Positions 1-64,000 of a stretch of DNA of 64,000 nucleotides are shown here, one piece after another (the stretch's first letter is position 1; each line of letters opens with the position of its first letter). The notes below the pieces were generated by a model that saw only the letters and a list, made by a program, of their open reading frames with translations, was not told the DNA's origin and searched no databases. This stretch comes from Cantharellus purpuraceus (lineage: Eukaryota; Basidiomycota; Agaricomycetes; Cantharellales; Hydnaceae), in the NCBI GenBank assembly GCA_025174535.1, contig JALBUN010000010.1, positions 1,488,001 through 1,552,000 of the forward strand, given 5' to 3'. The position numbers and the translations under genes are program-made.

Positions 1-2
1 TT

Positions 3-629
3 GTTAGTAAAATATCTACTGTCTTTGTTAAAAAAGAACCAGAGGATGATGAAAATCCTTTGTATATAGACTCTGACACCATCTACATAAAATTCAGATT
101 AAGAAATCCCCCAAAGGACTTCTTTCCAGCTGGATTGGTTTCTCAGGAAAGAGATAAAACACCAGAAGCACTGTACAATAAGATGATTGAAAAGGGCAAT
201 GAAATAAGTAATTCAACCTGGATTCAACAAAATCATTGTATGTCAAGTCTGCAAACCATGCAACAGGATAATCTGCCTAGTTGTAATATTTCTATTGCTA
301 GAGAAACTGGCAAGAAGTGTGATATTTCTATTGCTGGGGAAACTTGTAAGAACTGTGATGTGTATAACAATTTGGTTACGTCAATGGTTGTTGCATTGAA
401 ACAACAGCAGAGAGTTTTCAAGAAAAGTAAAATCACAATCTATGGTATGATCATAACTAAGGATGGTAGGTTAAAATTATATGAAACCACCAATAACAAT
501 CAGGGTGTTTCAATTGTTGTATATCCTTCCTCTGGATACAGCATAGAAGCTCAGTTTGAAGAGTGTTCTAATGCTATTGACATTATATTCCAAAGTATAA
601 GAAATCAGATGTTCAAAGAATCCTCATAA
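3..629 (+). CDS. Unrecognised protein, 5' end outside window
   Basis: The frame is open from base 3, so the coding region starts left of the window; 208 codons are visible and it stops with TAA at 627-629. The visible protein begins with an acidic stretch (KKEPEDDENP) followed by a lysine- and asparagine-rich, AT-coded sequence. A Cys-containing near-repeat lies around bases 270-360 (CNISIARETG / CDISIAGETC / CKNCDV). No membrane segment or known catalytic motif is visible. The next genes to the right run on the opposite strand. I do not recognise the family; it may be a host gene or part of an unrecognised mobile element. Confidence 0.55.
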   Translation, partial: VSKISTVFVKKEPEDDENPLYIDSDTIYIKFRLRNPPKDFFPAGLVSQERDKTPEALYNKMIEKGNEISNSTWIQQNHCMSSLQTMQQDNLPSCNISIARETGKKCDISIAGETCKNCDVYNNLVTSMVVALKQQQRVFKKSKITIYGMIITKDGRLKLYETTNNNQGVSIVVYPSSGYSIEAQFEECSNAIDIIFQSIRNQMFKESS

Positions 630-715
630 GGAGTTGATTTAAAAGTCCTAGTTTCTACACTCACAACATTTTTCATCTATTTTCACTTGGATAATTTCAA
701 GATTTGAACTTTTGT

Positions 716-871
716 TCACACAACAATAAGTACCATTAGTATCATGATGAGTATTTTTGAATGTTCAGAGCTCTTAGGACATTTAATATCCTTACAATCT
801 GTAACTACAGATGTAGTAGTTATATGATTGCACTTCCAAGTAATTTGAATTTTTTCACTATCACCACACAT
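716..871 (-). CDS. Possible 51-aa Cys/His-containing small ORF
   Basis: A minus-strand frame with ATG at 871 and TGA at 716-718; the frame is open a little further upstream. It contains the spacing W-K-C-N-H followed by D-C-x4-C-x2-S-x2-H, which could bind a metal, then a hydrophobic C-terminal tail (ILIMILMVLIVV). It lies downstream of two other minus-strand ORFs. It may be an exon or remnant rather than a whole gene. Confidence 0.25.
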   Translation of the reverse strand: MCGDSEKIQITWKCNHITTTSVVTDCKDIKCPKSSEHSKILIMILMVLIVV

Positions 872-922
872 GCCTTCATTTGAGTGAATAAAAATATTGC
901 ATATTCACTTATCTGATTTATC

Positions 923-1102
923 TTATACTTGTTGTAGTGCACGTAGTGGTAGCTGAATCTCATTGTCATCATAAGTAACAGTTATTAGCAAAGTGTCATC
1001 TGACAAAGTGCCAGTTACTAATGTAACAATACCTGTCACTGTCATTTGTGTTCTTGCATTGATAAATGATACCTTATCACCAATCTCAGGTATATTCAAC
1101 AT
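923..1102 (-). CDS. Small 59-aa ORF, unknown function
   Basis: ATG at 1102-1100, TAA at 923-925, no internal stop. The product (starts MLNIPEIGDKVSF, ends LPLRALQQV) alternates hydrophobic and polar residues like a small all-beta domain (KVSFINARTQMTVTGIVTLV...DDTLLITVTYDD split by one turn), reminiscent of SH3/KOW-like folds; that comparison is an inference from the pattern only. It starts 38 bp beyond the stop of the upstream minus-strand gene, so it could be a downstream exon or a separate small gene. Confidence 0.35.
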   Translation of the reverse strand: MLNIPEIGDKVSFINARTQMTVTGIVTLVTGTLSDDTLLITVTYDDNEIQLPLRALQQV

Positions 1103-1140
1103 GGTGTCTCTGGTTATTATATATTAATTTTAAAAACTCA

Positions 1141-1850
1141 TTATTTCTCATCTAATTTCCTATCAAGTATATCTACAAACTTCTTAAATGCTTCAAAACA
1201 CTGTAGAACATTCTTTCTACTATTAATATGTTTCATACCTGTTACTGTTACAGGGAAACAACACCATACATTTGTTATCACTTCTGAAAACAACCCTTCT
1301 GTGATAGCATGATCAAGCTCTCTTGTAACAGTTACTAGGTAAAACTGGGGGACTTTTCTCGATGTTTGAATGCAAGGTATTGTCATTTCCTCTAAAGCAC
1401 TTTTTCCCTTATTCTTCCTAATCTTGTTATTCAATTGAAAAACTGCTATAGCTCTTGCTATAATCTGCGGTTCTGGATTTATCTGATTTGTGTTCTCATG
1501 TTTAAAAAACAGTATCTCATTATCATTTTTTATAACACACATCTCTATAACATTTCTTGTTATATTTCCCCTCACATTCATAGGGATTTTATTATGAGTG
1601 ATGATTAATCTTTCATCCTTGTCATATTTCATAAGAAAGAGCACTTCTCTGGTAAAATCATTAACCAATGTAGATCCTTCCCTGACTCTAGTAGATCTAT
1701 CTAAGTATGTAAAAAATTTTCTTGAAGACTCCTTTAAACATTTCACATCATCTTTTTGTAATCAAAACTGAGGATCTCATCATCAATATCTAAAGTAATA
1801 TCTCTAAAATCTGTCTCAAAAAACTGTTTAGTCCATTGTGTGTCAACCAT
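1141..1850 (-). pseudogene. Fungal PD-(D/E)XK-like hypothetical protein, split by a 1-base frameshift
   Basis: Two overlapping minus-strand frames together give about 236 residues. The first runs from ATG 1850 (MVDTQWTKQFFETDF...) and stops just after a run of five A (about 1752-1756); the second continues the same protein to 1141. One more A in that run would join ...SFDYKK to DDVKCLKESS. The middle (EMCVIKNDNEILFFKHEN, then PEPQIIARAIAVFQLNN) resembles a basidiomycete hypothetical family in which D-x-C-V...LLVQEDK...PEPQ-IAEAIAAFQ looks like a PD-(D/E)XK nuclease core; I recall this family, I have not searched. Here the expected acidic and lysine positions are altered, so catalytic activity is doubtful. 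Could be a sequencing error in the A run. Confidence 0.5.
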
Positions 1851-2444
1851 TATACCATAATCCCAAAGATCACGAGAACTCCAATCATTGCACTTCTTAT
1901 CTTTACCCATGATGTCAATAAAGAAGGATATATAAAATTTATTTCATTTTTTACTAGATATGTGCATAGTTCTGAAGAGCAGAATGGTGAATCAAATCAG
2001 AATGTTGTAGTAAACATCCATATTTTTATCTAATATTTATAAATTGAATTATATATATTTTCTAAAGTTGTCAATAGCCAGATGCATGCACTCGTTCTGA
2101 ATACTACAACAAAGTCCCATACAGAATTCCCTGTCCTTTCATCTATCATTCTTCTACCAGTTCCTTGTTTCCTATCTTGCCAGTCTTTCATTCCAAATTC
2201 TTTGCTGCATAGCTAAATAGGTGTACCAGCCGATTGGATATTATCATATCATGGTAATGACGTCGGATGGAAGGTCACCTTGTCAGGAGCAGTTTGATCA
2301 CATTATCAAAGGACAGCCTTTTGGCTGTGAGGGTTGATAATGATGCACTTACTGAGCAGACAGTAGGTGAGACTTTGCAGCGGCATGGTGTACCAGATAA
2401 TTGAATCGTTGTCCTTGAGCAGCCCGATGATGTTACTCAGTGTC
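1851..2444. other. No gene recognised
   Basis: AT-rich sequence with only short frames. A plus-strand 65-codon frame here has no recognisable features and overlaps the 5' end of the minus-strand gene. I see no repeat family from this window in it, apart from a 20-base similarity (2274-2295) to 3018-3040. Confidence 0.4.
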
Positions 2445-3045
2445 GGTTCGCTTAAGGAATAGATCCTAGCAAACAGACGGTGTGTAACGCAGTTGTTCAG
2501 CACTCCAAAGATCAATCAGGGTGAGGGGTAAGTAACAGGGAAGTGGGATAGTGCTCTGTGGTTGGATGGGGATGGGAGCTAAAGGTCGGTCCCAATGGCT
2601 GATCGTGCTCTGTGACTGGATGACAATGTGGAGCCCAGTTGGAAGGTACGCGAAAGCTGGTTTCAGGAGAAGCAACCTCTCGGTGGCGGAGGGAAATCTG
2701 ATCGTTGAACCAAGGTGTTTTACCCCAGTGTAGAGATGATGGATTGTGATGTAGAGTGTAGACTTAGAGCTTGGACTTTGACTTTAGAGCGTTGGCTGAA
2801 AACTTGTTTTTTGATTCCAAAGGCGAAAACTAGCGCCCTTTTATATACAAATTCCCAGGGCACAACGACACAATATGAGGAGCAAATGATGCAAGAAATG
2901 CTGATCAAGCCAGCTGATGAAGCGTGTGAAGTTGAGCTACTAAAGGGGAAATCATGGAGAAATGAAACGACAGATAGGGACATCATTAGACTGCTCATGG
3001 ACAGCCATTCACTCCAAGGTGACCTTGTCAGAAGCATGGAATGCC
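2445..3045 (+). mobile_element. Ty3-2 internal non-coding remnant
   Basis: This stretch matches 46487-47065 closely (for example the shared block around 2465-2510 / 46527-46575 and the purine-rich block 2860-2990 / 46920-47055). At 46.5-47.0 kb the same sequence lies just downstream of the Ty3-2 integrase/chromodomain, so this is a detached piece of that element. Small frames inside are not conserved between the copies. Confidence 0.6.
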
Positions 3046-3073
3046 TTGTATCCTACGTCTTCGGAGGCTTACA

Positions 3074-4183
3074 TTACTGGGTTCTCCCTCTACATCTTTT
3101 TCTTGAACTAGGAATTTGAGATTGATCAGACTCTGAATCAGATTGATCAGACTCTGAATCAGATTGATCAGAGTCTGAATCAGATCGTTCCTTAGACCTT
3201 TTTTCTTGATGCCTTGAACTAGGAGTTTGAGATCGTTCGTTAGACCTTTTTTCTTGATGCCTTGAACCTTGAGTCATTCCTTGCTTCCATGTTTGAAAAT
3301 TAATCCTATTACCATCTACATCATATGATGACATTTCATTCTTCCTAGTATATATTGTAGATAGTTTTCTAGGCTCACCATTTATGAATAATTCCATTCT
3401 ATTTAGTCTACAAGACTGATCTGAGTCTATAAGTATATAGTCTACACCTCTTTTCACTATCTTAAATGTCACCTTTCTGGTACCATTTTCCTGTAACCTT
3501 GTTACCTCCTGTTCTTGTTTTCCAGCCCAGTGATTCATATCAAATTTCCAGTCAACAATCTCAGATATTATTGCTTTATATTTATCACCCTGTTTCTGAA
3601 GTTTATTAATGTCTGTTCCAAGTTCCACTACAGTATCATCTGTTTCTACAATCCACTCATGCACTTCAGATTTCCATTCCACAATGTCTGATATTGTTGC
3701 AATACATCTATTAACCTGTTTCTGAAGTTTATGAATATCTGTTCTATGGTCCAATATACGATTCTCTGCATTATGTGTATTGACCTGTTGATGAATATCT
3801 GTTCCATGGTCTGATATTGTGGCAACACACCTATTAACCTGTCTCTGAAGTTTATGAATAACTGTTCCAAATCCTGATACAACATCATTCATTTCACTCA
3901 CCCGTTTATCTAAATTCTCTTTCCTGTATGTCAAAGTAGTTATAATTGTATTTTTTTCCTCAACCTGTTTCTTAAGCACCTGAATTTCCTGACTCTGGGA
4001 ATTAACCTGTTGTTCAAGCATAGTGATCTGCCTATCCTTTTCACTCATCCAAGACTTGACATTTATAAGATCAGATATTAATTCATCTTTTACTTCCATT
4101 TGACTTGCCATAGCTTTTATCAGTGCATCATTGTCACTTATCCAGCCTTTGATTGCTTTTATATCTTCAAAGATTTGTGGCAT
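3074..4183 (-). CDS. Coiled-coil protein with Ser/Asp/Gln-repeat tail, 369 aa
   Basis: Continuous frame from ATG 4183 to a stop at 3074-3076 (an in-frame TTG 6 bp upstream is not used here). Residues about 1-230 are heptad-rich with repeated K-x-L-Q-x-Q-V blocks and three related units (KLQRQVNRC, KLQKQVNRC, KLQKQGDKY), indicating a long coiled coil built by internal duplication. Residues about 235-300 look globular (VTFKIVKRGVDYILIDSDQ). The tail is basic and Ser-rich, then a 21-bp tandem repeat (about 3118-3185) encodes DQSDSES units. No membrane segment. It is divergent from the 92-aa gene at 4330 with 146 bp between the starts. I do not recognise a family; scaffold-like or mobile-element-encoded are both possible. 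Confidence 0.6.
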   Translation of the reverse strand: MPQIFEDIKAIKGWISDNDALIKAMASQMEVKDELISDLINVKSWMSEKDRQITMLEQQVNSQSQEIQVLKKQVEEKNTIITTLTYRKENLDKRVSEMNDVVSGFGTVIHKLQRQVNRCVATISDHGTDIHQQVNTHNAENRILDHRTDIHKLQKQVNRCIATISDIVEWKSEVHEWIVETDDTVVELGTDINKLQKQGDKYKAIISEIVDWKFDMNHWAGKQEQEVTRLQENGTRKVTFKIVKRGVDYILIDSDQSCRLNRMELFINGEPRKLSTIYTRKNEMSSYDVDGNRINFQTWKQGMTQGSRHQEKRSNERSQTPSSRHQEKRSKERSDSDSDQSDSESDQSDSESDQSQIPSSRKRCRGRTQ

Positions 4184-4329
4184 TTTCAAATCCCTCTCTG
4201 CTTATAAAACAGAAATGAAAAAACATAATAATCATTTTTTCTGAACATTTGATATTTTGTATAGGCAGTAGATATATACATCTTGCTTTCTTAATAAAAT
4301 GATTATTATGTTTTTATGTTATAAGCATT
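4184..4329. promoter_or_regulatory. Divergent promoter with 20-bp perfect inverted repeat
   Basis: The gap between two divergent starts contains a perfect 20-bp inverted repeat: AAAAACATAATAATCATTTT at 4219-4238 and its reverse complement at 4296-4315, with a 57-bp AT-rich spacer. The symmetrical placement fits a shared operator or a hairpin affecting both genes; that role is inferred from position only. It could also be the ends of a tiny fold-back element. Confidence 0.45.
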
Positions 4330-4656
4330 ATGAAGATGCTCTCTTTTATGCTTCAATGCAAGATAGAGTTTGATAGAAGAGTTAATGATTGGTATATATC
4401 TCGGATAGGATCCCTCCATGATTTGTTTCTGAGGTAAGTTCCTTTATAAATATCAAGGTTCCAATCACTGACTTTATACAGATGTACTGATGGCACACTT
4501 CTGGAACAGAAATTAACAGAGTTATATACTAGTATGGAGCAGGATCATTATTTTCCACCACTTTGGATGGAAAATCTGATGGTATTGCACCCTAAAGTAC
4601 GAGGGATAGTCATACAGTCTTATGTTAGAACAAGATTATCTACCACTATGCCCTAA
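4330..4656 (+). CDS. Small spliced gene, 92-aa unknown protein
   Basis: Two exons, 4330-4433 and 4482-4656. The intron (4434-4481, 48 nt) has a GTAAGT donor, a CTGAC branch-like site near 4468 and a TACAG acceptor, all typical of basidiomycetes. The joined frame starts MKMLSFMLQCKIEFDRRV, crosses the intron at L-R|C-T-D, and ends with TAA at 4654. The second exon is open for all of its 58 codons only in this frame. The product is mixed charged/hydrophobic with no motif I recognise. The clean splice signals are the main evidence that it is real. Confidence 0.5.
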
Positions 4657-4722
4657 CTAAGTTACTTTGTTTTAAAAATAGCTTCACTGCATTAAAGGTG
4701 TTTGTTTCCAAGACTTTCCTAA

Positions 4723-5286
4723 GACGCTTATTCAGAAATACAACAAATACATATGTACAACCTATTTTCCTCAAATTTTATACAATACACTTCAATTCAA
4801 ACTTATTTTCATATTTCAACATGATTCTCAAATTTTACACAATATACTAGATTAAAACATATTGTGATATTTTGGCATAATTCTCAAAAATAATTCTTTT
4901 TCCCCATTTAGTGGTGGCAACTCTCTTGAAGGAACATCCAAATATCATTGATTCTTTCTTATACAATACTTGTAACATAATTTGAACTATCTTTAGTCCC
5001 CACCTGGTATTTGTATATCTAAATACCCTATATAATACCAATTATATTAATACATACATTCCTATTATATCCATGTAAATGATTATGTTCATCTCAACCA
5101 AATATCTTATCTTTTAAAGTTTATTAAAATATAGAATATATGTTTATATTTATGAAAATTTCACACATCCGAAATCTTTTAAGATATCCAAATTGTAACT
5201 CCCTGGCTTTATGTATCATTGAAATCCTGATGTATATCTCCTATACATCAGAATATTGTATACTGACATGATTCCGAACAAGCGTC
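4723..5286 (-). mobile_element. MITE copy M1 (PIF/Harbinger-like)
   Basis: A 564-bp element with terminal inverted repeats of about 18 bp (inward GACGCTTATTCAGAAAT at the left, GACGCTTGTTCGGAAT at the right), flanked by TAA (4720-4722) and TTA (5287-5289). Near-identical copies are at 8774-9284 and 52748-53312 in the other orientation. The 3-bp TWA-type duplication and short TIRs are the signature of PIF/Harbinger MITEs. The small frames inside are not convincing genes. It appears to interrupt copia reverse-transcriptase sequence. Confidence 0.75.
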
Positions 5287-5289
5287 TTA

Positions 5290-6576
5290 TATGTGCCATA
5301 GCTTCTAGAAACAAACAATTGGGAGATTGAGCAAACCGATATAGACAGCACCTATCTCAATGCACCATTGAAGGAGACAATCTACATGTGGCAGCCAAAG
5401 GGCTATGAAGTTCCCAGTAGGGAACACCAGGTCTGTCTCCTGCAATGTGCAATCTATGGGCTGAAGCAAGCTGGAAGGGAGTGGTATGAGTTGTTATCAA
5501 GAGTCTTATATGATCTAGGATACTCATGCTGCAAGGTTGAGCATGCAGTCTTCTACAGACACACCTTCTCAGACAGTATCATCATTGTGGCCGATGTAGA
5601 TGACCTAATGATGACCGGCAGCAGCAAATCAGTGGTCCACAAGTTCAAGGACCAGCTACATATCAGATTCAAGATAAAAGACCTGGGTGAGTTATGTTGG
5701 CTGCTCAGAATCGAGATTGAATGAGAACGCACTACACATACCATTTCATTCTTGCAGAAAGCCTATATCACGAAGATATTAGAGCGATTTGGGATGGAAA
5801 ATGCAAATTCACTTGTGGTGCCACTCAACCCACAGGACAAACTGAGCATTAGTCAATGCCTGTCCACACCACGTGAACACGAAGCCATACCAGGAAGCAA
5901 TTGGCTCACTAATGTGTGCAGCCCTCGGCACCTGCCCAGACATTGTGTTCGCAGTAATCTTCTTATTGCAGTTCATGCAGAACCTGGGAAAGCCGCACTG
6001 GGAGGCAGTGAAAAGGGTATTCAGATACCTAAAGGGAACCGTTAGCCAGAAGCTAGTGATTGGAGAATGAGGGAACTTTACCTGGGCACAACCTATGCTA
6101 CAGAACCGCAATGGGCTGGAAGGATTCACCAATGTGGATGGCAGCACACAGGAACACCGGCATGCAATCTCCAGCTACATATTCACCATAGACGGTGGTG
6201 CCATATCCTGGAGCTCAAAAAAACAGTCAATTGTCATGCTATCCACCACCAAAGCAGAGTACATCATGGCCACTCACGCAACGAAAGAAGCCATGTGGAT
6301 TCAAATGTTCATATCTGAGATCATGTGACCACTTTCCAAACCAGTCACACTGTACTGTGACAACCAGTCAGCTATTGTAGTGTCGAAGCAACAAATTCCA
6401 CTCATGAATGAAACATATTGATATCCAGTACCACTTTATCTGTGACGTGGTACAAAGAGGACTCACATCTGTCCACTACTGCCCAACTAGCGACATGGCT
6501 GCTGACATGCTCATGAAACCACTCACCTTGCCGGCACTCACACACCTTACTGAGTTGGTGGGACTACATCGAGCTT
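5290..6576 (+). pseudogene. Ty1/copia Pol 3' part: reverse transcriptase and RNase H, decayed
   Basis: Starts within the RT domain (W-E-I-E-Q-x-D-I...YLNAPLKE near 5320-5375), passes the copia motif Y-G-L-K-Q-A-G-R-E-W (about 5455-5490) and a Y-x-D-D-like site changed to VADVDDLMM (5590-5610), then the connection and RNase H regions (DGSTQEHR, ISWSSKKQSIVMLSTTKAEY near 6135-6260) and the typical terminus ending LTELVGLHRA near 6575. TGA stops and at least two frameshifts break it. The order and motifs are those of a Ty1/copia Pol polyprotein. The 5' part is lost or separated by MITE M1. Confidence 0.85.
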
Positions 6577-6585
6577 AAGGGGGAG

Positions 6586-6857
6586 TGTTGGAACCATAAA
6601 TGCTCATGTAAGCCCAAGCATAGGTCCATGTGCAGGGTGCCTGTTTCAGGGTATAAAAGCTGGTTGAATGTCAAAGAGTCACCTCAGTGAAGTCTGTTCA
6701 CTGAGGTGGTATGTCCATTATATCACCCAGGGTAATCCTATACTAACATAGTATCAGTACACTTGTTAGGTAGTTATCATGATATATAACTTAGTGAAGT
6801 CCATTCACTGAGGTGTACACTTGTTAGAACCAATCTGCTGCACATTTAATTACTACA
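6586..6857 (+). mobile_element. Copia 3' LTR (TGTTGGAACC...TACTACA)
   Basis: Immediately follows the Pol terminus and a purine tract (AAGGGGGAG, 6577-6585), the usual PPT-LTR junction. It contains a TATA-like GTATAAAAG (about 6651) and an 11-bp perfect hairpin (ACCTCAGTGAA, 5-nt loop, 6681-6707), repeated in weaker form near 6790. The 3' end is a best guess from the TG...CA rule; no second LTR is present to confirm it. Confidence 0.55.
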
Positions 6858-7371
6858 GTCCAGCCTACCGATTTGGAGCAGGCTAAGATTGCTGATGTTG
6901 TGTAATGGTTGTGCTCAGATCATGTGCCTGTAGTTAGTTCCCAGAAGCCATGTGCAATTAGTCAATGTGTCAGTTGATGTTTTGAGAAGCTTTGGCCTGT
7001 ACTTGTAAACCAGGACCATGAGTCCTGGTCTCCTTGCTCAATCAACACCAGTAATTGACCTTATAGTCCATTCATTCTATTAGTTCCCTTACACTTGATC
7101 AGTTTGATTGAGCCACCCCATCTACTATGCCCATGCCCTCTATTCCCATCCAACCCATGTCCATCCCACAGACTCCTGGACAAACAACCTGGAGACTGCC
7201 AGTAGTGACATCAGCCTTCCTACTGAATCACCTGATGAGTGGCTGAACTTCATCCTCAGCTCATTTGCCTAATTCTCCACCATTTCCAGTGGTCTCATGA
7301 CCAGCCAGCAACAGTTATATGATGTGATCAACACCCTAACCTCAAGTACCTGTCACATCAATGACTGGTGT
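6858..7371 (+). other. Hairpin-rich remnant between the copia LTR and LTR-H
   Basis: No open frame of significance. It contains short inverted repeats of the same style as the H element, for example ACCAGGAC/GTCCTGGT at 7009-7029 (8-bp stem, 5-nt loop) and AGCCT/AGGCT near 6863-6885. It may be the decayed 3' or leader region of the H-type element or of the copia element. Confidence 0.35.
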
Positions 7372-7649
7372 TGTAAGTACCCAGGGTACTTACTTACTAT
7401 AGTATGTAGTTATATAGTCATAATTAATGTATGCAGCATTCCATTAAGGAAATGCTGTCTTCTTGGTAGATATATGCACCCATAGGGTGCATATGTATAG
7501 TTATTATGTAAGCCAGTGGACCCAAGTACATGTGTGGGTCCACATGTAGTAGATAGAACTTAGTTAACTACCACACTGTACAACACATTGCCCAACCAAT
7601 ATACTTGGTTGAGTCTGTGCAACAGTGTGAACTAAGACACACATTTACA
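7372..7649 (+). mobile_element. LTR-H copy 1 (TGTAAG...TTACA)
   Basis: A 278-bp segment beginning TGTAAGTACC and ending TTTACA, so the ends are short inverted repeats of LTR type. The second copy, in reverse at 55359-56158, has the same 5' boundary. It precedes the H gag ORF. The LTR is itself tiled by hairpins (see the repeat entry). LTR status is inferred from its ends and its position before gag; no paired LTR lies in the window. Confidence 0.5.
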
Positions 7650-8680
7650 CTTTTTTGAACTTCCAAAGGAAGAATCAACTGATTCTTCCTCATTATTGAA
7701 GTTTTCTAGTCAATACTAGAAAACCAGCTGTTGCTGGTGTACAGACATATACCAACCCCCCCAGTCACTCATATAAGTGAGCAACTAGTAGACTAACTTA
7801 GTTAGTCTACAAAGATAGAAGAAAGAAAGGAGTCATCATAATGATGATTCACAGTAGAGTGAGTTGTGCTAGCAGCACCCAGGACATCATAAATGATGAA
7901 TGGCGGCGCATAGCCAGCAGCAGAAGCTCCCAGGAAGGGGAGCTAGACCCTAGAGAAGTCACAGGGACTTCTCATAAGGAAGACCCTAGAAGAGAGTCAC
8001 CACAATCGCAAGACTGCACAGACAATCACACAATAGATTGTCTGTCAAACAAGAACCCTTCATCAAGTGGTTCTTTGATTAGAGAAGAAAGGAGGAGACA
8101 GTCATCAACTGTCTCCAATGTTCCTAAAGGAAAGGAATGTGCTCAATATATGAGCACAAGTAGAAGTAGCAATACTTCTACTAGGGAATTGCACAGCACA
8201 GAGTGGCATGAAACCCACAGGTCAATTGCAAGATTGACCAAACAACTCATGTGCAATCAGCATGAGATGAAGAGCATTAGCAAAGCTAGTGCTCAGGCAG
8301 CTAAGATGGCTGCTGAAGCAGGGCATGCTGCCACTACTATGGTGCAGCAAATTGCAGAGCTAGGAACAATGTTAAAATTACTCCAAGAGAATTCTGAGCA
8401 TTGCAAGTCATGTCGCTGAAGATCAGATTCTCGACAAGAATCTGAATCCAGAGAGTCTGGATCTCCCCAGGGTGAGAGGATCCAACTGAATGATTGGTTA
8501 GGCAGAGGAAATGAAATTTCCCCAATGGAGGGAATTAGAGACCCAGTAATCCCTGTGAGGCAAGAATTACTGATCCAGATTGAAGAGGAAACTCCTCAAT
8601 CTATGACAAAGGAGCTTGATCAAGAGATCAAGCTATGGAAACAATGAGAAGTTGAGGCTTCTCGTAAACACAGGTTAGCC
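7372..8680 (+). repeat. Tiled array of short perfect stem-loops in LTR-H and gag
   Basis: Perfect hairpins follow one another through non-coding and coding sequence. Stem/loop/stem positions: 7472-7481/3 nt/7485-7494; 7516-7523/12/7536-7543; 7667-7676/4/7681-7690; 7701-7710/4/7715-7724; 7788-7797/3/7801-7810; 7925-7931/6/7938-7944; 7953-7960/5/7966-7973; 8018-8027/8/8036-8045; 8094-8102/5/8108-8116; 8038-type TGTGCTCA at 8138-8145/5/8151-8158; 8159-8168/4/8173-8182; 8220-8226/6/8233-8239; 8424-8431/5/8437-8444; 8456-type ATCCAGA at 8446-8452/3/8456-8462; 8613-8621/4/8626-8634. Stems are 7-10 bp with loops mostly 3-8 nt. The tiling continues in 9886-10180. Confidence 0.85.
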
Positions 8681-8773
8681 CTCAAACGGAAGACTAAACA
8701 TGCAGAGCAGGAGCTTGGCCAGCTGTTTAGAGAGCAGTGGCCCCAGCAAGAGCTCAATGTGGCTGTCGATTTA

Positions 8774-9284
8774 GATGCTTGTTCAGAATCATGTCATCAT
8801 ACAATATTCTGATGTATATGAGATATACATCAGAACTTCAATGATACATAAAGCCAGGGAGTTACAATTTGGATATCTTAAAAGATTTTGGATGTGTGAA
8901 ATTTTCATAAATATACACATATATTCTATATTTTAATAAACTTTAAAAGATAAGACATTCAGTTGAGATGAACATAACTTTTTATATGAATATAACAGTA
9001 ATGTATGTATTAATATAATTGGTATTATATAGGTTATTTAGTTATACAAATACCAGGTGGGGATTAAAGATGGTTCAAATTGTGTTACAAGTATTGTTTA
9101 AGAAAGCATCAATGATATTTGGATGTTCCCTCAACAGAGTTGCCACCACTAAATGGGGAAAAAAAGAATTATTTTTGAGAATTATGCCAAAATATCAAAA
9201 TATGTTTTTAATCTAAGTGTGTTGTGTAAAATTTGAGGAAAATAGGTTGTATATACATATTTGTTGTATTTCTGAACAAGTGTC
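8774..9284 (+). mobile_element. MITE copy M2
   Basis: A 511-bp copy of the M1/M3 MITE: left end GATGCTTGTTCAGAAT, right end ATTTCTGAACAAGTGTC, exact TSD TTA at 8771-8773 and 9285-9287. The uninterrupted gag sequence is seen in the second H copy near 54520-54545, so the insertion point within the coding region is clear. Shorter than M1 and M3 because of an internal deletion. Confidence 0.8.
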
Positions 9285-9365
9285 TTAAACTGACAGTCAT
9301 GACATGTGCTGAACAGTTATCAGTGTGTACAAGTGGCGGGCCTTTGAGGAGACACCTGCCATGAG

Positions 9366-9880
9366 TGTTATGACTATATTCATTAACGCCCAGATCCCCA
9401 TCTGATCCCCTCAGATCCCCGCGCATATGAAATCTATACTCCATTTGGAAACCACTACGTCTCCATTTTCCTGTCCAATTGTCACCGCTGATTCTGCCCA
9501 TCCATCTCCGGTTCCGATTGATGCATCAGCATCACCATGGGAACCCAGACATCCGTCCCCATCGGACTCGGACATACTCATGTAAGGCCGTTGGCCTTGG
9601 AGACCCATCACTGGAGTAATTATTATTAGATTTCAAATATGTATTTAAGTTGCCGACTGGGGACTCCATTCCCCAGTTTGAATATTGAATCACGCCTAGC
9701 TCCTAAGTCCGATCCTAACTCTGTAAGTTGTACTCCATCTCCGAAATCTCAGACACCAGTATTAGTGAGGGCGCAGCACATAAGCTGAAGCCAAGTCCGT
9801 TCCGACCCCCATGACGTACTCCGACTCCGACCCAACCTCTGACCCAATCTCCGACCCCCAATCGGACCCAGTGCGTAACA
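9366..9880 (+). mobile_element. Solo LTR-A, copy a
   Basis: 515 bp, TGTTATGAC...GCGTAACA, flanked by the exact 5-bp duplication ATGAG (9361-9365 and 9881-9885). Orientation is given relative to the Ty3-2 Gag-Pol. It is inserted in H gag; the empty site is visible in the second H copy near 54433. A solo LTR results from LTR-LTR recombination after a full insertion. Confidence 0.88.
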
Positions 9881-10214
9881 ATGAGCAATGAGATACCCAA
9901 TGGGTACCTCAAGATGTTCCCCATAACAGGGAACAATCAACACCATTGACCCTAGAAGGTCAAGGCATACCGGATCAATTGGACACAATTGATCCAATTG
10001 ACGGCATTACTCACATGGTGCAAGTAGCCATAGTTGATAATAGAAATACAGACCCAGAGAAGTCTGTACTCGCCAAGGTGGGCATTAAGGTATCACCTCC
10101 TGAGCAATATGCAGGAGGCACAGATCTCAAAGAGTTCAAGATCTTTGTATCAGGTATGCTACGATGGCTGAAGATGAATAATCTCCTAGGGTGTTATGCA
10201 CTAGGTCTGATTGG

Positions 10215-10312
10215 GGGTTGGAGATTGGGTTGGAGATTGGGTTGGAGATTGGGTTGGAGGTTGGATTGGAGGTTGGGTTGGAGGTTGGGTTGGAGGTTGG
10301 GTTGGAGTTGGA
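10215..10312 (+). repeat. 12-bp minisatellite GGTTGGAGRTTG inside LTR-A
   Basis: About eight tandem units of GGTTGGAGATTG or GGTTGGAGGTTG. Other LTR-A copies have one or two units at this place (for example 17959-17975 and 25376-25391). Because 12 is divisible by three the array is open in several frames and yields spurious ORFs. Confidence 0.85.
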
Positions 10313-10424
10313 GTGGGAATTGGGGTGCATCATGGGGGTCAGAACGGACTTGGCTTCAGCTTATGTGCTGCGCCCTCACTAATACCAGTGTCTGAGATTT
10401 TGGAGACAGAGTACGACTTAGATA

Positions 10425-11243
10425 TGTCAAGAATTTATTCAAGTAATACTACGATCTATTGGAGTAAGAAGGGAGAGTTTTATGATAAGGAAAAGTTGTG
10501 AAAAGTTTGGGGATTTTTTGATTAAGGGATGAGGAGGTGATTTTTGATTTTATTTTGTGAGCCATCCTTTCGTTCTACGAGGATGGCTACTGCTCAAAAA
10601 TGGAGGTATTATGATGATTTTCATTCGTCATAAACCTCAAGTCAAACGGGTAAAAACTCCTTTCTCTATAAAAAGTTTTTCCCCATGACATCACATATTA
10701 TCAGTATCCACATCATTTCTTTTATCATATGTTTCAATCTTACTAAAAGGCTTTTTTATCATGTGATTGCCAAATTGTATATTAGCTACAACTGTGTACG
10801 AGTATCTATGATCAGATTTACTATTCTTAATCCCTTCCAAGCTGCAAACAAACAGCTTGTGTCAACTTTCTGTTGTTCCTGGAATAACTCCTAAATGACC
10901 TATTCAATTTGAAATCTTTTGCATATCCCATTAGGATATTGCATCATATATTGCTATCTCAAATTACGAACGATTTGGATCATTACATCCATTTCTATTA
11001 AGCAAACACTTTTTCGAAGTGTTGCTATTCCCATTTCTGCTCAAATATTTTGCAGAAGTCCCAATTCTTAACCGAATATTTTGATATTTGGTAACATCAC
11101 TCTACTAAACAACACCTCTCTATCGACACGCATATATCTGCATCCTTGCAGTAACTGCTCCTCTATTCAAAATTTATTGCGCCACCATCTCTCACCTTCA
11201 TTCCACATTCATACACAACACCCCTCCACATCTTTTTCTAACA
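10425..11243 (+). mobile_element. Solo LTR-E
   Basis: 819 bp, TGTCAAGAAT...TTCTAACA, with exact TSD AGATA at 10420-10424 and 11244-11248, inserted into LTR-A copy b. It contains a TATA-like CTATAAAAAG (about 10668). It shares scattered similarity with LTR-D (CTGGAATAACTCC...TTTTGCATA...ATTGCA), so the two are related families. Confidence 0.85.
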
Positions 11244-11454
11244 AGATAGTTAGGATTGGACTTAGGAACTAGGTGTGATTCAATATTTGAACTGGGGAAT
11301 GAAGTCCCCAGTTGGGCAACTTAAATACATATTTGAAATCTAATAATAATTACTCTGGCGATGGGTCTCCGAGGCCGATGGCCTTACATGAGTATGTCCG
11401 AGTCCAATGGGGATGGATGTCCAGGTTCCTATGGTGATGCTGATGCATCAATCA

Positions 11455-12156
11455 TGTTGATTATGGGAGAAAGGGGTTAGGAGAGAGGGGAACATAGGAG
11501 GCTCAGGAGGTTGAGGGGGAGGTAGGAAAGCGAGGGGAAATGGTTAGGAGGGAAGAGGAGAAGCCCCTGTAAGCTCCACACCCATCAGATTATTCTCCTA
11601 TATTTCTTTTATATTTTATTTCGTCATTTTTTCCCCTATTGGCTCCACCCCAATTTCATTTTTATCACAAGTTTCTTTCCCATGATTCAAATGATTCAGG
11701 ACTTTTATCACATGTTTTTAGGACACATATCTTGTATAAAACATGCCTAGGTAGATATGAAATGGACCAGAGAATTTCCTCTCACTTGTTTCTGTTGTCT
11801 GTGTCTGAACTATTAGTTTCTGGAATAACTCCAGAACAAACTCGAATTTCGTCAAACCTTTGCATAATCTTCAAGAGTATTGCAACATCTATTCGAATCC
11901 CAGGTTGTGAAGCCTAAGCTCCACTGGTTGATTTTATGTTAAGCATTTACTCTCATTCGAGTCATCTGCTCCTGATCCCTGCTCAAATTGTCAATATCTA
12001 GATGAGGACTACACTAAATCTCATCAAACTTCGCATGAGGATACTCCCAAGATATATCTTCAATTCAACTATGCATACAACCAGTTCCCATCACTCCCTC
12101 TGTCACTATTTGAAATCTACTCTCCACACCCCCCCAGCAAGGCGAAATTTTCAACA
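11455..12156 (+). mobile_element. Solo LTR-D, copy 1
   Basis: 702 bp, TGTTGATTATG...TTTCAACA, exact TSD AATCA at 11450-11454 and 12157-12161, also inserted into LTR-A copy b. TATA-like TTGTATAAAACATG near 11734. A second copy with its own TSD is at 44197-44938. Confidence 0.88.
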
Positions 12157-12310
12157 AATCAGAACCGGAGACAGATGGGCGAGATCGGCGCTGACAATCA
12201 GACAGATAATTGGAGACATGATGGTTTCCAAATGGAGTATAGATTTCATGTGCATGGGAATCTGAGTGGATTGAACAGGGATCTGGGCGTTAATGAATAT
12301 AGTCATAACA

Positions 12311-12755
12311 GTATCTCTCCATTTAAGGCTGAGCCCCTGAGGCCTCATGTCCATGGATTGAATAGGTGAGACGGTTGGGTGCAGTCAGAGTTATACTGGG
12401 GGTCTGGAGACATATAAAAGGAGGGGCATGATTGAGGTCTTATCCTCAATGATGTCAAATCCTTTGGCAAACATGAGTGTGGCTGAGCTCAAGCAGTTGC
12501 TCCTGGCCTGACGGAAGGAAGAAGAAGAGGCAGAATGGAGATGGAAGGAGGAGGCGGAACAAAGATGGAAGGAGGAGGAGGAGGAGCGGAGATGGAAGGA
12601 GGAGCAGGGGGAGCAGAGATGGAAGGAGGAGGAGTGGAGACAGAAGGAGGAGGTGGAGGTGGAACGGAGAAGGAAGAAGCAAAGGCTGAGTGAGCACACA
12701 GGGTCAAGGAGCTTGCAGCTGCAATGGAGGCCATGAGGCTGAAGGAAGTGGAAGT
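12311..12755 (+). pseudogene. Start of the Ty3-2 antisense ORF (third copy)
   Basis: Directly follows LTR-A copy b. It includes the purine tract (on the minus strand), the conserved TATAAAAG (about 12413) and the N-terminus of the antisense ORF (MSVAELKQLLLA followed by Glu/Arg/Trp-Lys repeats). The sequence ends at about 12755, where it abuts Ty3-1 sequence running the other way. A TGA replaces a codon after LLLA. Confidence 0.7.
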
Positions 12756-14138
12756 TCTTTTGCAGGAGCCACTTGTCATATGATGAGTTGTATCTGATGA
12801 AATGTGTAAGGAGCTCCTGGACATGTCAGCCATTACAGGCCTTATGCCATTGTTCACCAATGATGGACTTGACCTCTTGAATTCCGGGAGTTGCGTGAAA
12901 TCAGTGTGTTCAAGAGATCTGAGAGGTTGTGAACTGAAGGAAGGGGGTGAAGAGGAGTAGAGCTCAAGGTGAGTGATGTTAAGGACAGGGTGGAGCCCAT
13001 ATGATGCAGGCATGTGAAGGCAATAGGTAGCCAGCCTTAATTTTTGTATGATATCAAATGGGCCATCATATTTCATTTGGAGCTTCTTACCTAGGCCTTT
13101 TTGAGCATGTAATAGACTGAGGGAACAGGGATTAATGAGAACACAATCGCCAATGTCAAATTCTTGAGCCAGATGACCAGTGTTGAAATTCTTGTGCTGA
13201 GTGACCTGTGCAAATTGCAGGGCTTCTCTAGCCTGAGATCAATAAGTAGCTAATTCACCTAAGAAATCTGTAGCTTTTGTACTTTCAACTTCATTGGCAG
13301 GGGACTTCATCAAATCAATGCGATCAACTGATCCAACTGGTTGCAGAGCTGGCAGGCTGGAAGGCTGATGGATGCCATGAGAGGATGAATGAATGTAGGA
13401 GGATGGAGTGCGTGGATGGTAGCCATACAGTAGAAATGCCAGTGCAAATCCAGTCATGGAGTGTGGGAGGTTGTTGTAGGATAGAGCAAATGGTGAGAGG
13501 AGAGCCACCCAGTTGTCATGCATCGGGCTTATGTAAGAATGTAGTGCAGTTTCAAGCATCTGGTTCAACACCTCAGTTTGACCATCTGCTTGAGGGTGAT
13601 AGGCTGTAGTTAAAGCTCTTCTAGTATTGATTTGCTTGCATATCTCTTTCCAGAAGGTGCTGGTCCATCTGGGATCTGTCAGATAATTTGTTTGGGAATT
13701 CCATATTTGGATAGCACATGTTCAAACAGTATCTGAGCAGTTCCCTCCTCATTAATAGTGCTTTGAGTAAGGATAAAGATGCCAAACTTTGTAAGTTTAT
13801 CCACTATCACCAGGATGGAATCGCACCCATTGCTCTCAGGTAATCTGTAATGAAATCCATGGTGATAACTTCAAAAGGATTTTCTGGAATAGATATGGGC
13901 TGCAACAGTCCAATAGGTGCATGTCACCTTGGTTTGGCTTTCTGGCAAATGTCACAGCTTACAACAAACTTCTTGACATCTCTACTCATTCTAGGCCAAT
14001 AGAAGGTAGAAGCCAGCTTGTTGTATGTTTTATGATAACCCACATGAGCTCCTTCAGTGATTTCATCATGAATTTCACTTAGAAGATTAGATTGCTCAGC
14101 CTTGGGTACACATAGCCTGTAGTTGCCATTCCAATCTT
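12756..14138 (-). pseudogene. Old Ty3-1 copy: integrase and chromodomain part
   Basis: Matches the reverse complement of intact Ty3-1 34955-36290. From right to left it encodes the HHCC zinc region (KTYNKLASTFYWPRMSRDV...CDICQKAKPR, 13924-14178), the integrase core and the C-terminal chromodomain region. It is broken by stops and small indels, and nearly every CpG of the intact element is TpG or CpA here. It is part of one old minus-strand Ty3-1 insertion whose other pieces are at 14139-17930, 25859-26742 and 39054-39688. Confidence 0.88.
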
Positions 14139-16790
14139 CAATTGTATCTCGGAATAACCCATGCCTACATGTTAGCAATTTTTCATCGCAACTAGTTACT
14201 ATACATCAAGGACAACTTCTGGGTCATGCTAGAAATCCTTCCAATTGGCTGGATCGGACTTCTAATTTGAACCAGACTCAATTAGAGACTTCTCTCTCTC
14301 ACACCAGACTCATAAAAGCTCTTGCTCAACAGAACTTTGAGTCTGGTGCAATACCTACTGTTGCCTCTCTTGAATCAGATGGAGAGGTGGTACAAGGACC
14401 TAAGGCTCAGGAAATTTCCCCTGAGGATGTTCCTGAAAACCAACTGTTGGATGAAATTGACTTCTTGCCAGAGCTCAATGACACCAATAGGAAGGCTCTC
14501 CAAGATACAGTTCTGGCACATAAAGATGCATTTGGTCTTGATGGCAGACTTGGCAATTATGATGCAAAAGTTGAAATCAATCTCAGGCCTGAGGCCAAAG
14601 AAATTTCACTACCTCCTTATAATGCCTCACCTGCCAAAAGGGAAGTCATTGACAAGCAAATGGATGCTTGGCTCAGTCTTGGAGTCATTGAACCATCCAA
14701 AAGTCCTTGGGGTTTTCCAGCACTTATAGCCTATTGTAATGGGAAACCAAGAATGTGTATAGACTATAGGAAACTCAATGAGATTGCTGTCCCGGATGAA
14801 TTTCCCTTGCCAAGACAAGATTCCATTTTGCAGGCACTCACTGGATCTTGTTGGTCATCCACCTTGGATGCATTAGCAGGTTTCACACAGCTGCAAATGT
14901 CAGACAGTGCCAAAGAAAAAACTGCATTCAGAACTCATAGAGGACTGTATCAGTTCAAATGGATGCCCTTTGGGTATCAGAATGGACCTGCAGTCTTTCA
15001 AAGAGTAATGCAAGGTGTCCTAGCACCTTTTCTATGGGTGTTTGCCCTGGTCTATATTGATGATATTGTCATATATTCCAAGACATTCAAAGAACACTTG
15101 AAGCATATTGTCAGGGTTCAAATAAGTCATATTCTATTTTTAGTATTTTCTCTTGACACCCCTATCAGCGCAGCCTGTCAGGGTGCGTCTCCCCTATTTC
15201 ATTGCCCCTATCACTTCCCCTATCTTTCCTCCCCTATCTTGGTTCTCCTATCCGTCTCCATCATTTAGTATAAAGACTCGCCTTGGTGCAGTGTGATCCC
15301 CTCAGCTTGATCTCTGAGGATATCCGCTGTACCAGGTAAGTCCCATGTATTTATCAGAAACAGCTGTATAGACTGAGGATATCCGCTGTACCAGCTGGCA
15401 TTATTTCTTATCGGCTCTCACTTATTGAGTATCTTGTTGTTGTGGCCTCGTCATCAGCGTCGCCCTCACACATATGGACAAAGTGTTTGGAGCTATAGAA
15501 AAGTCTGGAATCACCTTATCCCCTGCTAAGTGCCATTTGGCCTACCAGTCCTTGCTACTGTTAGGACAAAAGGTATCACAGTTGGGTCTATCAACTCACA
15601 AAGAGAAGATAGATGCTATACTGGAATTGGCAGAGCCAAAGAATGTGCATGACCTACAAATCTTCCTTGGAATGGTGGTATACTTCTCCTCATATATACC
15701 ATTCTATGCTTGGATTGTAGCTCCCTTGTTTGAACTGCTCAAAAAGAATTCAACTTGGGAATGGGGCAATACTCAACAAGAAGCCTTTGATTTGGCTAAA
15801 AATGCCCTTGTCAGTGCACCAGTCAGGGTGTATGCCATTCCTGGTCTTGGATATAGAGTCTACTCTGATGCATGTGACGTCAGAATTGCTGCTATACTTC
15901 AGCAGATTCAACCTCTCAAAATCAGAGATCTCAAAGGTACCAAAGGGTATGAGAAACTCAAATCAGCTTATGACAAAGGATTACCTGTACCACAGTTGGT
16001 GATTCCTGTGTTAAAAGATGAAACTCTCCCTAAGCCAGGTACTTGGGATAAAGACTTTGAAAACACTATGGTTTCAGTAGAACGAGTCATTGCTTACTGG
16101 TCTTGCACTTTGAAACCAGCTGAAAGGAATTACTCTCCTACGGAAAGAGAGGTGCTTGCATTACGAGATGGTCTTATCAAATTTCAACCCTACATTGAAG
16201 GGGAGAAAGTAGTAGCCATTACAGACCATGCAGCCCTCATCTGGAGTCGGACCTACCAAAATGTTGATTGGCAGTTATTAACTTGGGGAACAGTATTTGC
16301 TGCATACCCTGAATTAAAAATTGTACACCGAGTGGGATGGGTTCACTCCAATGTAGATCCTATTTCCAGACTCAGAAGGAATGTTCCGTATCAAGATGGG
16401 CCTTCTTCTGATGACTCCATTCCTACTATCCTGGACTCAGAACAGGATCTACTTGTGGATTTTTATTCTGATATCTCTCCTCACTTTGAAGCCAGAACTT
16501 TAATGTTAATGGCTGCATATGAAGAAGAGAACCAGAGAATTCCACTGAATGTGCATGCTTCTTCCATCCAAGCCAATACCAGCCTGGAAGAAGATTTCAC
16601 CATTCCATACATGACAGCCAAAAGCTATAATCTAGTCTCTAGCCTTGCTCAGGAAGAGATTCAGAAAATAGTTGATGCGTATGCCAAAGATCCTTACTTC
16701 AAGAGGGTCAGATCTGAATTATGACAGGAGTCTAATCGGATCAGTCTGAAGCATCCACTCCTTTTTGAAAATGAGGATGGATTGCTTTAT
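14139..16790 (+). pseudogene. Old Ty3-1 copy: inverted reverse transcriptase/RNase H segment
   Basis: Matches intact Ty3-1 32668-34950 on the plus strand, between two minus-strand parts of the same old copy. The RT site YIDDIVIY is at about 15055-15078 and the RNase H region (NYSPTEREVLALRDGL) near 16130. LTR-F copy 1 interrupts it just after YIDD. Long frames survive (381 and 416 codons), but with CpG-decay substitutions and a stop at 16721. The length without the LTR and its TSD (about 2285 bp) equals that of the intact segment (2283 bp). Confidence 0.9.
15109..15470 (+). mobile_element. Solo LTR-F, copy 1
   Basis: 362 bp, TGTCAGGGTTC...GCCCTCACA, exact TSD CATAT at 15104-15108 and 15471-15475. 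It contains a TATA-like AGTATAAAGACT (about 15270) and a direct repeat of GAGGATATCCGCTGTACCAG (about 15306 and 15377). Inserted in the RT domain of the old Ty3-1 copy. Confidence 0.88.
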
Positions 16791-16828
16791 CAGAAATCTT
16801 CAGGCCCATGATTGGAGTGAAGCACTTT

Positions 16829-17143
16829 TGTCAGGGTTCAAATGAGTCATATTCTATTTTTAGTATTTTCTCTTGATGCCCCTATCAGCACAGCCTGTCA
16901 GGGTGCGTCTCCCCTATTTCATTGCCCCTATCACTTCCCCTATCTTGGTTCTCCTATCCGTCTCCATCATTTAGTATAAAGACTCACCTTGGTGCAGTGT
17001 GATCCCCTCAGCTTGATCTCTGAGGATATCCGCTGTACCAGGTAAGTCCCATGTATTTATCAGAAACAGCTGTATAGACTGAGGATATCCGCTGTACCAG
17101 CTGGCATTATCTCTTATCGGCTCTCATCTATTGAGTATTTTGT
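16829..17143 (+). mobile_element. LTR-F copy 2, 3' end truncated
   Basis: Same family as copy 1, complete at the 5' end but lacking the last 30-odd bases and a 17-bp internal block. It follows 38 bp of minus-strand Ty3-1 sequence (16791-16828, matching 32613-32652 of the intact copy) and is followed directly by Ty3-1 position 32305, so about 300 bp of the host element were lost together with the LTR end. It lies at the right breakpoint of the inversion. Confidence 0.8.
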
Positions 17144-17930
17144 CTTATAAGCAAGATTGAGTACTGATCAGCAAAATCATTCCCAAGAATGACAGGGGTA
17201 GTCATGCCTTTGACCACATAAGCTTCAACTTCAATATGAACTGGTCCAGAGTCAGAGTCAAAGTAAATGCACACCGTAATGTATCCAGAAATTTTGGATG
17301 TGCCAGTAACTTGTATCAAGTTAATTTTCTGACCTGTTTTGATCTTAGGAGGATTCTCCATAAGGCAGAGAGCTTTCTGAGAGATAAGGGTTATGTCTGA
17401 ACCAGAATCAGCTACAAGGGTAGTTTGATTCTTTCCATATTCTCCCAGCCAAACATTTGTAGTGGTTGCAGAAGATCCAAGGAAGGCACAGCCTGCTGGT
17501 CTGGACATGAAATGCTTGAGTTTAATCAAGGAGTTTGGAGCCCAACTAGTAAGCTTAGAATTCCTTAGGAATGCAGCTATGTGTTTGGAATCTTTCATTA
17601 ACCTTCTCCTCTCTTGATGAGATTTAGGAGTGAATGTCTCAGAAAAAGAGTTTTCCAGAGACAAAGGCTCAGAAGATTTTTCTCTATTAGGTATGGATCC
17701 CCCCAGTTGGGACATACTTTCCAGCAAGCTCATGGCTGGTTTAGCAAGTTGACAATGTGCTTCTGTATCCTGAGCAGATTCCTGTTGATCTGATGAAGGT
17801 TCTTCAGGGATATTCTCAGTCACAACATTATTAACATGAGCATTGTCTGAACTTAAATCCACTTCTGATTCATGAAGTGATTCAAGGTACATATCCTCAT
17901 AGGCAAGGTCTGCATTAGCTTCTTCATTAG
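17144..17930 (-). pseudogene. Old Ty3-1 copy: C-terminal Gag and aspartic protease
   Basis: Open minus-strand frame of 262 codons matching intact Ty3-1 31525-32305. It includes the retroviral-type protease motif LVADSGSDITLIS (about 17390-17430) and the flap-to-C-terminal region VILGNDFADQYSI. It is interrupted at 17931 by the Ty3-2 insertion and resumes at 25859. Confidence 0.88.
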
Positions 17931-18446
17931 TGTTACGCACTAGGTCCAATTGGGGGTCGGAGATTGGGTTGGAGGTTTTGTCAGAGTCAGAGTATGTTGT
18001 GGGGGTTGGAACAGACTTGGCTTCAGCTTATGTGCTGCGCCTTCACTAATACCAGTGTCTGAGATTTTGGAGATGGAGTACAACTTAGAGAGTTAGGATC
18101 GGACTTAGGAACTAGGTGTGATTTGATATTCAAACTGGGGAATGAAGTCCCCAGTCGGGCAACTTAAATACATATTTGAAATCTAATAATAATTACTCCG
18201 GTGATGGGTTTCTGAGGCCGATGGCCTTACATGAGTATGTCTGAGTCTGACAGGGACGGATGTCCAGGTTCCTATGGTGATGCTGATGCATCAATCGGAA
18301 CTGGAGATGGATGGGTGGAATTGGCGGTGACAATTGGACAGGTAGATGGAGATGTGGCGGTTTCCAAATGGAGTATAGATTTCATATGCGCAGGGATCTG
18401 AGTGGATTGGACGGGGATCTGGGCATTAATGAATATGGTCATAACA
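17931..18446 (-). mobile_element. LTR-A copy c (3' LTR of Ty3-2)
   Basis: 516 bp. On the minus strand it is preceded by the purine-rich AAATGGAGAGATAC (18447-18460), a likely polypurine tract that is conserved at 51266-51279 and 12311-12324. LTR-A contains the block around CACTAATACCAGTGTCTGAG and a conserved CTGGGGAATGAAGTCCCCAG fold-back. Confidence 0.88.
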
Positions 18447-18547
18447 GTATCTCTCCATTTAAAGCCGAGCCCCTGAGGCCTCATGTCCGTGGATTGAATA
18501 GGTGAGATGGTTGGGCGCAGTCGGAGTTATACAGGGGTCTGGAGACA

Positions 18548-18555
18548 TATAAAAG
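18548..18555 (+). promoter_or_regulatory. TATA box of the Ty3-2 antisense ORF
   Basis: TATAAAAG lies 8-15 bp before the first in-frame ATG (18563) and 32-39 bp before the second (18587). The same box and surroundings are kept at about 12413 and at 51170-51177 (minus strand), always on the strand opposite to Gag-Pol, so it is a plausible dedicated promoter. Confidence 0.6.
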
Positions 18556-18562
18556 GAGGGGC

Positions 18563-20078
18563 ATGATTGAGGTCTTATCCTCAACAATGTTAAACCCTTT
18601 GGCAAGCATGAGTGTGGCTGAGCTTGAGCAGTTGCTCTTGGCCCAATGGAAGGAAGAGGAAGAGGAGCGGAGACGGAAAGAGGAGGAGGAGGCGGAATGG
18701 AGACAGAAGGAGGAGGAGGAGGCGGAAGGAGGAGGAGGAGCGGAGATGGAAAGAGGCAGTGGAGATGGAACGGAGAAGGAAAGAGGAGGAAGCGAAGGCC
18801 GAGAGAGCCCACAGGGTCAAGGAACTTGCAGCCACGATGGAGGCCACGAGACTGAAGGAAGTGGAGGAGCAGGCGCATGAGCTAGAAGCCGCCATGGAGG
18901 TAGAGGAGGAGGTGACCGGGGCAGGGGTGACCAGCCCAGGAAGTCTGAGTGTGCCTATATAGACAGGGACCCCCAAGGTCGCCATCATCTCCATTACACA
19001 GATGGAGACAACTCGTCCAACAACTGTCACTGCGGTGGACTTGCCATTACACCCGTGGGCACAGCCATTATTTGGGTTGGGTGCAGCTGAGGAAGATGAA
19101 GCGGCGGAGGCAGAGAGGGCAGAGGTGGAGGTGGATCCCGATGCCAATATGGAGCTCGATGCAAATGTGGAGCCCGAGGTGGGTGTGGATGTCAGGACAG
19201 CTGTGGAGCTGGATCCAACTTCAAATTGTTACAAGGCTTGGGTAGCCGCGGTTGAGGCTCACAAAAGAGCGGAGCTCTATGCTGCTACCACTAAGAAGAA
19301 TCTTGATGTCGCGGTCTTTTCATTTGAAGGTGTACCCAAGTGCTGATATGGAGAAGCGGGAGGCAGATCGGAGGGTCATATGGTGCAAGGCGGAGAGTCG
19401 TGTGTTGGTGACCTGTAAGAAGGAGCTGCGTGTCGCTAGGTCAGTGATCCAGCTTCGCAAGCATGAGATGGAGAAGGCAGCGGCAGAACAGCAGGACAAG
19501 GAGGTGGAGAGGGAACACTTGGAGGCCGCAGCAAGAAGGGGCAGACCACCCAAGGTTCTGGCTCCAGTGGAGCCATTTGGCAGGCCCGGCATAACTTGCG
19601 ACTTGTGTCGTGATGCAGGTGTGGAGTGTGTGTGGCCTACCAGCCCAACTCGCTGCCTTTGCTCCTGCGATCATTGTCGGGGTTGGAAAGGAGGGTGTAG
19701 GATCGATGGAAAGTTCAATCCCCAGAGTCGGAGTGTCAAGCCCTGACTAGTGGTACAAGGAGGGGCGGAGAAAGAATCAGAAGGTCGTCTGACCAAAAAG
19801 CAGCGGACGGAGACAGGTGCTGTGGCAGCCAGGGGTAGCGGTGTTGGATCAGAAGGGGCAACGACTGGTGCAGGTACGGGGTGCGTCTCTGCACCCAATA
19901 GTACCATGGGCCAGCTTATCCGGCTGGTTAACCTGCAGTTGGAGCACCTCTGGTGGACGGAGGGGTTGCTAGTGGACTTGGTGAAGACGATGAAATGGAA
20001 GGAGGTTCTGGAGGGTCGGCGGACGGCCAAGTTATGTTGGTTGCGGAAGTTCATGGCCCCTTTGGATGAGGATTTGGA
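18563..20078 (+). pseudogene. Ty3-2 antisense ORF: Glu/Arg coiled coil plus Zn2Cys6-like motif
   Basis: Runs against Gag-Pol, between integrase and the 3' LTR. Possible starts are ATG 18563 or 18587 (MLNPLASMSVAELEQLLLAQ). Then comes a Glu/Arg/Lys-rich repeat (EEEEERRRKEEE), an acidic middle (PDANMELDANVEPEV), a helical region and, at 19597-19700, C-x2-C-x6-C-x12-C-x2-C-x6-C, the spacing of a fungal Zn(II)2Cys6 cluster. The C-terminal part (PNSTMGQLIRLVNLQLEHL...FMAPLDEDLD) follows a TGA at about 19744. Frameshifts near 18730 and 19250-19345 break the frame. The second copy at 47962-51162 has the same order and a longer acidic tail. Function unknown: an accessory nucleic-acid-binding protein or a captured host gene are both possible. 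Confidence 0.65.
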
Positions 20079-20490
20079 CAGAAGCGATCAAAGGCCCAGC
20101 TATTTCAGGATCCTTAGAGCCTGTATCCAGGAGGCGTAACAAGGCGTGTCTCACCAAATGCGCCAATCCCGTTCCTATTATCTTGATAAGATGATAATGA
20201 AAAACACTATATACCAGTGTCTTACCATGCCTGACTAAATGTCAATCGCATAGCACCATACTTCGGATCTCCCAAGACTTTATTTGCAAGTCAGCGATTG
20301 CCTATCTTCTCCCTCGGAGGCCATCTTACCTGTGATGTACGTATTGGCGGCGACTTCAAGGGTGGATAGACCCATGGAGATGAAGAACGTGCAGATCTTC
20401 GGGATAGGTCAGTCTTCAAGACTCATACATGACTTTGAGTATGGAGTATGCTTACAACAAATCCTGCATAACTCTTCTTCACAGCCACTA
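20079..20490 (-). pseudogene. Captured fragment of a host MFS (fucose-permease-like) transporter, introns retained
   Basis: On the minus strand, short exons with proper borders join into one frame: 20456-20487 (KKSYAGFV), 20330-20396 (ICTFFISM-GLSTLEVAANTYIT), 20226-20277 (VLGDPKYGAMRLTFSQA), 20155-20174 (WNGIGAF) and about 20080-20099 (AGPLIAS). Donors are GTAAGC, GTAAGA, GTAAGA, GTGAGA; acceptors end in AG. The blocks GLSTLE-AAN-YI, G-P...RL-FSQA and GP-IAS in this order are typical of fungal sugar/fucose-permease MFS proteins. No equivalent occurs at the same place in the plus-strand Ty3-2 copy. The fragment covers only a few transmembrane segments, so it is not functional. Confidence 0.7.
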
Positions 20491-20689
20491 ACCATTATGC
20501 TCAATGACATGCAGGACAGGAGACATTCTCACAATATGCTCACCGGGCCAGTAAAATACTGAAGTTGACATATCCAACTTATTGTCTGATCATGATCAAA
20601 CAGGTATAACTGAACGCACTGGCACCCAGCTACACAGCGTGCTCGTGAGTCTGACACTGGGCCACATTCCAGGATCTCACTCATGGAAT

Positions 20690-23600
20690 AATTGTCTCCT
20701 TGGATGATGATCGGGGGAGGTGGGGGTTGTGTGCGACCAGAGATCTCATTCGTAGTAGCAGGTTCGAGCATTGATATATCGAAGACCGGATGAACTGCTC
20801 AGAAGTGGTCAGGGAGGTGGAGGGTGAAGGACCTGCTGCCTGTGTGAGCAATGACCTCATAAGGACCTAAGTATTTCTCAGAGAGTTTCTTCGATGGATG
20901 GGTGGTCTGGAAATGTTCAGCCTTAATGAATACTTTGTCTCCAAGTTGCAGGTCTGGAGCCGGAATGCGGCATCGGTCTGTGGAGACTTGATATTGTTTC
21001 TGGGCATCGGAGATGGTTCCTTGGAGATGTTGGTGTAGTTGATTGAGGTTGGTTATGAATTGGCGGGCTTTGGTGGAGGTGAGTTCCTTCTTGGGGTGGA
21101 TGGAGATGTTCAGATGGTAGCCTTTATTAGCAAAGAACGGAGAGACACTGGTAGTTGCATTTGGAGTGTTGTTGTAGGCAAACTCTGCGATCGGAAGTAG
21201 ATCAGCCCAGTTGTCTTGTTGATAGTTACAATAGACTTGGAGATATTGTTTCAGGGACTGATTCATTCGTTCTGTTTGTCCATCTCCTTCAGGATGGTAT
21301 CCAGAGGTGAAATGAAGCTTCATGTCAAGAGCCTTTCCTAATGTGCGGAAGAAGGAGGACACAAACTCCGAGCCCTGATCGGACATGACATGTGATAGGA
21401 CTCCGTGTTTAGAGAATATGTGGAGAACGAACAATTTAGCTAGTGAGGCAGAGGTGATGGTGTCATGTGTTGGAATGAATAGTGACTGTTTAGTGAACCT
21501 GTTGACAATCATGAGTATGGTGTCGTATCCGAGTGATGGGGGGGAGCTTCTCTATGAAATCCATGGAGATAAAGTTCCATGGTTGCTCCAGGACTGGAAG
21601 TTGCTTAAGCGTTCTGTAGGGTTTGTGCCTTTGCGATCTTGAGCACATACACATGGTGCAGGAGTTACAGTAGTGTTGAATGTATTCTCACATTTTTGGC
21701 CATACGTAGTCTCATCGGATTAATCCTTGTGTGCAATTTTGCCCGAAATGGCTGGAGATCGGGTGATCATGATAATACTGCAAAACTCAGAGTTGGAGAC
21801 TGTTGGCATCAGGGACGTATATCTGGTTGTTGTGTTGGAGGTGTCCTTCAGGGTCAAGTGACCATTTTGGATCGGAAGGGTTGTCCAAGTGTTTAACTGC
21901 AACAGGATCAGATCGGAGTGATGAGCGGATGTTGGAGCGGAGTTGGTTGATGTCCATAATGGTGACAGCTCAGAGGGTGGGAGTCATGAGGGTGGATGCT
22001 TGTAGGGACAATGCCAGCTGCTCATTAGTAAACACAGGATGAAAGTTGTGTGGGTTACAGTGGCATAGTCGCTATTCCCCTCTTTAGGGTAGATGTCCCA
22101 TCGTCTAGTTAACGCATCGGGCTTTGCTCCAAGTCGACCTGGATGGAAACGGATAATGAGATTGAACTGAGATAGGTATTCGGACCATCGGACCTGTCTC
22201 CGGGTGAGCAGTTTCATTGTGGAGAAGTATTCCAAGTTTTTGTGGTCAGTTATGATGTCCACCAGATCGGAGGGGCCTTTGAGGTAGTGTCTCCATATCC
22301 GGAAGGCTTTCATATATGGCAAGGAGCTCTTTGTCATGGACATCATAGTTCAGTTTGGGGGGCATAAATGTATGTGAGTGAAAAGCGATCAGATGGACGT
22401 GTCCATTGTCCGGAGAGATGATGGACAGGATCATGGCAAGTGCATAGTCATAGTCAGAGGCATTGGTCTCTAATAGGATAGGAACGTCTGGAACCCAATG
22501 AGTCAGTATCAGAGCAGAAGTAAAGGCCTTTTTCAAGGTCTCAAAGCTCTGTCTACATTCGTCAGTGAAATTCCATTGGATACCCTTCCTAGTGAGTTGG
22601 GTGAGCAGAACGGTGATATCAGAGTAGCCGTGAATGAAGCGGCAGTAGAAGTTGGCAAACCCTAGGAAGGACTGTACATCTTTGACTTTCTGGGGTTCCG
22701 GCCATTCCTGTATAGCTTTGATTTTGTCATCAGACATTGTCAATCCTGCCAGGGAGAGGATATAGCCTAGGTATTTGACTGAGTCGGAGTGGAATTTGCA
22801 TTTGTCAGCACAGGTGAAGAGGCCATGTTTTCAGAGACATCAGAGTACCTCTCAGACATGTGTCCAATGTTCTTCTTTGTTGTCCAAATATACCAGAATG
22901 TCATCTAAGTAAACGAGGACAGTCACATTGAGGAGGTTGGCGAAGGTATCATTCATGAACCTCAGGAAGGCGGCCGGAGCATTGGTTAGTCCAAAGGGCA
23001 TGACACACCACTCAAAAGATCCATATTGTGTGCGGAAAGTTGTTTTCTATTCATCGCCTTCTCAGATGTGGACTAGATGGTAGGCATGTCAGAGATCTAT
23101 TTTGGAATAGATCTTAGCCTTTCAAGGACTCTCGAGTAGGTCTGCAGTGCGGGGTATCGGGTATCAGTCTTTCTTGGTGATCTTGTTGAGTCCACAGAAG
23201 TCGACACATAGACGGAGTGATCCGTCCTTTTTGCAGACAAATAGGACCAGAGCTCCATGGGGCAATAGGGATGGGTGGATGAAGCCTGTGGCCAAGTTCT
23301 TGTCTATGAATGTTCAGAGAGCCAGTAGCTCTTTTTGGGATAGTGAGTAGATAGGGCCAAGTGGAGGGGTGGAGTTGTCATCCAGTTCAATCTTGAGATC
23401 GTATAGTTGGTGTTCCGCTAGGGAGTCGGCTTTAGACTTGCTGAATACGTCAGCGAACTCATGATACTCCTTAGGAACCATAGATAGGTCCGGTGGAGTT
23501 GATTGGGTGGAACGAGTGGCGAGGAATATTGGATCAGAGAGGTGAACCTGGAATGTGTGAGAACCATCCAGTTTGCTTAGTCTGGCAAAGACCATAGCGT

Positions 23601-25320
23601 CCACCATTGATATAAATGGCAGGGTAGACGGAGTATCTATCAGAGTGGAGTCAGCGGAGGTGGAAGATAGTTTCGCACCTAAAGTTGCTGGTGATGTCGG
23701 GAATGACACAGCCTGTACTGGAGAACGTAATGTGATATGGCCCAATGCCCAGTCAATCAATGGATTGTAGCGGGTGAGCCAGTTATGTCCGAGAACCACA
23801 GAACAGCTGGAGTCAAGCAGAGTAACATAGAATGTAAGGTTCTGGATTTCTCTGACAGAAAAACAGATAGACAGATCTATAACTTGTGAAATAACAGCAT
23901 TAGTAGTGCCATCAAATAATCAGAGTGATATCGGAGTTATGGTGTATGTATGGAGTTTATGTAAATTGGAAAAAGAGGAATCAAGGAAACAATGAGTAGA
24001 ACCAGAGTCAATTAATGCTTGAATAGCAGTATCGGGAATGGAGTTGGAGTAGATAAGGAGGGTAAGGGAGTTGGAGTGGGAAAGAGTGGATGTGTTCAGG
24101 CGGACCTTGTTTGTCATACGGGGAGTACCAATGCAGCCCTCAGCCTGTACGGAGGCTATAGGACTGCTTACTATTTTTGGGTCCATCACTTTTGCGTTGG
24201 ACTTGTCCGTTGTGGCATTGGTGGCATGGCCCTTTGCCTTTGCTGCAGATGAGGTTGCCTTGTTGCAATCCTTGGCTTGGTGGCCAGGCTTTCCGCAGAA
24301 CAGACAGAGGTTGTTGTCCATGCAGTGCTGGCGTTCCTGCTGGGTAAGTTTTCCATCCTTCCCCAGCTTGGTGGAGAGGTCCAGAGTACTCTTGCGAGCT
24401 CTGGAGTTATTGCTGGTGCCAGAATTGTTCTGACCAGAACCGGAAGCAGCAGCATTACCAGTGTTTGACTTCTGGCCTGAGTTGGCAGTGGTCCTCTTAT
24501 CGGACCCCTTGTTGGACTTTGGGGTCTTGTCTGATGATTTGTCCGATTTGTTGTTGGCTGAATTTTCGTGGGAGACCTCGGATTGACGTCCCCAATAACA
24601 GGCATTGATGGATTGGGCGAGTTTGCGAAGGGTAACCAAAGTATCCGGCTTACCGACACGTGATATCTCGTCCTTAATGTGGGATGGGAGTCCAACATAA
24701 AATTGGCATCGGAGTGCAGTGTCGCCCCATTGGACTTTTGGGGCTAGCTGTTGGAAACTCACAATGTATTTTGCAATTTTGTGATTTTCCTTCATCCAAA
24801 GTCGATTGAGTTCATTCTCGGCATTGGCCTCAGGGTTGTAAGGACCAAAATTGGTCCGAAGTTTGGAGATGAAGTCAGAGTAGTCTTCTGACCATATCGG
24901 GTCATCAGAGTTGTCCATGAGCGCTGGCTCAAAGTAGTCCAGTGCAGTGCCCTTGAGATAGGACATGGTGAAGGTGACCTTCGCCTGATTGGATGTGAAC
25001 ACATTGGGGCAGTTGCAGAAATTCAACCGGCATTGCACCAAGAACAGCTGGAGCTTTTGTGGATTGGAGCCATCGAATGGGTCAGGTTCTCAGACCTTGG
25101 TCCAGGACTTAGGAGCTTGTGGGTTATGGATGCTGCTGGTGAGCAGAGAGATGGCTTGCACCAGATTTGGAGAGGGCGGGGTGTCATCTTCTTCATTGAC
25201 GGCCTCTATGTGGTCCGTTGGTTCTTCGATGACCTTGGGGATGGTGTCAATGCTGGGAGCGGGCACCTCAACGGTTCATGTGCGTTCAGAATTGGTGGTG
25301 GATCATGGCATTGGTAGGAG
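20690..25320 (-). pseudogene. Ty3-2 Gag-Pol, degenerate
   Basis: From right to left: Gag (PFDGSNPQKLQLFL near 25080, ...YLKGTALDYFEPAL), a CCHC knuckle C-x2-C-x4-H-x4-C (CLFCGKPGHQAKDC, about 24280-24320), protease ALIDSGSTHCFLDSS (about 23970-24015), RT with YLDDILVYL (about 22880-22910), RNase H (ETNASDYDYALA near 22450) and integrase (237-codon frame 20799-21512 with SDQGSEFVSSFF and the DGQTERMN block). Stops and frameshifts separate these frames. Past the integrase the protein follows the plus-strand copy as far as PPPPPIIIQGDN and then loses the chromodomain, which is intact at 46200-46378. Confidence 0.85.
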
Positions 25321-25343
25321 TGAGTATGGCAGTTCGAATATAC

Positions 25344-25853
25344 TGTTATGCACTTGGTCCGATTGGGGGTCAGAGATTGGGTTGGAGGTTTCGTCAGAGT
25401 CAGAGTACATTGTGGGGGTCAGAACGGACTTGGCTTCAGCTTATGTGCTGTGCCCTCACTAATACCAGTGTCTGAGATTTCAGAGACGGAGTACAACTTA
25501 GAGAGTTAGGATCAGACTTAGGAACTAGGTGTGATTTGATATTCAAACTGGGGAATGAAGTCCCCAGTTGGGCAACTTAAATACATATTTGAAATCTAAT
25601 AATAATTACTCCGGTGATGGGTTTCTGAGGCTGACGGCCTTACATGTCTGAGTCCGATGGGGACGGATGTCCAGGTTCCTATAGTGATGCTGATGCATCA
25701 ATTGGAACTGGAGATGGATGGGTGGAATCAGTGGTGACAATCGGACAGGTAGATGGAGACGTGGCAGTTTTCAAATGGAGTATAGATTTCATACGCGCAG
25801 GGATCTGAGTGGATCAGACGGGGATCTGGGTGTTAATGAATATGGTCATAACA
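25344..25853 (-). mobile_element. LTR-A copy d (5' LTR of Ty3-2)
   Basis: 510 bp. On the minus strand it ends GCATAACA and is followed by GTATATTCGAACTGCC. A TTCGAAC string like the complement of a tRNA T-arm lies close to the LTR, but there is no TGG at the expected primer-site start, so the primer is unresolved. Confidence 0.85.
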
Positions 25854-25858
25854 ATTAG

Positions 25859-26742
25859 AAACTGTGTAATGTGTATGGGCAGAGCAAGATGCTGAACTGG
25901 CATGTTTGCACTCATTATCCCAATGCTTGTTACTGCCACAATGCCTGCAAGGTCTAGCTCCTTTGGATTCAGGTGTGGAATTTTTAGACACATTAGAATC
26001 ATCCCAAGGGAATTTTGGAGGATTCAATTTGGATGACCATCCAACCAGATGAGCTGTAGCATCTCTAAAAGATCTGTTTGAGTCAAACCTAGGTTTGGGT
26101 TGATGCAAAGAATTTTCCAAATTTCTAATATGTCTTTCCAGGTTGTCTCCTGAAGAGAAAGGAGCATGCGACAATGATTCCTCGTGATACTTGATAGCAG
26201 TTTGGAATTCCACTGCAGATGCACACCAATGAGCGTCAATGACTGTATGCCAATATGGTGGTGCACCATTCATGATTGAAGCTCTGAGTCTGACAGCTTG
26301 CTGACCAGTCTCAATAGCTCTGACTTTCTAACATAATACTCACTAGGAGTCTCATTAGCAAAGCCAGACTCTCTGAAAGTAGCATGAGTTGCTCTAGCTT
26401 TCTGCCTATCCAACCAGGCTCTGTTCATATAGCATGAACCAATGACTTCTCTGATGGACTTCCAGTCCTCAGTTGCTTCTTGGCGATATGACAATGGCAA
26501 AGAGAAAAACCATCTCTCCGCTCCTTTATGCAACCGCAAAGGGATAATTTGTCCCAATTGCTTGAAGACCATAGGAGATTTCTGAGCCAAATGATTTACT
26601 TTCAATATCCATTGAGCCAAACTGTCAGGGTTTTCATCCCACTCAAGGACTAAGTCCTGACACAACTTGTTATCAAAGTAAGCTTCCAGCTTGCTCTGAG
26701 TCACTGGAGCATCTAATCCGAGATTAAGATTTCTCTGAGTAG
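25859..26742 (-). pseudogene. Old Ty3-1 copy: central Gag with CCHC knuckle
   Basis: Minus-strand frames 26776-26270 and 26273-25833 match intact Ty3-1 Gag (NLGLDAPVTQSKLEAYFDNKL ... CRHCGSNKHWDNEC). A frameshift lies near 26272. Its left end is the Ty3-2 TSD; at its right end (ATTTCTCTGA, about 26742) it is interrupted by a plus-strand Ty3-2 fragment. Confidence 0.87.
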
Positions 26743-27379
26743 CGACTATGCCACTGTAAACCCACACAACTTTCATCCTGTGTTCACTAATGAGCAGCTG
26801 GCATCATCCCTATGGGCATCCACCCTCATGACTCCCACCCTCTGAGCTGTCACCATTATGGATATCGACCAACTCTGTTATCCAATCCTGTTGCAGTTAA
26901 ACACTTGGACAACCCTTCCAATCCAAAATGGTCACTTGATCCCAAAAGACACCTCTGACACAACAACCAGATATACATCCCTGACACCAATGGACTCCAA
27001 CTCTGAGTTTTGCAATATTATCATGATCACCTGATCTCCAGCCGCTTTGGGCAAAATCGCACACAAGGGTTAATCTGACAGGACTACATATGGCCAAAAA
27101 TGTGAGAGTACATTCAACACTACTGTAACTCTTGTATCATGTGTATGCACTCAAAATCAAAGGCACAAACCCTATAGAACTCTTAAGCAACTTCTGGTTC
27201 TGGAGCAACCATGGAACTCCATCTCCATGGATTTCATAGAGAAGCTCCCCCCATCACTTGGATACGACACCATACTTGTGATTGTTGACAGGTTCACTAA
27301 ACAGTCACTATTCATTCCGATGCATGACAACATCACCTCCACCTCACTAGCTAAGTTGTTTGTTCTCCATGTATTCTCT
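26743..27379 (+). pseudogene. Ty3-2 fragment: RNase H end and integrase start
   Basis: Corresponds to 44041-45450 of the plus-strand Ty3-2 copy without that copy's LTR-D insertion: it begins GTAGCGACTATGCC and ends in the integrase frame (DFIEKLPPSLGYDTILVIVDRFTKQSLFIP). It lies between Ty3-1 gag sequence and the 5' LTR of the young Ty3-1 element. Both ends show the short word TTCTCT shared with the host sequence. Confidence 0.8.
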
Positions 27380-27384
27380 AAATC

Positions 27385-28815
27385 TGTATGGGAACCACCT
27401 TTTCCCTATCAAATTCCATTTATGCAGCACCAATGTGCTATTCTTTGCTTTTCCATTCCTAAATATCCGCATATATTTGATGCTTGTACCTGGAATGGAC
27501 TTATTCAAATATTCTCTATTTTTCCATATTTTTTCGGGAATATTCCATGCAGAACTCAGCTCAGAATCATTTATTTCTGCTGTGCTACAGTTGTGGACCC
27601 ATAGGCGCCCACAAACCTTCGCGCAGCCGCCTCTCCCCTTTTGGACCAGGCATTTGGCCTGAATTCAAGCTCAGATGTCTCTGATCAATAAATATTCTCT
27701 AACTTAACAACCACAGCCTCTCAGGGCACTATTTTCCATGGAGATCATCACATGACATGTGGCTATCCATGGCTGTCCAAACCAGTGCAGAAAACAGGGT
27801 GGACACCCTTCTTTTTGCCTGATCAGTGCCTAGCTCAGGGATCAGATCAGCTGATGGGTGATCAAATCAGGTGATTGCCTTGGAATATTCTACCCCTTTC
27901 CATAACATTCTAGCTGTTTCCTTCTATTATTAGATAGAACTTTCCAGAACCATTATTCAGCTCCTGATCAGTGTTAGTGCTGTGATCAGATCCTGTGATT
28001 GGCTTGGAATATTCTACCCCTTTCTTCCACCTTCCACAACCTTCCAGTAGTTTCCATCTATTAATAGGTAGAATATTCCAGAACCATTACTCAGCCCCTG
28101 TAAATACAATATATAAGGAGGCCATTCTGCCTCTGAAAGAAGAACATATCATCATATTCTACCCATCTTCTGCACACCAGTGTGACTAGAGTGACATACA
28201 GTGTCATCCTCTATCTCAGTAACTGTTGATTACCAGTTCAAGGATCTTTTACAGTTGTGTAACTGTACTTGATTGCACTTCAAGTAGTGATATTCCTGCT
28301 TTGGGCGTGAGTGTAGTATCTGCCTCACGTGACTACAAATCTACAGGGTGAGATTGTCTGTCGATAGTCCTGCCATTAGTGCTCTTGTTTAAGTAACTAG
28401 TGTGTACTGCCTTTGCAGAGCATTAGAAGCTTGAACTCGTGTGAAGCAGTTGCTAGACTACTTCACACATCGCTGTTACCCGCTTCTGAGTGCCACTGGT
28501 TGGACAGTTGGATTCATCCACCTACTTCCTTTAGCCTCTAAGTGCATTCCCTCTTTTTGGAATATCTGGACCCCAAAGCGTCCGTGAACTCTAGACTCTG
28601 GAAGTCTTATTCATTTCTTGCTGCTAAGAAACGTATTACCTTTCTGCGTATAGTCTGCATTGACCAATACAAAGGATTGTAACCAAAGTACAAACGTTAA
28701 ATCGTTTCTGGAGTTGTGCTGCAGCAGGGTTTGATATTCTTCTCAGCTGTTCATTCACGGAATTGTGGTGATTTAGAGTTTGCCCTAACACCATAATTTT
28801 GCGGGTTCCAAAACA
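27385..28815 (+). mobile_element. 5' LTR-B of Ty3-1
   Basis: TGTATGGGAACC...GGTTCCAAAACA: the LTR ends carry a longer inverted repeat (GGGAACC / GGTTCC). A TATA-like ATATATAAGGAGG is at about 28110, the likely promoter. GATCAG-rich blocks recur in the first half. Confidence 0.9.
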
Positions 28816-28840
28816 TTTGGTGGACACTCTGGGAATTGCT
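28816..28840 (+). promoter_or_regulatory. Probable primer-binding site of Ty3-1
   Basis: The sequence right after the 5' LTR is TTTGGTGGACACTCTGGGAA; a TGG within 3 bases of the LTR end is where a tRNA 3'-CCA would pair. I cannot name the tRNA. Confidence 0.45.
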
Positions 28841-29113
28841 TAAGCAGTGTCTAGAGTGTAGATTCTAAGCACCATTGCAGATATAACCCGACCTTCTATC
28901 ACTAAGTCTTTACTCAATATAGTTTCTCGTAATCTGGAACAAACCGATTTGGAATTTCCAGAAGACAAGTTCTATAGTCACACTCGTCTGCCCTCCTCCT
29001 CTAATCCTAACTCTCCTCTTTATCTAAACCCTTATCCAACACCAACTCGTATACAAACTCGTTTTGAATCGTATCGACCTCGTGACAAGTTGACCTCATT
29101 CAAGCTGAGCAAC

Positions 29114-32100
29114 ATGTCTACTTCAACAATTCGACAACAACAACAACTCGAGGACGACCCGTCTACTCCTTTGGCTGCTCAACCAGAGCGACCTATTGCC
29201 CCTATCACTCCTGGCTTCTTGCACACTAGATCCCCACTCACTCCTGTGAATGATCTTGACCAGACATTTACTACGGATGAAGAGATTAGTGCTGCTGATG
29301 CCTCTTTTGCTGTGGAAGTTGATCAGACTAACCATGCACTTACCAATTGGACTTTTGATGGACCCCTGATCACAGGACCATTACAAAATGTCTTCGTAGT
29401 GCCTGGTAAGCCTTTGAAAAGCTTCAGTGCAGCAAGAGTACGGAGAGAGGTCAGACTTGATCCCCTACTCTCTTCCAGAAGAGATTCACTCCTTAGCATT
29501 GCAGAGATGAGCTTTAATCGTGTGGAAGCACCAGGTACTAGAGCTCTGAATCGTCTTGCTACTGGACTCTTCAGGAAAGAATTAGCGTTACTCAATGTGG
29601 TACTGCTCGGACATCCTGGACGAGTTAGTCAGCATGGTAGTACGGGGTATTATCTTGATCCATGGAAGTATAAGCAACTGTTAGACACTCTTAATCATAT
29701 TGCAAATGAGAGAGAAAGTGTTCTGCAGCAGATGAAACTTCCTCCTCCTACTGTCCCTACATTGCCTTCGGAATGGCCTAGTGACTCCCTTTGGAGTTCC
29801 AAAGACCTGGAAGTGCTTTGTGTTACACTACGTGAAGATGTAGAAAACTTTTTGGCATTTTATTGGGATGCTGTATCCAAGTACAAGGGTTCTTGGAAAC
29901 CAGTAAAGGATGACTTTCTGTCTCCTGCTCTCCCAGACATTTCTGAGATGTCTTCTGACATTAATGGTTTCAAAATTCGCTTCGCTGCTGCCCAAGCTGC
30001 TTTGCAGAGAAAGGTTGCTGCGGATACTAGTTTTTATGAAGCTAAAGTCATTAATGCATCGGTGAATCCTGTCCTTGGACATGATCTTCCCACTCTTGCA
30101 GCTATGCCTGTCAGGGATGCTCAGCAGTCAACTGTTGCCTATACTGTTAAGGAAGCTCCTTTGATTTCCAGATTGGATCAAGGAGAAAAATTTCCAGTTG
30201 ATCATGAACGGATTAGACAGAGACAGTCTGTGGTTTACAACCGTGGTCCCAGACCCTCTACTCTTTTCAATTCTCCTTACCATCAGGATCCTAGTAAACT
30301 TACGGGATCTGCAGGTTTGGAAGAAATGTTCTATACTCCTCCTCAAGTTCAGAGCAGGGGTACTTTAGGCATTCCAGAATCCATTAGGGTTCCTCACGGA
30401 ACTTATGGAGCTTCTGGAGGAGGTGCTCCACCTCCTGGAGGAGAACCTCCTGATGATGACGGATCATCTGGTCCCCCTCATACACCTAATCCATTTTTGC
30501 CTAGACCATCATTGCCACATAGAAGTGGAAGGAGTAATCCTCCCCCTCTGGGTAGGCATGGAGGCTCAGGTCCTCCTGATGGAGGTGATGGTGGAGGTTA
30601 CGGTCATAGTCCAGACTGGGGGGATCTTGATCAGAGAAATCCTAATCTCGGATTAGACGCTCCAGTGACTCAGAGCAAGCTGGAAGCTTACTTTGATAAC
30701 AAGTTGCGTCAGGACTTAGTCCCTGAGTGGGATGGAAACCCTGACAGTTTGGCTCAATGGATATTGAAAGTAAATCATTTGGCTCAGCGATCTCCTATGG
30801 TCTTCAAGCAATTGGGACAAATTATCCCCTTGCGGTTGCGTAAAGGAGCTGAGAGATGGTTTTTCTCCTTACCATTGTCATATCGCCAAGAAGCAACTGA
30901 GGACTGGAAGTCCATCAGAGAAGTCATTGGTTCATACTATATGAACAGAGCCTGGTTGGATAGGCAGAAAGCTAGAGCAACTCGTGCTACTTTCAGAGAG
31001 CCTGGCTTTACTAATGAGACTCCTAGTGAGTATTACGTTAGAAAGTCAGAGCTATTGAGACTGGTCAGCAAGCTGTCAGACTCAGAGCTTATATTGGAAA
31101 TCATGAATGGTGCTCCACCATATTGGCACACAGTCATTGATGCTCACAGGTGTTCATCTGCAGTGGAATTCCAAACTGCTATCAAGTATCACGAGGAATC
31201 ATTGTCACATGCTCCTTTCTCTTCAGGAGACAACCTGGAAAGACGTATTAGAAATTTGGAAAATTCTTTGCATCAAACCAAACCTAGGTTTGACTCGAAC
31301 AGATCTTTTAGAGATGCTAGAGCTCATCTGGTTGGATGGTCATCCAAATTGAATCCTCCAAAATTCCCTCGGGATGATTCTAATGTGTCTAAAAATTCCA
31401 CACCTGAATCCAAAGGAGCTAGACCTTGCAGGCATTGTGGCAGTAACAAGCATTGGGATAATGAGTGCAAACATGCCAGTTCAGCATCTCGCTCTGCCCA
31501 TACACGTTACACGGTTTCTAATGAAGAAGCTAATGCAGACCTTGCCTATGAGGATATGTACCTTGAATCACTTCATGAATCAGAAGTGGATTTAAGTTCA
31601 GACAATGCTCATGTTAATAATGTTGCAACTGAGAATATCCCTGAAGAACCTTCATCGGATCAACAGGAATCTGCTCAGGATACAGAGGCACATTGTCAAC
31701 TTGCTAAACCAGCCATGAGCTTGCTGGAAAGTATGTCCCGACTGGGGGGATCCATACCTAATAGAGAAAAATCTTCTGAGCCTTTGTCTCTGGAAAACTC
31801 TTTTTCTGAGACATTCACTCCTAAATCTTGTCAAGAGAGGAGAAGGTTAATGAAAGATTCCAAACATGTAGCTGCATTCCTAAGGAATTCTAAGCTTACT
31901 AGTTGGGCTCCTAACTCCTTGATTAAACTCAAGCGTTTCATGTCCAGACCAGCAGGCTGTGCCTTCCTTGGATCTTCTGCAACCACTACTAATGTTTGGC
32001 TGGGAGAATATGGAAAGAATCAAACTACCCTTGTAGCTGATTCTGGTTCAGACATAACCCTTATCTCTCAGAAAGCTCTTTGCTCTATGGAGAATCCTCC

Positions 32101-35100
32101 TAAGATCAAAACAGGTCAGAAAATTAACTTGATACAAGTTACTGGCACATCCAAAATTTCTGGATACGTTACGGTGCCCATTTACTTTGACTCTGACTCT
32201 GGACCAGTTCAGATTGAAGTTGAAGCTTATGTGGTCAAAGGCATGACTACCCCTGTCATTCTTGGGAATGATTTTGCTGATCAGTACTCTATCTCACTTA
32301 TAAGAGAAGGCTCAGATAGCTATCTTATGTTTGGTAATACTGGACGGAAAGCCAAGATTGAGAACTCAGTGAGCTCACCCTTATTGGATGAGAATGGTCA
32401 CACCTTTAAAATAAGAGCCCTTCCTGACCTTGCATCTCTAACTGCAAAGTTCAAGGCTCATAGACGTATTAAGAAATCTCGGAAACGGATTAGAGCACGC
32501 ATTTCGGATTCAAGTGTTAGGGCCTTACATCCCGTCACAATTCCTCCTGAAACTGCTTCTCTAATTCCTGCTTCTATCTATTTCCCTGGGAATAGTAATG
32601 AAGTTTATGTGGAAAAAGTGCTTCACTCCAATCATGGGCCTGAAGATTTCTATGGCATCTCAGATGCAATTGTATCTCGGAATAACCCGTGCCTACATGT
32701 TAGCAATTTTTCATCACAACCAGTTACTATACATCAAGGACAACTTCTGGGTCATGCTAGAAATCCTTCCAATTGGCTGGATCGGACTTCTAATTTGAAC
32801 CAGACTCAATTAGAGACTTGTCTCTCTCACGCCAGACTCATAAAAGCTCTTGCTCAACAGAACTTTGAGACTGGTGCGGTACCTACTGTTGCCTCTCTTG
32901 AATCAGATGGAGAGGTGGTACAAGGAGGACCTAAGGCTCAGGAAATTTCCCCTGAGGATGTTCCTGAAAACCAACTGTTGGATGAAATTGACTTCTCACC
33001 AGAGCTCAATGATGCCAATAGGAAGGCTCTCCAAGATACAGTTCTGGCACATAAAGACGCATTTGGTCTTGATGGCAGACTTGGCAATTATGATGCAAAA
33101 GTTGAAATCAATCTCAGGCCTGAGGCCAAAGAAATTTCACTACCTCCTTATAATGCCTCACCTGCCAAAAGGGAAGTCATTGACAAGCAAATGGATGCTT
33201 GGCTCAGTCTTGGAGTCATTGAACCATCCAAAAGTCCTTGGGGTTTTCCAGCACTTATAGCCTATTGTAATGGGAAACCAAGAATGTGTATAGACTATAG
33301 GAAACTCAATGAGATTGCTGTCCCGGATGAATTTCCCTTGCCAAGACAAGATTCCATTTTGCAGGCACTCACTGGATCTCGTTGGTTATCCACCTTGGAT
33401 GCATTAGCGGGTTTCACACAGCTGCAAATGTCGGACAGTGCCAAAGAAAAAACTGCATTCAGAACTCATAGAGGACTGTATCAGTTCAAACGGATGCCCT
33501 TTGGGTATTGGAATGGACCTGCAGTCTTTCAAAGAGTGATGCAAGGTGTCCTAGCACCTTTTCTATGGGTGTTTGCCCTGGTCTATATTGATGATATTGT
33601 CATATATTCCAAGACATTCAAAGAACACTTGGATCATCTAGACAAAGTGTTCGGAGCTATAGAAAAGTCTGGAATCACCTTATCTCCTGCTAAGTGCCAT
33701 TTGGCCTACCAGTCATTGCTACTGTTAGGACAAAAGGTATCACGGTTAGGTCTATCAACTCACAAGGAGAAGATAGATGCTATACTGGAATTGGCAGAAC
33801 CAAAGAATGTGCATGACCTACAAATCTTCCTCGGAATGGTGGTATACTTCTCCTCATATATACCATTCTATGCATGGATTGTAGCTCCCTTGTTTGAATT
33901 GCTCAAAAAGAATTCAACTTGGGAATGGGGCAATACTCAACAAGAAGCCTTTGATTTGGCTAAAAATGCCCTTGTCAGTGCGCCAGTCAGAGCGTATGCC
34001 ATTCCTGGTCTCGGATATAGAGTCTACTCTGATGCATGCGATGTCGGAATCGCTGCTATACTTCAGCAGATTCAACCTCTCAAAATCAGAGATCTCAAAG
34101 GTACCAAAGGGTATGAGAAACTCAAATCAGCTTATGACAAAGGATTACCTGTACCACAATTGGTGATTCCTGTGTTAAAAGATGAAACTCTCCCTAAGCC
34201 AGGTACTTGGGATAAAGACTTTGAAAACACTACGGTTTCAGTAGAACGAGTCATTGCTTACTGGTCTCGTACCTTGAAACCAGCTGAAAGGAATTACTCT
34301 CCTACAGAAAGGGAGGCGCTTGCATTACGAGACGGTCTTATCAAATTTCAACCCTACATTGAAGGGGAGAAAGTAGTAGCCATCACAGACCATGCAGCCC
34401 TCATCTGGAGTCGGACCTACCAAAATGTTAATCGGCGGTTATTAACTTGGGGAACTGTATTTGCTGCATACCCTGAATTAAAAATCGTACACCGAGCAGG
34501 ACGGGTTCACTCTAATGTAGATCCTATTTCCAGACTCAGAAGGAATGTTCCATATCAAGATGGGCCTTCTTCTGATGACTCCATTCCTACTATCCTGGAC
34601 TCGGAACAGGATCCACTTGTGGATTTTTATTCTGATATCTCTCCTCACTTTGAAGCCAGAACTTTAATGTTAATGGCTGCATATGAAGAAGAGAACCAGA
34701 GAATTCCACTGAACGTGCATGCTTCTTCCATCCAAGTCAATACCAGCCTGAAAGAAGATTTCACCATTCCATACGTGACAGCCAAAGGCTATAATCTAGT
34801 CTCTAGCCTTGCTCAGGAAGAGATTCAGAAAATAGTTGATGCGTATGCCAAAGATCCTTACTTCAAAAGGGTCAGATCTGAATTACGACAGGAGTCTAAT
34901 TGGATCAGTCTGAAGCATCCACTCTTTTTTGAAAATGAGGATGGATTGCTTTACTTTGAAGATTGGAATGGCAATTACAGGCTATGTGTACCCAAGGCTG
35001 AGCAATCTAATCTTCTAAGTGAAATTCATGATGAAATCACTGAAGGAGCTCATGCGGGTTATCATAAAACGTACAACAAACTGGCTTCTACCTTCTATTG

Positions 35101-36358
35101 GCCTAGAATGAGTAGAGATGTCAAGAAGTTTGTTGTAAGCTGTGATATTTGCCAGAAAGCCAAACCAAGGCAACACGCACCTATTGGACTGTTGCAGCCC
35201 ATACCTATTCCAGAAAATCCTTTTGAAGTTATCACCATGGACTTCATTATGGAATTACCCGAGAGCAATGGGTACGATTCCATCCTGGTGATAGTGGATA
35301 AACTTACAAAGTTTGGCATCTTTGTCCCTACTCAAAGCACTATTAATGAGGAGGGAACTGCTCGGATACTGTTTGAACATGTGCTATCCAAATATGGAAT
35401 TCCCAAACAAATTATATCCGACAGAGATCCCAGATGGACCAGCACCTTCTGGAAAGAGATATGCAAGCAAATAAATACTAGAAGAGCTCTAACTACAGCC
35501 TATCACCCTCAAGCAGATGGTCAAACTGAGGTGTTGAACCAGACGCTTGAAACCGCGCTACGTTCTTATGTAAGCCCGACACGCGACAACTGGGCGGCTC
35601 TCCTCTCTCCATTTGCTCTATCCTACAATAACCTCCCACACTCCGCGACTGGATTCGCGCCGGCATTTCTACTGTATGGCTACCATCCACGCACTCCATC
35701 TTCCTACATTCATTCATCTACTCACGGCGTTCACCGGCCTTCCAGCCCGCCGGCCCCGCGACCAGTTGGATCGGTCGATCGCGTTGATTTAATCAAGTCC
35801 CCTGCCAATGAAGTTGAAAGTACGAAAGCTATGGACTTCCTAAGTGAATTAGCTACTTACCGATCTCAGGCTAGAGAAGCCCTGCAATTTGCGCAGGTTG
35901 CTCAGCAAAAGAATTTCAACACCGGTCGTCTGGCTCAAGAATTCGACGTTGGCGATCGCGTTCTCATCAATCCCCATTCCCTCAGTCTATTGCATGCTCA
36001 GAAAGGCCTAGGGCCGGCTACCTATCGCCTTCGCATGCCTGCGTCATACGGGCTCCACCCTGTCCTTAACATCGCTCACCTCGAGCTCTACTCCTCCTCA
36101 CCCCCTTCCTTCGGTTCACGACCTCTCAGATCTCTCGAACGCGCTGATTTCACGCAACTCCCGGAATTCGAGGTCGAGTCCATCATCGGTGAACGATGGC
36201 GAAAGGCCCGTAATGGCCGGCGTGTCCAGGAGCTCCTCACGCGTTTCATCGGATACGACTCATCATATGATGAGTGGCTCCCGCGAAAGAACCTTCGCAA
36301 CGCTCCCGACCTCCTTCGCGATTGGGATCGACGCGATCGGGATATCTCTCGCCACTAG
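29114..36358 (+). CDS. Ty3-1 Gag-Pol polyprotein (2414 aa)
   Basis: One unbroken frame; it is open from 28862 but the first ATG is 29114, chosen as the start. Domains (residues from this ATG): Ser/Pro-rich N-terminus; Gly/Pro-rich segment near 470-540; Gag core; CCHC knuckle C772-x2-C-x4-H-x4-C785; protease D976-S-G-S; RT YIDD 1491-1494; RNase H with D1640 in YSDA; integrase zinc region H1980-x3-H1984-x25-C2010-x2-C2013; catalytic D2043, D2103, E2139 (D-D-35-E); chromodomain-like end about 2350-2405 (GYDSSYDEWLPRKNL). It replicates the element through reverse transcription and integration. Gag and Pol share a frame without a stop, so ratio control must be post-translational or otherwise. All catalytic residues are present. 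CpG density jumps after about 35545. Confidence 0.93.
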   Translation: MSTSTIRQQQQLEDDPSTPLAAQPERPIAPITPGFLHTRSPLTPVNDLDQTFTTDEEISAADASFAVEVDQTNHALTNWTFDGPLITGPLQNVFVVPGKPLKSFSAARVRREVRLDPLLSSRRDSLLSIAEMSFNRVEAPGTRALNRLATGLFRKELALLNVVLLGHPGRVSQHGSTGYYLDPWKYKQLLDTLNHIANERESVLQQMKLPPPTVPTLPSEWPSDSLWSSKDLEVLCVTLREDVENFLAFYWDAVSKYKGSWKPVKDDFLSPALPDISEMSSDINGFKIRFAAAQAALQRKVAADTSFYEAKVINASVNPVLGHDLPTLAAMPVRDAQQSTVAYTVKEAPLISRLDQGEKFPVDHERIRQRQSVVYNRGPRPSTLFNSPYHQDPSKLTGSAGLEEMFYTPPQVQSRGTLGIPESIRVPHGTYGASGGGAPPPGGEPPDDDGSSGPPHTPNPFLPRPSLPHRSGRSNPPPLGRHGGSGPPDGGDGGGYGHSPDWGDLDQRNPNLGLDAPVTQSKLEAYFDNKLRQDLVPEWDGNPDSLAQWILKVNHLAQRSPMVFKQLGQIIPLRLRKGAERWFFSLPLSYRQEATEDWKSIREVIGSYYMNRAWLDRQKARATRATFREPGFTNETPSEYYVRKSELLRLVSKLSDSELILEIMNGAPPYWHTVIDAHRCSSAVEFQTAIKYHEESLSHAPFSSGDNLERRIRNLENSLHQTKPRFDSNRSFRDARAHLVGWSSKLNPPKFPRDDSNVSKNSTPESKGARPCRHCGSNKHWDNECKHASSASRSAHTRYTVSNEEANADLAYEDMYLESLHESEVDLSSDNAHVNNVATENIPEEPSSDQQESAQDTEAHCQLAKPAMSLLESMSRLGGSIPNREKSSEPLSLENSFSETFTPKSCQERRRLMKDSKHVAAFLRNSKLTSWAPNSLIKLKRFMSRPAGCAFLGSSATTTNVWLGEYGKNQTTLVADSGSDITLISQKALCSMENPPKIKTGQKINLIQVTGTSKISGYVTVPIYFDSDSGPVQIEVEAYVVKGMTTPVILGNDFADQYSISLIREGSDSYLMFGNTGRKAKIENSVSSPLLDENGHTFKIRALPDLASLTAKFKAHRRIKKSRKRIRARISDSSVRALHPVTIPPETASLIPASIYFPGNSNEVYVEKVLHSNHGPEDFYGISDAIVSRNNPCLHVSNFSSQPVTIHQGQLLGHARNPSNWLDRTSNLNQTQLETCLSHARLIKALAQQNFETGAVPTVASLESDGEVVQGGPKAQEISPEDVPENQLLDEIDFSPELNDANRKALQDTVLAHKDAFGLDGRLGNYDAKVEINLRPEAKEISLPPYNASPAKREVIDKQMDAWLSLGVIEPSKSPWGFPALIAYCNGKPRMCIDYRKLNEIAVPDEFPLPRQDSILQALTGSRWLSTLDALAGFTQLQMSDSAKEKTAFRTHRGLYQFKRMPFGYWNGPAVFQRVMQGVLAPFLWVFALVYIDDIVIYSKTFKEHLDHLDKVFGAIEKSGITLSPAKCHLAYQSLLLLGQKVSRLGLSTHKEKIDAILELAEPKNVHDLQIFLGMVVYFSSYIPFYAWIVAPLFELLKKNSTWEWGNTQQEAFDLAKNALVSAPVRAYAIPGLGYRVYSDACDVGIAAILQQIQPLKIRDLKGTKGYEKLKSAYDKGLPVPQLVIPVLKDETLPKPGTWDKDFENTTVSVERVIAYWSRTLKPAERNYSPTEREALALRDGLIKFQPYIEGEKVVAITDHAALIWSRTYQNVNRRLLTWGTVFAAYPELKIVHRAGRVHSNVDPISRLRRNVPYQDGPSSDDSIPTILDSEQDPLVDFYSDISPHFEARTLMLMAAYEEENQRIPLNVHASSIQVNTSLKEDFTIPYVTAKGYNLVSSLAQEEIQKIVDAYAKDPYFKRVRSELRQESNWISLKHPLFFENEDGLLYFEDWNGNYRLCVPKAEQSNLLSEIHDEITEGAHAGYHKTYNKLASTFYWPRMSRDVKKFVVSCDICQKAKPRQHAPIGLLQPIPIPENPFEVITMDFIMELPESNGYDSILVIVDKLTKFGIFVPTQSTINEEGTARILFEHVLSKYGIPKQIISDRDPRWTSTFWKEICKQINTRRALTTAYHPQADGQTEVLNQTLETALRSYVSPTRDNWAALLSPFALSYNNLPHSATGFAPAFLLYGYHPRTPSSYIHSSTHGVHRPSSPPAPRPVGSVDRVDLIKSPANEVESTKAMDFLSELATYRSQAREALQFAQVAQQKNFNTGRLAQEFDVGDRVLINPHSLSLLHAQKGLGPATYRLRMPASYGLHPVLNIAHLELYSSSPPSFGSRPLRSLERADFTQLPEFEVESIIGERWRKARNGRRVQELLTRFIGYDSSYDEWLPRKNLRNAPDLLRDWDRRDRDISRH

Positions 36359-36555
36359 GGCTTCCTCTATCTATGACTCTCTTATCTCGGCCTTCTACCC
36401 TATTCCTTCACCTTCCTAGCTATTCCAAATCCTTTCCCTACTGTTCTATAAACCCAATATCATGATGTCTTCATTTTACTCAATCCCAACCGCATCTAAC
36501 TTTTGAAAAACCTCAGCAAATCTTTAGTCTTTCCACCTATCTACTTCTTTCCACT

Positions 36556-37584
36556 ATGGCTAACTACCCTGATGTGTCTGTCATTGACTTCGTGGTTCAT
36601 AAAGAAAACGATACATATATACAAGGTGGAGTTCCTGTACCTAACTACGGACTCCAATTCACTTCCAACTTCGACTTCTACCAACCCAATCGTTTTGACT
36701 TCATCTATCTTGAAGCACCAGCAAGTGAGTATGCCATACTATGCAATGACCTTGCCAGCAGCTTCTGGGAGACATTGAAGATGAAAACTCGATACATTCT
36801 CGCAGCCGCTCACGGATGGGACGGCGAGTCAGCCCTTGAACCTCTCCCTTCTGAGATTCCTCTTGGAAAGCTCCAGGAGATAGATATGATTCCCCCTCCT
36901 TTTCCAGCTCGTAACCAACTCTCATTCAACTTCTTCCTCCTCCCAGAGAAACCCTCTGTCATACGTGAATGGATCCGTGCTTGGCAGAATCAGTCTCGCC
37001 AGCTCTCTGCTTGGATCTGCAAATCCAAAATCAATAGTGCACGCATCCCAGGTTGCTCCTGGAGGTGGCCAACTTCACCACTCTACTCCCATCCTTTGGA
37101 TGACGTGTCAGAATTTGATGACGGAATCTCCCAAGCCACTGAGGTGAACTCCACTATATCCGAGTCCTCTCTCCCCTCTCTCCCAGTCGTTCATGCTTTC
37201 AGAGCCCATGCTGAACCTGATGGTCTCAAAAGACCCCGCAGGTCGTCCCCTTTCGAGGCCAATCGTGATGGTGACGATGCCAACAAGAAACAACTTGTGT
37301 TGTGGCAACCTTCAGCAACCCAACTTCGAGAGATGTACCTTTCCCTTTCACGTGGATATGTTAGCTCGTACTCTGCTCCCACATCTTCTATCACCACTCC
37401 TCCCAACTCACCAGCTCCTCCTCCCTATCACAAAAACTCAACTCACTCCTATGATCCTCGAGTTCCTAAACCTATATTGACTCGTCGGACTCGACTCACG
37501 ACTCGTGTGTTCAAAAATCCTTATGCCACGGGTAACTCTGGAGGATATGAGAGGACGGAAGTGAGGAAAGATGTGCGTGACTAG
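36556..37584 (+). CDS. Second ORF of Ty3-1 downstream of pol (342 aa), unknown
   Basis: ATG at 36556 (CCACTATGGC), 198 bp after the Gag-Pol stop, ending 33 bp before the 3' LTR. The N-terminal 150 residues look globular (VSVIDFVVHKENDTYIQGG, WETLKMKTRYILAAAHGWDG), the C-terminal half is Ser/Pro/Arg-rich (SAPTSSITTPPNSPAPPPY) and basic at the end. There is no signal peptide or hydrophobic segment long enough to span a membrane, so it does not look like an envelope protein despite its position. The open frame within a young element suggests it is used. No other copy is present in the window for comparison. Translation would need a separate or spliced mRNA. Confidence 0.7.
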   Translation: MANYPDVSVIDFVVHKENDTYIQGGVPVPNYGLQFTSNFDFYQPNRFDFIYLEAPASEYAILCNDLASSFWETLKMKTRYILAAAHGWDGESALEPLPSEIPLGKLQEIDMIPPPFPARNQLSFNFFLLPEKPSVIREWIRAWQNQSRQLSAWICKSKINSARIPGCSWRWPTSPLYSHPLDDVSEFDDGISQATEVNSTISESSLPSLPVVHAFRAHAEPDGLKRPRRSSPFEANRDGDDANKKQLVLWQPSATQLREMYLSLSRGYVSSYSAPTSSITTPPNSPAPPPYHKNSTHSYDPRVPKPILTRRTRLTTRVFKNPYATGNSGGYERTEVRKDVRD

Positions 37585-37602
37585 GTCAGGGAAAGAATAT
37601 TT

Positions 37603-37616
37603 GAAGGGGGGATGAA
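37603..37616 (+). promoter_or_regulatory. Polypurine tract of Ty3-1
   Basis: GAAGGGGGGATGAA directly precedes the 3' LTR; the purine run is the usual plus-strand primer of LTR elements. Confidence 0.7.
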
Positions 37617-39048
37617 TGTATGGGAACCACCTTTTCCCTATCAAATTCCATTTATGCAGCACCAATGTGCTATTCTTTGCTTTTCCATTCCTAAATATCC
37701 GCATATATTTGATGCTTGTACCTGGAATGGACTTATTCAAATATTCTCTATTTTTCCATATTTTTTCGGGAATATTCCATGCAGAACTCAGCTCAGAATC
37801 ATTTATTTCTGCTGTGCTACAGTTGTGGACCCATAGGCGCCCACAAACCTTCGCGCAGCCGCCTCTCCCCTTTTGGACCAGGCATTTGGCCTGAATTCAA
37901 GCTCAGATGTCTCTGATCAATAAATATTCTCTAACTTAACAACCACAGCCTCTCAGGGCACTATTTTCCATGGAGATCATCACATGACATGTGGCTATCC
38001 ATGGCTGTCCAAACCAGTGCAGAAAACAGGGTGGACACCCTTCTTTTTGCCTGATCAGTGCCTAGCTCAGGGATCAGATCAGCTGATGGGTGATCAAATC
38101 AGGTGATTGCCTTGGAATATTCTACCCCTTTCCATAACATTCTAGCTGTTTCCTTCTATTATTAGATAGAACTTTCCAGAACCATTATTCAGCTCCTGAT
38201 CAGTGTTAGTGCTGTGATCAGATCCTGTGATTGGCTTGGAATATTCTACCCCTTTCTTCCACCTTCCACAACCTTCCAGTAGTTTCCATCTATTAATAGG
38301 TAGAATATTCCAGAACCATTACTCAGCCCCTGTAAATACAATATATAAGGAGGCCATTCTGCCTCTGAAAGAAGAACATATCATCATATTCTACCCATCT
38401 TCTGCACACCAGTGTGACTAGAGTGACATACAGTGTCATCCTCTATCTCAGTAACTGTTGATTACCAGTTCAAGGATCTTTTACAGTTGTGTAACTGTAC
38501 TTGATTGCACTCGAAGTAGTGATATTCCTGCTTTGGGCGTGAGTGTAGTATCTGCCTCACGTGACTACAAATCTACAGGGTGAGATTGTCTGTCGATAGT
38601 CCTGCCATTAGTGCTCTTGTTTAAGTAACTAGTGTGTACTGCCTTTGCAGAGCATTAGAAGCTTGAACTCGTGTGAAGCAGTTGCTAGACTACTTCACAC
38701 ATCGCTGTTACCCGCTTCTGAGTGCCACTGGTTGGACAGTTGGATTCATCCACCTACTTCCTTTAGCCTCTAAGTGCATTCCCCTCTTTTTGGAATATCT
38801 GGACCCCTAAGCGTCCGTGAACTCTAGACTCTGGAAGTCTTATTCATTTCTTGCTGCTAAGAAACGTATTACCTTTCTGCGTATAGTCTGCATTGACCAA
38901 TACAAAGGATTGTAACCAAAGTACAAACGTTAAATCGTTTCTGGAGTTGTGCTGCAGCAGGGTTTGATATTCTTCTCAGCTGTTCATTCACGGAATTGTG
39001 GTGATTTAGAGTTTGCCCTAACACCATAATTTTGCGGGTTCCAAAACA
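37617..39048 (+). mobile_element. 3' LTR-B of Ty3-1
   Basis: 1432 bp, near identical to the 5' LTR. Differences seen by eye: about 38520 (CTCGAAG for CTTCAAG), an extra C near 38782, and CCCCTAAG for CCCCAAAG near 38807. Confidence 0.9.
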
Positions 39049-39053
39049 AAATC

Positions 39054-39688
39054 CCCCCAATCTAGACTATGACCATAACCTCCACCATCACCTCCATCAG
39101 GAGGACCTGAGCCTCCATGCCTACCCAGAGGGGGAGGATTACTCCTTCCACTTCTATGTGGCAATGATGGTCTAGGCAAAAATGGATTAGGTGTGTGAGG
39201 GGGACCAGAAGATCCGTCATCATCAGGAGGTTCTCCTCCAGGAGGTGGAGTGCCTCCTCCAGAAGCTCCATAAGTTCCATGAGGAACCCTAATGGATTCT
39301 GGAATGCCTAAAGTACCCCTGCTCTGAACTTGAGGAGGAGTATAGAACATTTCTTCCAAACCTGCAGATCCTGTAAGTTAACTAGGATCCTGATGGTAAG
39401 GAAAATTGAAAAGAGTAGAGGGTCTGGGACCACAATTGTAAACCGCAGACTGTCTCTGTCCAATCCATTCATGATCAACTGGAAAGTTTTCTCCTTGATC
39501 CAATCAGAAATCAAAGGAGCTTCCTTAACAGTATAGGCAACAGTTGACTGCTGAGCATCCCTGACAGGCATAGATGCATGAGTGGGAAGATCATGTCCAA
39601 GGACAGGATTCACTGATCCATTAATGACTTTAGCTTCATAAAAACTAGTATCTGCAGCAACCTTTCTTTGCAAAGCAGCTTGGGCAGC
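39054..39688 (-). pseudogene. Old Ty3-1 copy: N-terminal Gag
   Basis: Matches intact Ty3-1 about 30000-30620 in reverse, including the Gly/Pro-rich part (GGTPPPGGEPPDDDG). A frameshift near 39370 separates two frames. This is the continuation of 25859-26742: the young Ty3-1 element and the Ty3-2 fragment separate them. It ends abruptly at LTR-B copy 3. Confidence 0.85.
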
Positions 39689-41126
39689 TGTATGGGAACC
39701 ACCTTTTCCCTATCAAATCCTATTTATGCAGCACCAATGTGCTATACTTTGCTTTTCCATTCCTAAATATCAGCATATATTTGGTGCTTGTACCTGGAAT
39801 GGACTTATTCAAATATTCTCTATTTTTCCATATTTTTTTTGGGAATATTCCATGCAGAACTCAGCCCAGAATCATTTATTTCTGCTGTGCTACAGTTGTG
39901 GACCCATAGGTGCCCACATACCTTCCCACAGCCAGCTCTCCACCTTTGGACCAGACATTTGGCCTGAATTCAAGCTCAGATGTCTCTGATCAATAAATAT
40001 TCTGTAACTTGACAACCACAGCCTCTCAGGGCACTATTTTCCATGGAGATCTTGACCTGAGATGTGGCTATCCATGGCTGTCCAAACCAGTGCAGAAAAC
40101 AGGATGGACACCCTTCTTTCTGCCTGATCAGTGCCTAGTTCAGGGATCAGATCAGGTGATGGGTGATCAGATCAGGTGATTGCCTTGGAATATTCTATCC
40201 CTTTCCATAACATTCTAGCTGTTTCCTTCTATTATTATAGATAGAACTTTCCAGAACCATTATTCAGCTCCTGATCAGTGTTATTGCAGTGATCAGAACC
40301 TGTGATTGGCTTGGAATATTCTACCCCTTTCTTCCACCTTCCACAACCTTCCAGTAGTTTCCATCTATTAATAGGTAGAATATTCCAGAACCATTACTCA
40401 GCCCCTGTAAATACAATATATAAGGAGGTCATTCTGCCTCTGAAATAGTAACATATTCAACCTATTCTACCCATCTTCTGCACACCAGTGTGACTAGAGT
40501 GACATACAGTGTCATCCTCTATATCTCAGTAACTGTTGATTACCAGTTCAAGGATCTTTTACAGTTGTGTAACTGTACTTGATTGCACTCAAAGAAGTGA
40601 TATTCCTGCTTTGGGCGTGAGTGTAGTATCTGCCTCACGTGACTACAAATCTACAGGGTGAGATTGTCTGTCGATAGTCCTGCCATTAGTGCTCTTGTTT
40701 AAGTTACTAGTGTGTACTGCCTTTGCAGAGCATTAGAAACTTGAACTCGTGTGAAGCAGTTGCTAGACTACTTCACACATCGCTGTTACCTGCTTCAGAG
40801 TGCCACTGGTTGGATGGTTGGATTCATCCACCTACTTCCTTTAGCCTCTAAGTGTATTCCCCTCTTTTTGGAATATCTGGACCCCTAAGTGTCCGTGAAC
40901 TCTAGACTCTGGAAGTCTTATTCATTTCTTGCTGCTAAGAAATGTATTACTTTTCTGCATATAGTCTGCATTGACCAATACAAAGGATTGTAACCAAAGT
41001 ACAAAAATTAAATTGTTTCTGGAGTTGTGCTGCAGCAGGGTTTGATATTCTTCTCAGCTGTTCATTCATGGAATTGTGGTGATTTAGAGTTTGCCCTTAC
41101 ACCATAATTTTGCGGGTTCCAAAACA
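39689..41126 (+). mobile_element. LTR-B copy 3, no TSD, different flanks
   Basis: 1438 bp, complete TGTATGGG...CCAAAACA, more diverged than the young pair (for example TATTTTTTTTGGG and a changed 3' half). Left flank GCAGC (Ty3-1 gag), right flank AATGG (Ty3-2 pol). The lack of a duplication and the unrelated flanks point to recombination between LTRs at two loci. Confidence 0.85.
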
Positions 41127-42617
41127 AATGGTGGATGCTATGGTCTTTGCCAGACTAAGCAAACTGGATGATTGTCACACATTCCAGGTTCACCTCTCTG
41201 ACCTGATATTCCTCGCCGCCCATTCCACCCAATCAACTCCACCGGACCTATCTATGGTTCCTAAGGAGTATCATGAGTTTGCTGACATGTTCAGCAAGTC
41301 TAAAGCCGACTCCCTAGCGGAACACTGACCATACAATCTCAAGATTGAGTTGGATGACAACTCCACCCCTCCGCTTGGCCCTATCTACTCACTATCCCAA
41401 AAAGAGCTACTGGCTCTCCAAACATTCATAGATGAGAACTTGGCCACAGGCTTCATCCACCCATCCCTATCTCCCCATGGAGCTCCAGTCCTATTTGTCT
41501 GCAAAAAGGATGGATCACTCCATCTATGTGTCAACTTCCATGGACCCAACAAGATCACCAAGAAGGACTGATACCCAATACCCCACACCGTGGACCTACT
41601 CAAGAGTCCACGAAAAGCTAAGATCTATTCCAAAATAGATCTCCAACATGTCTATCATCTAGTCTGCATCCAAGAAGGCGATGAGTGGAAAACAACTTTC
41701 CACACTCAATATGGATCTTTCAAGTGGTGTGTCATGCCCTTTGGACTAACCAATGCTCCAGCCACCTTCCAGAGGTTCATGAATGATACCTTCACTGACC
41801 TCCTCAATGTGACTATCCTTGTTTACTTAGATGACATTTTGGTATATTTGGACAATGAAGAAGAGCATCAGACACATGTCCAAGAAGTACTCCGACATCT
41901 CCAAAAACATGGCCTCTTCACCTGCGCCAACAAATGTGAATTCCACTCCAACTCAGTTGAGTATCTAGGCTATATCCTCTCCCCGGCAGGACTGACAAAA
42001 TTAAAGCCATACAGGAATGGCCAGAACCACAGAAAGTCAAAGATGTACAGTCCTTCCTGGGGTTCGCCAACTTCTACTGCCGCTTCATTTACAGCTACTC
42101 TGATATCACCGTTCTGCTCACCCAACTTACTAGGAAGGGTATCCAATGGAACTTCACTGACGAATGTAGACAGAGCTTTGAGACCTTGAAAAAGGCCTTT
42201 ACTTCCGCTCTGATACTGACTCATTGGGTTCCAGATGTTCCTATCCTATTAGAAACCGATGCCTCTGACTATGCACTTGCCACGATCCTGTCCATCATCT
42301 CTCTGGACAACGGACAAGTCCATCTGATCGCTTTTCACTCACATACATTTATGCCCCCCAAACTGAACTATGACGTCCATGACAAAGAGCTCCTTGCCAT
42401 ATTTGAAGCCTTCTGGATATGGAGACACTACCTCAAAGGCCCCTCCGATCCGGTGGACATCATAATGGACCACAAGAACTTGGAATACTTCTCCACAATG
42501 AAACTACTCACCCAGAGACAGGTCCGATGGTCTGAATACCTATTCAGTTCAATCTCATTATCCATTTCCATCCTGGTCAACTCAGAGCAAAGCCCAATGT
42601 GTTAACTAGATGCTGGG

Positions 42618-44014
42618 TGTTTTGGAACCGTGAACTTCAACCTAAACTGTGGTGTTAATCACAATCTAAGTTTAGCCTGAGGATGTATGACCTTTCAAGG
42701 CTAGCAATAAGCTTGAAACTATTTTAACGGAGAACCCAATTAAGAAATTATACTCCGGTGAGCAATCACAATCAATGTTGCCACAGGAAGTGAAGCAATA
42801 GAGATTTATGCTTGTCACGTGTAGTTCACCCTTTACTGCTGATGCAATGTAAAGTCAAAGATTGACAGGCGTTCAAGGGTTCAGATACTTCAAAGGGGGA
42901 AGTAACCTAGTGCCTTAGTACTGCGGGTTGAGTGGATTAAAGCTAACAATAATCCCTTCAACGTAAAAAGATAGATATGCACTTGAACACTTCCTTCTGA
43001 ACAAGCGTATTCACTGTACGTGTTTATCCGTGATAGAATCAACAGTCAAGGGATATTAATCTTGTCTCAAAGAGGTGAGTTAATAGACTGTGTTGTTGAT
43101 TTATTGAAATGCCCACAATTGAACCAACCGATCAAATAGCAAAGTACGTGTTAACCTGACTAACCTCAGAGTCTCAATTAAACGTGCAGTATTCTTGACC
43201 AATCAATAGCCTAGTACGTATTAACCTGACTAACCTCAGAGTCTCAATTAAACGTGCAAGATTCTTGATTATAACCAATAGCCCGATACGTGATAATTTG
43301 GCTAACCTCAGAGTCTCAATTACACATGTAAGGTTCTTGATCAATGAATAACAATTAATACACTTCAAGTTACTGCTCCGAGTGGGCTTGTAGTGTGTTA
43401 ATTACTAATCAGTTACTCTGTATTAACCTCTTCTCCAAGTTTGATTAATATTAGAGCCTGCTGCGCTTGTAATATAATAACTTCTGGCTTCTCCGAGAGT
43501 CAATCAAAGTTAATATACACTAAGAGTAGCTGATATAAGCGTGATGCTTATGTGATGATTACTCAATGCTCGAGTAGACACTGCTGTGTGTGTGTGGTAA
43601 AAAGATCTTATTTATTGCACTGCTGTTGCAGCCCTTTTTATATACATGGACTATCTAGCTTAGGTAACTAATCAGAGAACATTCCTGGTGCTTAGGGAAG
43701 CCCCTGGAAGGAAAGAGATGGCTGGGGAACCTTGTGGAAGGTCCAGGAAGGTGTCAGAACCTTCTGTGGCTGCTTTTGGCTGAAGTGCACGAACTCCGAT
43801 GATTATGTAATGCGCGCGTCGTTCGCTCGCGCGCGAGTGCTCGTCGGAGTTGAATGACAGATTATATCAGCAACCGACCCCTTGTGTACACTTGTGGGCT
43901 CAAATACACAAAAAAGCGAAATATAAGTACATTCAATAGAACATTTGAAATACCTTTAAACTACTAAATGATAGTCCTTATTTGAAGTAGTTTAGAACTG
44001 CATATACCCCAACA
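42618..44014 (+). mobile_element. Solo LTR-C, 1.4 kb
   Basis: TGTTTTGGAACC...TACCCCAACA with exact TSD CTGGG at 42613-42617 and 44015-44019, inserted in Ty3-2 RNase H sequence. TATA-like TTTTTATATACATGG near 43636 and a CG-rich block (GCGCGCGTCGTTCGCTCGCG, near 43813). Its 5' end (TGTTTTGGAACC) resembles the reversed end of LTR-B, but the rest is unrelated. Confidence 0.88.
43138..43350 (+). repeat. Three tandem units of about 66 bp within LTR-C
   Basis: The block CCTGACTAACCTCAGAGTCT followed by CAATTAAACGTGCA and TTCTTGA occurs three times (from about 43156, 43222 and 43297), the last more diverged. Confidence 0.75.
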
Positions 44015-44196
44015 CTGGGATGTCTACCCTAAAGAAGGGAGTAGCGACTATGCCACTGTAAACCCACACAACTTTCATCCTGTGTTCACTAATGAGCAGC
44101 TGGCATCATCCCTACAGGCATCCACCCTCATGACTCCCACCCTCTAAGCTGTCACCATTATGGACATCAACCAACTCTGCTTTGACATCTGCTCAT

Positions 44197-44938
44197 TGTT
44201 ATTTGGAAGACCGGACTTCTAGGGGAGAGGGGAACAGAGGGGGAACAGAGGGGATAGGAGGAATAGGAGCACATAGGAGGCTCAGGAGGTTGAGGGGGAG
44301 GTAGGAAAGCGAAGGGAAATGGTTAGGAGGGAAGAGGAGAAGCCCCTGTAAGCCCCACAGACATCAGAACATTCTCCTATATTTCTTTTATATTTTATTT
44401 CGTCATTTTTTCCCTATTAGCTCCACCCCCCATTTCATTTTTATCACAGGTTTCTTTCCCATGTTTCAAATGACACAGAACTTTTATCACGAGTTATTAG
44501 CATGCATATCTTGTATAAAACACGCCTAGATAGATATGCAATTGACTAGAGAATTTTACTCTCACTTGTTTTTGTTGACTGTGTCTGAACTATTCGTTTC
44601 TGGAATAACTCCAGAACGAACGCGTATTTCTACAATCTTTTGCATACTCTTCCAGAGTATTGCAACATATATTCGAATCCCAGTTTGCGAAGCCTAAGCT
44701 CCACTGGTTGATTTTCTATTAAGCATTTACTCTCGTTTGAGTCATCTGCTCCTGATCCCTGCTTAAATTGTCGATATCTAGACGAAGATCACACCAAATC
44801 CCATCAAATTTCGTAGGAAGATACTACTCAAGTATATCTTCAATTCGACTACGCATACATCCAGCTCCCATCACTCCCTCTGTCTCTATTCGAAATCTAC
44901 TCTCCACACACTCCCAGCAAGGCAAAATCTTTTCAACA
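44197..44938 (+). mobile_element. Solo LTR-D, copy 2
   Basis: 742 bp, TGTTATTTGG...TTTCAACA, exact TSD CTCAT at 44192-44196 and 44939-44943. The 3' 600 bp match copy 1 (11455-12156); the first 60 bp differ, so this is a subfamily. Confidence 0.87.
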
Positions 44939-46380
44939 CTCATCACTCTGATCCGATCCTGTTGCAGTTAAACACTTGGACAACCCTTCTGATCCAAAAT
45001 GGTCACTTGACCCTGAAGGACACCTCCAACACAACAACCAGATATACGTCCCTGATGCCAACAGTCTCCAACTCTGAGTTTTGCAGTATTATCATGATCA
45101 CCCGATCTCCAGCCATTTCGGGCAAAATTGCACACAAGGATTAATCCGATGAGACTACGTATGGCCAAAAATGTGAGAATACATTCAACACTACTGTAAC
45201 TCCTGCACCATGTGTATGTGCTCAAGATCGCAAAGGCACAAACCCTACAGAACGCTTAAGCAACTTCCCGTCCTGGAGCAACCATGGAACTTTATCTCCA
45301 TGGATTTCATAGAGAAGCTCCCCCCCATCACTCGGATACGACACCATACTCATGATTGTCAACAGGTTCACTAAACAGTCACTATTCATTCCAACACATG
45401 ACACCATCACCTCTGCCTCACTAGCTAAATTGTTCGTTCTCCACATATTCTCTAAACACGGAGTCCTATCACATGTCATGTCCGATCAGGGCTCGGAGTT
45501 TGTGTCCTCCTTCTTCCGCACATTAGGAAAGGCTCTTGACATGAAGCTTCATTTCACCTCTGGATACCATCCTGAAGGAGATGGACAAACAGAACGAATG
45601 AATCAGTCCCTGGAACAATATCTCCAAGTCTATTGTAACTATCAACAAGACAACTGGGCTGATCTACTTCCGATCGCAGAGTTTGCCTACAACAACACTC
45701 CAAATGCAACTACCAGTGTCTCTCCGTTCTTTGCTAATAAAGGCTACCATCTGAACATCTCCATCCACCCCAAGAAGGAACTCACCTCCACCAAAGCCCG
45801 CCAATTCATAACCAACCTCAATCAACTACACCAACATCTCCAAGGAACCATCTCCGATGCCCAGAAACAATATCAAGTCTCCACAGACCGATGCCGCATT
45901 CCGGCTCCAGACCTGCAACTTGGAGACAAAGTATTCATTAAGGCTGAACATTTCCAGACCACCCATCCATCGAAGAAACTCTCTGAGAAATACTTAGGTC
46001 CTTATGAGGTCATTGCTCACACAGGCAGCAGGTCCTTCACCCTCCACCTCCCTGACCACTTCTGAGCAGTTCATCCGGTCTTCGATATATCAATGCTCGA
46101 ACCTGCTACTACAAATGAGATCTCTGGTCGCACACAACCCCCACCTCCCCCGATCATCATCCAAGGAGACAATGAATATGAGATATCTGAGATCCTGGAC
46201 TCAAAGATCAACCGTTGATACAAGTGCAAGCTCCAGTACTTAGTCAAATGGACTGGATATGAAGGCACCAATGAAGAGTCCTCATGGATCTCCATGTCCG
46301 AACTCGATCATGCATCCAAATCCATCTCCGACTTTCACTCCGCTTATCCAGACAAACCTGGCCCTCTTATGAATCTTTAA

Positions 46381-47369
46381 GTTCCATTACTAATGCTAAT
46401 TTTATTATTTTGCATCATCATTTTATTACAAGTCACAGAAGGAATTACAAGTCTACCCAAAACTCCGAAGGAATCTCACTCTGGTTCGCTTATGGAATAG
46501 ATCCTATAAGCCTGCATGCAGCGGTCCTAGCAAACAGATGGTGTGTAACGCAGTTGTTCAGCACACCAAAGAACAATCGGGTTGAGGGGTAGGGGCAGCA
46601 CTGAGTAACAGGAAAGTGGAATAGTGCTCTGTGGTTGGATGAGGATGGGAGCAAAAAGGACAGTCCAGATGGTTGATCATGCTCTGTGACTGGATGACAA
46701 TGGAGAGCCCAGTTGGGAGGTACGTGAAAGCTGGTTTCAGGAGATGCAACCTCTCGGTGGCAGAGGGAAATCTGATTGTTGAACCAAAGTGCTTTGCCTC
46801 AGTGTAGAGATGATGGAATGTGATATAGAGTGTAGAGCGTAGACTTAGAGCATGGACTTTGACTTTAGAGCATTGGCTGAAAAACTTGTTGATTGATTCC
46901 AAAGGCAAAAACTAGTGCCCTTTTATATACAAATCCCCAGGGCACAACAACAATATGAGGAGCAAATGATGTGATATGATGCAAGAAATGCTGATCAAGC
47001 CAGCTGATGAAACATGTGAAGTTGAACTACTAATGGGGAAATCATGGAGAAATGAAGCAACAGATAGGGGTAATCTTTGTAAGAATAGGGGTTGATGAGT
47101 AATAAAAGAACCAAAAATAGAACAAGGATGAGTAAGTCATGTATGAATGAATTAAAAGATGAAACAGGGGTGAGTCATATAAAAGAACAATAGAAATGTC
47201 CACCAATACCATCTTCCCTATGGCTCCGAAGGTAAATTGACCCTGAGTCACATGAGGACTTCAGTCAGCATCCACAACAAATACTCCTTATTGTCTTAGT
47301 GATCTGTCTCCATATGGTATCCCGTTCCAAGGGTATTCGGTCCCTTTGCCTGACATGATGTAACCTGAG
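46381..47369 (+). mobile_element. Ty3-2 downstream region, non-coding
   Basis: Follows the chromodomain stop. 46487-47065 recurs at 2445-3045. No conserved frame is visible. The equivalent place in the minus-strand Ty3-2 copy is occupied by the MFS fragment. Confidence 0.5.
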
Positions 47370-47696
47370 TCAGATTGAAGTGGGAGGATAGGTCAGCGAT
47401 GGCAACTGAAATTCTACCTCATGTTCGACTCTTCTATCTGTGTTACAATATAGAGGTGAAATGCTGAGGAATGTATATGGTTCAATGGAATCATGAAAGA
47501 ATATAGGATCGCCAATGGCATAAGAGAGACATGGTGGGGATCTTGGACATTGAAAGAGTTTTGGAAGTATTTTGACATGTGGAGGTGGCTTAACATGCCC
47601 GTGGAGCTTGGCATATTGATAGTCCTCTGTGTCCAGAGACCAGTGTGACGTATTATTAGAAGAGATGTTGGAGAGGGGAATAGAATTGGAAGCCAT
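47370..47696 (-). CDS. Possible 108-aa ORF antisense to Ty3-2, unknown
   Basis: ATG at 47696 (MASNSIPLSNISSNNTSHW), stop at 47370-47372; the frame is open further up to 47843 without an ATG. Pro-, Ser- and His-rich, no motif recognised. It lies between the chromodomain end and the antisense ORF on that ORF's strand, so it could be a further antisense product of Ty3-2 or captured sequence. Confidence 0.3.
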   Translation of the reverse strand: MASNSIPLSNISSNNTSHWSLDTEDYQYAKLHGHVKPPPHVKILPKLFQCPRSPPCLSYAIGDPIFFHDSIEPYTFLSISPLYCNTDRRVEHEVEFQLPSLTYPPTSI

Positions 47697-48294
47697 GTGA
47701 ATGATGATGAAAGGATCGGTGTGAATAGAAGGCTGATAATGATCGATGGCGATGAAACACGAGTGACAAGTAATGGCTAGAATTAGAGACTGAGGTGGAG
47801 AGGGAGTTGTGGCGCTATTTAAAAGTTTGATATGAAAAGACACTGGCGGAGTTGGACTGTCAGAGTGGTTTGATATACATCCTTGATGTGTCCTGGCTCA
47901 TCACTGCCCCATTTTTCTCTGCTCCGGAATATTAAAATCATTTTCATTTTCATTTTTTATGTTATACATTGTGTTTCCTTTTTCCCTTCCCCTTGTCTAC
48001 CTCAGGCTCCGTCTCCGATGCCGTCTCTGACTCATCATCACTCTCTACATCCAACACCCAATCTTTCTCATCCCCCATATCTGAATCCTTGTCCAAAGGG
48101 GCCATGAACTTCTGCAGCTGATGCAACTCAGCAGTCCACTGACCCTCCAGAACCTCCTTCCGTTTCATTGTCTTCACCAAGTCCACTAACCTCCCCTCCA
48201 TCTGCCGGAGGTGCTCCGACTGAAGGTTAACCAGCCAGATAAGCTGGCCCACAGTACTGTTGGGTGCAGAGACACGCCCCATACCTGCACCGGT

Positions 48295-49726
48295 TGTTTT
48301 GGAACCCGCAAAATTATGGTGTTAGGGCAAACTCTAAATCACCACAATTCCGTGAATGAACAGCTGAGAAGAATATCAAACCCTGCTGCAGCACAACTCC
48401 AGAAACGATTTAACGTTTGTACTTTGGTTACAATCCTTTGTATTGGTCAATGCAGACTATACGCAGAAAGGTAATACGTTTCTTAGCAGCAAGAAATGAA
48501 TAAGACTTCCAGAGTCTAGAGTTCACGGACGCTTAGGGGTCCAGATATTCCAAAAAGAGGGGAATGCACTTAGAGGCTAAAGGAAGTAGGTGGATGAATC
48601 CAACTGTCCAACCAGTGGCACTCAGAAGCGGGTAACAGCGATGTGTGAAGTAGTCTAGCAACTGCTTCACACGAGTTCAAGCTTCTAATGCTCTGCAAAG
48701 GCAGTACACACTAGTTACTTAAACAAGAGCACTAATGGCAGGACTATCGACAGACAATCTCACCCTGTAGATTTGTAGTCACGTGAGGCAGATACTACAC
48801 TCACGCCCAAAGCAGGAATATCACTACCTTGAGTGCAATCAAGTACAGTTACACAACTGTAAAAGATCCTTGAACTGGTAATCAACAGTTACTGAGATAG
48901 AGGATGACACTGTATGTCACTCTAGTCACACTGGTGTGCAGAAGATGGGTAGAATATGATGATATGTTCTTCTTTCAGAGGCAGAATGGCCTCCTTATAT
49001 ATTGTATTTACAGGGGCTGAGTAATGGTTCTGGAATATTCTACCTATTAATAGATGGAAACTACTGGAAGGTTGTGGAAGGTGGAAGAAAGGGGTAGAAT
49101 ATTCCAAGCCAATCACAGGATCTGATCACAGCACTAACACTGATCAGGAGCTGAATAATGGTTCTGGAAAGTTCTATCTAATAATAGAAGGAAACAGCTA
49201 GAATGTTATGGAAAGGGGTAGAATATTCCAAGGCAATCACCTGATTTGATCACCCATCAGCTGATCTGATCCCTGAGCTAGGCTCTGATCAGGCAAAAAG
49301 AAGGGTGTCCACCCTGTTTTCTGCACTGGTTTGGACAGCCATGGATAGCCACATGTCATGTGATGATCTCCATGGAAAATAGTGCCCTGAGAGGCTGTGG
49401 TTGTTAAGTTAGAGAATATTTATTGATCAGAGACATCTGAGCTTGAATTCAGGCCAAATGCCTGGTCCAAAAGGGGAGAGGCGGCTGCGCGAAGGTTTGT
49501 GGGCGCCTATGGGTCCACAACTGTAGCACAGCAGAAATAAATGATTCTGAGCTGAGTTCTGCATGGAATATTCCCGAAAAAATATGGAAAAATAGAGAAT
49601 ATTTGAATAAGTCCATTCCAGGTACAAGCATCAAATATATGCGGATATTTAGGAATGGAAAAGCAAAGAATAGCACATTGGTGCTGCATAAATGGAATTT
49701 GATAGGGAAAAGGTGGTTCCCATACA
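48295..49726 (-). mobile_element. Solo LTR-B, copy 4
   Basis: 1432 bp in reverse, exact TSD CCGGT at 48290-48294 and 49727-49731. Nearly identical to the LTRs of the intact Ty3-1, so this insertion is also young. Located in the Ty3-2 antisense ORF. Confidence 0.9.
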
Positions 49727-50799
49727 CCGGTCATTGCCCCTTCCGATCCAACACCGCTACCCCCAGCTGCCACAGCACCCATCTCCGTCCGCTGCTTTTT
49801 GGTCAGACGACCTTCTGATTCTTTCTCCACCCCTCCTTGTACCACTAGTCAGGGCTTGACGCTCCGACTCTGGGGATTGAACTTTCCATCAATCCTACAC
49901 CCTCCTTTCCAACCCCAACAACGATCACAGGACCGAAGGCAGCAAGTTGGGCCGGTAGGCCACACACACTCCACGCCTGCATCACAACACAAGTTGCAGA
50001 TTACACCAGGCCTGCCGAATGGCTCCATTGGAGCCAGAGCCTTGGGTGGTCCACTCCTTCTCAATGCGGTCTCCAAGTGCTCCCTCTCCTCCTCCTTGTC
50101 CTGCTGTTCCACTGCCACCTTCTCCATCTCATGCTTGTGAAGCTGGATCACTGACCTAGCAACACACAGCTCCTTCTTATGGGTTGCCAACATGCAATTC
50201 TCCACTTTGCACCATATGACCCTCCGGTCTGCCTCCCGCTTCTTCATATCAGCACTCAGGTGTGCCTTCAATGAAAAAACTGTGACCTTGAGATTCTTCT
50301 TGGTGGTAGCAGCATAAAGCTCCACCCTTTTGCAAGCTTCAACCGCAGCTACCCAAGCCATCCCCTCATAACAATTCGAGGTCGGATCTGGCTCCACATC
50401 CGTCCCAACATCCATGCCCTTGGGCTCTGCATTTGCATCAAGCTCCATATTGGCATTGGGATCCACCTCCACTTCCACCTCCGCCGTGTCATCTTCCTCA
50501 GCCACACCCACCGCAAATAACAGCTGTGACCGCAGGCATAACGGTGAGTCCACCATAGGGGCAGTCGTCGAACAGGTTGACTCCATCCATGTAATCGAGA
50601 TGATGGCAACCTTGGGGGTCCCTGCCTGTACTGGCACACTTGGACTCCCCGGGTGACTGGTTGCCCCTGCCCTGGTCACCTCCTCCTCTACCTCTGTGGC
50701 AGCTTCTAGCTCGTGCGCCTGCTCTTCCACTTCCTTCAGTCTCATGGCCTACATCGTGGCCATAAGTTCCTTGACCCTGTGGGCTCACTCAGCTTTCGC

Positions 50800-51075
50800 T
50801 TCCTCCTCCTTCCTTCTCTGTTCCATCTCCACCTCCTCCTTCCATCTCTGCTCCTCCTCCTCCTCCTTACGTCTCCACTCCTCCTCCTCCTCCTTACATC
50901 TCCACTCCTCCTCCTCCTTACATCTCCACTCCTCCTCCTCCTCCTTCCATCTCCACTCCTCCTCCTCCTTCTGTCTCCACTCCTCCTCCTCCTTCCATCT
51001 CCACTCCTCCTTCTCCTTCCGTCTCCACTCCCCCTCCTCCTTCTCTTTCCGTCTCCACTCCTCTTCCTCTTCCTT
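50800..51075 (-). repeat. Tandem repeat coding WRxKEEEE
   Basis: About ten 21-30 bp units of CTCCTCCTCCTTCCATCTCCA type. The other two copies of this ORF have three to five units, so the array changes length. The purine/pyrimidine skew is complete over more than 200 bp. Confidence 0.8.
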
Positions 51076-51169
51076 CTGTCGAGCCAGGAGCAACTGCTCA
51101 AGCTCAGCCACGCTTATGTTTGCCAAAGGGTTTGACATTGTTGAGGATAAGACCTCAATCATGCCCCTC

Positions 51170-51177
51170 CTTTTATA
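51170..51177 (-). promoter_or_regulatory. TATA box of the second antisense ORF copy
   Basis: TATAAAAG on the minus strand, 8 bp before ATG 51162, with the same context as at 18548. Confidence 0.55.
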
Positions 51178-51279
51178 TGTCTCCAGACCACCAGTATAAC
51201 TCTGACTGTGCCCAACCATCTCACCTATTCAATCCATGGACATGAGGCCTCAGGGGCTCAGCCTTAAATGGAGAGATAC

Positions 51280-51819
51280 TGTTATGACTATATTCATTAA
51301 TGCCCAGATCCCCATCCAATCCACTCAGATCCCCATGCATATGAAATCTATACTCCATTTGGGAACCGTCACATCCCCACTTATCTGTCCGATTGTCAAC
51401 ACCAAATCTCACCCATCCGTCTCCAGTTCCAATTGATGCATCAGCATCACCATAAGAACCCAGACATCCATCCCCATCAGACTTGGACATACTCATGTAA
51501 GGCCATCGGCCTTGAAGACCCATCACTGGAGTAATTATTATTAGATTTCAAATATGTATTTAAGTTGCCCAACTGGGGACTTCATTCCCCAGTTTGAATA
51601 TCGAATCACACCTAGTCCCTAGTCCAATCCTAACTCTCTAAGTCATACTCCATCTCTAAAATCTCGGACACCAGTATTAGTGAGGGTGCAGCACATAAGC
51701 TGAAGCCAAGTCCGTTCCAACCCCCACGACGTACCCCAACTCCCTCTCCAACTCCAACCAAACCTCTGACCTGACTTCCAACCCAATCTCCGACCCCCAA
51801 TTGGACCTAGTGCATAACA
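51280..51819 (+). mobile_element. LTR-A copy e (3' LTR of plus-strand Ty3-2)
   Basis: 540 bp, TGTTATGAC...GCATAACA, preceded by the purine tract AAATGGAGAGATAC (51266-51279). It abuts LTR-B copy 5 at 51820. The matching 5' LTR is missing. Confidence 0.87.
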
Positions 51820-52185
51820 CAAGTACAGTTACACAACTGTAAAAGATCCTTGAACTGGTAATCAACAGTTACTGAGATATAGAGGATGACACTGTATGTC
51901 ACTCTAGTCACACTGGTGTGCAGAAGATGGGTAGAATAGGTTGAATATGTTACTATTTCAGAGGCAGAATGACCTCCTTATATATTGTATTTACAGGGGC
52001 TGAGTAATGGTTCTGGAATATTCTACCTATTAATAGATGGAAACTACTGGAAGGTTGTGGAAGGTGGAAGAAAGGGGTAGAATATTCCAAGCCAATCACA
52101 GGTTCTGATCACTGCAATAACACTGATCAGGAGCTGAATAATGCTTCCGGAATGTTCTATCTAATAATAGAAGGAAACAGCTAGA

Positions 52186-52268
52186 ATGTTATGGAAAGGG
52201 ATAGAATGTTATGGAAAGGGATAGAATGTTATGGAAAGGGATAGAATGTTATGGAAAGGGATAGAATA
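52186..52268 (+). repeat. Four tandem 20-bp units in LTR-B copy 5
   Basis: GAATGTTATGGAAAGGGATA is repeated four times head to tail; all other LTR-B copies have a single unit (for example 49201-49220). Confidence 0.9.
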
Positions 52269-52747
52269 TTCCAAGGCAATCACCTGATCTGATCATCAAT
52301 CACCTGCTCTGATCCCTGAACTAGGCACTGATCAGGCAAAAAGAAGAGTATCCACCCTGTTTTCTGCACTGGTTTGCACAGCCATGGATAGCCACATCTC
52401 AGGTCAAGATCTCCATGGAAAATAGTGCCCTAAGAGGCTGTGGTTGTCAAGTTACAGAATATTTATTGATCAGAGACATCTGAGCCTGAATTCAGGCCAA
52501 ATGCCTGGTCCAAAGGTGGAGAGCCGACTGTGGGAAGGTTTGTGGGCGCCTATGGGTCCACAACTGTAGCACAGCAGAATAAGAGCATTCTGGGCCGAGT
52601 TCTGCATGGAATATTCCAAAAAAATATGTAAGAAATAGAGAATATTTGAATAAGTCCATTCCAGGTACAAGCACCATAAATATGCTGATATTTAGGAATG
52701 GAAACACAAAGTATAGCACATTGGTGCTGCATAAATAGGATTTGATA

Positions 52748-53312
52748 GACGCTTGTTTGGAATCATGTCAGTATACAATATTCTGATGTATATGAGATAT
52801 ACATCAGAATTTCAATGATACATAAAGCCAGGGAGTTACAATTTGGATATCTTAAAAGATTTCAGATGTGTGAAATTTTCATAAATATAAACATATATTC
52901 TATATTTTAATAAACTTTAAAAGATGAGATATTTGGTTGAGATGAACATAATCATTTACATGGATATAATAGGAATGTATGTATTAATATAATTGGTATT
53001 ATATAGGGTATTTAGATATACAAATACCAGGTGGGGATTAAAGATAGTTCAAATTATGTTACAAGTATTGTATAAGAAAGAATCAATGATATTTGGATGT
53101 TCCCTCAAGAGAGTTGCCACCACTAAATGGGGAAAAAACAGTTATTTTTGAGAATTATGCCAAAATATCACAATATGTTTTAATCTAGTATATTGTGTAA
53201 AATTTGAGAATCACATTGAAATATGAAAATAAGTTTTAATCTAAGTGTATTGTGTAAAATTTGAGGAAAATAGGTTGTATATACGTATTTGTTGTATTTC
53301 TGAACAAGTGTC
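52748..53312 (+). mobile_element. MITE copy M3, with known empty site
   Basis: 565 bp, GACGCTTGTTTGGAAT ... CTGAACAAGTGTC, with the duplication ATA at 52745-52747 and 53313-53315. The uninterrupted LTR-B sequence (ATTTGATAGGGAAAAGGTGG) at 49698-49717 gives the empty site, fixing both ends and a 3-bp TSD. Confidence 0.85.
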
Positions 53313-53337
53313 ATAGTGAAAAGGTGGTTCCCATACA

Positions 53338-55190
53338 GCTGACCTTACGTTGCCCTTTAATTTGGGGCAGCTAGGTCACATGTGACCTGTCTGGCCACAT
53401 TTGTAGCACACAATGTTACTACTAATGTTGTTCGATCAATCACCACTCACGTGTACTGGTGGTTTCAATTGATAATGACCCTTGAAAGGGTAATTGTTGG
53501 AATTGAACCCAGAGCTTCCATTATGGGGTTCCAAACTCGATGCACTCACTTGTCGTGAGTGTGTGTTGGGAGCCATATACACACATCCTTGGGGCATGGG
53601 TTGACTCCCCATATTCATCATACCAGTAGTTCTATTGACTACTGGTCTATGGCTTGAGGAGGACACATTAGTCATGTTCTCTGGGTGTCACATACCGTGG
53701 TGGTATCACGTCACTCCCTCAATCATTCGAGCAGTTTCATACAACTGCTCAATACTGCTGAATTCAGCATTGAAGCCCTTCTTGAGGACTTCTTGTCTCA
53801 GAGGTTTGCACATTGCAGTTACAAACCTCTTCCTGTACATGTACATGTCCGGCGGCATTATCATGCGATCCATGTACTTATCTAGGTCGTTCATCAATTC
53901 ATGAATGGTCCTTTGACCCTGTATTACAGAGTCAAATTTATTTGACGCATGGTGATGCATCAAGGTGTGTAGGAATCTATGCTGCAATCCTTGGATTGCA
54001 GTTTCCAGGGTCCAGTTTTGGACTGCCCTGTTGTAATGTTCTACATTCCTGTAGAACCATTCCTGGGCCTTGCCTTTAAGGCAAGTGCCTAAGTACAATA
54101 GCTGAAACTTTGTACTTGATGGCCCTAGGAGATTATTCATCTTCAGCCATCATAGCATACCTGCTACAAAGATCTCAAACTCTTTGAGATCTGCGCCTCC
54201 TGCATATTGCTCAGGAGGTGATACTTTAATGCCTGCCTTGGCAAGTACAGACTTCTCTGGGTCTGTGTCTCTATTACCAACTATGGCTACTTGCACCATG
54301 TGAGTAATGCCGTTGATAGGATCAATTATGTCCAATTGATCCAGTATGCCTTGACCTTCTAGGGTCAATGGTGCTGATTGTTCCCTGTTATGGGGAACAT
54401 CTTCTTGAGGTACCCATTGGGTATCTTGTTGCTCATGGCAGGTGTCTCCTGAAAGGCCTGCTGCTCATACATGCTGATAACTGTTCAGCACATGTTGCAA
54501 CTGTTGATTCAAATTGACAGCCACATTAAGCTCTTGCTGGGGCCACTGCTCTCTAAACAGCTAGCTGAGCTCTTGCTCTGCATGTTTAGCCTTCCATTCA
54601 AGGGCTAATCTATGTTTAAAAGAAGCCTCAACTTCTCATTGTTTCCATGGCTCAATCAAGAGATTGAGCTCCTTTGCCATAGATTGAGGAGTTTCCTCTT
54701 CAATCTGGATTGGTAATCCTTGCCTCGCCGGGATTACTGGGTCTCTAATTCCCTCCATTGGGGGAATTTCATTTCCTCTGTCTATCCAATCATTTGGTTA
54801 GACCCTCTCACCCCAGGGAGGTCCAGACTCTCCAGATTCATTCTTGTCAAGAATCTGATCTTCAGCAACACAACTTGCATCACTCAGAGTTCTCTTGGAG
54901 TGATTTTAACATCATTCCTAGCTCTGCTATTTGCTGCCCCATAGTAGTGGCAGCATGCCCTTGCTTCAGCAGCCATCTTAGCTGCCCGAGCACTAGCTTT
55001 GCTAATGCTCTTCATCTCATGTTGATTACGCATAAGTTGTTCAGTCAATCTTGCAATTGACCTGTGGGTTTCATGCCACTCCATGTTGCATGATTCCCTA
55101 GTAGAAGTATTGCTACTCGTATATTGAGCACGTTCCTTTCCTTTAGGAATGTTGGAGACAGTGGGTGACTGTCTCCTCCTTTCTTTCTTC
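53338..55190 (-). pseudogene. H-element Gag, second copy
   Basis: Reading leftwards: the helical N-terminal region (EWHETHRSIARLTEQLMRN at 55084), the Glu/Gln-rich segment, IIDPINGITHMVQVAIVGN (54300), a Gag core (54140-53706: YLGTCLKGKAQEWFYRNVEHY), a Ser/Asn-rich linker and a CCHC knuckle, VCYKCGQTGHM-stop-PSCP (53370-53415), in which an in-frame TGA follows H-M. About 262 bp corresponding to 7830-8091 are deleted. Several TGA/TAA stops. Hairpins tile this copy as in copy 1. The Gag core with C-x2-C-x4-H-x4-C is typical of LTR-element Gag. Confidence 0.7.
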
Positions 55191-55358
55191 TATCTTTGTA
55201 GGCTAACTAAGTTAGTCTACTAGTTGCTCACTTATATGAGCAACTGGGGGGGTTGGTATACTTCTGTACACCAGCAACAGCTGGTTTTCTAGTATTGACT
55301 AGAAAACTTCAATAATGAGGAAGAATCAGTTGATTCTTCCTTTGGAAGTTCAAAAAAG

Positions 55359-56158
55359 TGTTATGGGTGTCTTAGTTCACACCATTGCACAGAACTCAAC
55401 CAAGTGTATTGGTTGGGCAATGTGCTGTACAGTGTGGTAGTTACTAAGTTCTGTCTACTATATGTGGACCCACACATGTACTTGGGTCCACTGGCTTATA
55501 TAATAACTATACATATGCACTAGGTCCGATTGGGGGTCAGAGGTTGGGTCGGAGATTGGGTTGGAGTGATGGTCAGAGTCGGAGAGGGAATCAGGGTGTG
55601 TCATGGGGGTTGGAACAGACTTGGCTTCAGCTTATGTGCTGCACCCTCACTAATACCAGAGTTTGAGATTTTGGAGACAGAGTATGACTTAGATGATTAG
55701 GATTGGACTTAGGAACTAGGTGTGATTCGATATTTGAACTGGGGAATGAAGTCCCCAGTTGGGCAACTTAAATACATATTTGAAATCTAATAATAATTAC
55801 TCCAGTGATGGGTCTCCAAGGCTGACAGCCTTACATGAGTATGTCTGAGTCTGACAGGGATGGATGTCCAGGTTCCTATGGTGATGCTGATGCATCAATT
55901 GGAACTGGACATGGATGGGCAAGATTCGGTGGTGACAATCGGACAGATACATGGAGACGTGATGGTTTCCAAATGGAGTATAGATTTCATATGCATGGGG
56001 ATCTGAGTGGATTGGATGGGGATCTGGGCATTAATGAATATAGTCATAACAGCACATATATCTATCAAGAAGACAGCATTCCTTAATGGAATGCTGCATA
56101 CATTAATTATAACTATCTAGCTATATACTATAGTAAGTAAGTACCTTGGGTACTTACA
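55359..56158 (-). mobile_element. LTR-H copy 2, split by LTR-A copy f
   Basis: Reverse copy of 7372-7649: ends GGGTACTTACA at 56158 and begins TGTTATGGG at 55359. About 262 bp once the LTR-A copy is removed. Hairpin CAGCATTCC/GGAATGCTG (about 56074-56096) is perfect here. Confidence 0.6.
55514..56051 (-). mobile_element. LTR-A copy f
   Basis: ATGCACTAGGTCC...AGTCATAACA; the first four bases of the LTR are not distinct because host and LTR share ATGCAC. The insertion sits exactly at the hairpin ATATGCACCC/GGGTGCATAT of LTR-H, whose loop side is disrupted. No clean TSD. Confidence 0.8.
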
Positions 56159-56272
56159 AAGTAGAACAAGTCATGCTGGCAGTGCACAGGACATCATAAA
56201 TGATGAGCAGCAATGTGTGGCCAGCAGTGGAAGTTCCCATGAAGGGAACGCAGACAATTGTACTATAGATCA
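56159..56272 (+). mobile_element. H gag fragment in opposite orientation
   Basis: About 110 bp related to 7860-8035 (GACATCATAAATGATGA shared), lying just outside LTR-H copy 2 but on the plus strand. It carries the hairpin GTTCCC/GGGAAC at 56233-56249, whose counterpart in copy 1 (7925-7944) is AGCTCCC/GGGAGCT. Confidence 0.5.
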
Positions 56273-56594
56273 TGTTTTGGAACCCACAAAATTATGGTGT
56301 TAGGGCAAACTCTAAATCACCACAATTCCATGAATGAACAGCTGAGAAGAATATCAAATCCTACTGCAGCACAACTCCAGAAACAATTTAATGTTTGATT
56401 ACAATCCTTTGTAATAGTCAATGCAGATGATATGCAGGAAGGTAATATGTTTCTTAGCAGTAGGGAATGAATAAGACTTCCAGAGTCTAGGGTTCATGGA
56501 CACTTAGGGGTCCAGATATTCCAAAAAGAGGGGAATGCACTTAGAGGCTAGAGAAAGTAGGTGGATGAATCCAACTGTCCAACCAGTGACACTC
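56273..56594 (-). mobile_element. LTR-B copy 6, 3'-end fragment
   Basis: About 322 bp matching 48295-48625 with many transitions (for example ACCCACAAAATT). It stops at CACTC. An old fragment. Confidence 0.8.
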
Positions 56595-57300
56595 TGCACA
56601 CTTGTATGCTCTTGACCCTTCATTGGAAATTTAGCTATAAGTACTCATAATTTAGTACTGTAAAAATTCAGTTCAAATAATCAACTTGGCTTGGCACATT
56701 TGCTTTGCCCTGTAAAGTTACATTTCTTCTGACATTTGGAAGTTTAACTTGTCCTTTCTTGTCCATACTGTTGTTGATCCAGGCATGGGACCTTGTGCAG
56801 CTGTGTGGTAATACTGCATGGAACATCTTCTGACTGATTTCTGAATCAGAATTAGCATTGTAAGTGTCAAGGATCTTTATTCCTAACAGGGACTTGGATC
56901 CCCAGCTTGAATATCAAATTTCATGTAAGTCCTGAGTCTACCTACTCATACTTAATCCTCTGGCTCCAAAACATCAGACATAGGTAATTGTGAGGGTGCA
57001 GCACATAAGCTGAAGCCAAGTCCAATCCAACCCCTACTCTGAATTCTGAACCCCAATAGTAACAATTGGAATATCAGTGGAATATTGCTTTGTCACAGCA
57101 GCCTTTAAGCTAGGGAACAGCACATAAGCTGAAGCCAGTCTGACCCAAGCCAGCCTTTATGACTCTGATGGATATAGATAGTGTGTAACAAGTCATAAGA
57201 AAGCTTTTCATTTGTGCATCTTCAAACCTGCAGGCATAGGATTCAATCAAAAGTGTGATGCAATTATGTGACGATTGATAGTACTGAGTGTTCCCCTGTA
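56595..57300. other. Faded repeats, no gene
   Basis: 56880-57040 is a diverged LTR-A-like piece (CCCCAGCTTGAATATC ... GCAGCACATAAGCTGAAGCC) and the block GCACATAAGCTGAAGCC recurs at about 57118. No open frame of note. This is the border between the transposon island and the host genes. Confidence 0.5.
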
Positions 57301-57419
57301 TGAACTGACATTATGTTACAGGGCCAAGACCGATGTGATGAGGGCAGGGACATGGCCAAATGGCGACAGCGTTTGGTAGACTGGGGAGCGGTTATGCTGG
57401 ATAGGAATCGTAAGAAATG

Positions 57420-57556
57420 CGTGGGCAGTGATCGTCAAGATGACGTCATTGATAAGGTGAATAAATAAATAAATAATAAGCGAGTACTAAAAAAGAATAG
57501 AAAGGGTGTTTAAGTTCGCGTGTTCAATCGTCTCCCACTGGGATCCCACCATCGCC
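57420..57556 (+). promoter_or_regulatory. Upstream region of ypd1 with CRE-like palindrome
   Basis: TGACGTCA (57441-57448) is a perfect ATF/CREB (CRE) site 109 bp before the start codon. It is followed by a short AAAT tetranucleotide run (57460-57478). ATF/CREB factors are outputs of fungal stress MAPK pathways, which the Ypd1 phosphorelay controls; regulation here is an inference. Confidence 0.4.
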
Positions 57557-58229
57557 ATGTCCTCTGCCCGTCCAGCATCAGCAACAACACCAGAAGGTGA
57601 TGCCCCATCGTCGCCCAAGGCAGAACACTCGTCTGCGCTGTCCCCAGAGGCTGGTCCATCGCCCGCTGATGTTCCCGCCGATGACAAGGTAATCCTTTCC
57701 GTGCCACGTATTTCTCCATCCCCTCGCAATCTCACCCCGCATCATCCAGTCAACACATCCTGCCGATCCTACTGACCTTGCCGATACAATCGACATGGAG
57801 ACTTTCCTTCAGATACGCGACCTCGACGAGGAGGACAACCACGACTTCTCGGAGGGGATGGTCTGGGCATACTTTGACCAGGCGGCGACCACATTCAATG
57901 ATATGGACCGGGCATAGTGCGTTCCTCTCTCCCGTACTTCCACCGTCCACCACTCACACCAGTACCCTCTCAGCGCTGACAAGGACCTGCCCAAGCTTTC
58001 GTCGCTTGGCCATTTCCTGAAGGGCTCTTCCGCGGCACTTGGCGTCTCCAAAGTGCAGGCCTCGTGCGAACAGGTGCAACATTACGGGGACCTGAGAGAC
58101 GAGGAGCTCAAGACCGACCTGACGCGGGAGGAAGCACTGGCTAAGATTGATGCGACGCTGGCGCGCGTAAAGGTCGAGTACGCAGAGGCAGAAAAATGGC
58201 TCAAGTCGTACTACGAGGATCTCGCATGA
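57557..58229 (+). CDS. ypd1: Ypd1-type histidine-containing phosphotransfer protein
   Basis: Three exons, 57557-57688, 57750-57916 and 57974-58229, give 184 aa. Introns (61 and 57 nt) are GT-AG; the second joins DMDRA-Y to ADKDLPKL. The HPt domain covers about residues 60-165, with the phospho-accepting His113 in HFLKGSSAALG. The N-terminal 45 residues are Ser/Pro/Ala-rich and probably disordered. Ypd1 passes phosphate between hybrid histidine kinases and response regulators (Ssk1, Skn7) in osmotic and oxidative stress signalling. It is slightly longer than yeast Ypd1 (167 aa) because of the N-terminal tail. The start is the ATG after CGCC, in frame with the conserved region. bms1 converges on it from the right. 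Confidence 0.92.
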
Positions 58230-58539
58230 TGACCAGCGAGCCTGCCAGTCTGGGCTCTCTTTATTTACTCGTTCTTCCTTTGTTGTTACTGCACCCTGCA
58301 CTTATCATCCACATCATCGTCGCTGTGCCAATCATCCATTCACCTATAATTACATACTTGTCATGCCCGCTTCGCTTCCTTTGTGTAACTTCCACCGCGT
58401 ACCAATATAACCGCAGCAACTAGTCGCATGTCGCACACCATATCCACCACCAAACCGAAAGGTTGTGGCACAATGGAGCGGGTCCAAAGCCCATCGCAAC
58501 CATCCGCACTTACAAGGTCTTCAACTCTCCCATTCCACG
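58230..58539. other. Intergenic region between convergent ypd1 and bms1
   Basis: About 310 bp holding the two 3' ends. Pyrimidine-rich and TTTGTTG-type stretches but no clear gene. Open frames here are read-throughs of the bms1 complement. Confidence 0.5.
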
Positions 58540-61500
58540 CTACCCAGTCTTCTTTCGCTTCCGTACCCCACCTCCCTCTTCGCGATCCACCTCCCGCTTT
58601 TTCTTTACCCCCGCAACCCGCATCCCCTCCTTCCGTTTCTCCTTCTCCTTCTCCTCCCTCTTTCCCTCTTCCTTCTCCGCCTTCCGCCGGTGCGCCTCCC
58701 TCCCCTCTGCCCTTTTCTCCTTTCGCCGTACTACCTGCTCCTTCCTCAAGGCTCGCATCTGTTGGAGCAGCGCCACCGCACGACGCTCCTCGGGTTCCAT
58801 TATAACCGCACGTTTTTGAAGGTATGTTTGGCGCCGCTGGGCGCGCATCAATTTTGGTTTGGAGGCGTAAGGAAGGGAAGCTTGGAGTTTTCGTGGGACC
58901 TTGAGAGGATTGAAGCGGCGAGAGGGACGTTCGATACGCTGGGAAATGGTGCAGTTTAGCGGTGAAGGATTAGTGCGTGTACTCAGGCCTGCGTACCTTG
59001 TATGTAGAGTTTACCTCAAGCGGCGTCTTGAGTCCCTCGTCGCGCCGCACTTGACCTGTAAGCCGCATGCCCGTCCATTGTTCCTTGTCCGACAGGAGAA
59101 GTGAAGTTACCGGGTTGTAGAACTTGCGCGGCTGGATTGCATACCATGCCCTCAGGAAGATGATATCTGGCAAGACTTTCAGCGTCCAACGGTCATGTCC
59201 CCGCGGAAACAGACACACCGCTCATTAGCACTTTGTCTTCAAAGGTGGCGCGGAACGCGCCATCTGGTTTTGCCAATGCCTTCTTGATCTGTCCCCTCAC
59301 GCCTGCCACAGTTCGGATATTCGCACCTTCGAACTTGGCCACCTCCAGCGCACTCGTAAACATATCCCGCACAAATGCCGTGTTCCTGAATATCTTGTAC
59401 GGCACGCCCGTCAGCTTCAGCTTCTTCACAATCTTTGTTGTCCGGTCAACATCGAGTACCACCCCCGTGGCGGCGATGCGGAATGCCGTCGTCGCATTGT
59501 GCAGGCCTGTAAAGGCGCAGAACCCAGTATTGGGGAGAGCGGTGGGCCCGTAGAATGTCGCGTAGCAGTGCATGTGCTCGGGCGTGTACTTGAGCATGCG
59601 CATCCGAATACTGTGGTCGTCCAGAGCGTAGATCGGGAGCGTCTGGAACCGCCGCCACCCAAGTGAAAGAATCAGGGGGTCGTTTGTCTTCAACGTGCGC
59701 GTGTACCACCGGTGCCGCTTCACCCGTACCTGCACGAAACCCAAACGCTCCTCTGCAGCAGTGAGCCCCCCCACAATGAGCGGGTACGCCGGATCAAAGT
59801 GCGTCACAAGCTCGCAGGGGGCGTTCGCGATCTCGATTCGTACGTACGTGCCCGGGCGGAACCCCTCGACGAGCGTGCGGGCAGCGGGGTCAATGTCAGC
59901 GAATTCGGCGCGGTTAAGGGCAAGCTGACGCGCGAGTTCGTCCTTTTTTTCAGTGTAGAAGTCGGAAGCGGTGGCGGCGGAAGGATCATCGTATTGCTCA
60001 TCAAATTTTCGCTTGAGAGCGTCCTTTTTTGCGGCGAGAGTAGCGGCACGAGTAGCATCAGTGTCGGGCGTCGGTGAGGAGGCGGGATCGGCAGTGGGAT
60101 CAAGGTCTTCGAAGTCACCGGTTGGGTCCTCGTACTCGTCGGCTGGCCTGTCGCCGTCGCCTGCGCCGGAAGGACCTGTAATAAAGAAGTGTCGAATAGA
60201 GTCAAGTAGTGCCTCGTCCTCCCATTCTGCCAGCAACTCGCTCGTAACGGGCTCTTTCGTCTGGTCGACAACGTCTACATCTAGGCTGTCCACCTTCTTC
60301 ACCTTGAAAAATTCGTCATCCTCATCTGCATCGTATTCGGTATCAGGTTCCTTCAGGGGTGCATCCCCCACCAGGATCTCCTCTGGAGTCAGGTCTGATT
60401 GATATATTAGCTTCGTCCAGTTGCGCCTTCGTCGTGCATGTTGGTAGAATGCCGACTGTGCTTTTGACGCGAGGTTGGTCTTCCACTGGGGCGCGTCGCC
60501 GTCATCGTCTTGTGGACGGTCGACGTCAAACTCACCCATATCCGAGTCGCTTGACGCATAGTCAGCATTCTCATGCTGTTCCGCTTCTGCAGGAAGGTTG
60601 GGCGCTGAGCGAGGAGGTCGTCGGAGGAATGTGCGACCCGTATTTTCCACATGAAGGTCCTCATCTGCTTCGTCATCGGTGCCTTCCGACCATTCTTCTA
60701 TCTCAGAATCAACTTCGGAGCCGGGATCAGAATCATCATCTGACACCTCGTCTTCAACGCCGTCTTCAGAGTCATCTCGTTCAACAGCCAGAGGTGTAGC
60801 AGAAGTGCCAAAGAGCTGAATGTTACTCTTTGAGATGCCATCAGCCAAGCTCGACTTGACGTCCTGTAGATCCATGACCATGCGTTCGCCTTCGCCTTGT
60901 GGAACTACACAAATTGCGGCGTCAATGCTCAGAAACAACTCCAGCGAATAGATGTACCAGAATCATCGGGGCCTGCCTCTGCCCGCCGCGTGAAGCTCCC
61001 AGGGACATTCACGTACACCGCGTCCTTGTCATACATGACGCCACCAACGTCGCTCATCGGGGCATGTATGAGCTTCATTTTGTCGGTCATTTTTCGCCGT
61101 CTCTCGCTCTCTACTGTAGGGAGCGGACACGGATCTTTGAGCACGCTCACGCTTTTAATACTCAGGTCGCCTGCGCCGGGAATGTGGATCGCCATACTGT
61201 TCTTCAGATTCGTACCACGCAGGTAGCCGTACAACGTAATGGTGCGGTCGCATTTGGGGTCGAGGCGCGCCTGTTCACGAGGTGTGAGGTCTTCCAGGCG
61301 ATCAGCGAGGAGGTAGGGGTGAGAATTACGGAATATGAGGGGGCGAAACTTCATTACAGAGATAAAACGACTGAGATTTTGGATCTCCTGGTCAGGGTAA
61401 CGGCCGTTGATGACGCCGGAGAGATAAAAGAGCTTGGCACCTTGATAGATTTCTGTCCAGAAACGCTTCTTGAGAGCCTTTTTTGTGGCACGTTGTGTAG

Positions 61501-62201
61501 CTACCTTTTTTATGAGATCGAGGTGAGTAAGTACACCAATGACTTTGGGGAAGCCGTGCGCTTGGAGGATGTTAAGGAACTCGAATGTTTCCTGTTGCAG
61601 AGTCAGCACGAGTGAGTTCATATAACGTGTTCATACGTGCCATTTCAAATCCAAACGATCCGTCTATCATCAACAGCACGAGATCTGCAACTTTCCCAAT
61701 GTCGATCATAGAGTTTAGGTCGTTGTTGCATTCAACAAAGGTGAGACGGCGTTTCTTGCCGCTAACGATGGTGATGGGTCCTTTTATCTCATTTAGTGAG
61801 TGCTTTGTATATCGTCTCACTAGACTTCTCATAAGAGTCGTTTTTCCAACCTGCACGAGCGCGTATAGATTGTCCAAGTATAAACGGCGGTGCGACTTAC
61901 CCCAGGGGGGCCGACAATTGCTACGATGACTGGCGGAGGCTCGTCGTCCGGCGTTCTATTGACCAAGGGCACATGCAAACGGGTTTGGTCTCGTTCAACA
62001 TTCCGTCGTGCTTGCTTGTCCGCACGCCGTCCAGATTTTGGTGCAAAAGCCTGAGCCGAGGTCAATACAACGGCAAGAGGAGGAGATGCAGCTTGCCTTT
62101 TCATTACGCCCCGATTGCCTCCCCGTTGCTTTTCCTTTCTTCTTGTCAGCTTTGACACCAGAATGTCGGGCCCTGTGCGCTTTCTGTGGTCGGTCGTCCA
62201 T
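58540..62201 (-). CDS. bms1: Bms1, ribosome-biogenesis GTPase
   Basis: Seven exons (minus strand): 62201-62097, 62050-61901, 61850-61641, 61591-60958, 60904-59219, 59166-58997 and 58938-58540; phases agree and give 1117 aa (yeast Bms1 1183). The N-terminus [15 protein letters not shown] leads into [17 protein letters not shown]. The G domain has P-loop GPPGVGKT at 82-89 and THLD at 177-180. An acidic region (about 390-600) precedes the conserved C-terminal domain ([35 protein letters not shown]) and a basic Lys/Arg tail. Bms1 with Rcl1 acts in the nucleolar SSU processome for 18S rRNA maturation. Introns 1 (AAG|GCAAGC) and 3 (ATG|GCACGT) appear to have GC donors; the rest are GT-AG. Start chosen at the ATG before the conserved basic N-terminus. 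Divergent from pob3. Confidence 0.93.
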
Positions 62202-62332
62202 TGCCAATACCAGTGCCACTTACATAATCGCAAGCCGTTGACTTCGTTTGTTATACACGTCAACTGCACGCACTTGCCTCCTTCAGTGACGCGTAACTGG
62301 TGAATTACACCTGTTGTTGCGTAGAAGACGAA
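62202..62332. promoter_or_regulatory. Bidirectional promoter of bms1 and pob3
   Basis: Only 131 bp separate the two start codons, so initiation elements for both genes must lie here or within the genes. No TATA box on either side; TTACATAATCG and TTATACACG are the only AT-rich words. Confidence 0.55.
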
Positions 62333-64000
62333 ATGGCCCAACAGTTTGACAACATCTTTTGTGGTCTTTCACCTGATGTTGGCAGTGAGCATTGTTTGCA
62401 CGCTTGACCTGACGCGAGTTTTGACCAGGTGCCTGCGCAGAATTACGCATAGGTCCACAAGGTGTAGCTTGGAAACCCTTGGAGGGTGATGGAGATGTAA
62501 AGTCTGTCATGGTCCCAGCTAGTGACATCAAGTGGGGGGAGTGGCTACGCGTCGCACGCAACTTCCAGTTACGCATAGGACTCAAAGAGAAGGGAAAGAG
62601 GATGACCTTTGATGGATTTGTGAAGGAGGTTCGTTCCCAGTATCTGATGCTAGAGTCTGGTACAAAACTCACCTCCAGGCTGTGGCAACAGGAACACGAC
62701 AAGTTGGTTACGCTGATGAAGCAGCATTTCAGCGTAGCCATTGAGACGAAAGAAATCACATTCAAAGGGTGGAATTGGGGAGCTACCGATTTCCAGGGTA
62801 TGTGCATTATTCTGGTGTGGGGAACCCTATCAATGTGCTAGTTGCCTAGGTCCCGATCTCGCATTCCTCGTGTCAAATAAGACGTCGTTTGAGCTCCCAT
62901 TGCAGAGTGTGGCAAACTCCAATATAGCGGGTAAAACCGAGGTCTCCCTAGAGTTTGTCACTCCCTCCAACATCAAGGGCCCAAAAAAGGCAAAACTTCC
63001 CGACGAGTTGGTTGAGATGCGATTCTATATTCCTGGGACACATACAAAGGAAGGCAGCGATAATAAAGGCAGCGACGATGAGGATGAAGTGGAGATGTCC
63101 GCTGCTCAGGCATTCCACGATACCATCAAGGAGAAGGCAGAGATCGGAAAGGTCATCGGAGAGACGCTTGTCTCCTTCGATGAAGTACTCGTCACGACAC
63201 CTCGAGGACGTTACGATATCGACATGTTCCCCACTTTCCTACGTCTTAGGGGGAAGACCTATGACTACAAGGTCCTATATAACTCCATCATACGATTGTT
63301 CCTACTTCCAAAATTCGACGAAAACCACATCCAGTTTATTGTGTGTTGTTTAAAATATGTTTTAGGGTCTTAACACCAACATAACTCGCGCAGGTTGCTC
63401 TCGATCCCCCGATTCGACAAGGCCAAACAAAATACCCATACCTTGTCATGATGTTCAGCAAGGAAGAGGAGCTCGATGTGGAGCTGAATATCAATCCGTG
63501 AGTGCAGACATATCTGAAAGTCTGGTGCACTCTGACATGTCGTCTAGCGAGACCTTTGAGCGAGATTACAAGGGCAAACTGGAGCGGAAGTATGAATTAC
63601 CGACCTTCACTGTCGTTTCTGAGGTCTTCAAAGGTCTGACGGGAAGGAAAATTATCGCAGCATCTTCCAGTTACGAGAGGTGAGAGTTACAGCTTGTTGT
63701 TGAGCCCGCAATCAACTCTAGTACAGCAAAGATGGCCTCCCAGGGTTCAAAGCCCACCTGAAAGCAGTGTCTGGAGAGCTCTATTTCTTGGAAAAATACT
63801 TTTTCTTTGTATCCAAGCAACCAACACTCATTGAATTGTCTGACATACATCAGGCAATCTTTTCTCGGTCAGTGCACAATGATGTCACGCAATAATCTTT
63901 ATGCTGAATGTTAGATCCATATACTCTACAGCGTAGGCGGGGCAATGACCTCCGCGCGCACATTCGATCTCAAGATAGAGCAAAAATCGGGGCCAGAGTA
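62333..64000 (+). CDS. pob3: Pob3/SSRP1, FACT histone chaperone subunit (3' end outside window)
   Basis: Exons 62333-62384, 62429-62797, 62850-63340, 63394-63497, 63548-63679, 63727-63867 and 63932-64000+, all GT-AG introns of 44-64 nt with consistent phases; about 452 aa visible. It starts [17 protein letters not shown]; conserved blocks are [90 protein letters not shown] and [14 protein letters not shown]. These match the N-terminal, SSRP1 and middle (double PH) domains. An acidic insert ([10 protein letters not shown]) lies near residue 240. Pob3 with Spt16 forms FACT, which reorganises nucleosomes in transcription and replication. The acidic C-terminal end is beyond the window. Confidence 0.94.

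Follow-up and report, generated by a model that had tools for sequence, protein, structure and literature searches.

The element found twice in the window (the whole stretch of DNA analysed, 64,000 nt of Cantharellus purpuraceus) is a member of an old, decayed and CpG-decayed family of Ty3/Gypsy-type LTR retrotransposons, and is tiled with short perfect hairpins. The tiling spans LTR, leader, gag, RNase H, integrase and the 3' part. The sequence-only reading had noticed it in LTR and gag; it is present there, but is not confined to these parts and extends over the whole element. Neither chance nor codon use accounts for the tiling, which is absent from the three Gypsy relatives sampled in the same genome.

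The element, its copies and its remnants

The genome was searched over 40.15 Mb in 50 contigs. It gives 148 matches to DUF6533, a family typical of mushroom-forming basidiomycetes. The DNA of LTR and gag has at least 42 matches, 86-93% identical, the window copy aside (40 of 463 candidates scored), the gag protein at least 135 (130 of 283 candidates scored). Twenty copies were sampled at ~10 kb, and then six, five and four smaller pieces. Copy L026 carries both LTRs (501-770 and 7981-8250), which begin with TG, end with CA, and are identical at 252 of 270 positions; ATGAA flanks this copy, the one examined, on both sides as a 5-bp target duplication. The identity of the two LTRs and the target duplication mark L026 as an old insertion. 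Part of a second LTR is also present in L018, and the 3' LTR is absent within the retrieved stretch in 18 of the 20 sampled copies.

No long gag-pol frame was found in the 20 loci: the longest stop-free stretch measures 420 aa, and the long ones lie partly in neighbouring elements. Recognisable remnants include parts of gag, a protease-like domain, RNase H and integrase. In L016, RT_RNaseH lies upstream of Integrase_H2C2 and SH3_Tf2-1, all over cut-off; rve and protease matches are below cut-off, and the RT core itself is without match. The family gag matches PF19259 below cut-off (E=0.0029). Relatives of gag, roughly 50-70% identical, number 168 among metagenome proteins, and many carry PF19259 or PF03732; no DNA of relatives turned up when viral_contigs and genome_contigs were scanned with an alignment of gag. 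At the place of a primer-binding site (window 7650-7675) no TGG directly follows the LTR, and the next 26 nt hold no complement to the LTR of 7 nt or more. An Rfam search gave a single match, far below cut-off.

Parts of the two element copies in the window (positions of the window)
Feature	Positions	Strand	Hairpins and remarks
5' LTR, TGTAAG...TTTACA, 278 bp	7372..7649	+	stems of at least 8 bp at 7373, 7472, 7516
Leader	7650..7840	+	three 10-bp hairpins, 7667-7690, 7701-7724, 7788-7810
5' part of gag region	7841..8771	+	start inferred from the L027 frame; hairpins at 7953, 8018, 8094, 8138, 8159, 8423, 8613
Foreign insertion, MITE-like, outside the tiling	8772..9296	.	own hairpin at 8807; boundary by eye
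Gag sliver between the two inserts	9297..9365	+	boundary by eye
Second foreign insertion, LTR-like repeat, outside the tiling	9366..9880	.	own hairpin at 9656; boundary by eye
Gag resumes, then is interrupted again	9881..10191	+	hairpin 9972-9995
Second copy, LTR, split by an insert (about 55517-56049)	55359..56158	-	boundaries by eye
Second copy, leader and gag, including CCHC zinc-knuckle region	53310..55358	-	motif by eye

Leader and gag of the second copy, on the minus strand, repeat most of the hairpins of the first, with a gag match at C10:1541556-1542464. The hairpins of the two inserts recur in other copies of those inserts (52780, 55737). The MITE-like repeat resides at window 8772-9163, 4886-5287 and 52747-53148, inserted in or beside both element copies; at 8772 and 52747 it carries a hairpin of 13-14 bp (ATTCTGATGTATAT...).

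About 3 kb separate the end of integrase from the 3' LTR in L026 (4684-7900), with stop-free stretches of 120, 139 and 199 aa. This region is interrupted by a foreign insert, and the element's own part is hairpin-tiled there too. In L043 (401-760) and L033 (2490-2740) the 3' end of the element lies inverted, directly before the leader or after gag, which suggests rearranged pieces in opposite orientation. A separate LTR, also tiled, was considered for these two loci and discarded, since by eye the DNA is the 3' end of the element itself, reverse-complemented, from a neighbouring inverted piece.

Abundance and shape of the hairpins

Hairpins were counted as perfect stems of at least 8 bp with loops of 3-12 nt. 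Window 7372-8772 holds 13, against 0.23 in dinucleotide shuffles (at most 2 in 100), and the second copy, scored in two parts, has 8 and 5, against 0.27 and 0.13; the remaining 58.3 kb of the window hold 17. In L026, 38 hairpins reside in 501-5829 (1.02 in dinucleotide shuffles) and 11 in 7021-8250 (0.20); in L016, the region of RNase H and integrase (3446-6285) holds 19 (0.56). No such hairpin lies in the foreign insert of 1,191 bp within L026. Mirror repeats, counted in three segments, came to 0, 0 and 1. Nine stop-free pieces taken from other copies have 2-9 hairpins each, a number which codon-preserving (synonymous) shuffling lowered to means of 0.10-0.58. Three other Gypsy loci of the genome, 43-45% identical in integrase, hold 0, 2 and 1 hairpins in 3.5 kb (0.4-0.7 in shuffles), a further locus of the element's own family 20 in 3 kb. 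L039, a mosaic which matches the family over short stretches only, has 2.

The expectation that random sequence would give few such stems, voiced from the letters alone, is borne out by both kinds of shuffle, and the layout of the second copy, stated to be the same, is largely so. The hairpins quoted at 7667-7690, 7701-7724, 8018-8045, 8094-8116, 8159-8182 and 8613-8634 are all exact; the one past the inserts exists, but lies one base to the left of the 9973-9996 given for it. Nor do the stems vanish in a genome-wide comparison, an outcome set beforehand as fatal to the idea: they are found at the same places in dispersed copies. Over the 7,960 columns aligned, 128 stems with lengths of 6-11 bp are present in at least two copies (recurrent stems). 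Segments A, B, C and D are represented by 27, 21, 10 and 22 copies, many of which cover part of a segment, so that for the later segments the lower values, 8-15 per kb vs. 20, are minimum densities.

In the native copies, stems of 7 bp number 122, of 8 bp 67, of 9 bp 71, of 10 bp 29, of 11 bp 7, of 12 bp none and of 13 bp one. A limit at about 11 bp is exceeded by stems of 13 bp in L018 and 12 bp in L043. Loop lengths of 0-12 nt are over-represented. Beyond these, counts stay close to background, apart from a small surplus up to about 24 nt and another at 31-60 nt. In segment A, the best covered, hairpins start on average 50 nt apart, at random spacing (gap CV 1.06 vs. 0.98 expected). Their density is 19.5 per kb in LTR and leader and 19.7 in the rest, mostly gag; the nine stems of LTR and leader have a mean length of 9.4 bp (SD 1.1). 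On our reading of the plus strand, GNRA loops make up 4 of 16 tetraloops in segment A, 0 of 11 in B, 0 of 4 in C and 0 of 1 in D; those of segment A are a weak hint of selection on RNA.

The tiling of gag is compatible with codon choice. In a stretch of 909 nt, silent codons permit up to 22 non-overlapping 8-bp hairpins, the L012 copy has 9, and 14 of the 17 recurrent stems in the stretch measure 8 bp or more; an integrase piece permits up to 11, and 3 are present. Compared with 100 aligned relatives, out of 120 retrieved and 168 found, gag residues depart at 10 of 47 positions coded by stems and 19 of 86 others (columns at least 70% conserved); at 90% conservation the figures are 3 of 25 and 2 of 43, not significant. 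The codon registers of recurrent stems number 28, 28 and 18, with a weak shortage of the 3-3 register. The ratio of real to shuffled hairpin permissiveness is 1.99 in the family gag, 0.83-1.77 in 12 relatives and 0.47-1.20 in 14 control proteins. These 12, from the metagenome relatives P0001-P0120, seem more permissive than the controls and might also be tiled. Among distant relatives of gag, 23.5% of 1,157 cases would permit the same stem by silent codons, against 21.2% (SD 0.6) in permuted ones, a small excess with relatedness ignored; most stem positions look specific to the element's family.

Pairing, decay and divergence of the stems

Selection on folding of the RNA strand should make G-U pairs exceed A-C, and no consistent excess is observed. 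Just outside 88 stems, the first step that is conserved is G-U 6 times and A-C 15; among 31 conserved internal mismatches, G-U is found in 3, A-C in 5 and T-T in 2; over all stem cells, G-U counts 599 and A-C 713. Single internal mismatches in all cells lean the opposite way (G-U 38, A-C 29). Folding z-scores over 168 segments of the element average -3.03 on the plus and -3.08 on the minus strand (p=0.75), those of 129 control segments -0.37 and -0.32. On balance, Watson-Crick pairing and strand symmetry point to complementarity at the DNA level.

Of 1,322 stem cells which are not Watson-Crick, 853 (about 65%) are at CpG-type pairs, and the 23 variable stems printed show mostly changes of CG to TG or CA, in either arm. 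Where CpG steps face each other, at 20 places, the combinations are those of independent change: TG/TG was observed 74 times vs. 71.8 expected, CA/CA 65 vs. 59.1, TG/CA 58 vs. 62.0, CA/TG 73 vs. 73.1. Since CpG decay is independent on both arms, the tiling came from the active ancestor, with no upkeep after insertion. Covariation was tried as proof of RNA selection and rejected, 56 of 69 multi-type Watson-Crick pairs being at CpG-type sites. Most apparent covariation is deamination, and the ancestral stems were therefore more perfect than the present ones. As a warning, facing CpG sites may mimic compensatory changes in methylated repeat families. Pair counts leave out L017, a near-duplicate of L016, and L020, 99.4% identical to L026 over 1,136 columns.

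L029, L031, L033, L040, L041 and L043 form a second subfamily, of about 79-87% DNA identity with the references, which has nearly all stem pairs in common with the main one. Among 453 pairs found in the main subfamily and Watson-Crick there, 434 are unchanged in the other, 16 changed on one side and 3 on both; at non-CpG pairs, one-sided breaks and two-sided changes are 13 to 3. Over 501 pairs, 3 two-sided changes were counted where 0.66 are expected if the sides vary independently. Nearly all stem pairs are thus older than the subfamily split, and no ongoing creation of stems is seen.

Non-CpG columns which changed between the subfamilies are 28 of 1000 and 31 of 911 in stems, vs. 156 of 2108 in other columns; in stricter stem sets, 10 of 576 and 9 of 456. 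Loop columns are the class which changed most (37 of 346). Slower change of stems had been taken as proof of constraint (35/1027 vs. 191/2425, p=4e-7), an argument weakened as stems were chosen as paired in the source subfamily. Because stems are found by their Watson-Crick state, their rate under neutrality is halved in each direction; the reciprocal rates, once summed, are 6.2% for the broad and 3.7% for the stricter sets, vs. 7.4% for other columns. What is left is a constraint mild in the broad sets and stronger in the stricter ones, in mild support of retention in the active lineage. Columns of mixed state were dropped from the subfamily tests, at thresholds of 75% (80% in one test) and 66%.

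Inverted loops are a footprint of template switching. They were found in 12 of 1,369 cells, at 7 of 111 stems; 11 equal the reverse complement of the common loop, and one is one base off. Shifted control segments gave 16 in 8,297 cells, 11 of which are TTGA/TCAA (CpG decay), 2 re-detect a real inverted loop and 3 are other cases. The same LTR stem of L018 has the loop TAT in the 5' LTR (about 564-586) and ATA in the 3' LTR (about 9496-9518), which dates the inversion to during or after the last insertion of this copy. No arm-copying event creating a whole stem was caught among the copies.

Origin of the tiling and known systems

The account favoured here, tentatively, is that arm copying at the DNA level made the hairpins, and that stems no longer than about 11 bp were kept. 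The genome of the active ancestor would have consisted almost throughout of short hairpins, with stems of about 7-11 bp, loops of about 3-12 nt, and at least 8-20 hairpins per kb. We infer short-range template switching: in reverse transcription or replication, a strand being made at a small inverted repeat would take the opposite arm as its template. Where this spoiled proteins, or gave stems beyond about one helical turn, the event would be lost; the remaining hairpins would be kept in the active lineage, possibly as hairpin-rich RNA or cDNA helped the element. The whole genome may have been a hairpin string, each hairpin about one helical turn long and able to form on both strands, made by arm copying and retained since packaged RNA or cDNA works better so, a view we hold at somewhat less than even confidence. 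Arm copying had been among the roles imagined by the sequence-only reading. Watson-Crick stems, symmetric strands and inverted loops agree with it, but it leaves the limit at about 11 bp and the equal density in coding and non-coding DNA unexplained. Were the process blind and the proteins its only filter, coding DNA should have fewer hairpins, and the equal density counts against it. Against the favoured account also stand the age of nearly all stem pairs, the excess of one-sided breaks over two-sided changes between the subfamilies, the whole-stem creation looked for among the copies and not caught, the lack of arm correction after insertion, the weak hints of selection on RNA, and a length limit which is not absolute.

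Selection alone, acting on point mutations in favour of a densely hairpinned genomic RNA or single-stranded cDNA, is rather unlikely; the benefit would be packaging by Gag at numerous places, shielding from RNase or from small RNAs, or better reverse transcription. LTR and leader are as dense as the rest of segment A and have stems of tight length, most recurrent gag stems reach 8 bp, stem-coded residues depart no more than others, and stem columns change less between subfamilies while loops change most, all of which selection would explain. Known functional RNAs use G-U pairs and are asymmetric between strands; the element does not use G-U consistently, its strands are symmetric, spacing in segment A is random and clear constraint is mild at most. 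Packaging structure or resistance to silencing, as initially suggested, may still play a part and has the weak GNRA hint in its favour, but the counts show no G-U preference, no strand asymmetry and no regular spacing. An unlikely reading is also the purely mutational one, in which reverse transcription copied arms at inverted repeats until the element was saturated, with no benefit, selection on proteins purging the harmful events. Watson-Crick pairing, strand symmetry, random spacing and loop inversions agree with it, as does the absence of tiling from the three sampled Gypsy relatives; against it, the length limit holds in non-coding parts too, coding DNA is equally dense, and arm correction at equilibrium predicts, by our reasoning, about 7% two-sided changes, seen in 3 of 453 pairs.

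Short palindromic mobile sequences exist elsewhere, and the hairpins might be many insertions of such tiny elements. This is very improbable, as stem sequences differ, sit in coding stretches which match relatives, and occupy the same places across copies. Chance, base composition, codon usage or protein sequence have a negligible probability as the source of the tiling: gag is somewhat permissive, more so than relatives and controls, yet dinucleotide and synonymous shuffles, mirror repeats, the other Gypsy loci and the foreign insert refute this reading.

The element presents an unusually clear case of nucleic-acid structure spread over a whole mobile element, atop its proteins; untiled Gypsy loci and the foreign inserts serve as internal controls. 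Two questions become testable with it: whether a genome can be brought to hairpin saturation by template switching, and whether a retroelement gains from pervasive structure. The sequence-only reading knew of no described retroelement class of this build, and titles and abstract starts of the open-access literature searched contain no hairpin-tiled retroelement. We know of no reverse-transcribing element with a genome organised as a hairpin string.

With fungal Ty3/Gypsy elements the family shares LTRs, the 5-bp duplication, and gag followed by protease-like domain, RNase H and integrase with a Tf2-1-like SH3; the three other loci of the same genome are untiled, unlike the element, and to our knowledge no described member of the group is tiled with hairpins. 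Template-switch mutations are known to us as scattered single events, never as the design of a whole mobile element. A single template-switching event can create perfect stems (PMC8794818), and template switching or quasipalindrome correction is reported to make them (PMC7202029). The element resembles the products of such events in its perfect stems, and loop inversions are found in it. The dispersed packaging-signal stem-loops of MS2, STNV and HBV are likewise many and short along a packaged RNA; the element differs in having no shared loop motif beyond the few GNRA loops, random spacing and Watson-Crick pairing. Genome-scale ordered structure (GORS) of persistent positive-strand RNA viruses is the other likeness: folding energy is far below that of shuffles, coding DNA included, but the element is an LTR element and not an RNA virus, and has discrete short hairpins, no consistent G-U excess, and two strands which fold equally well.
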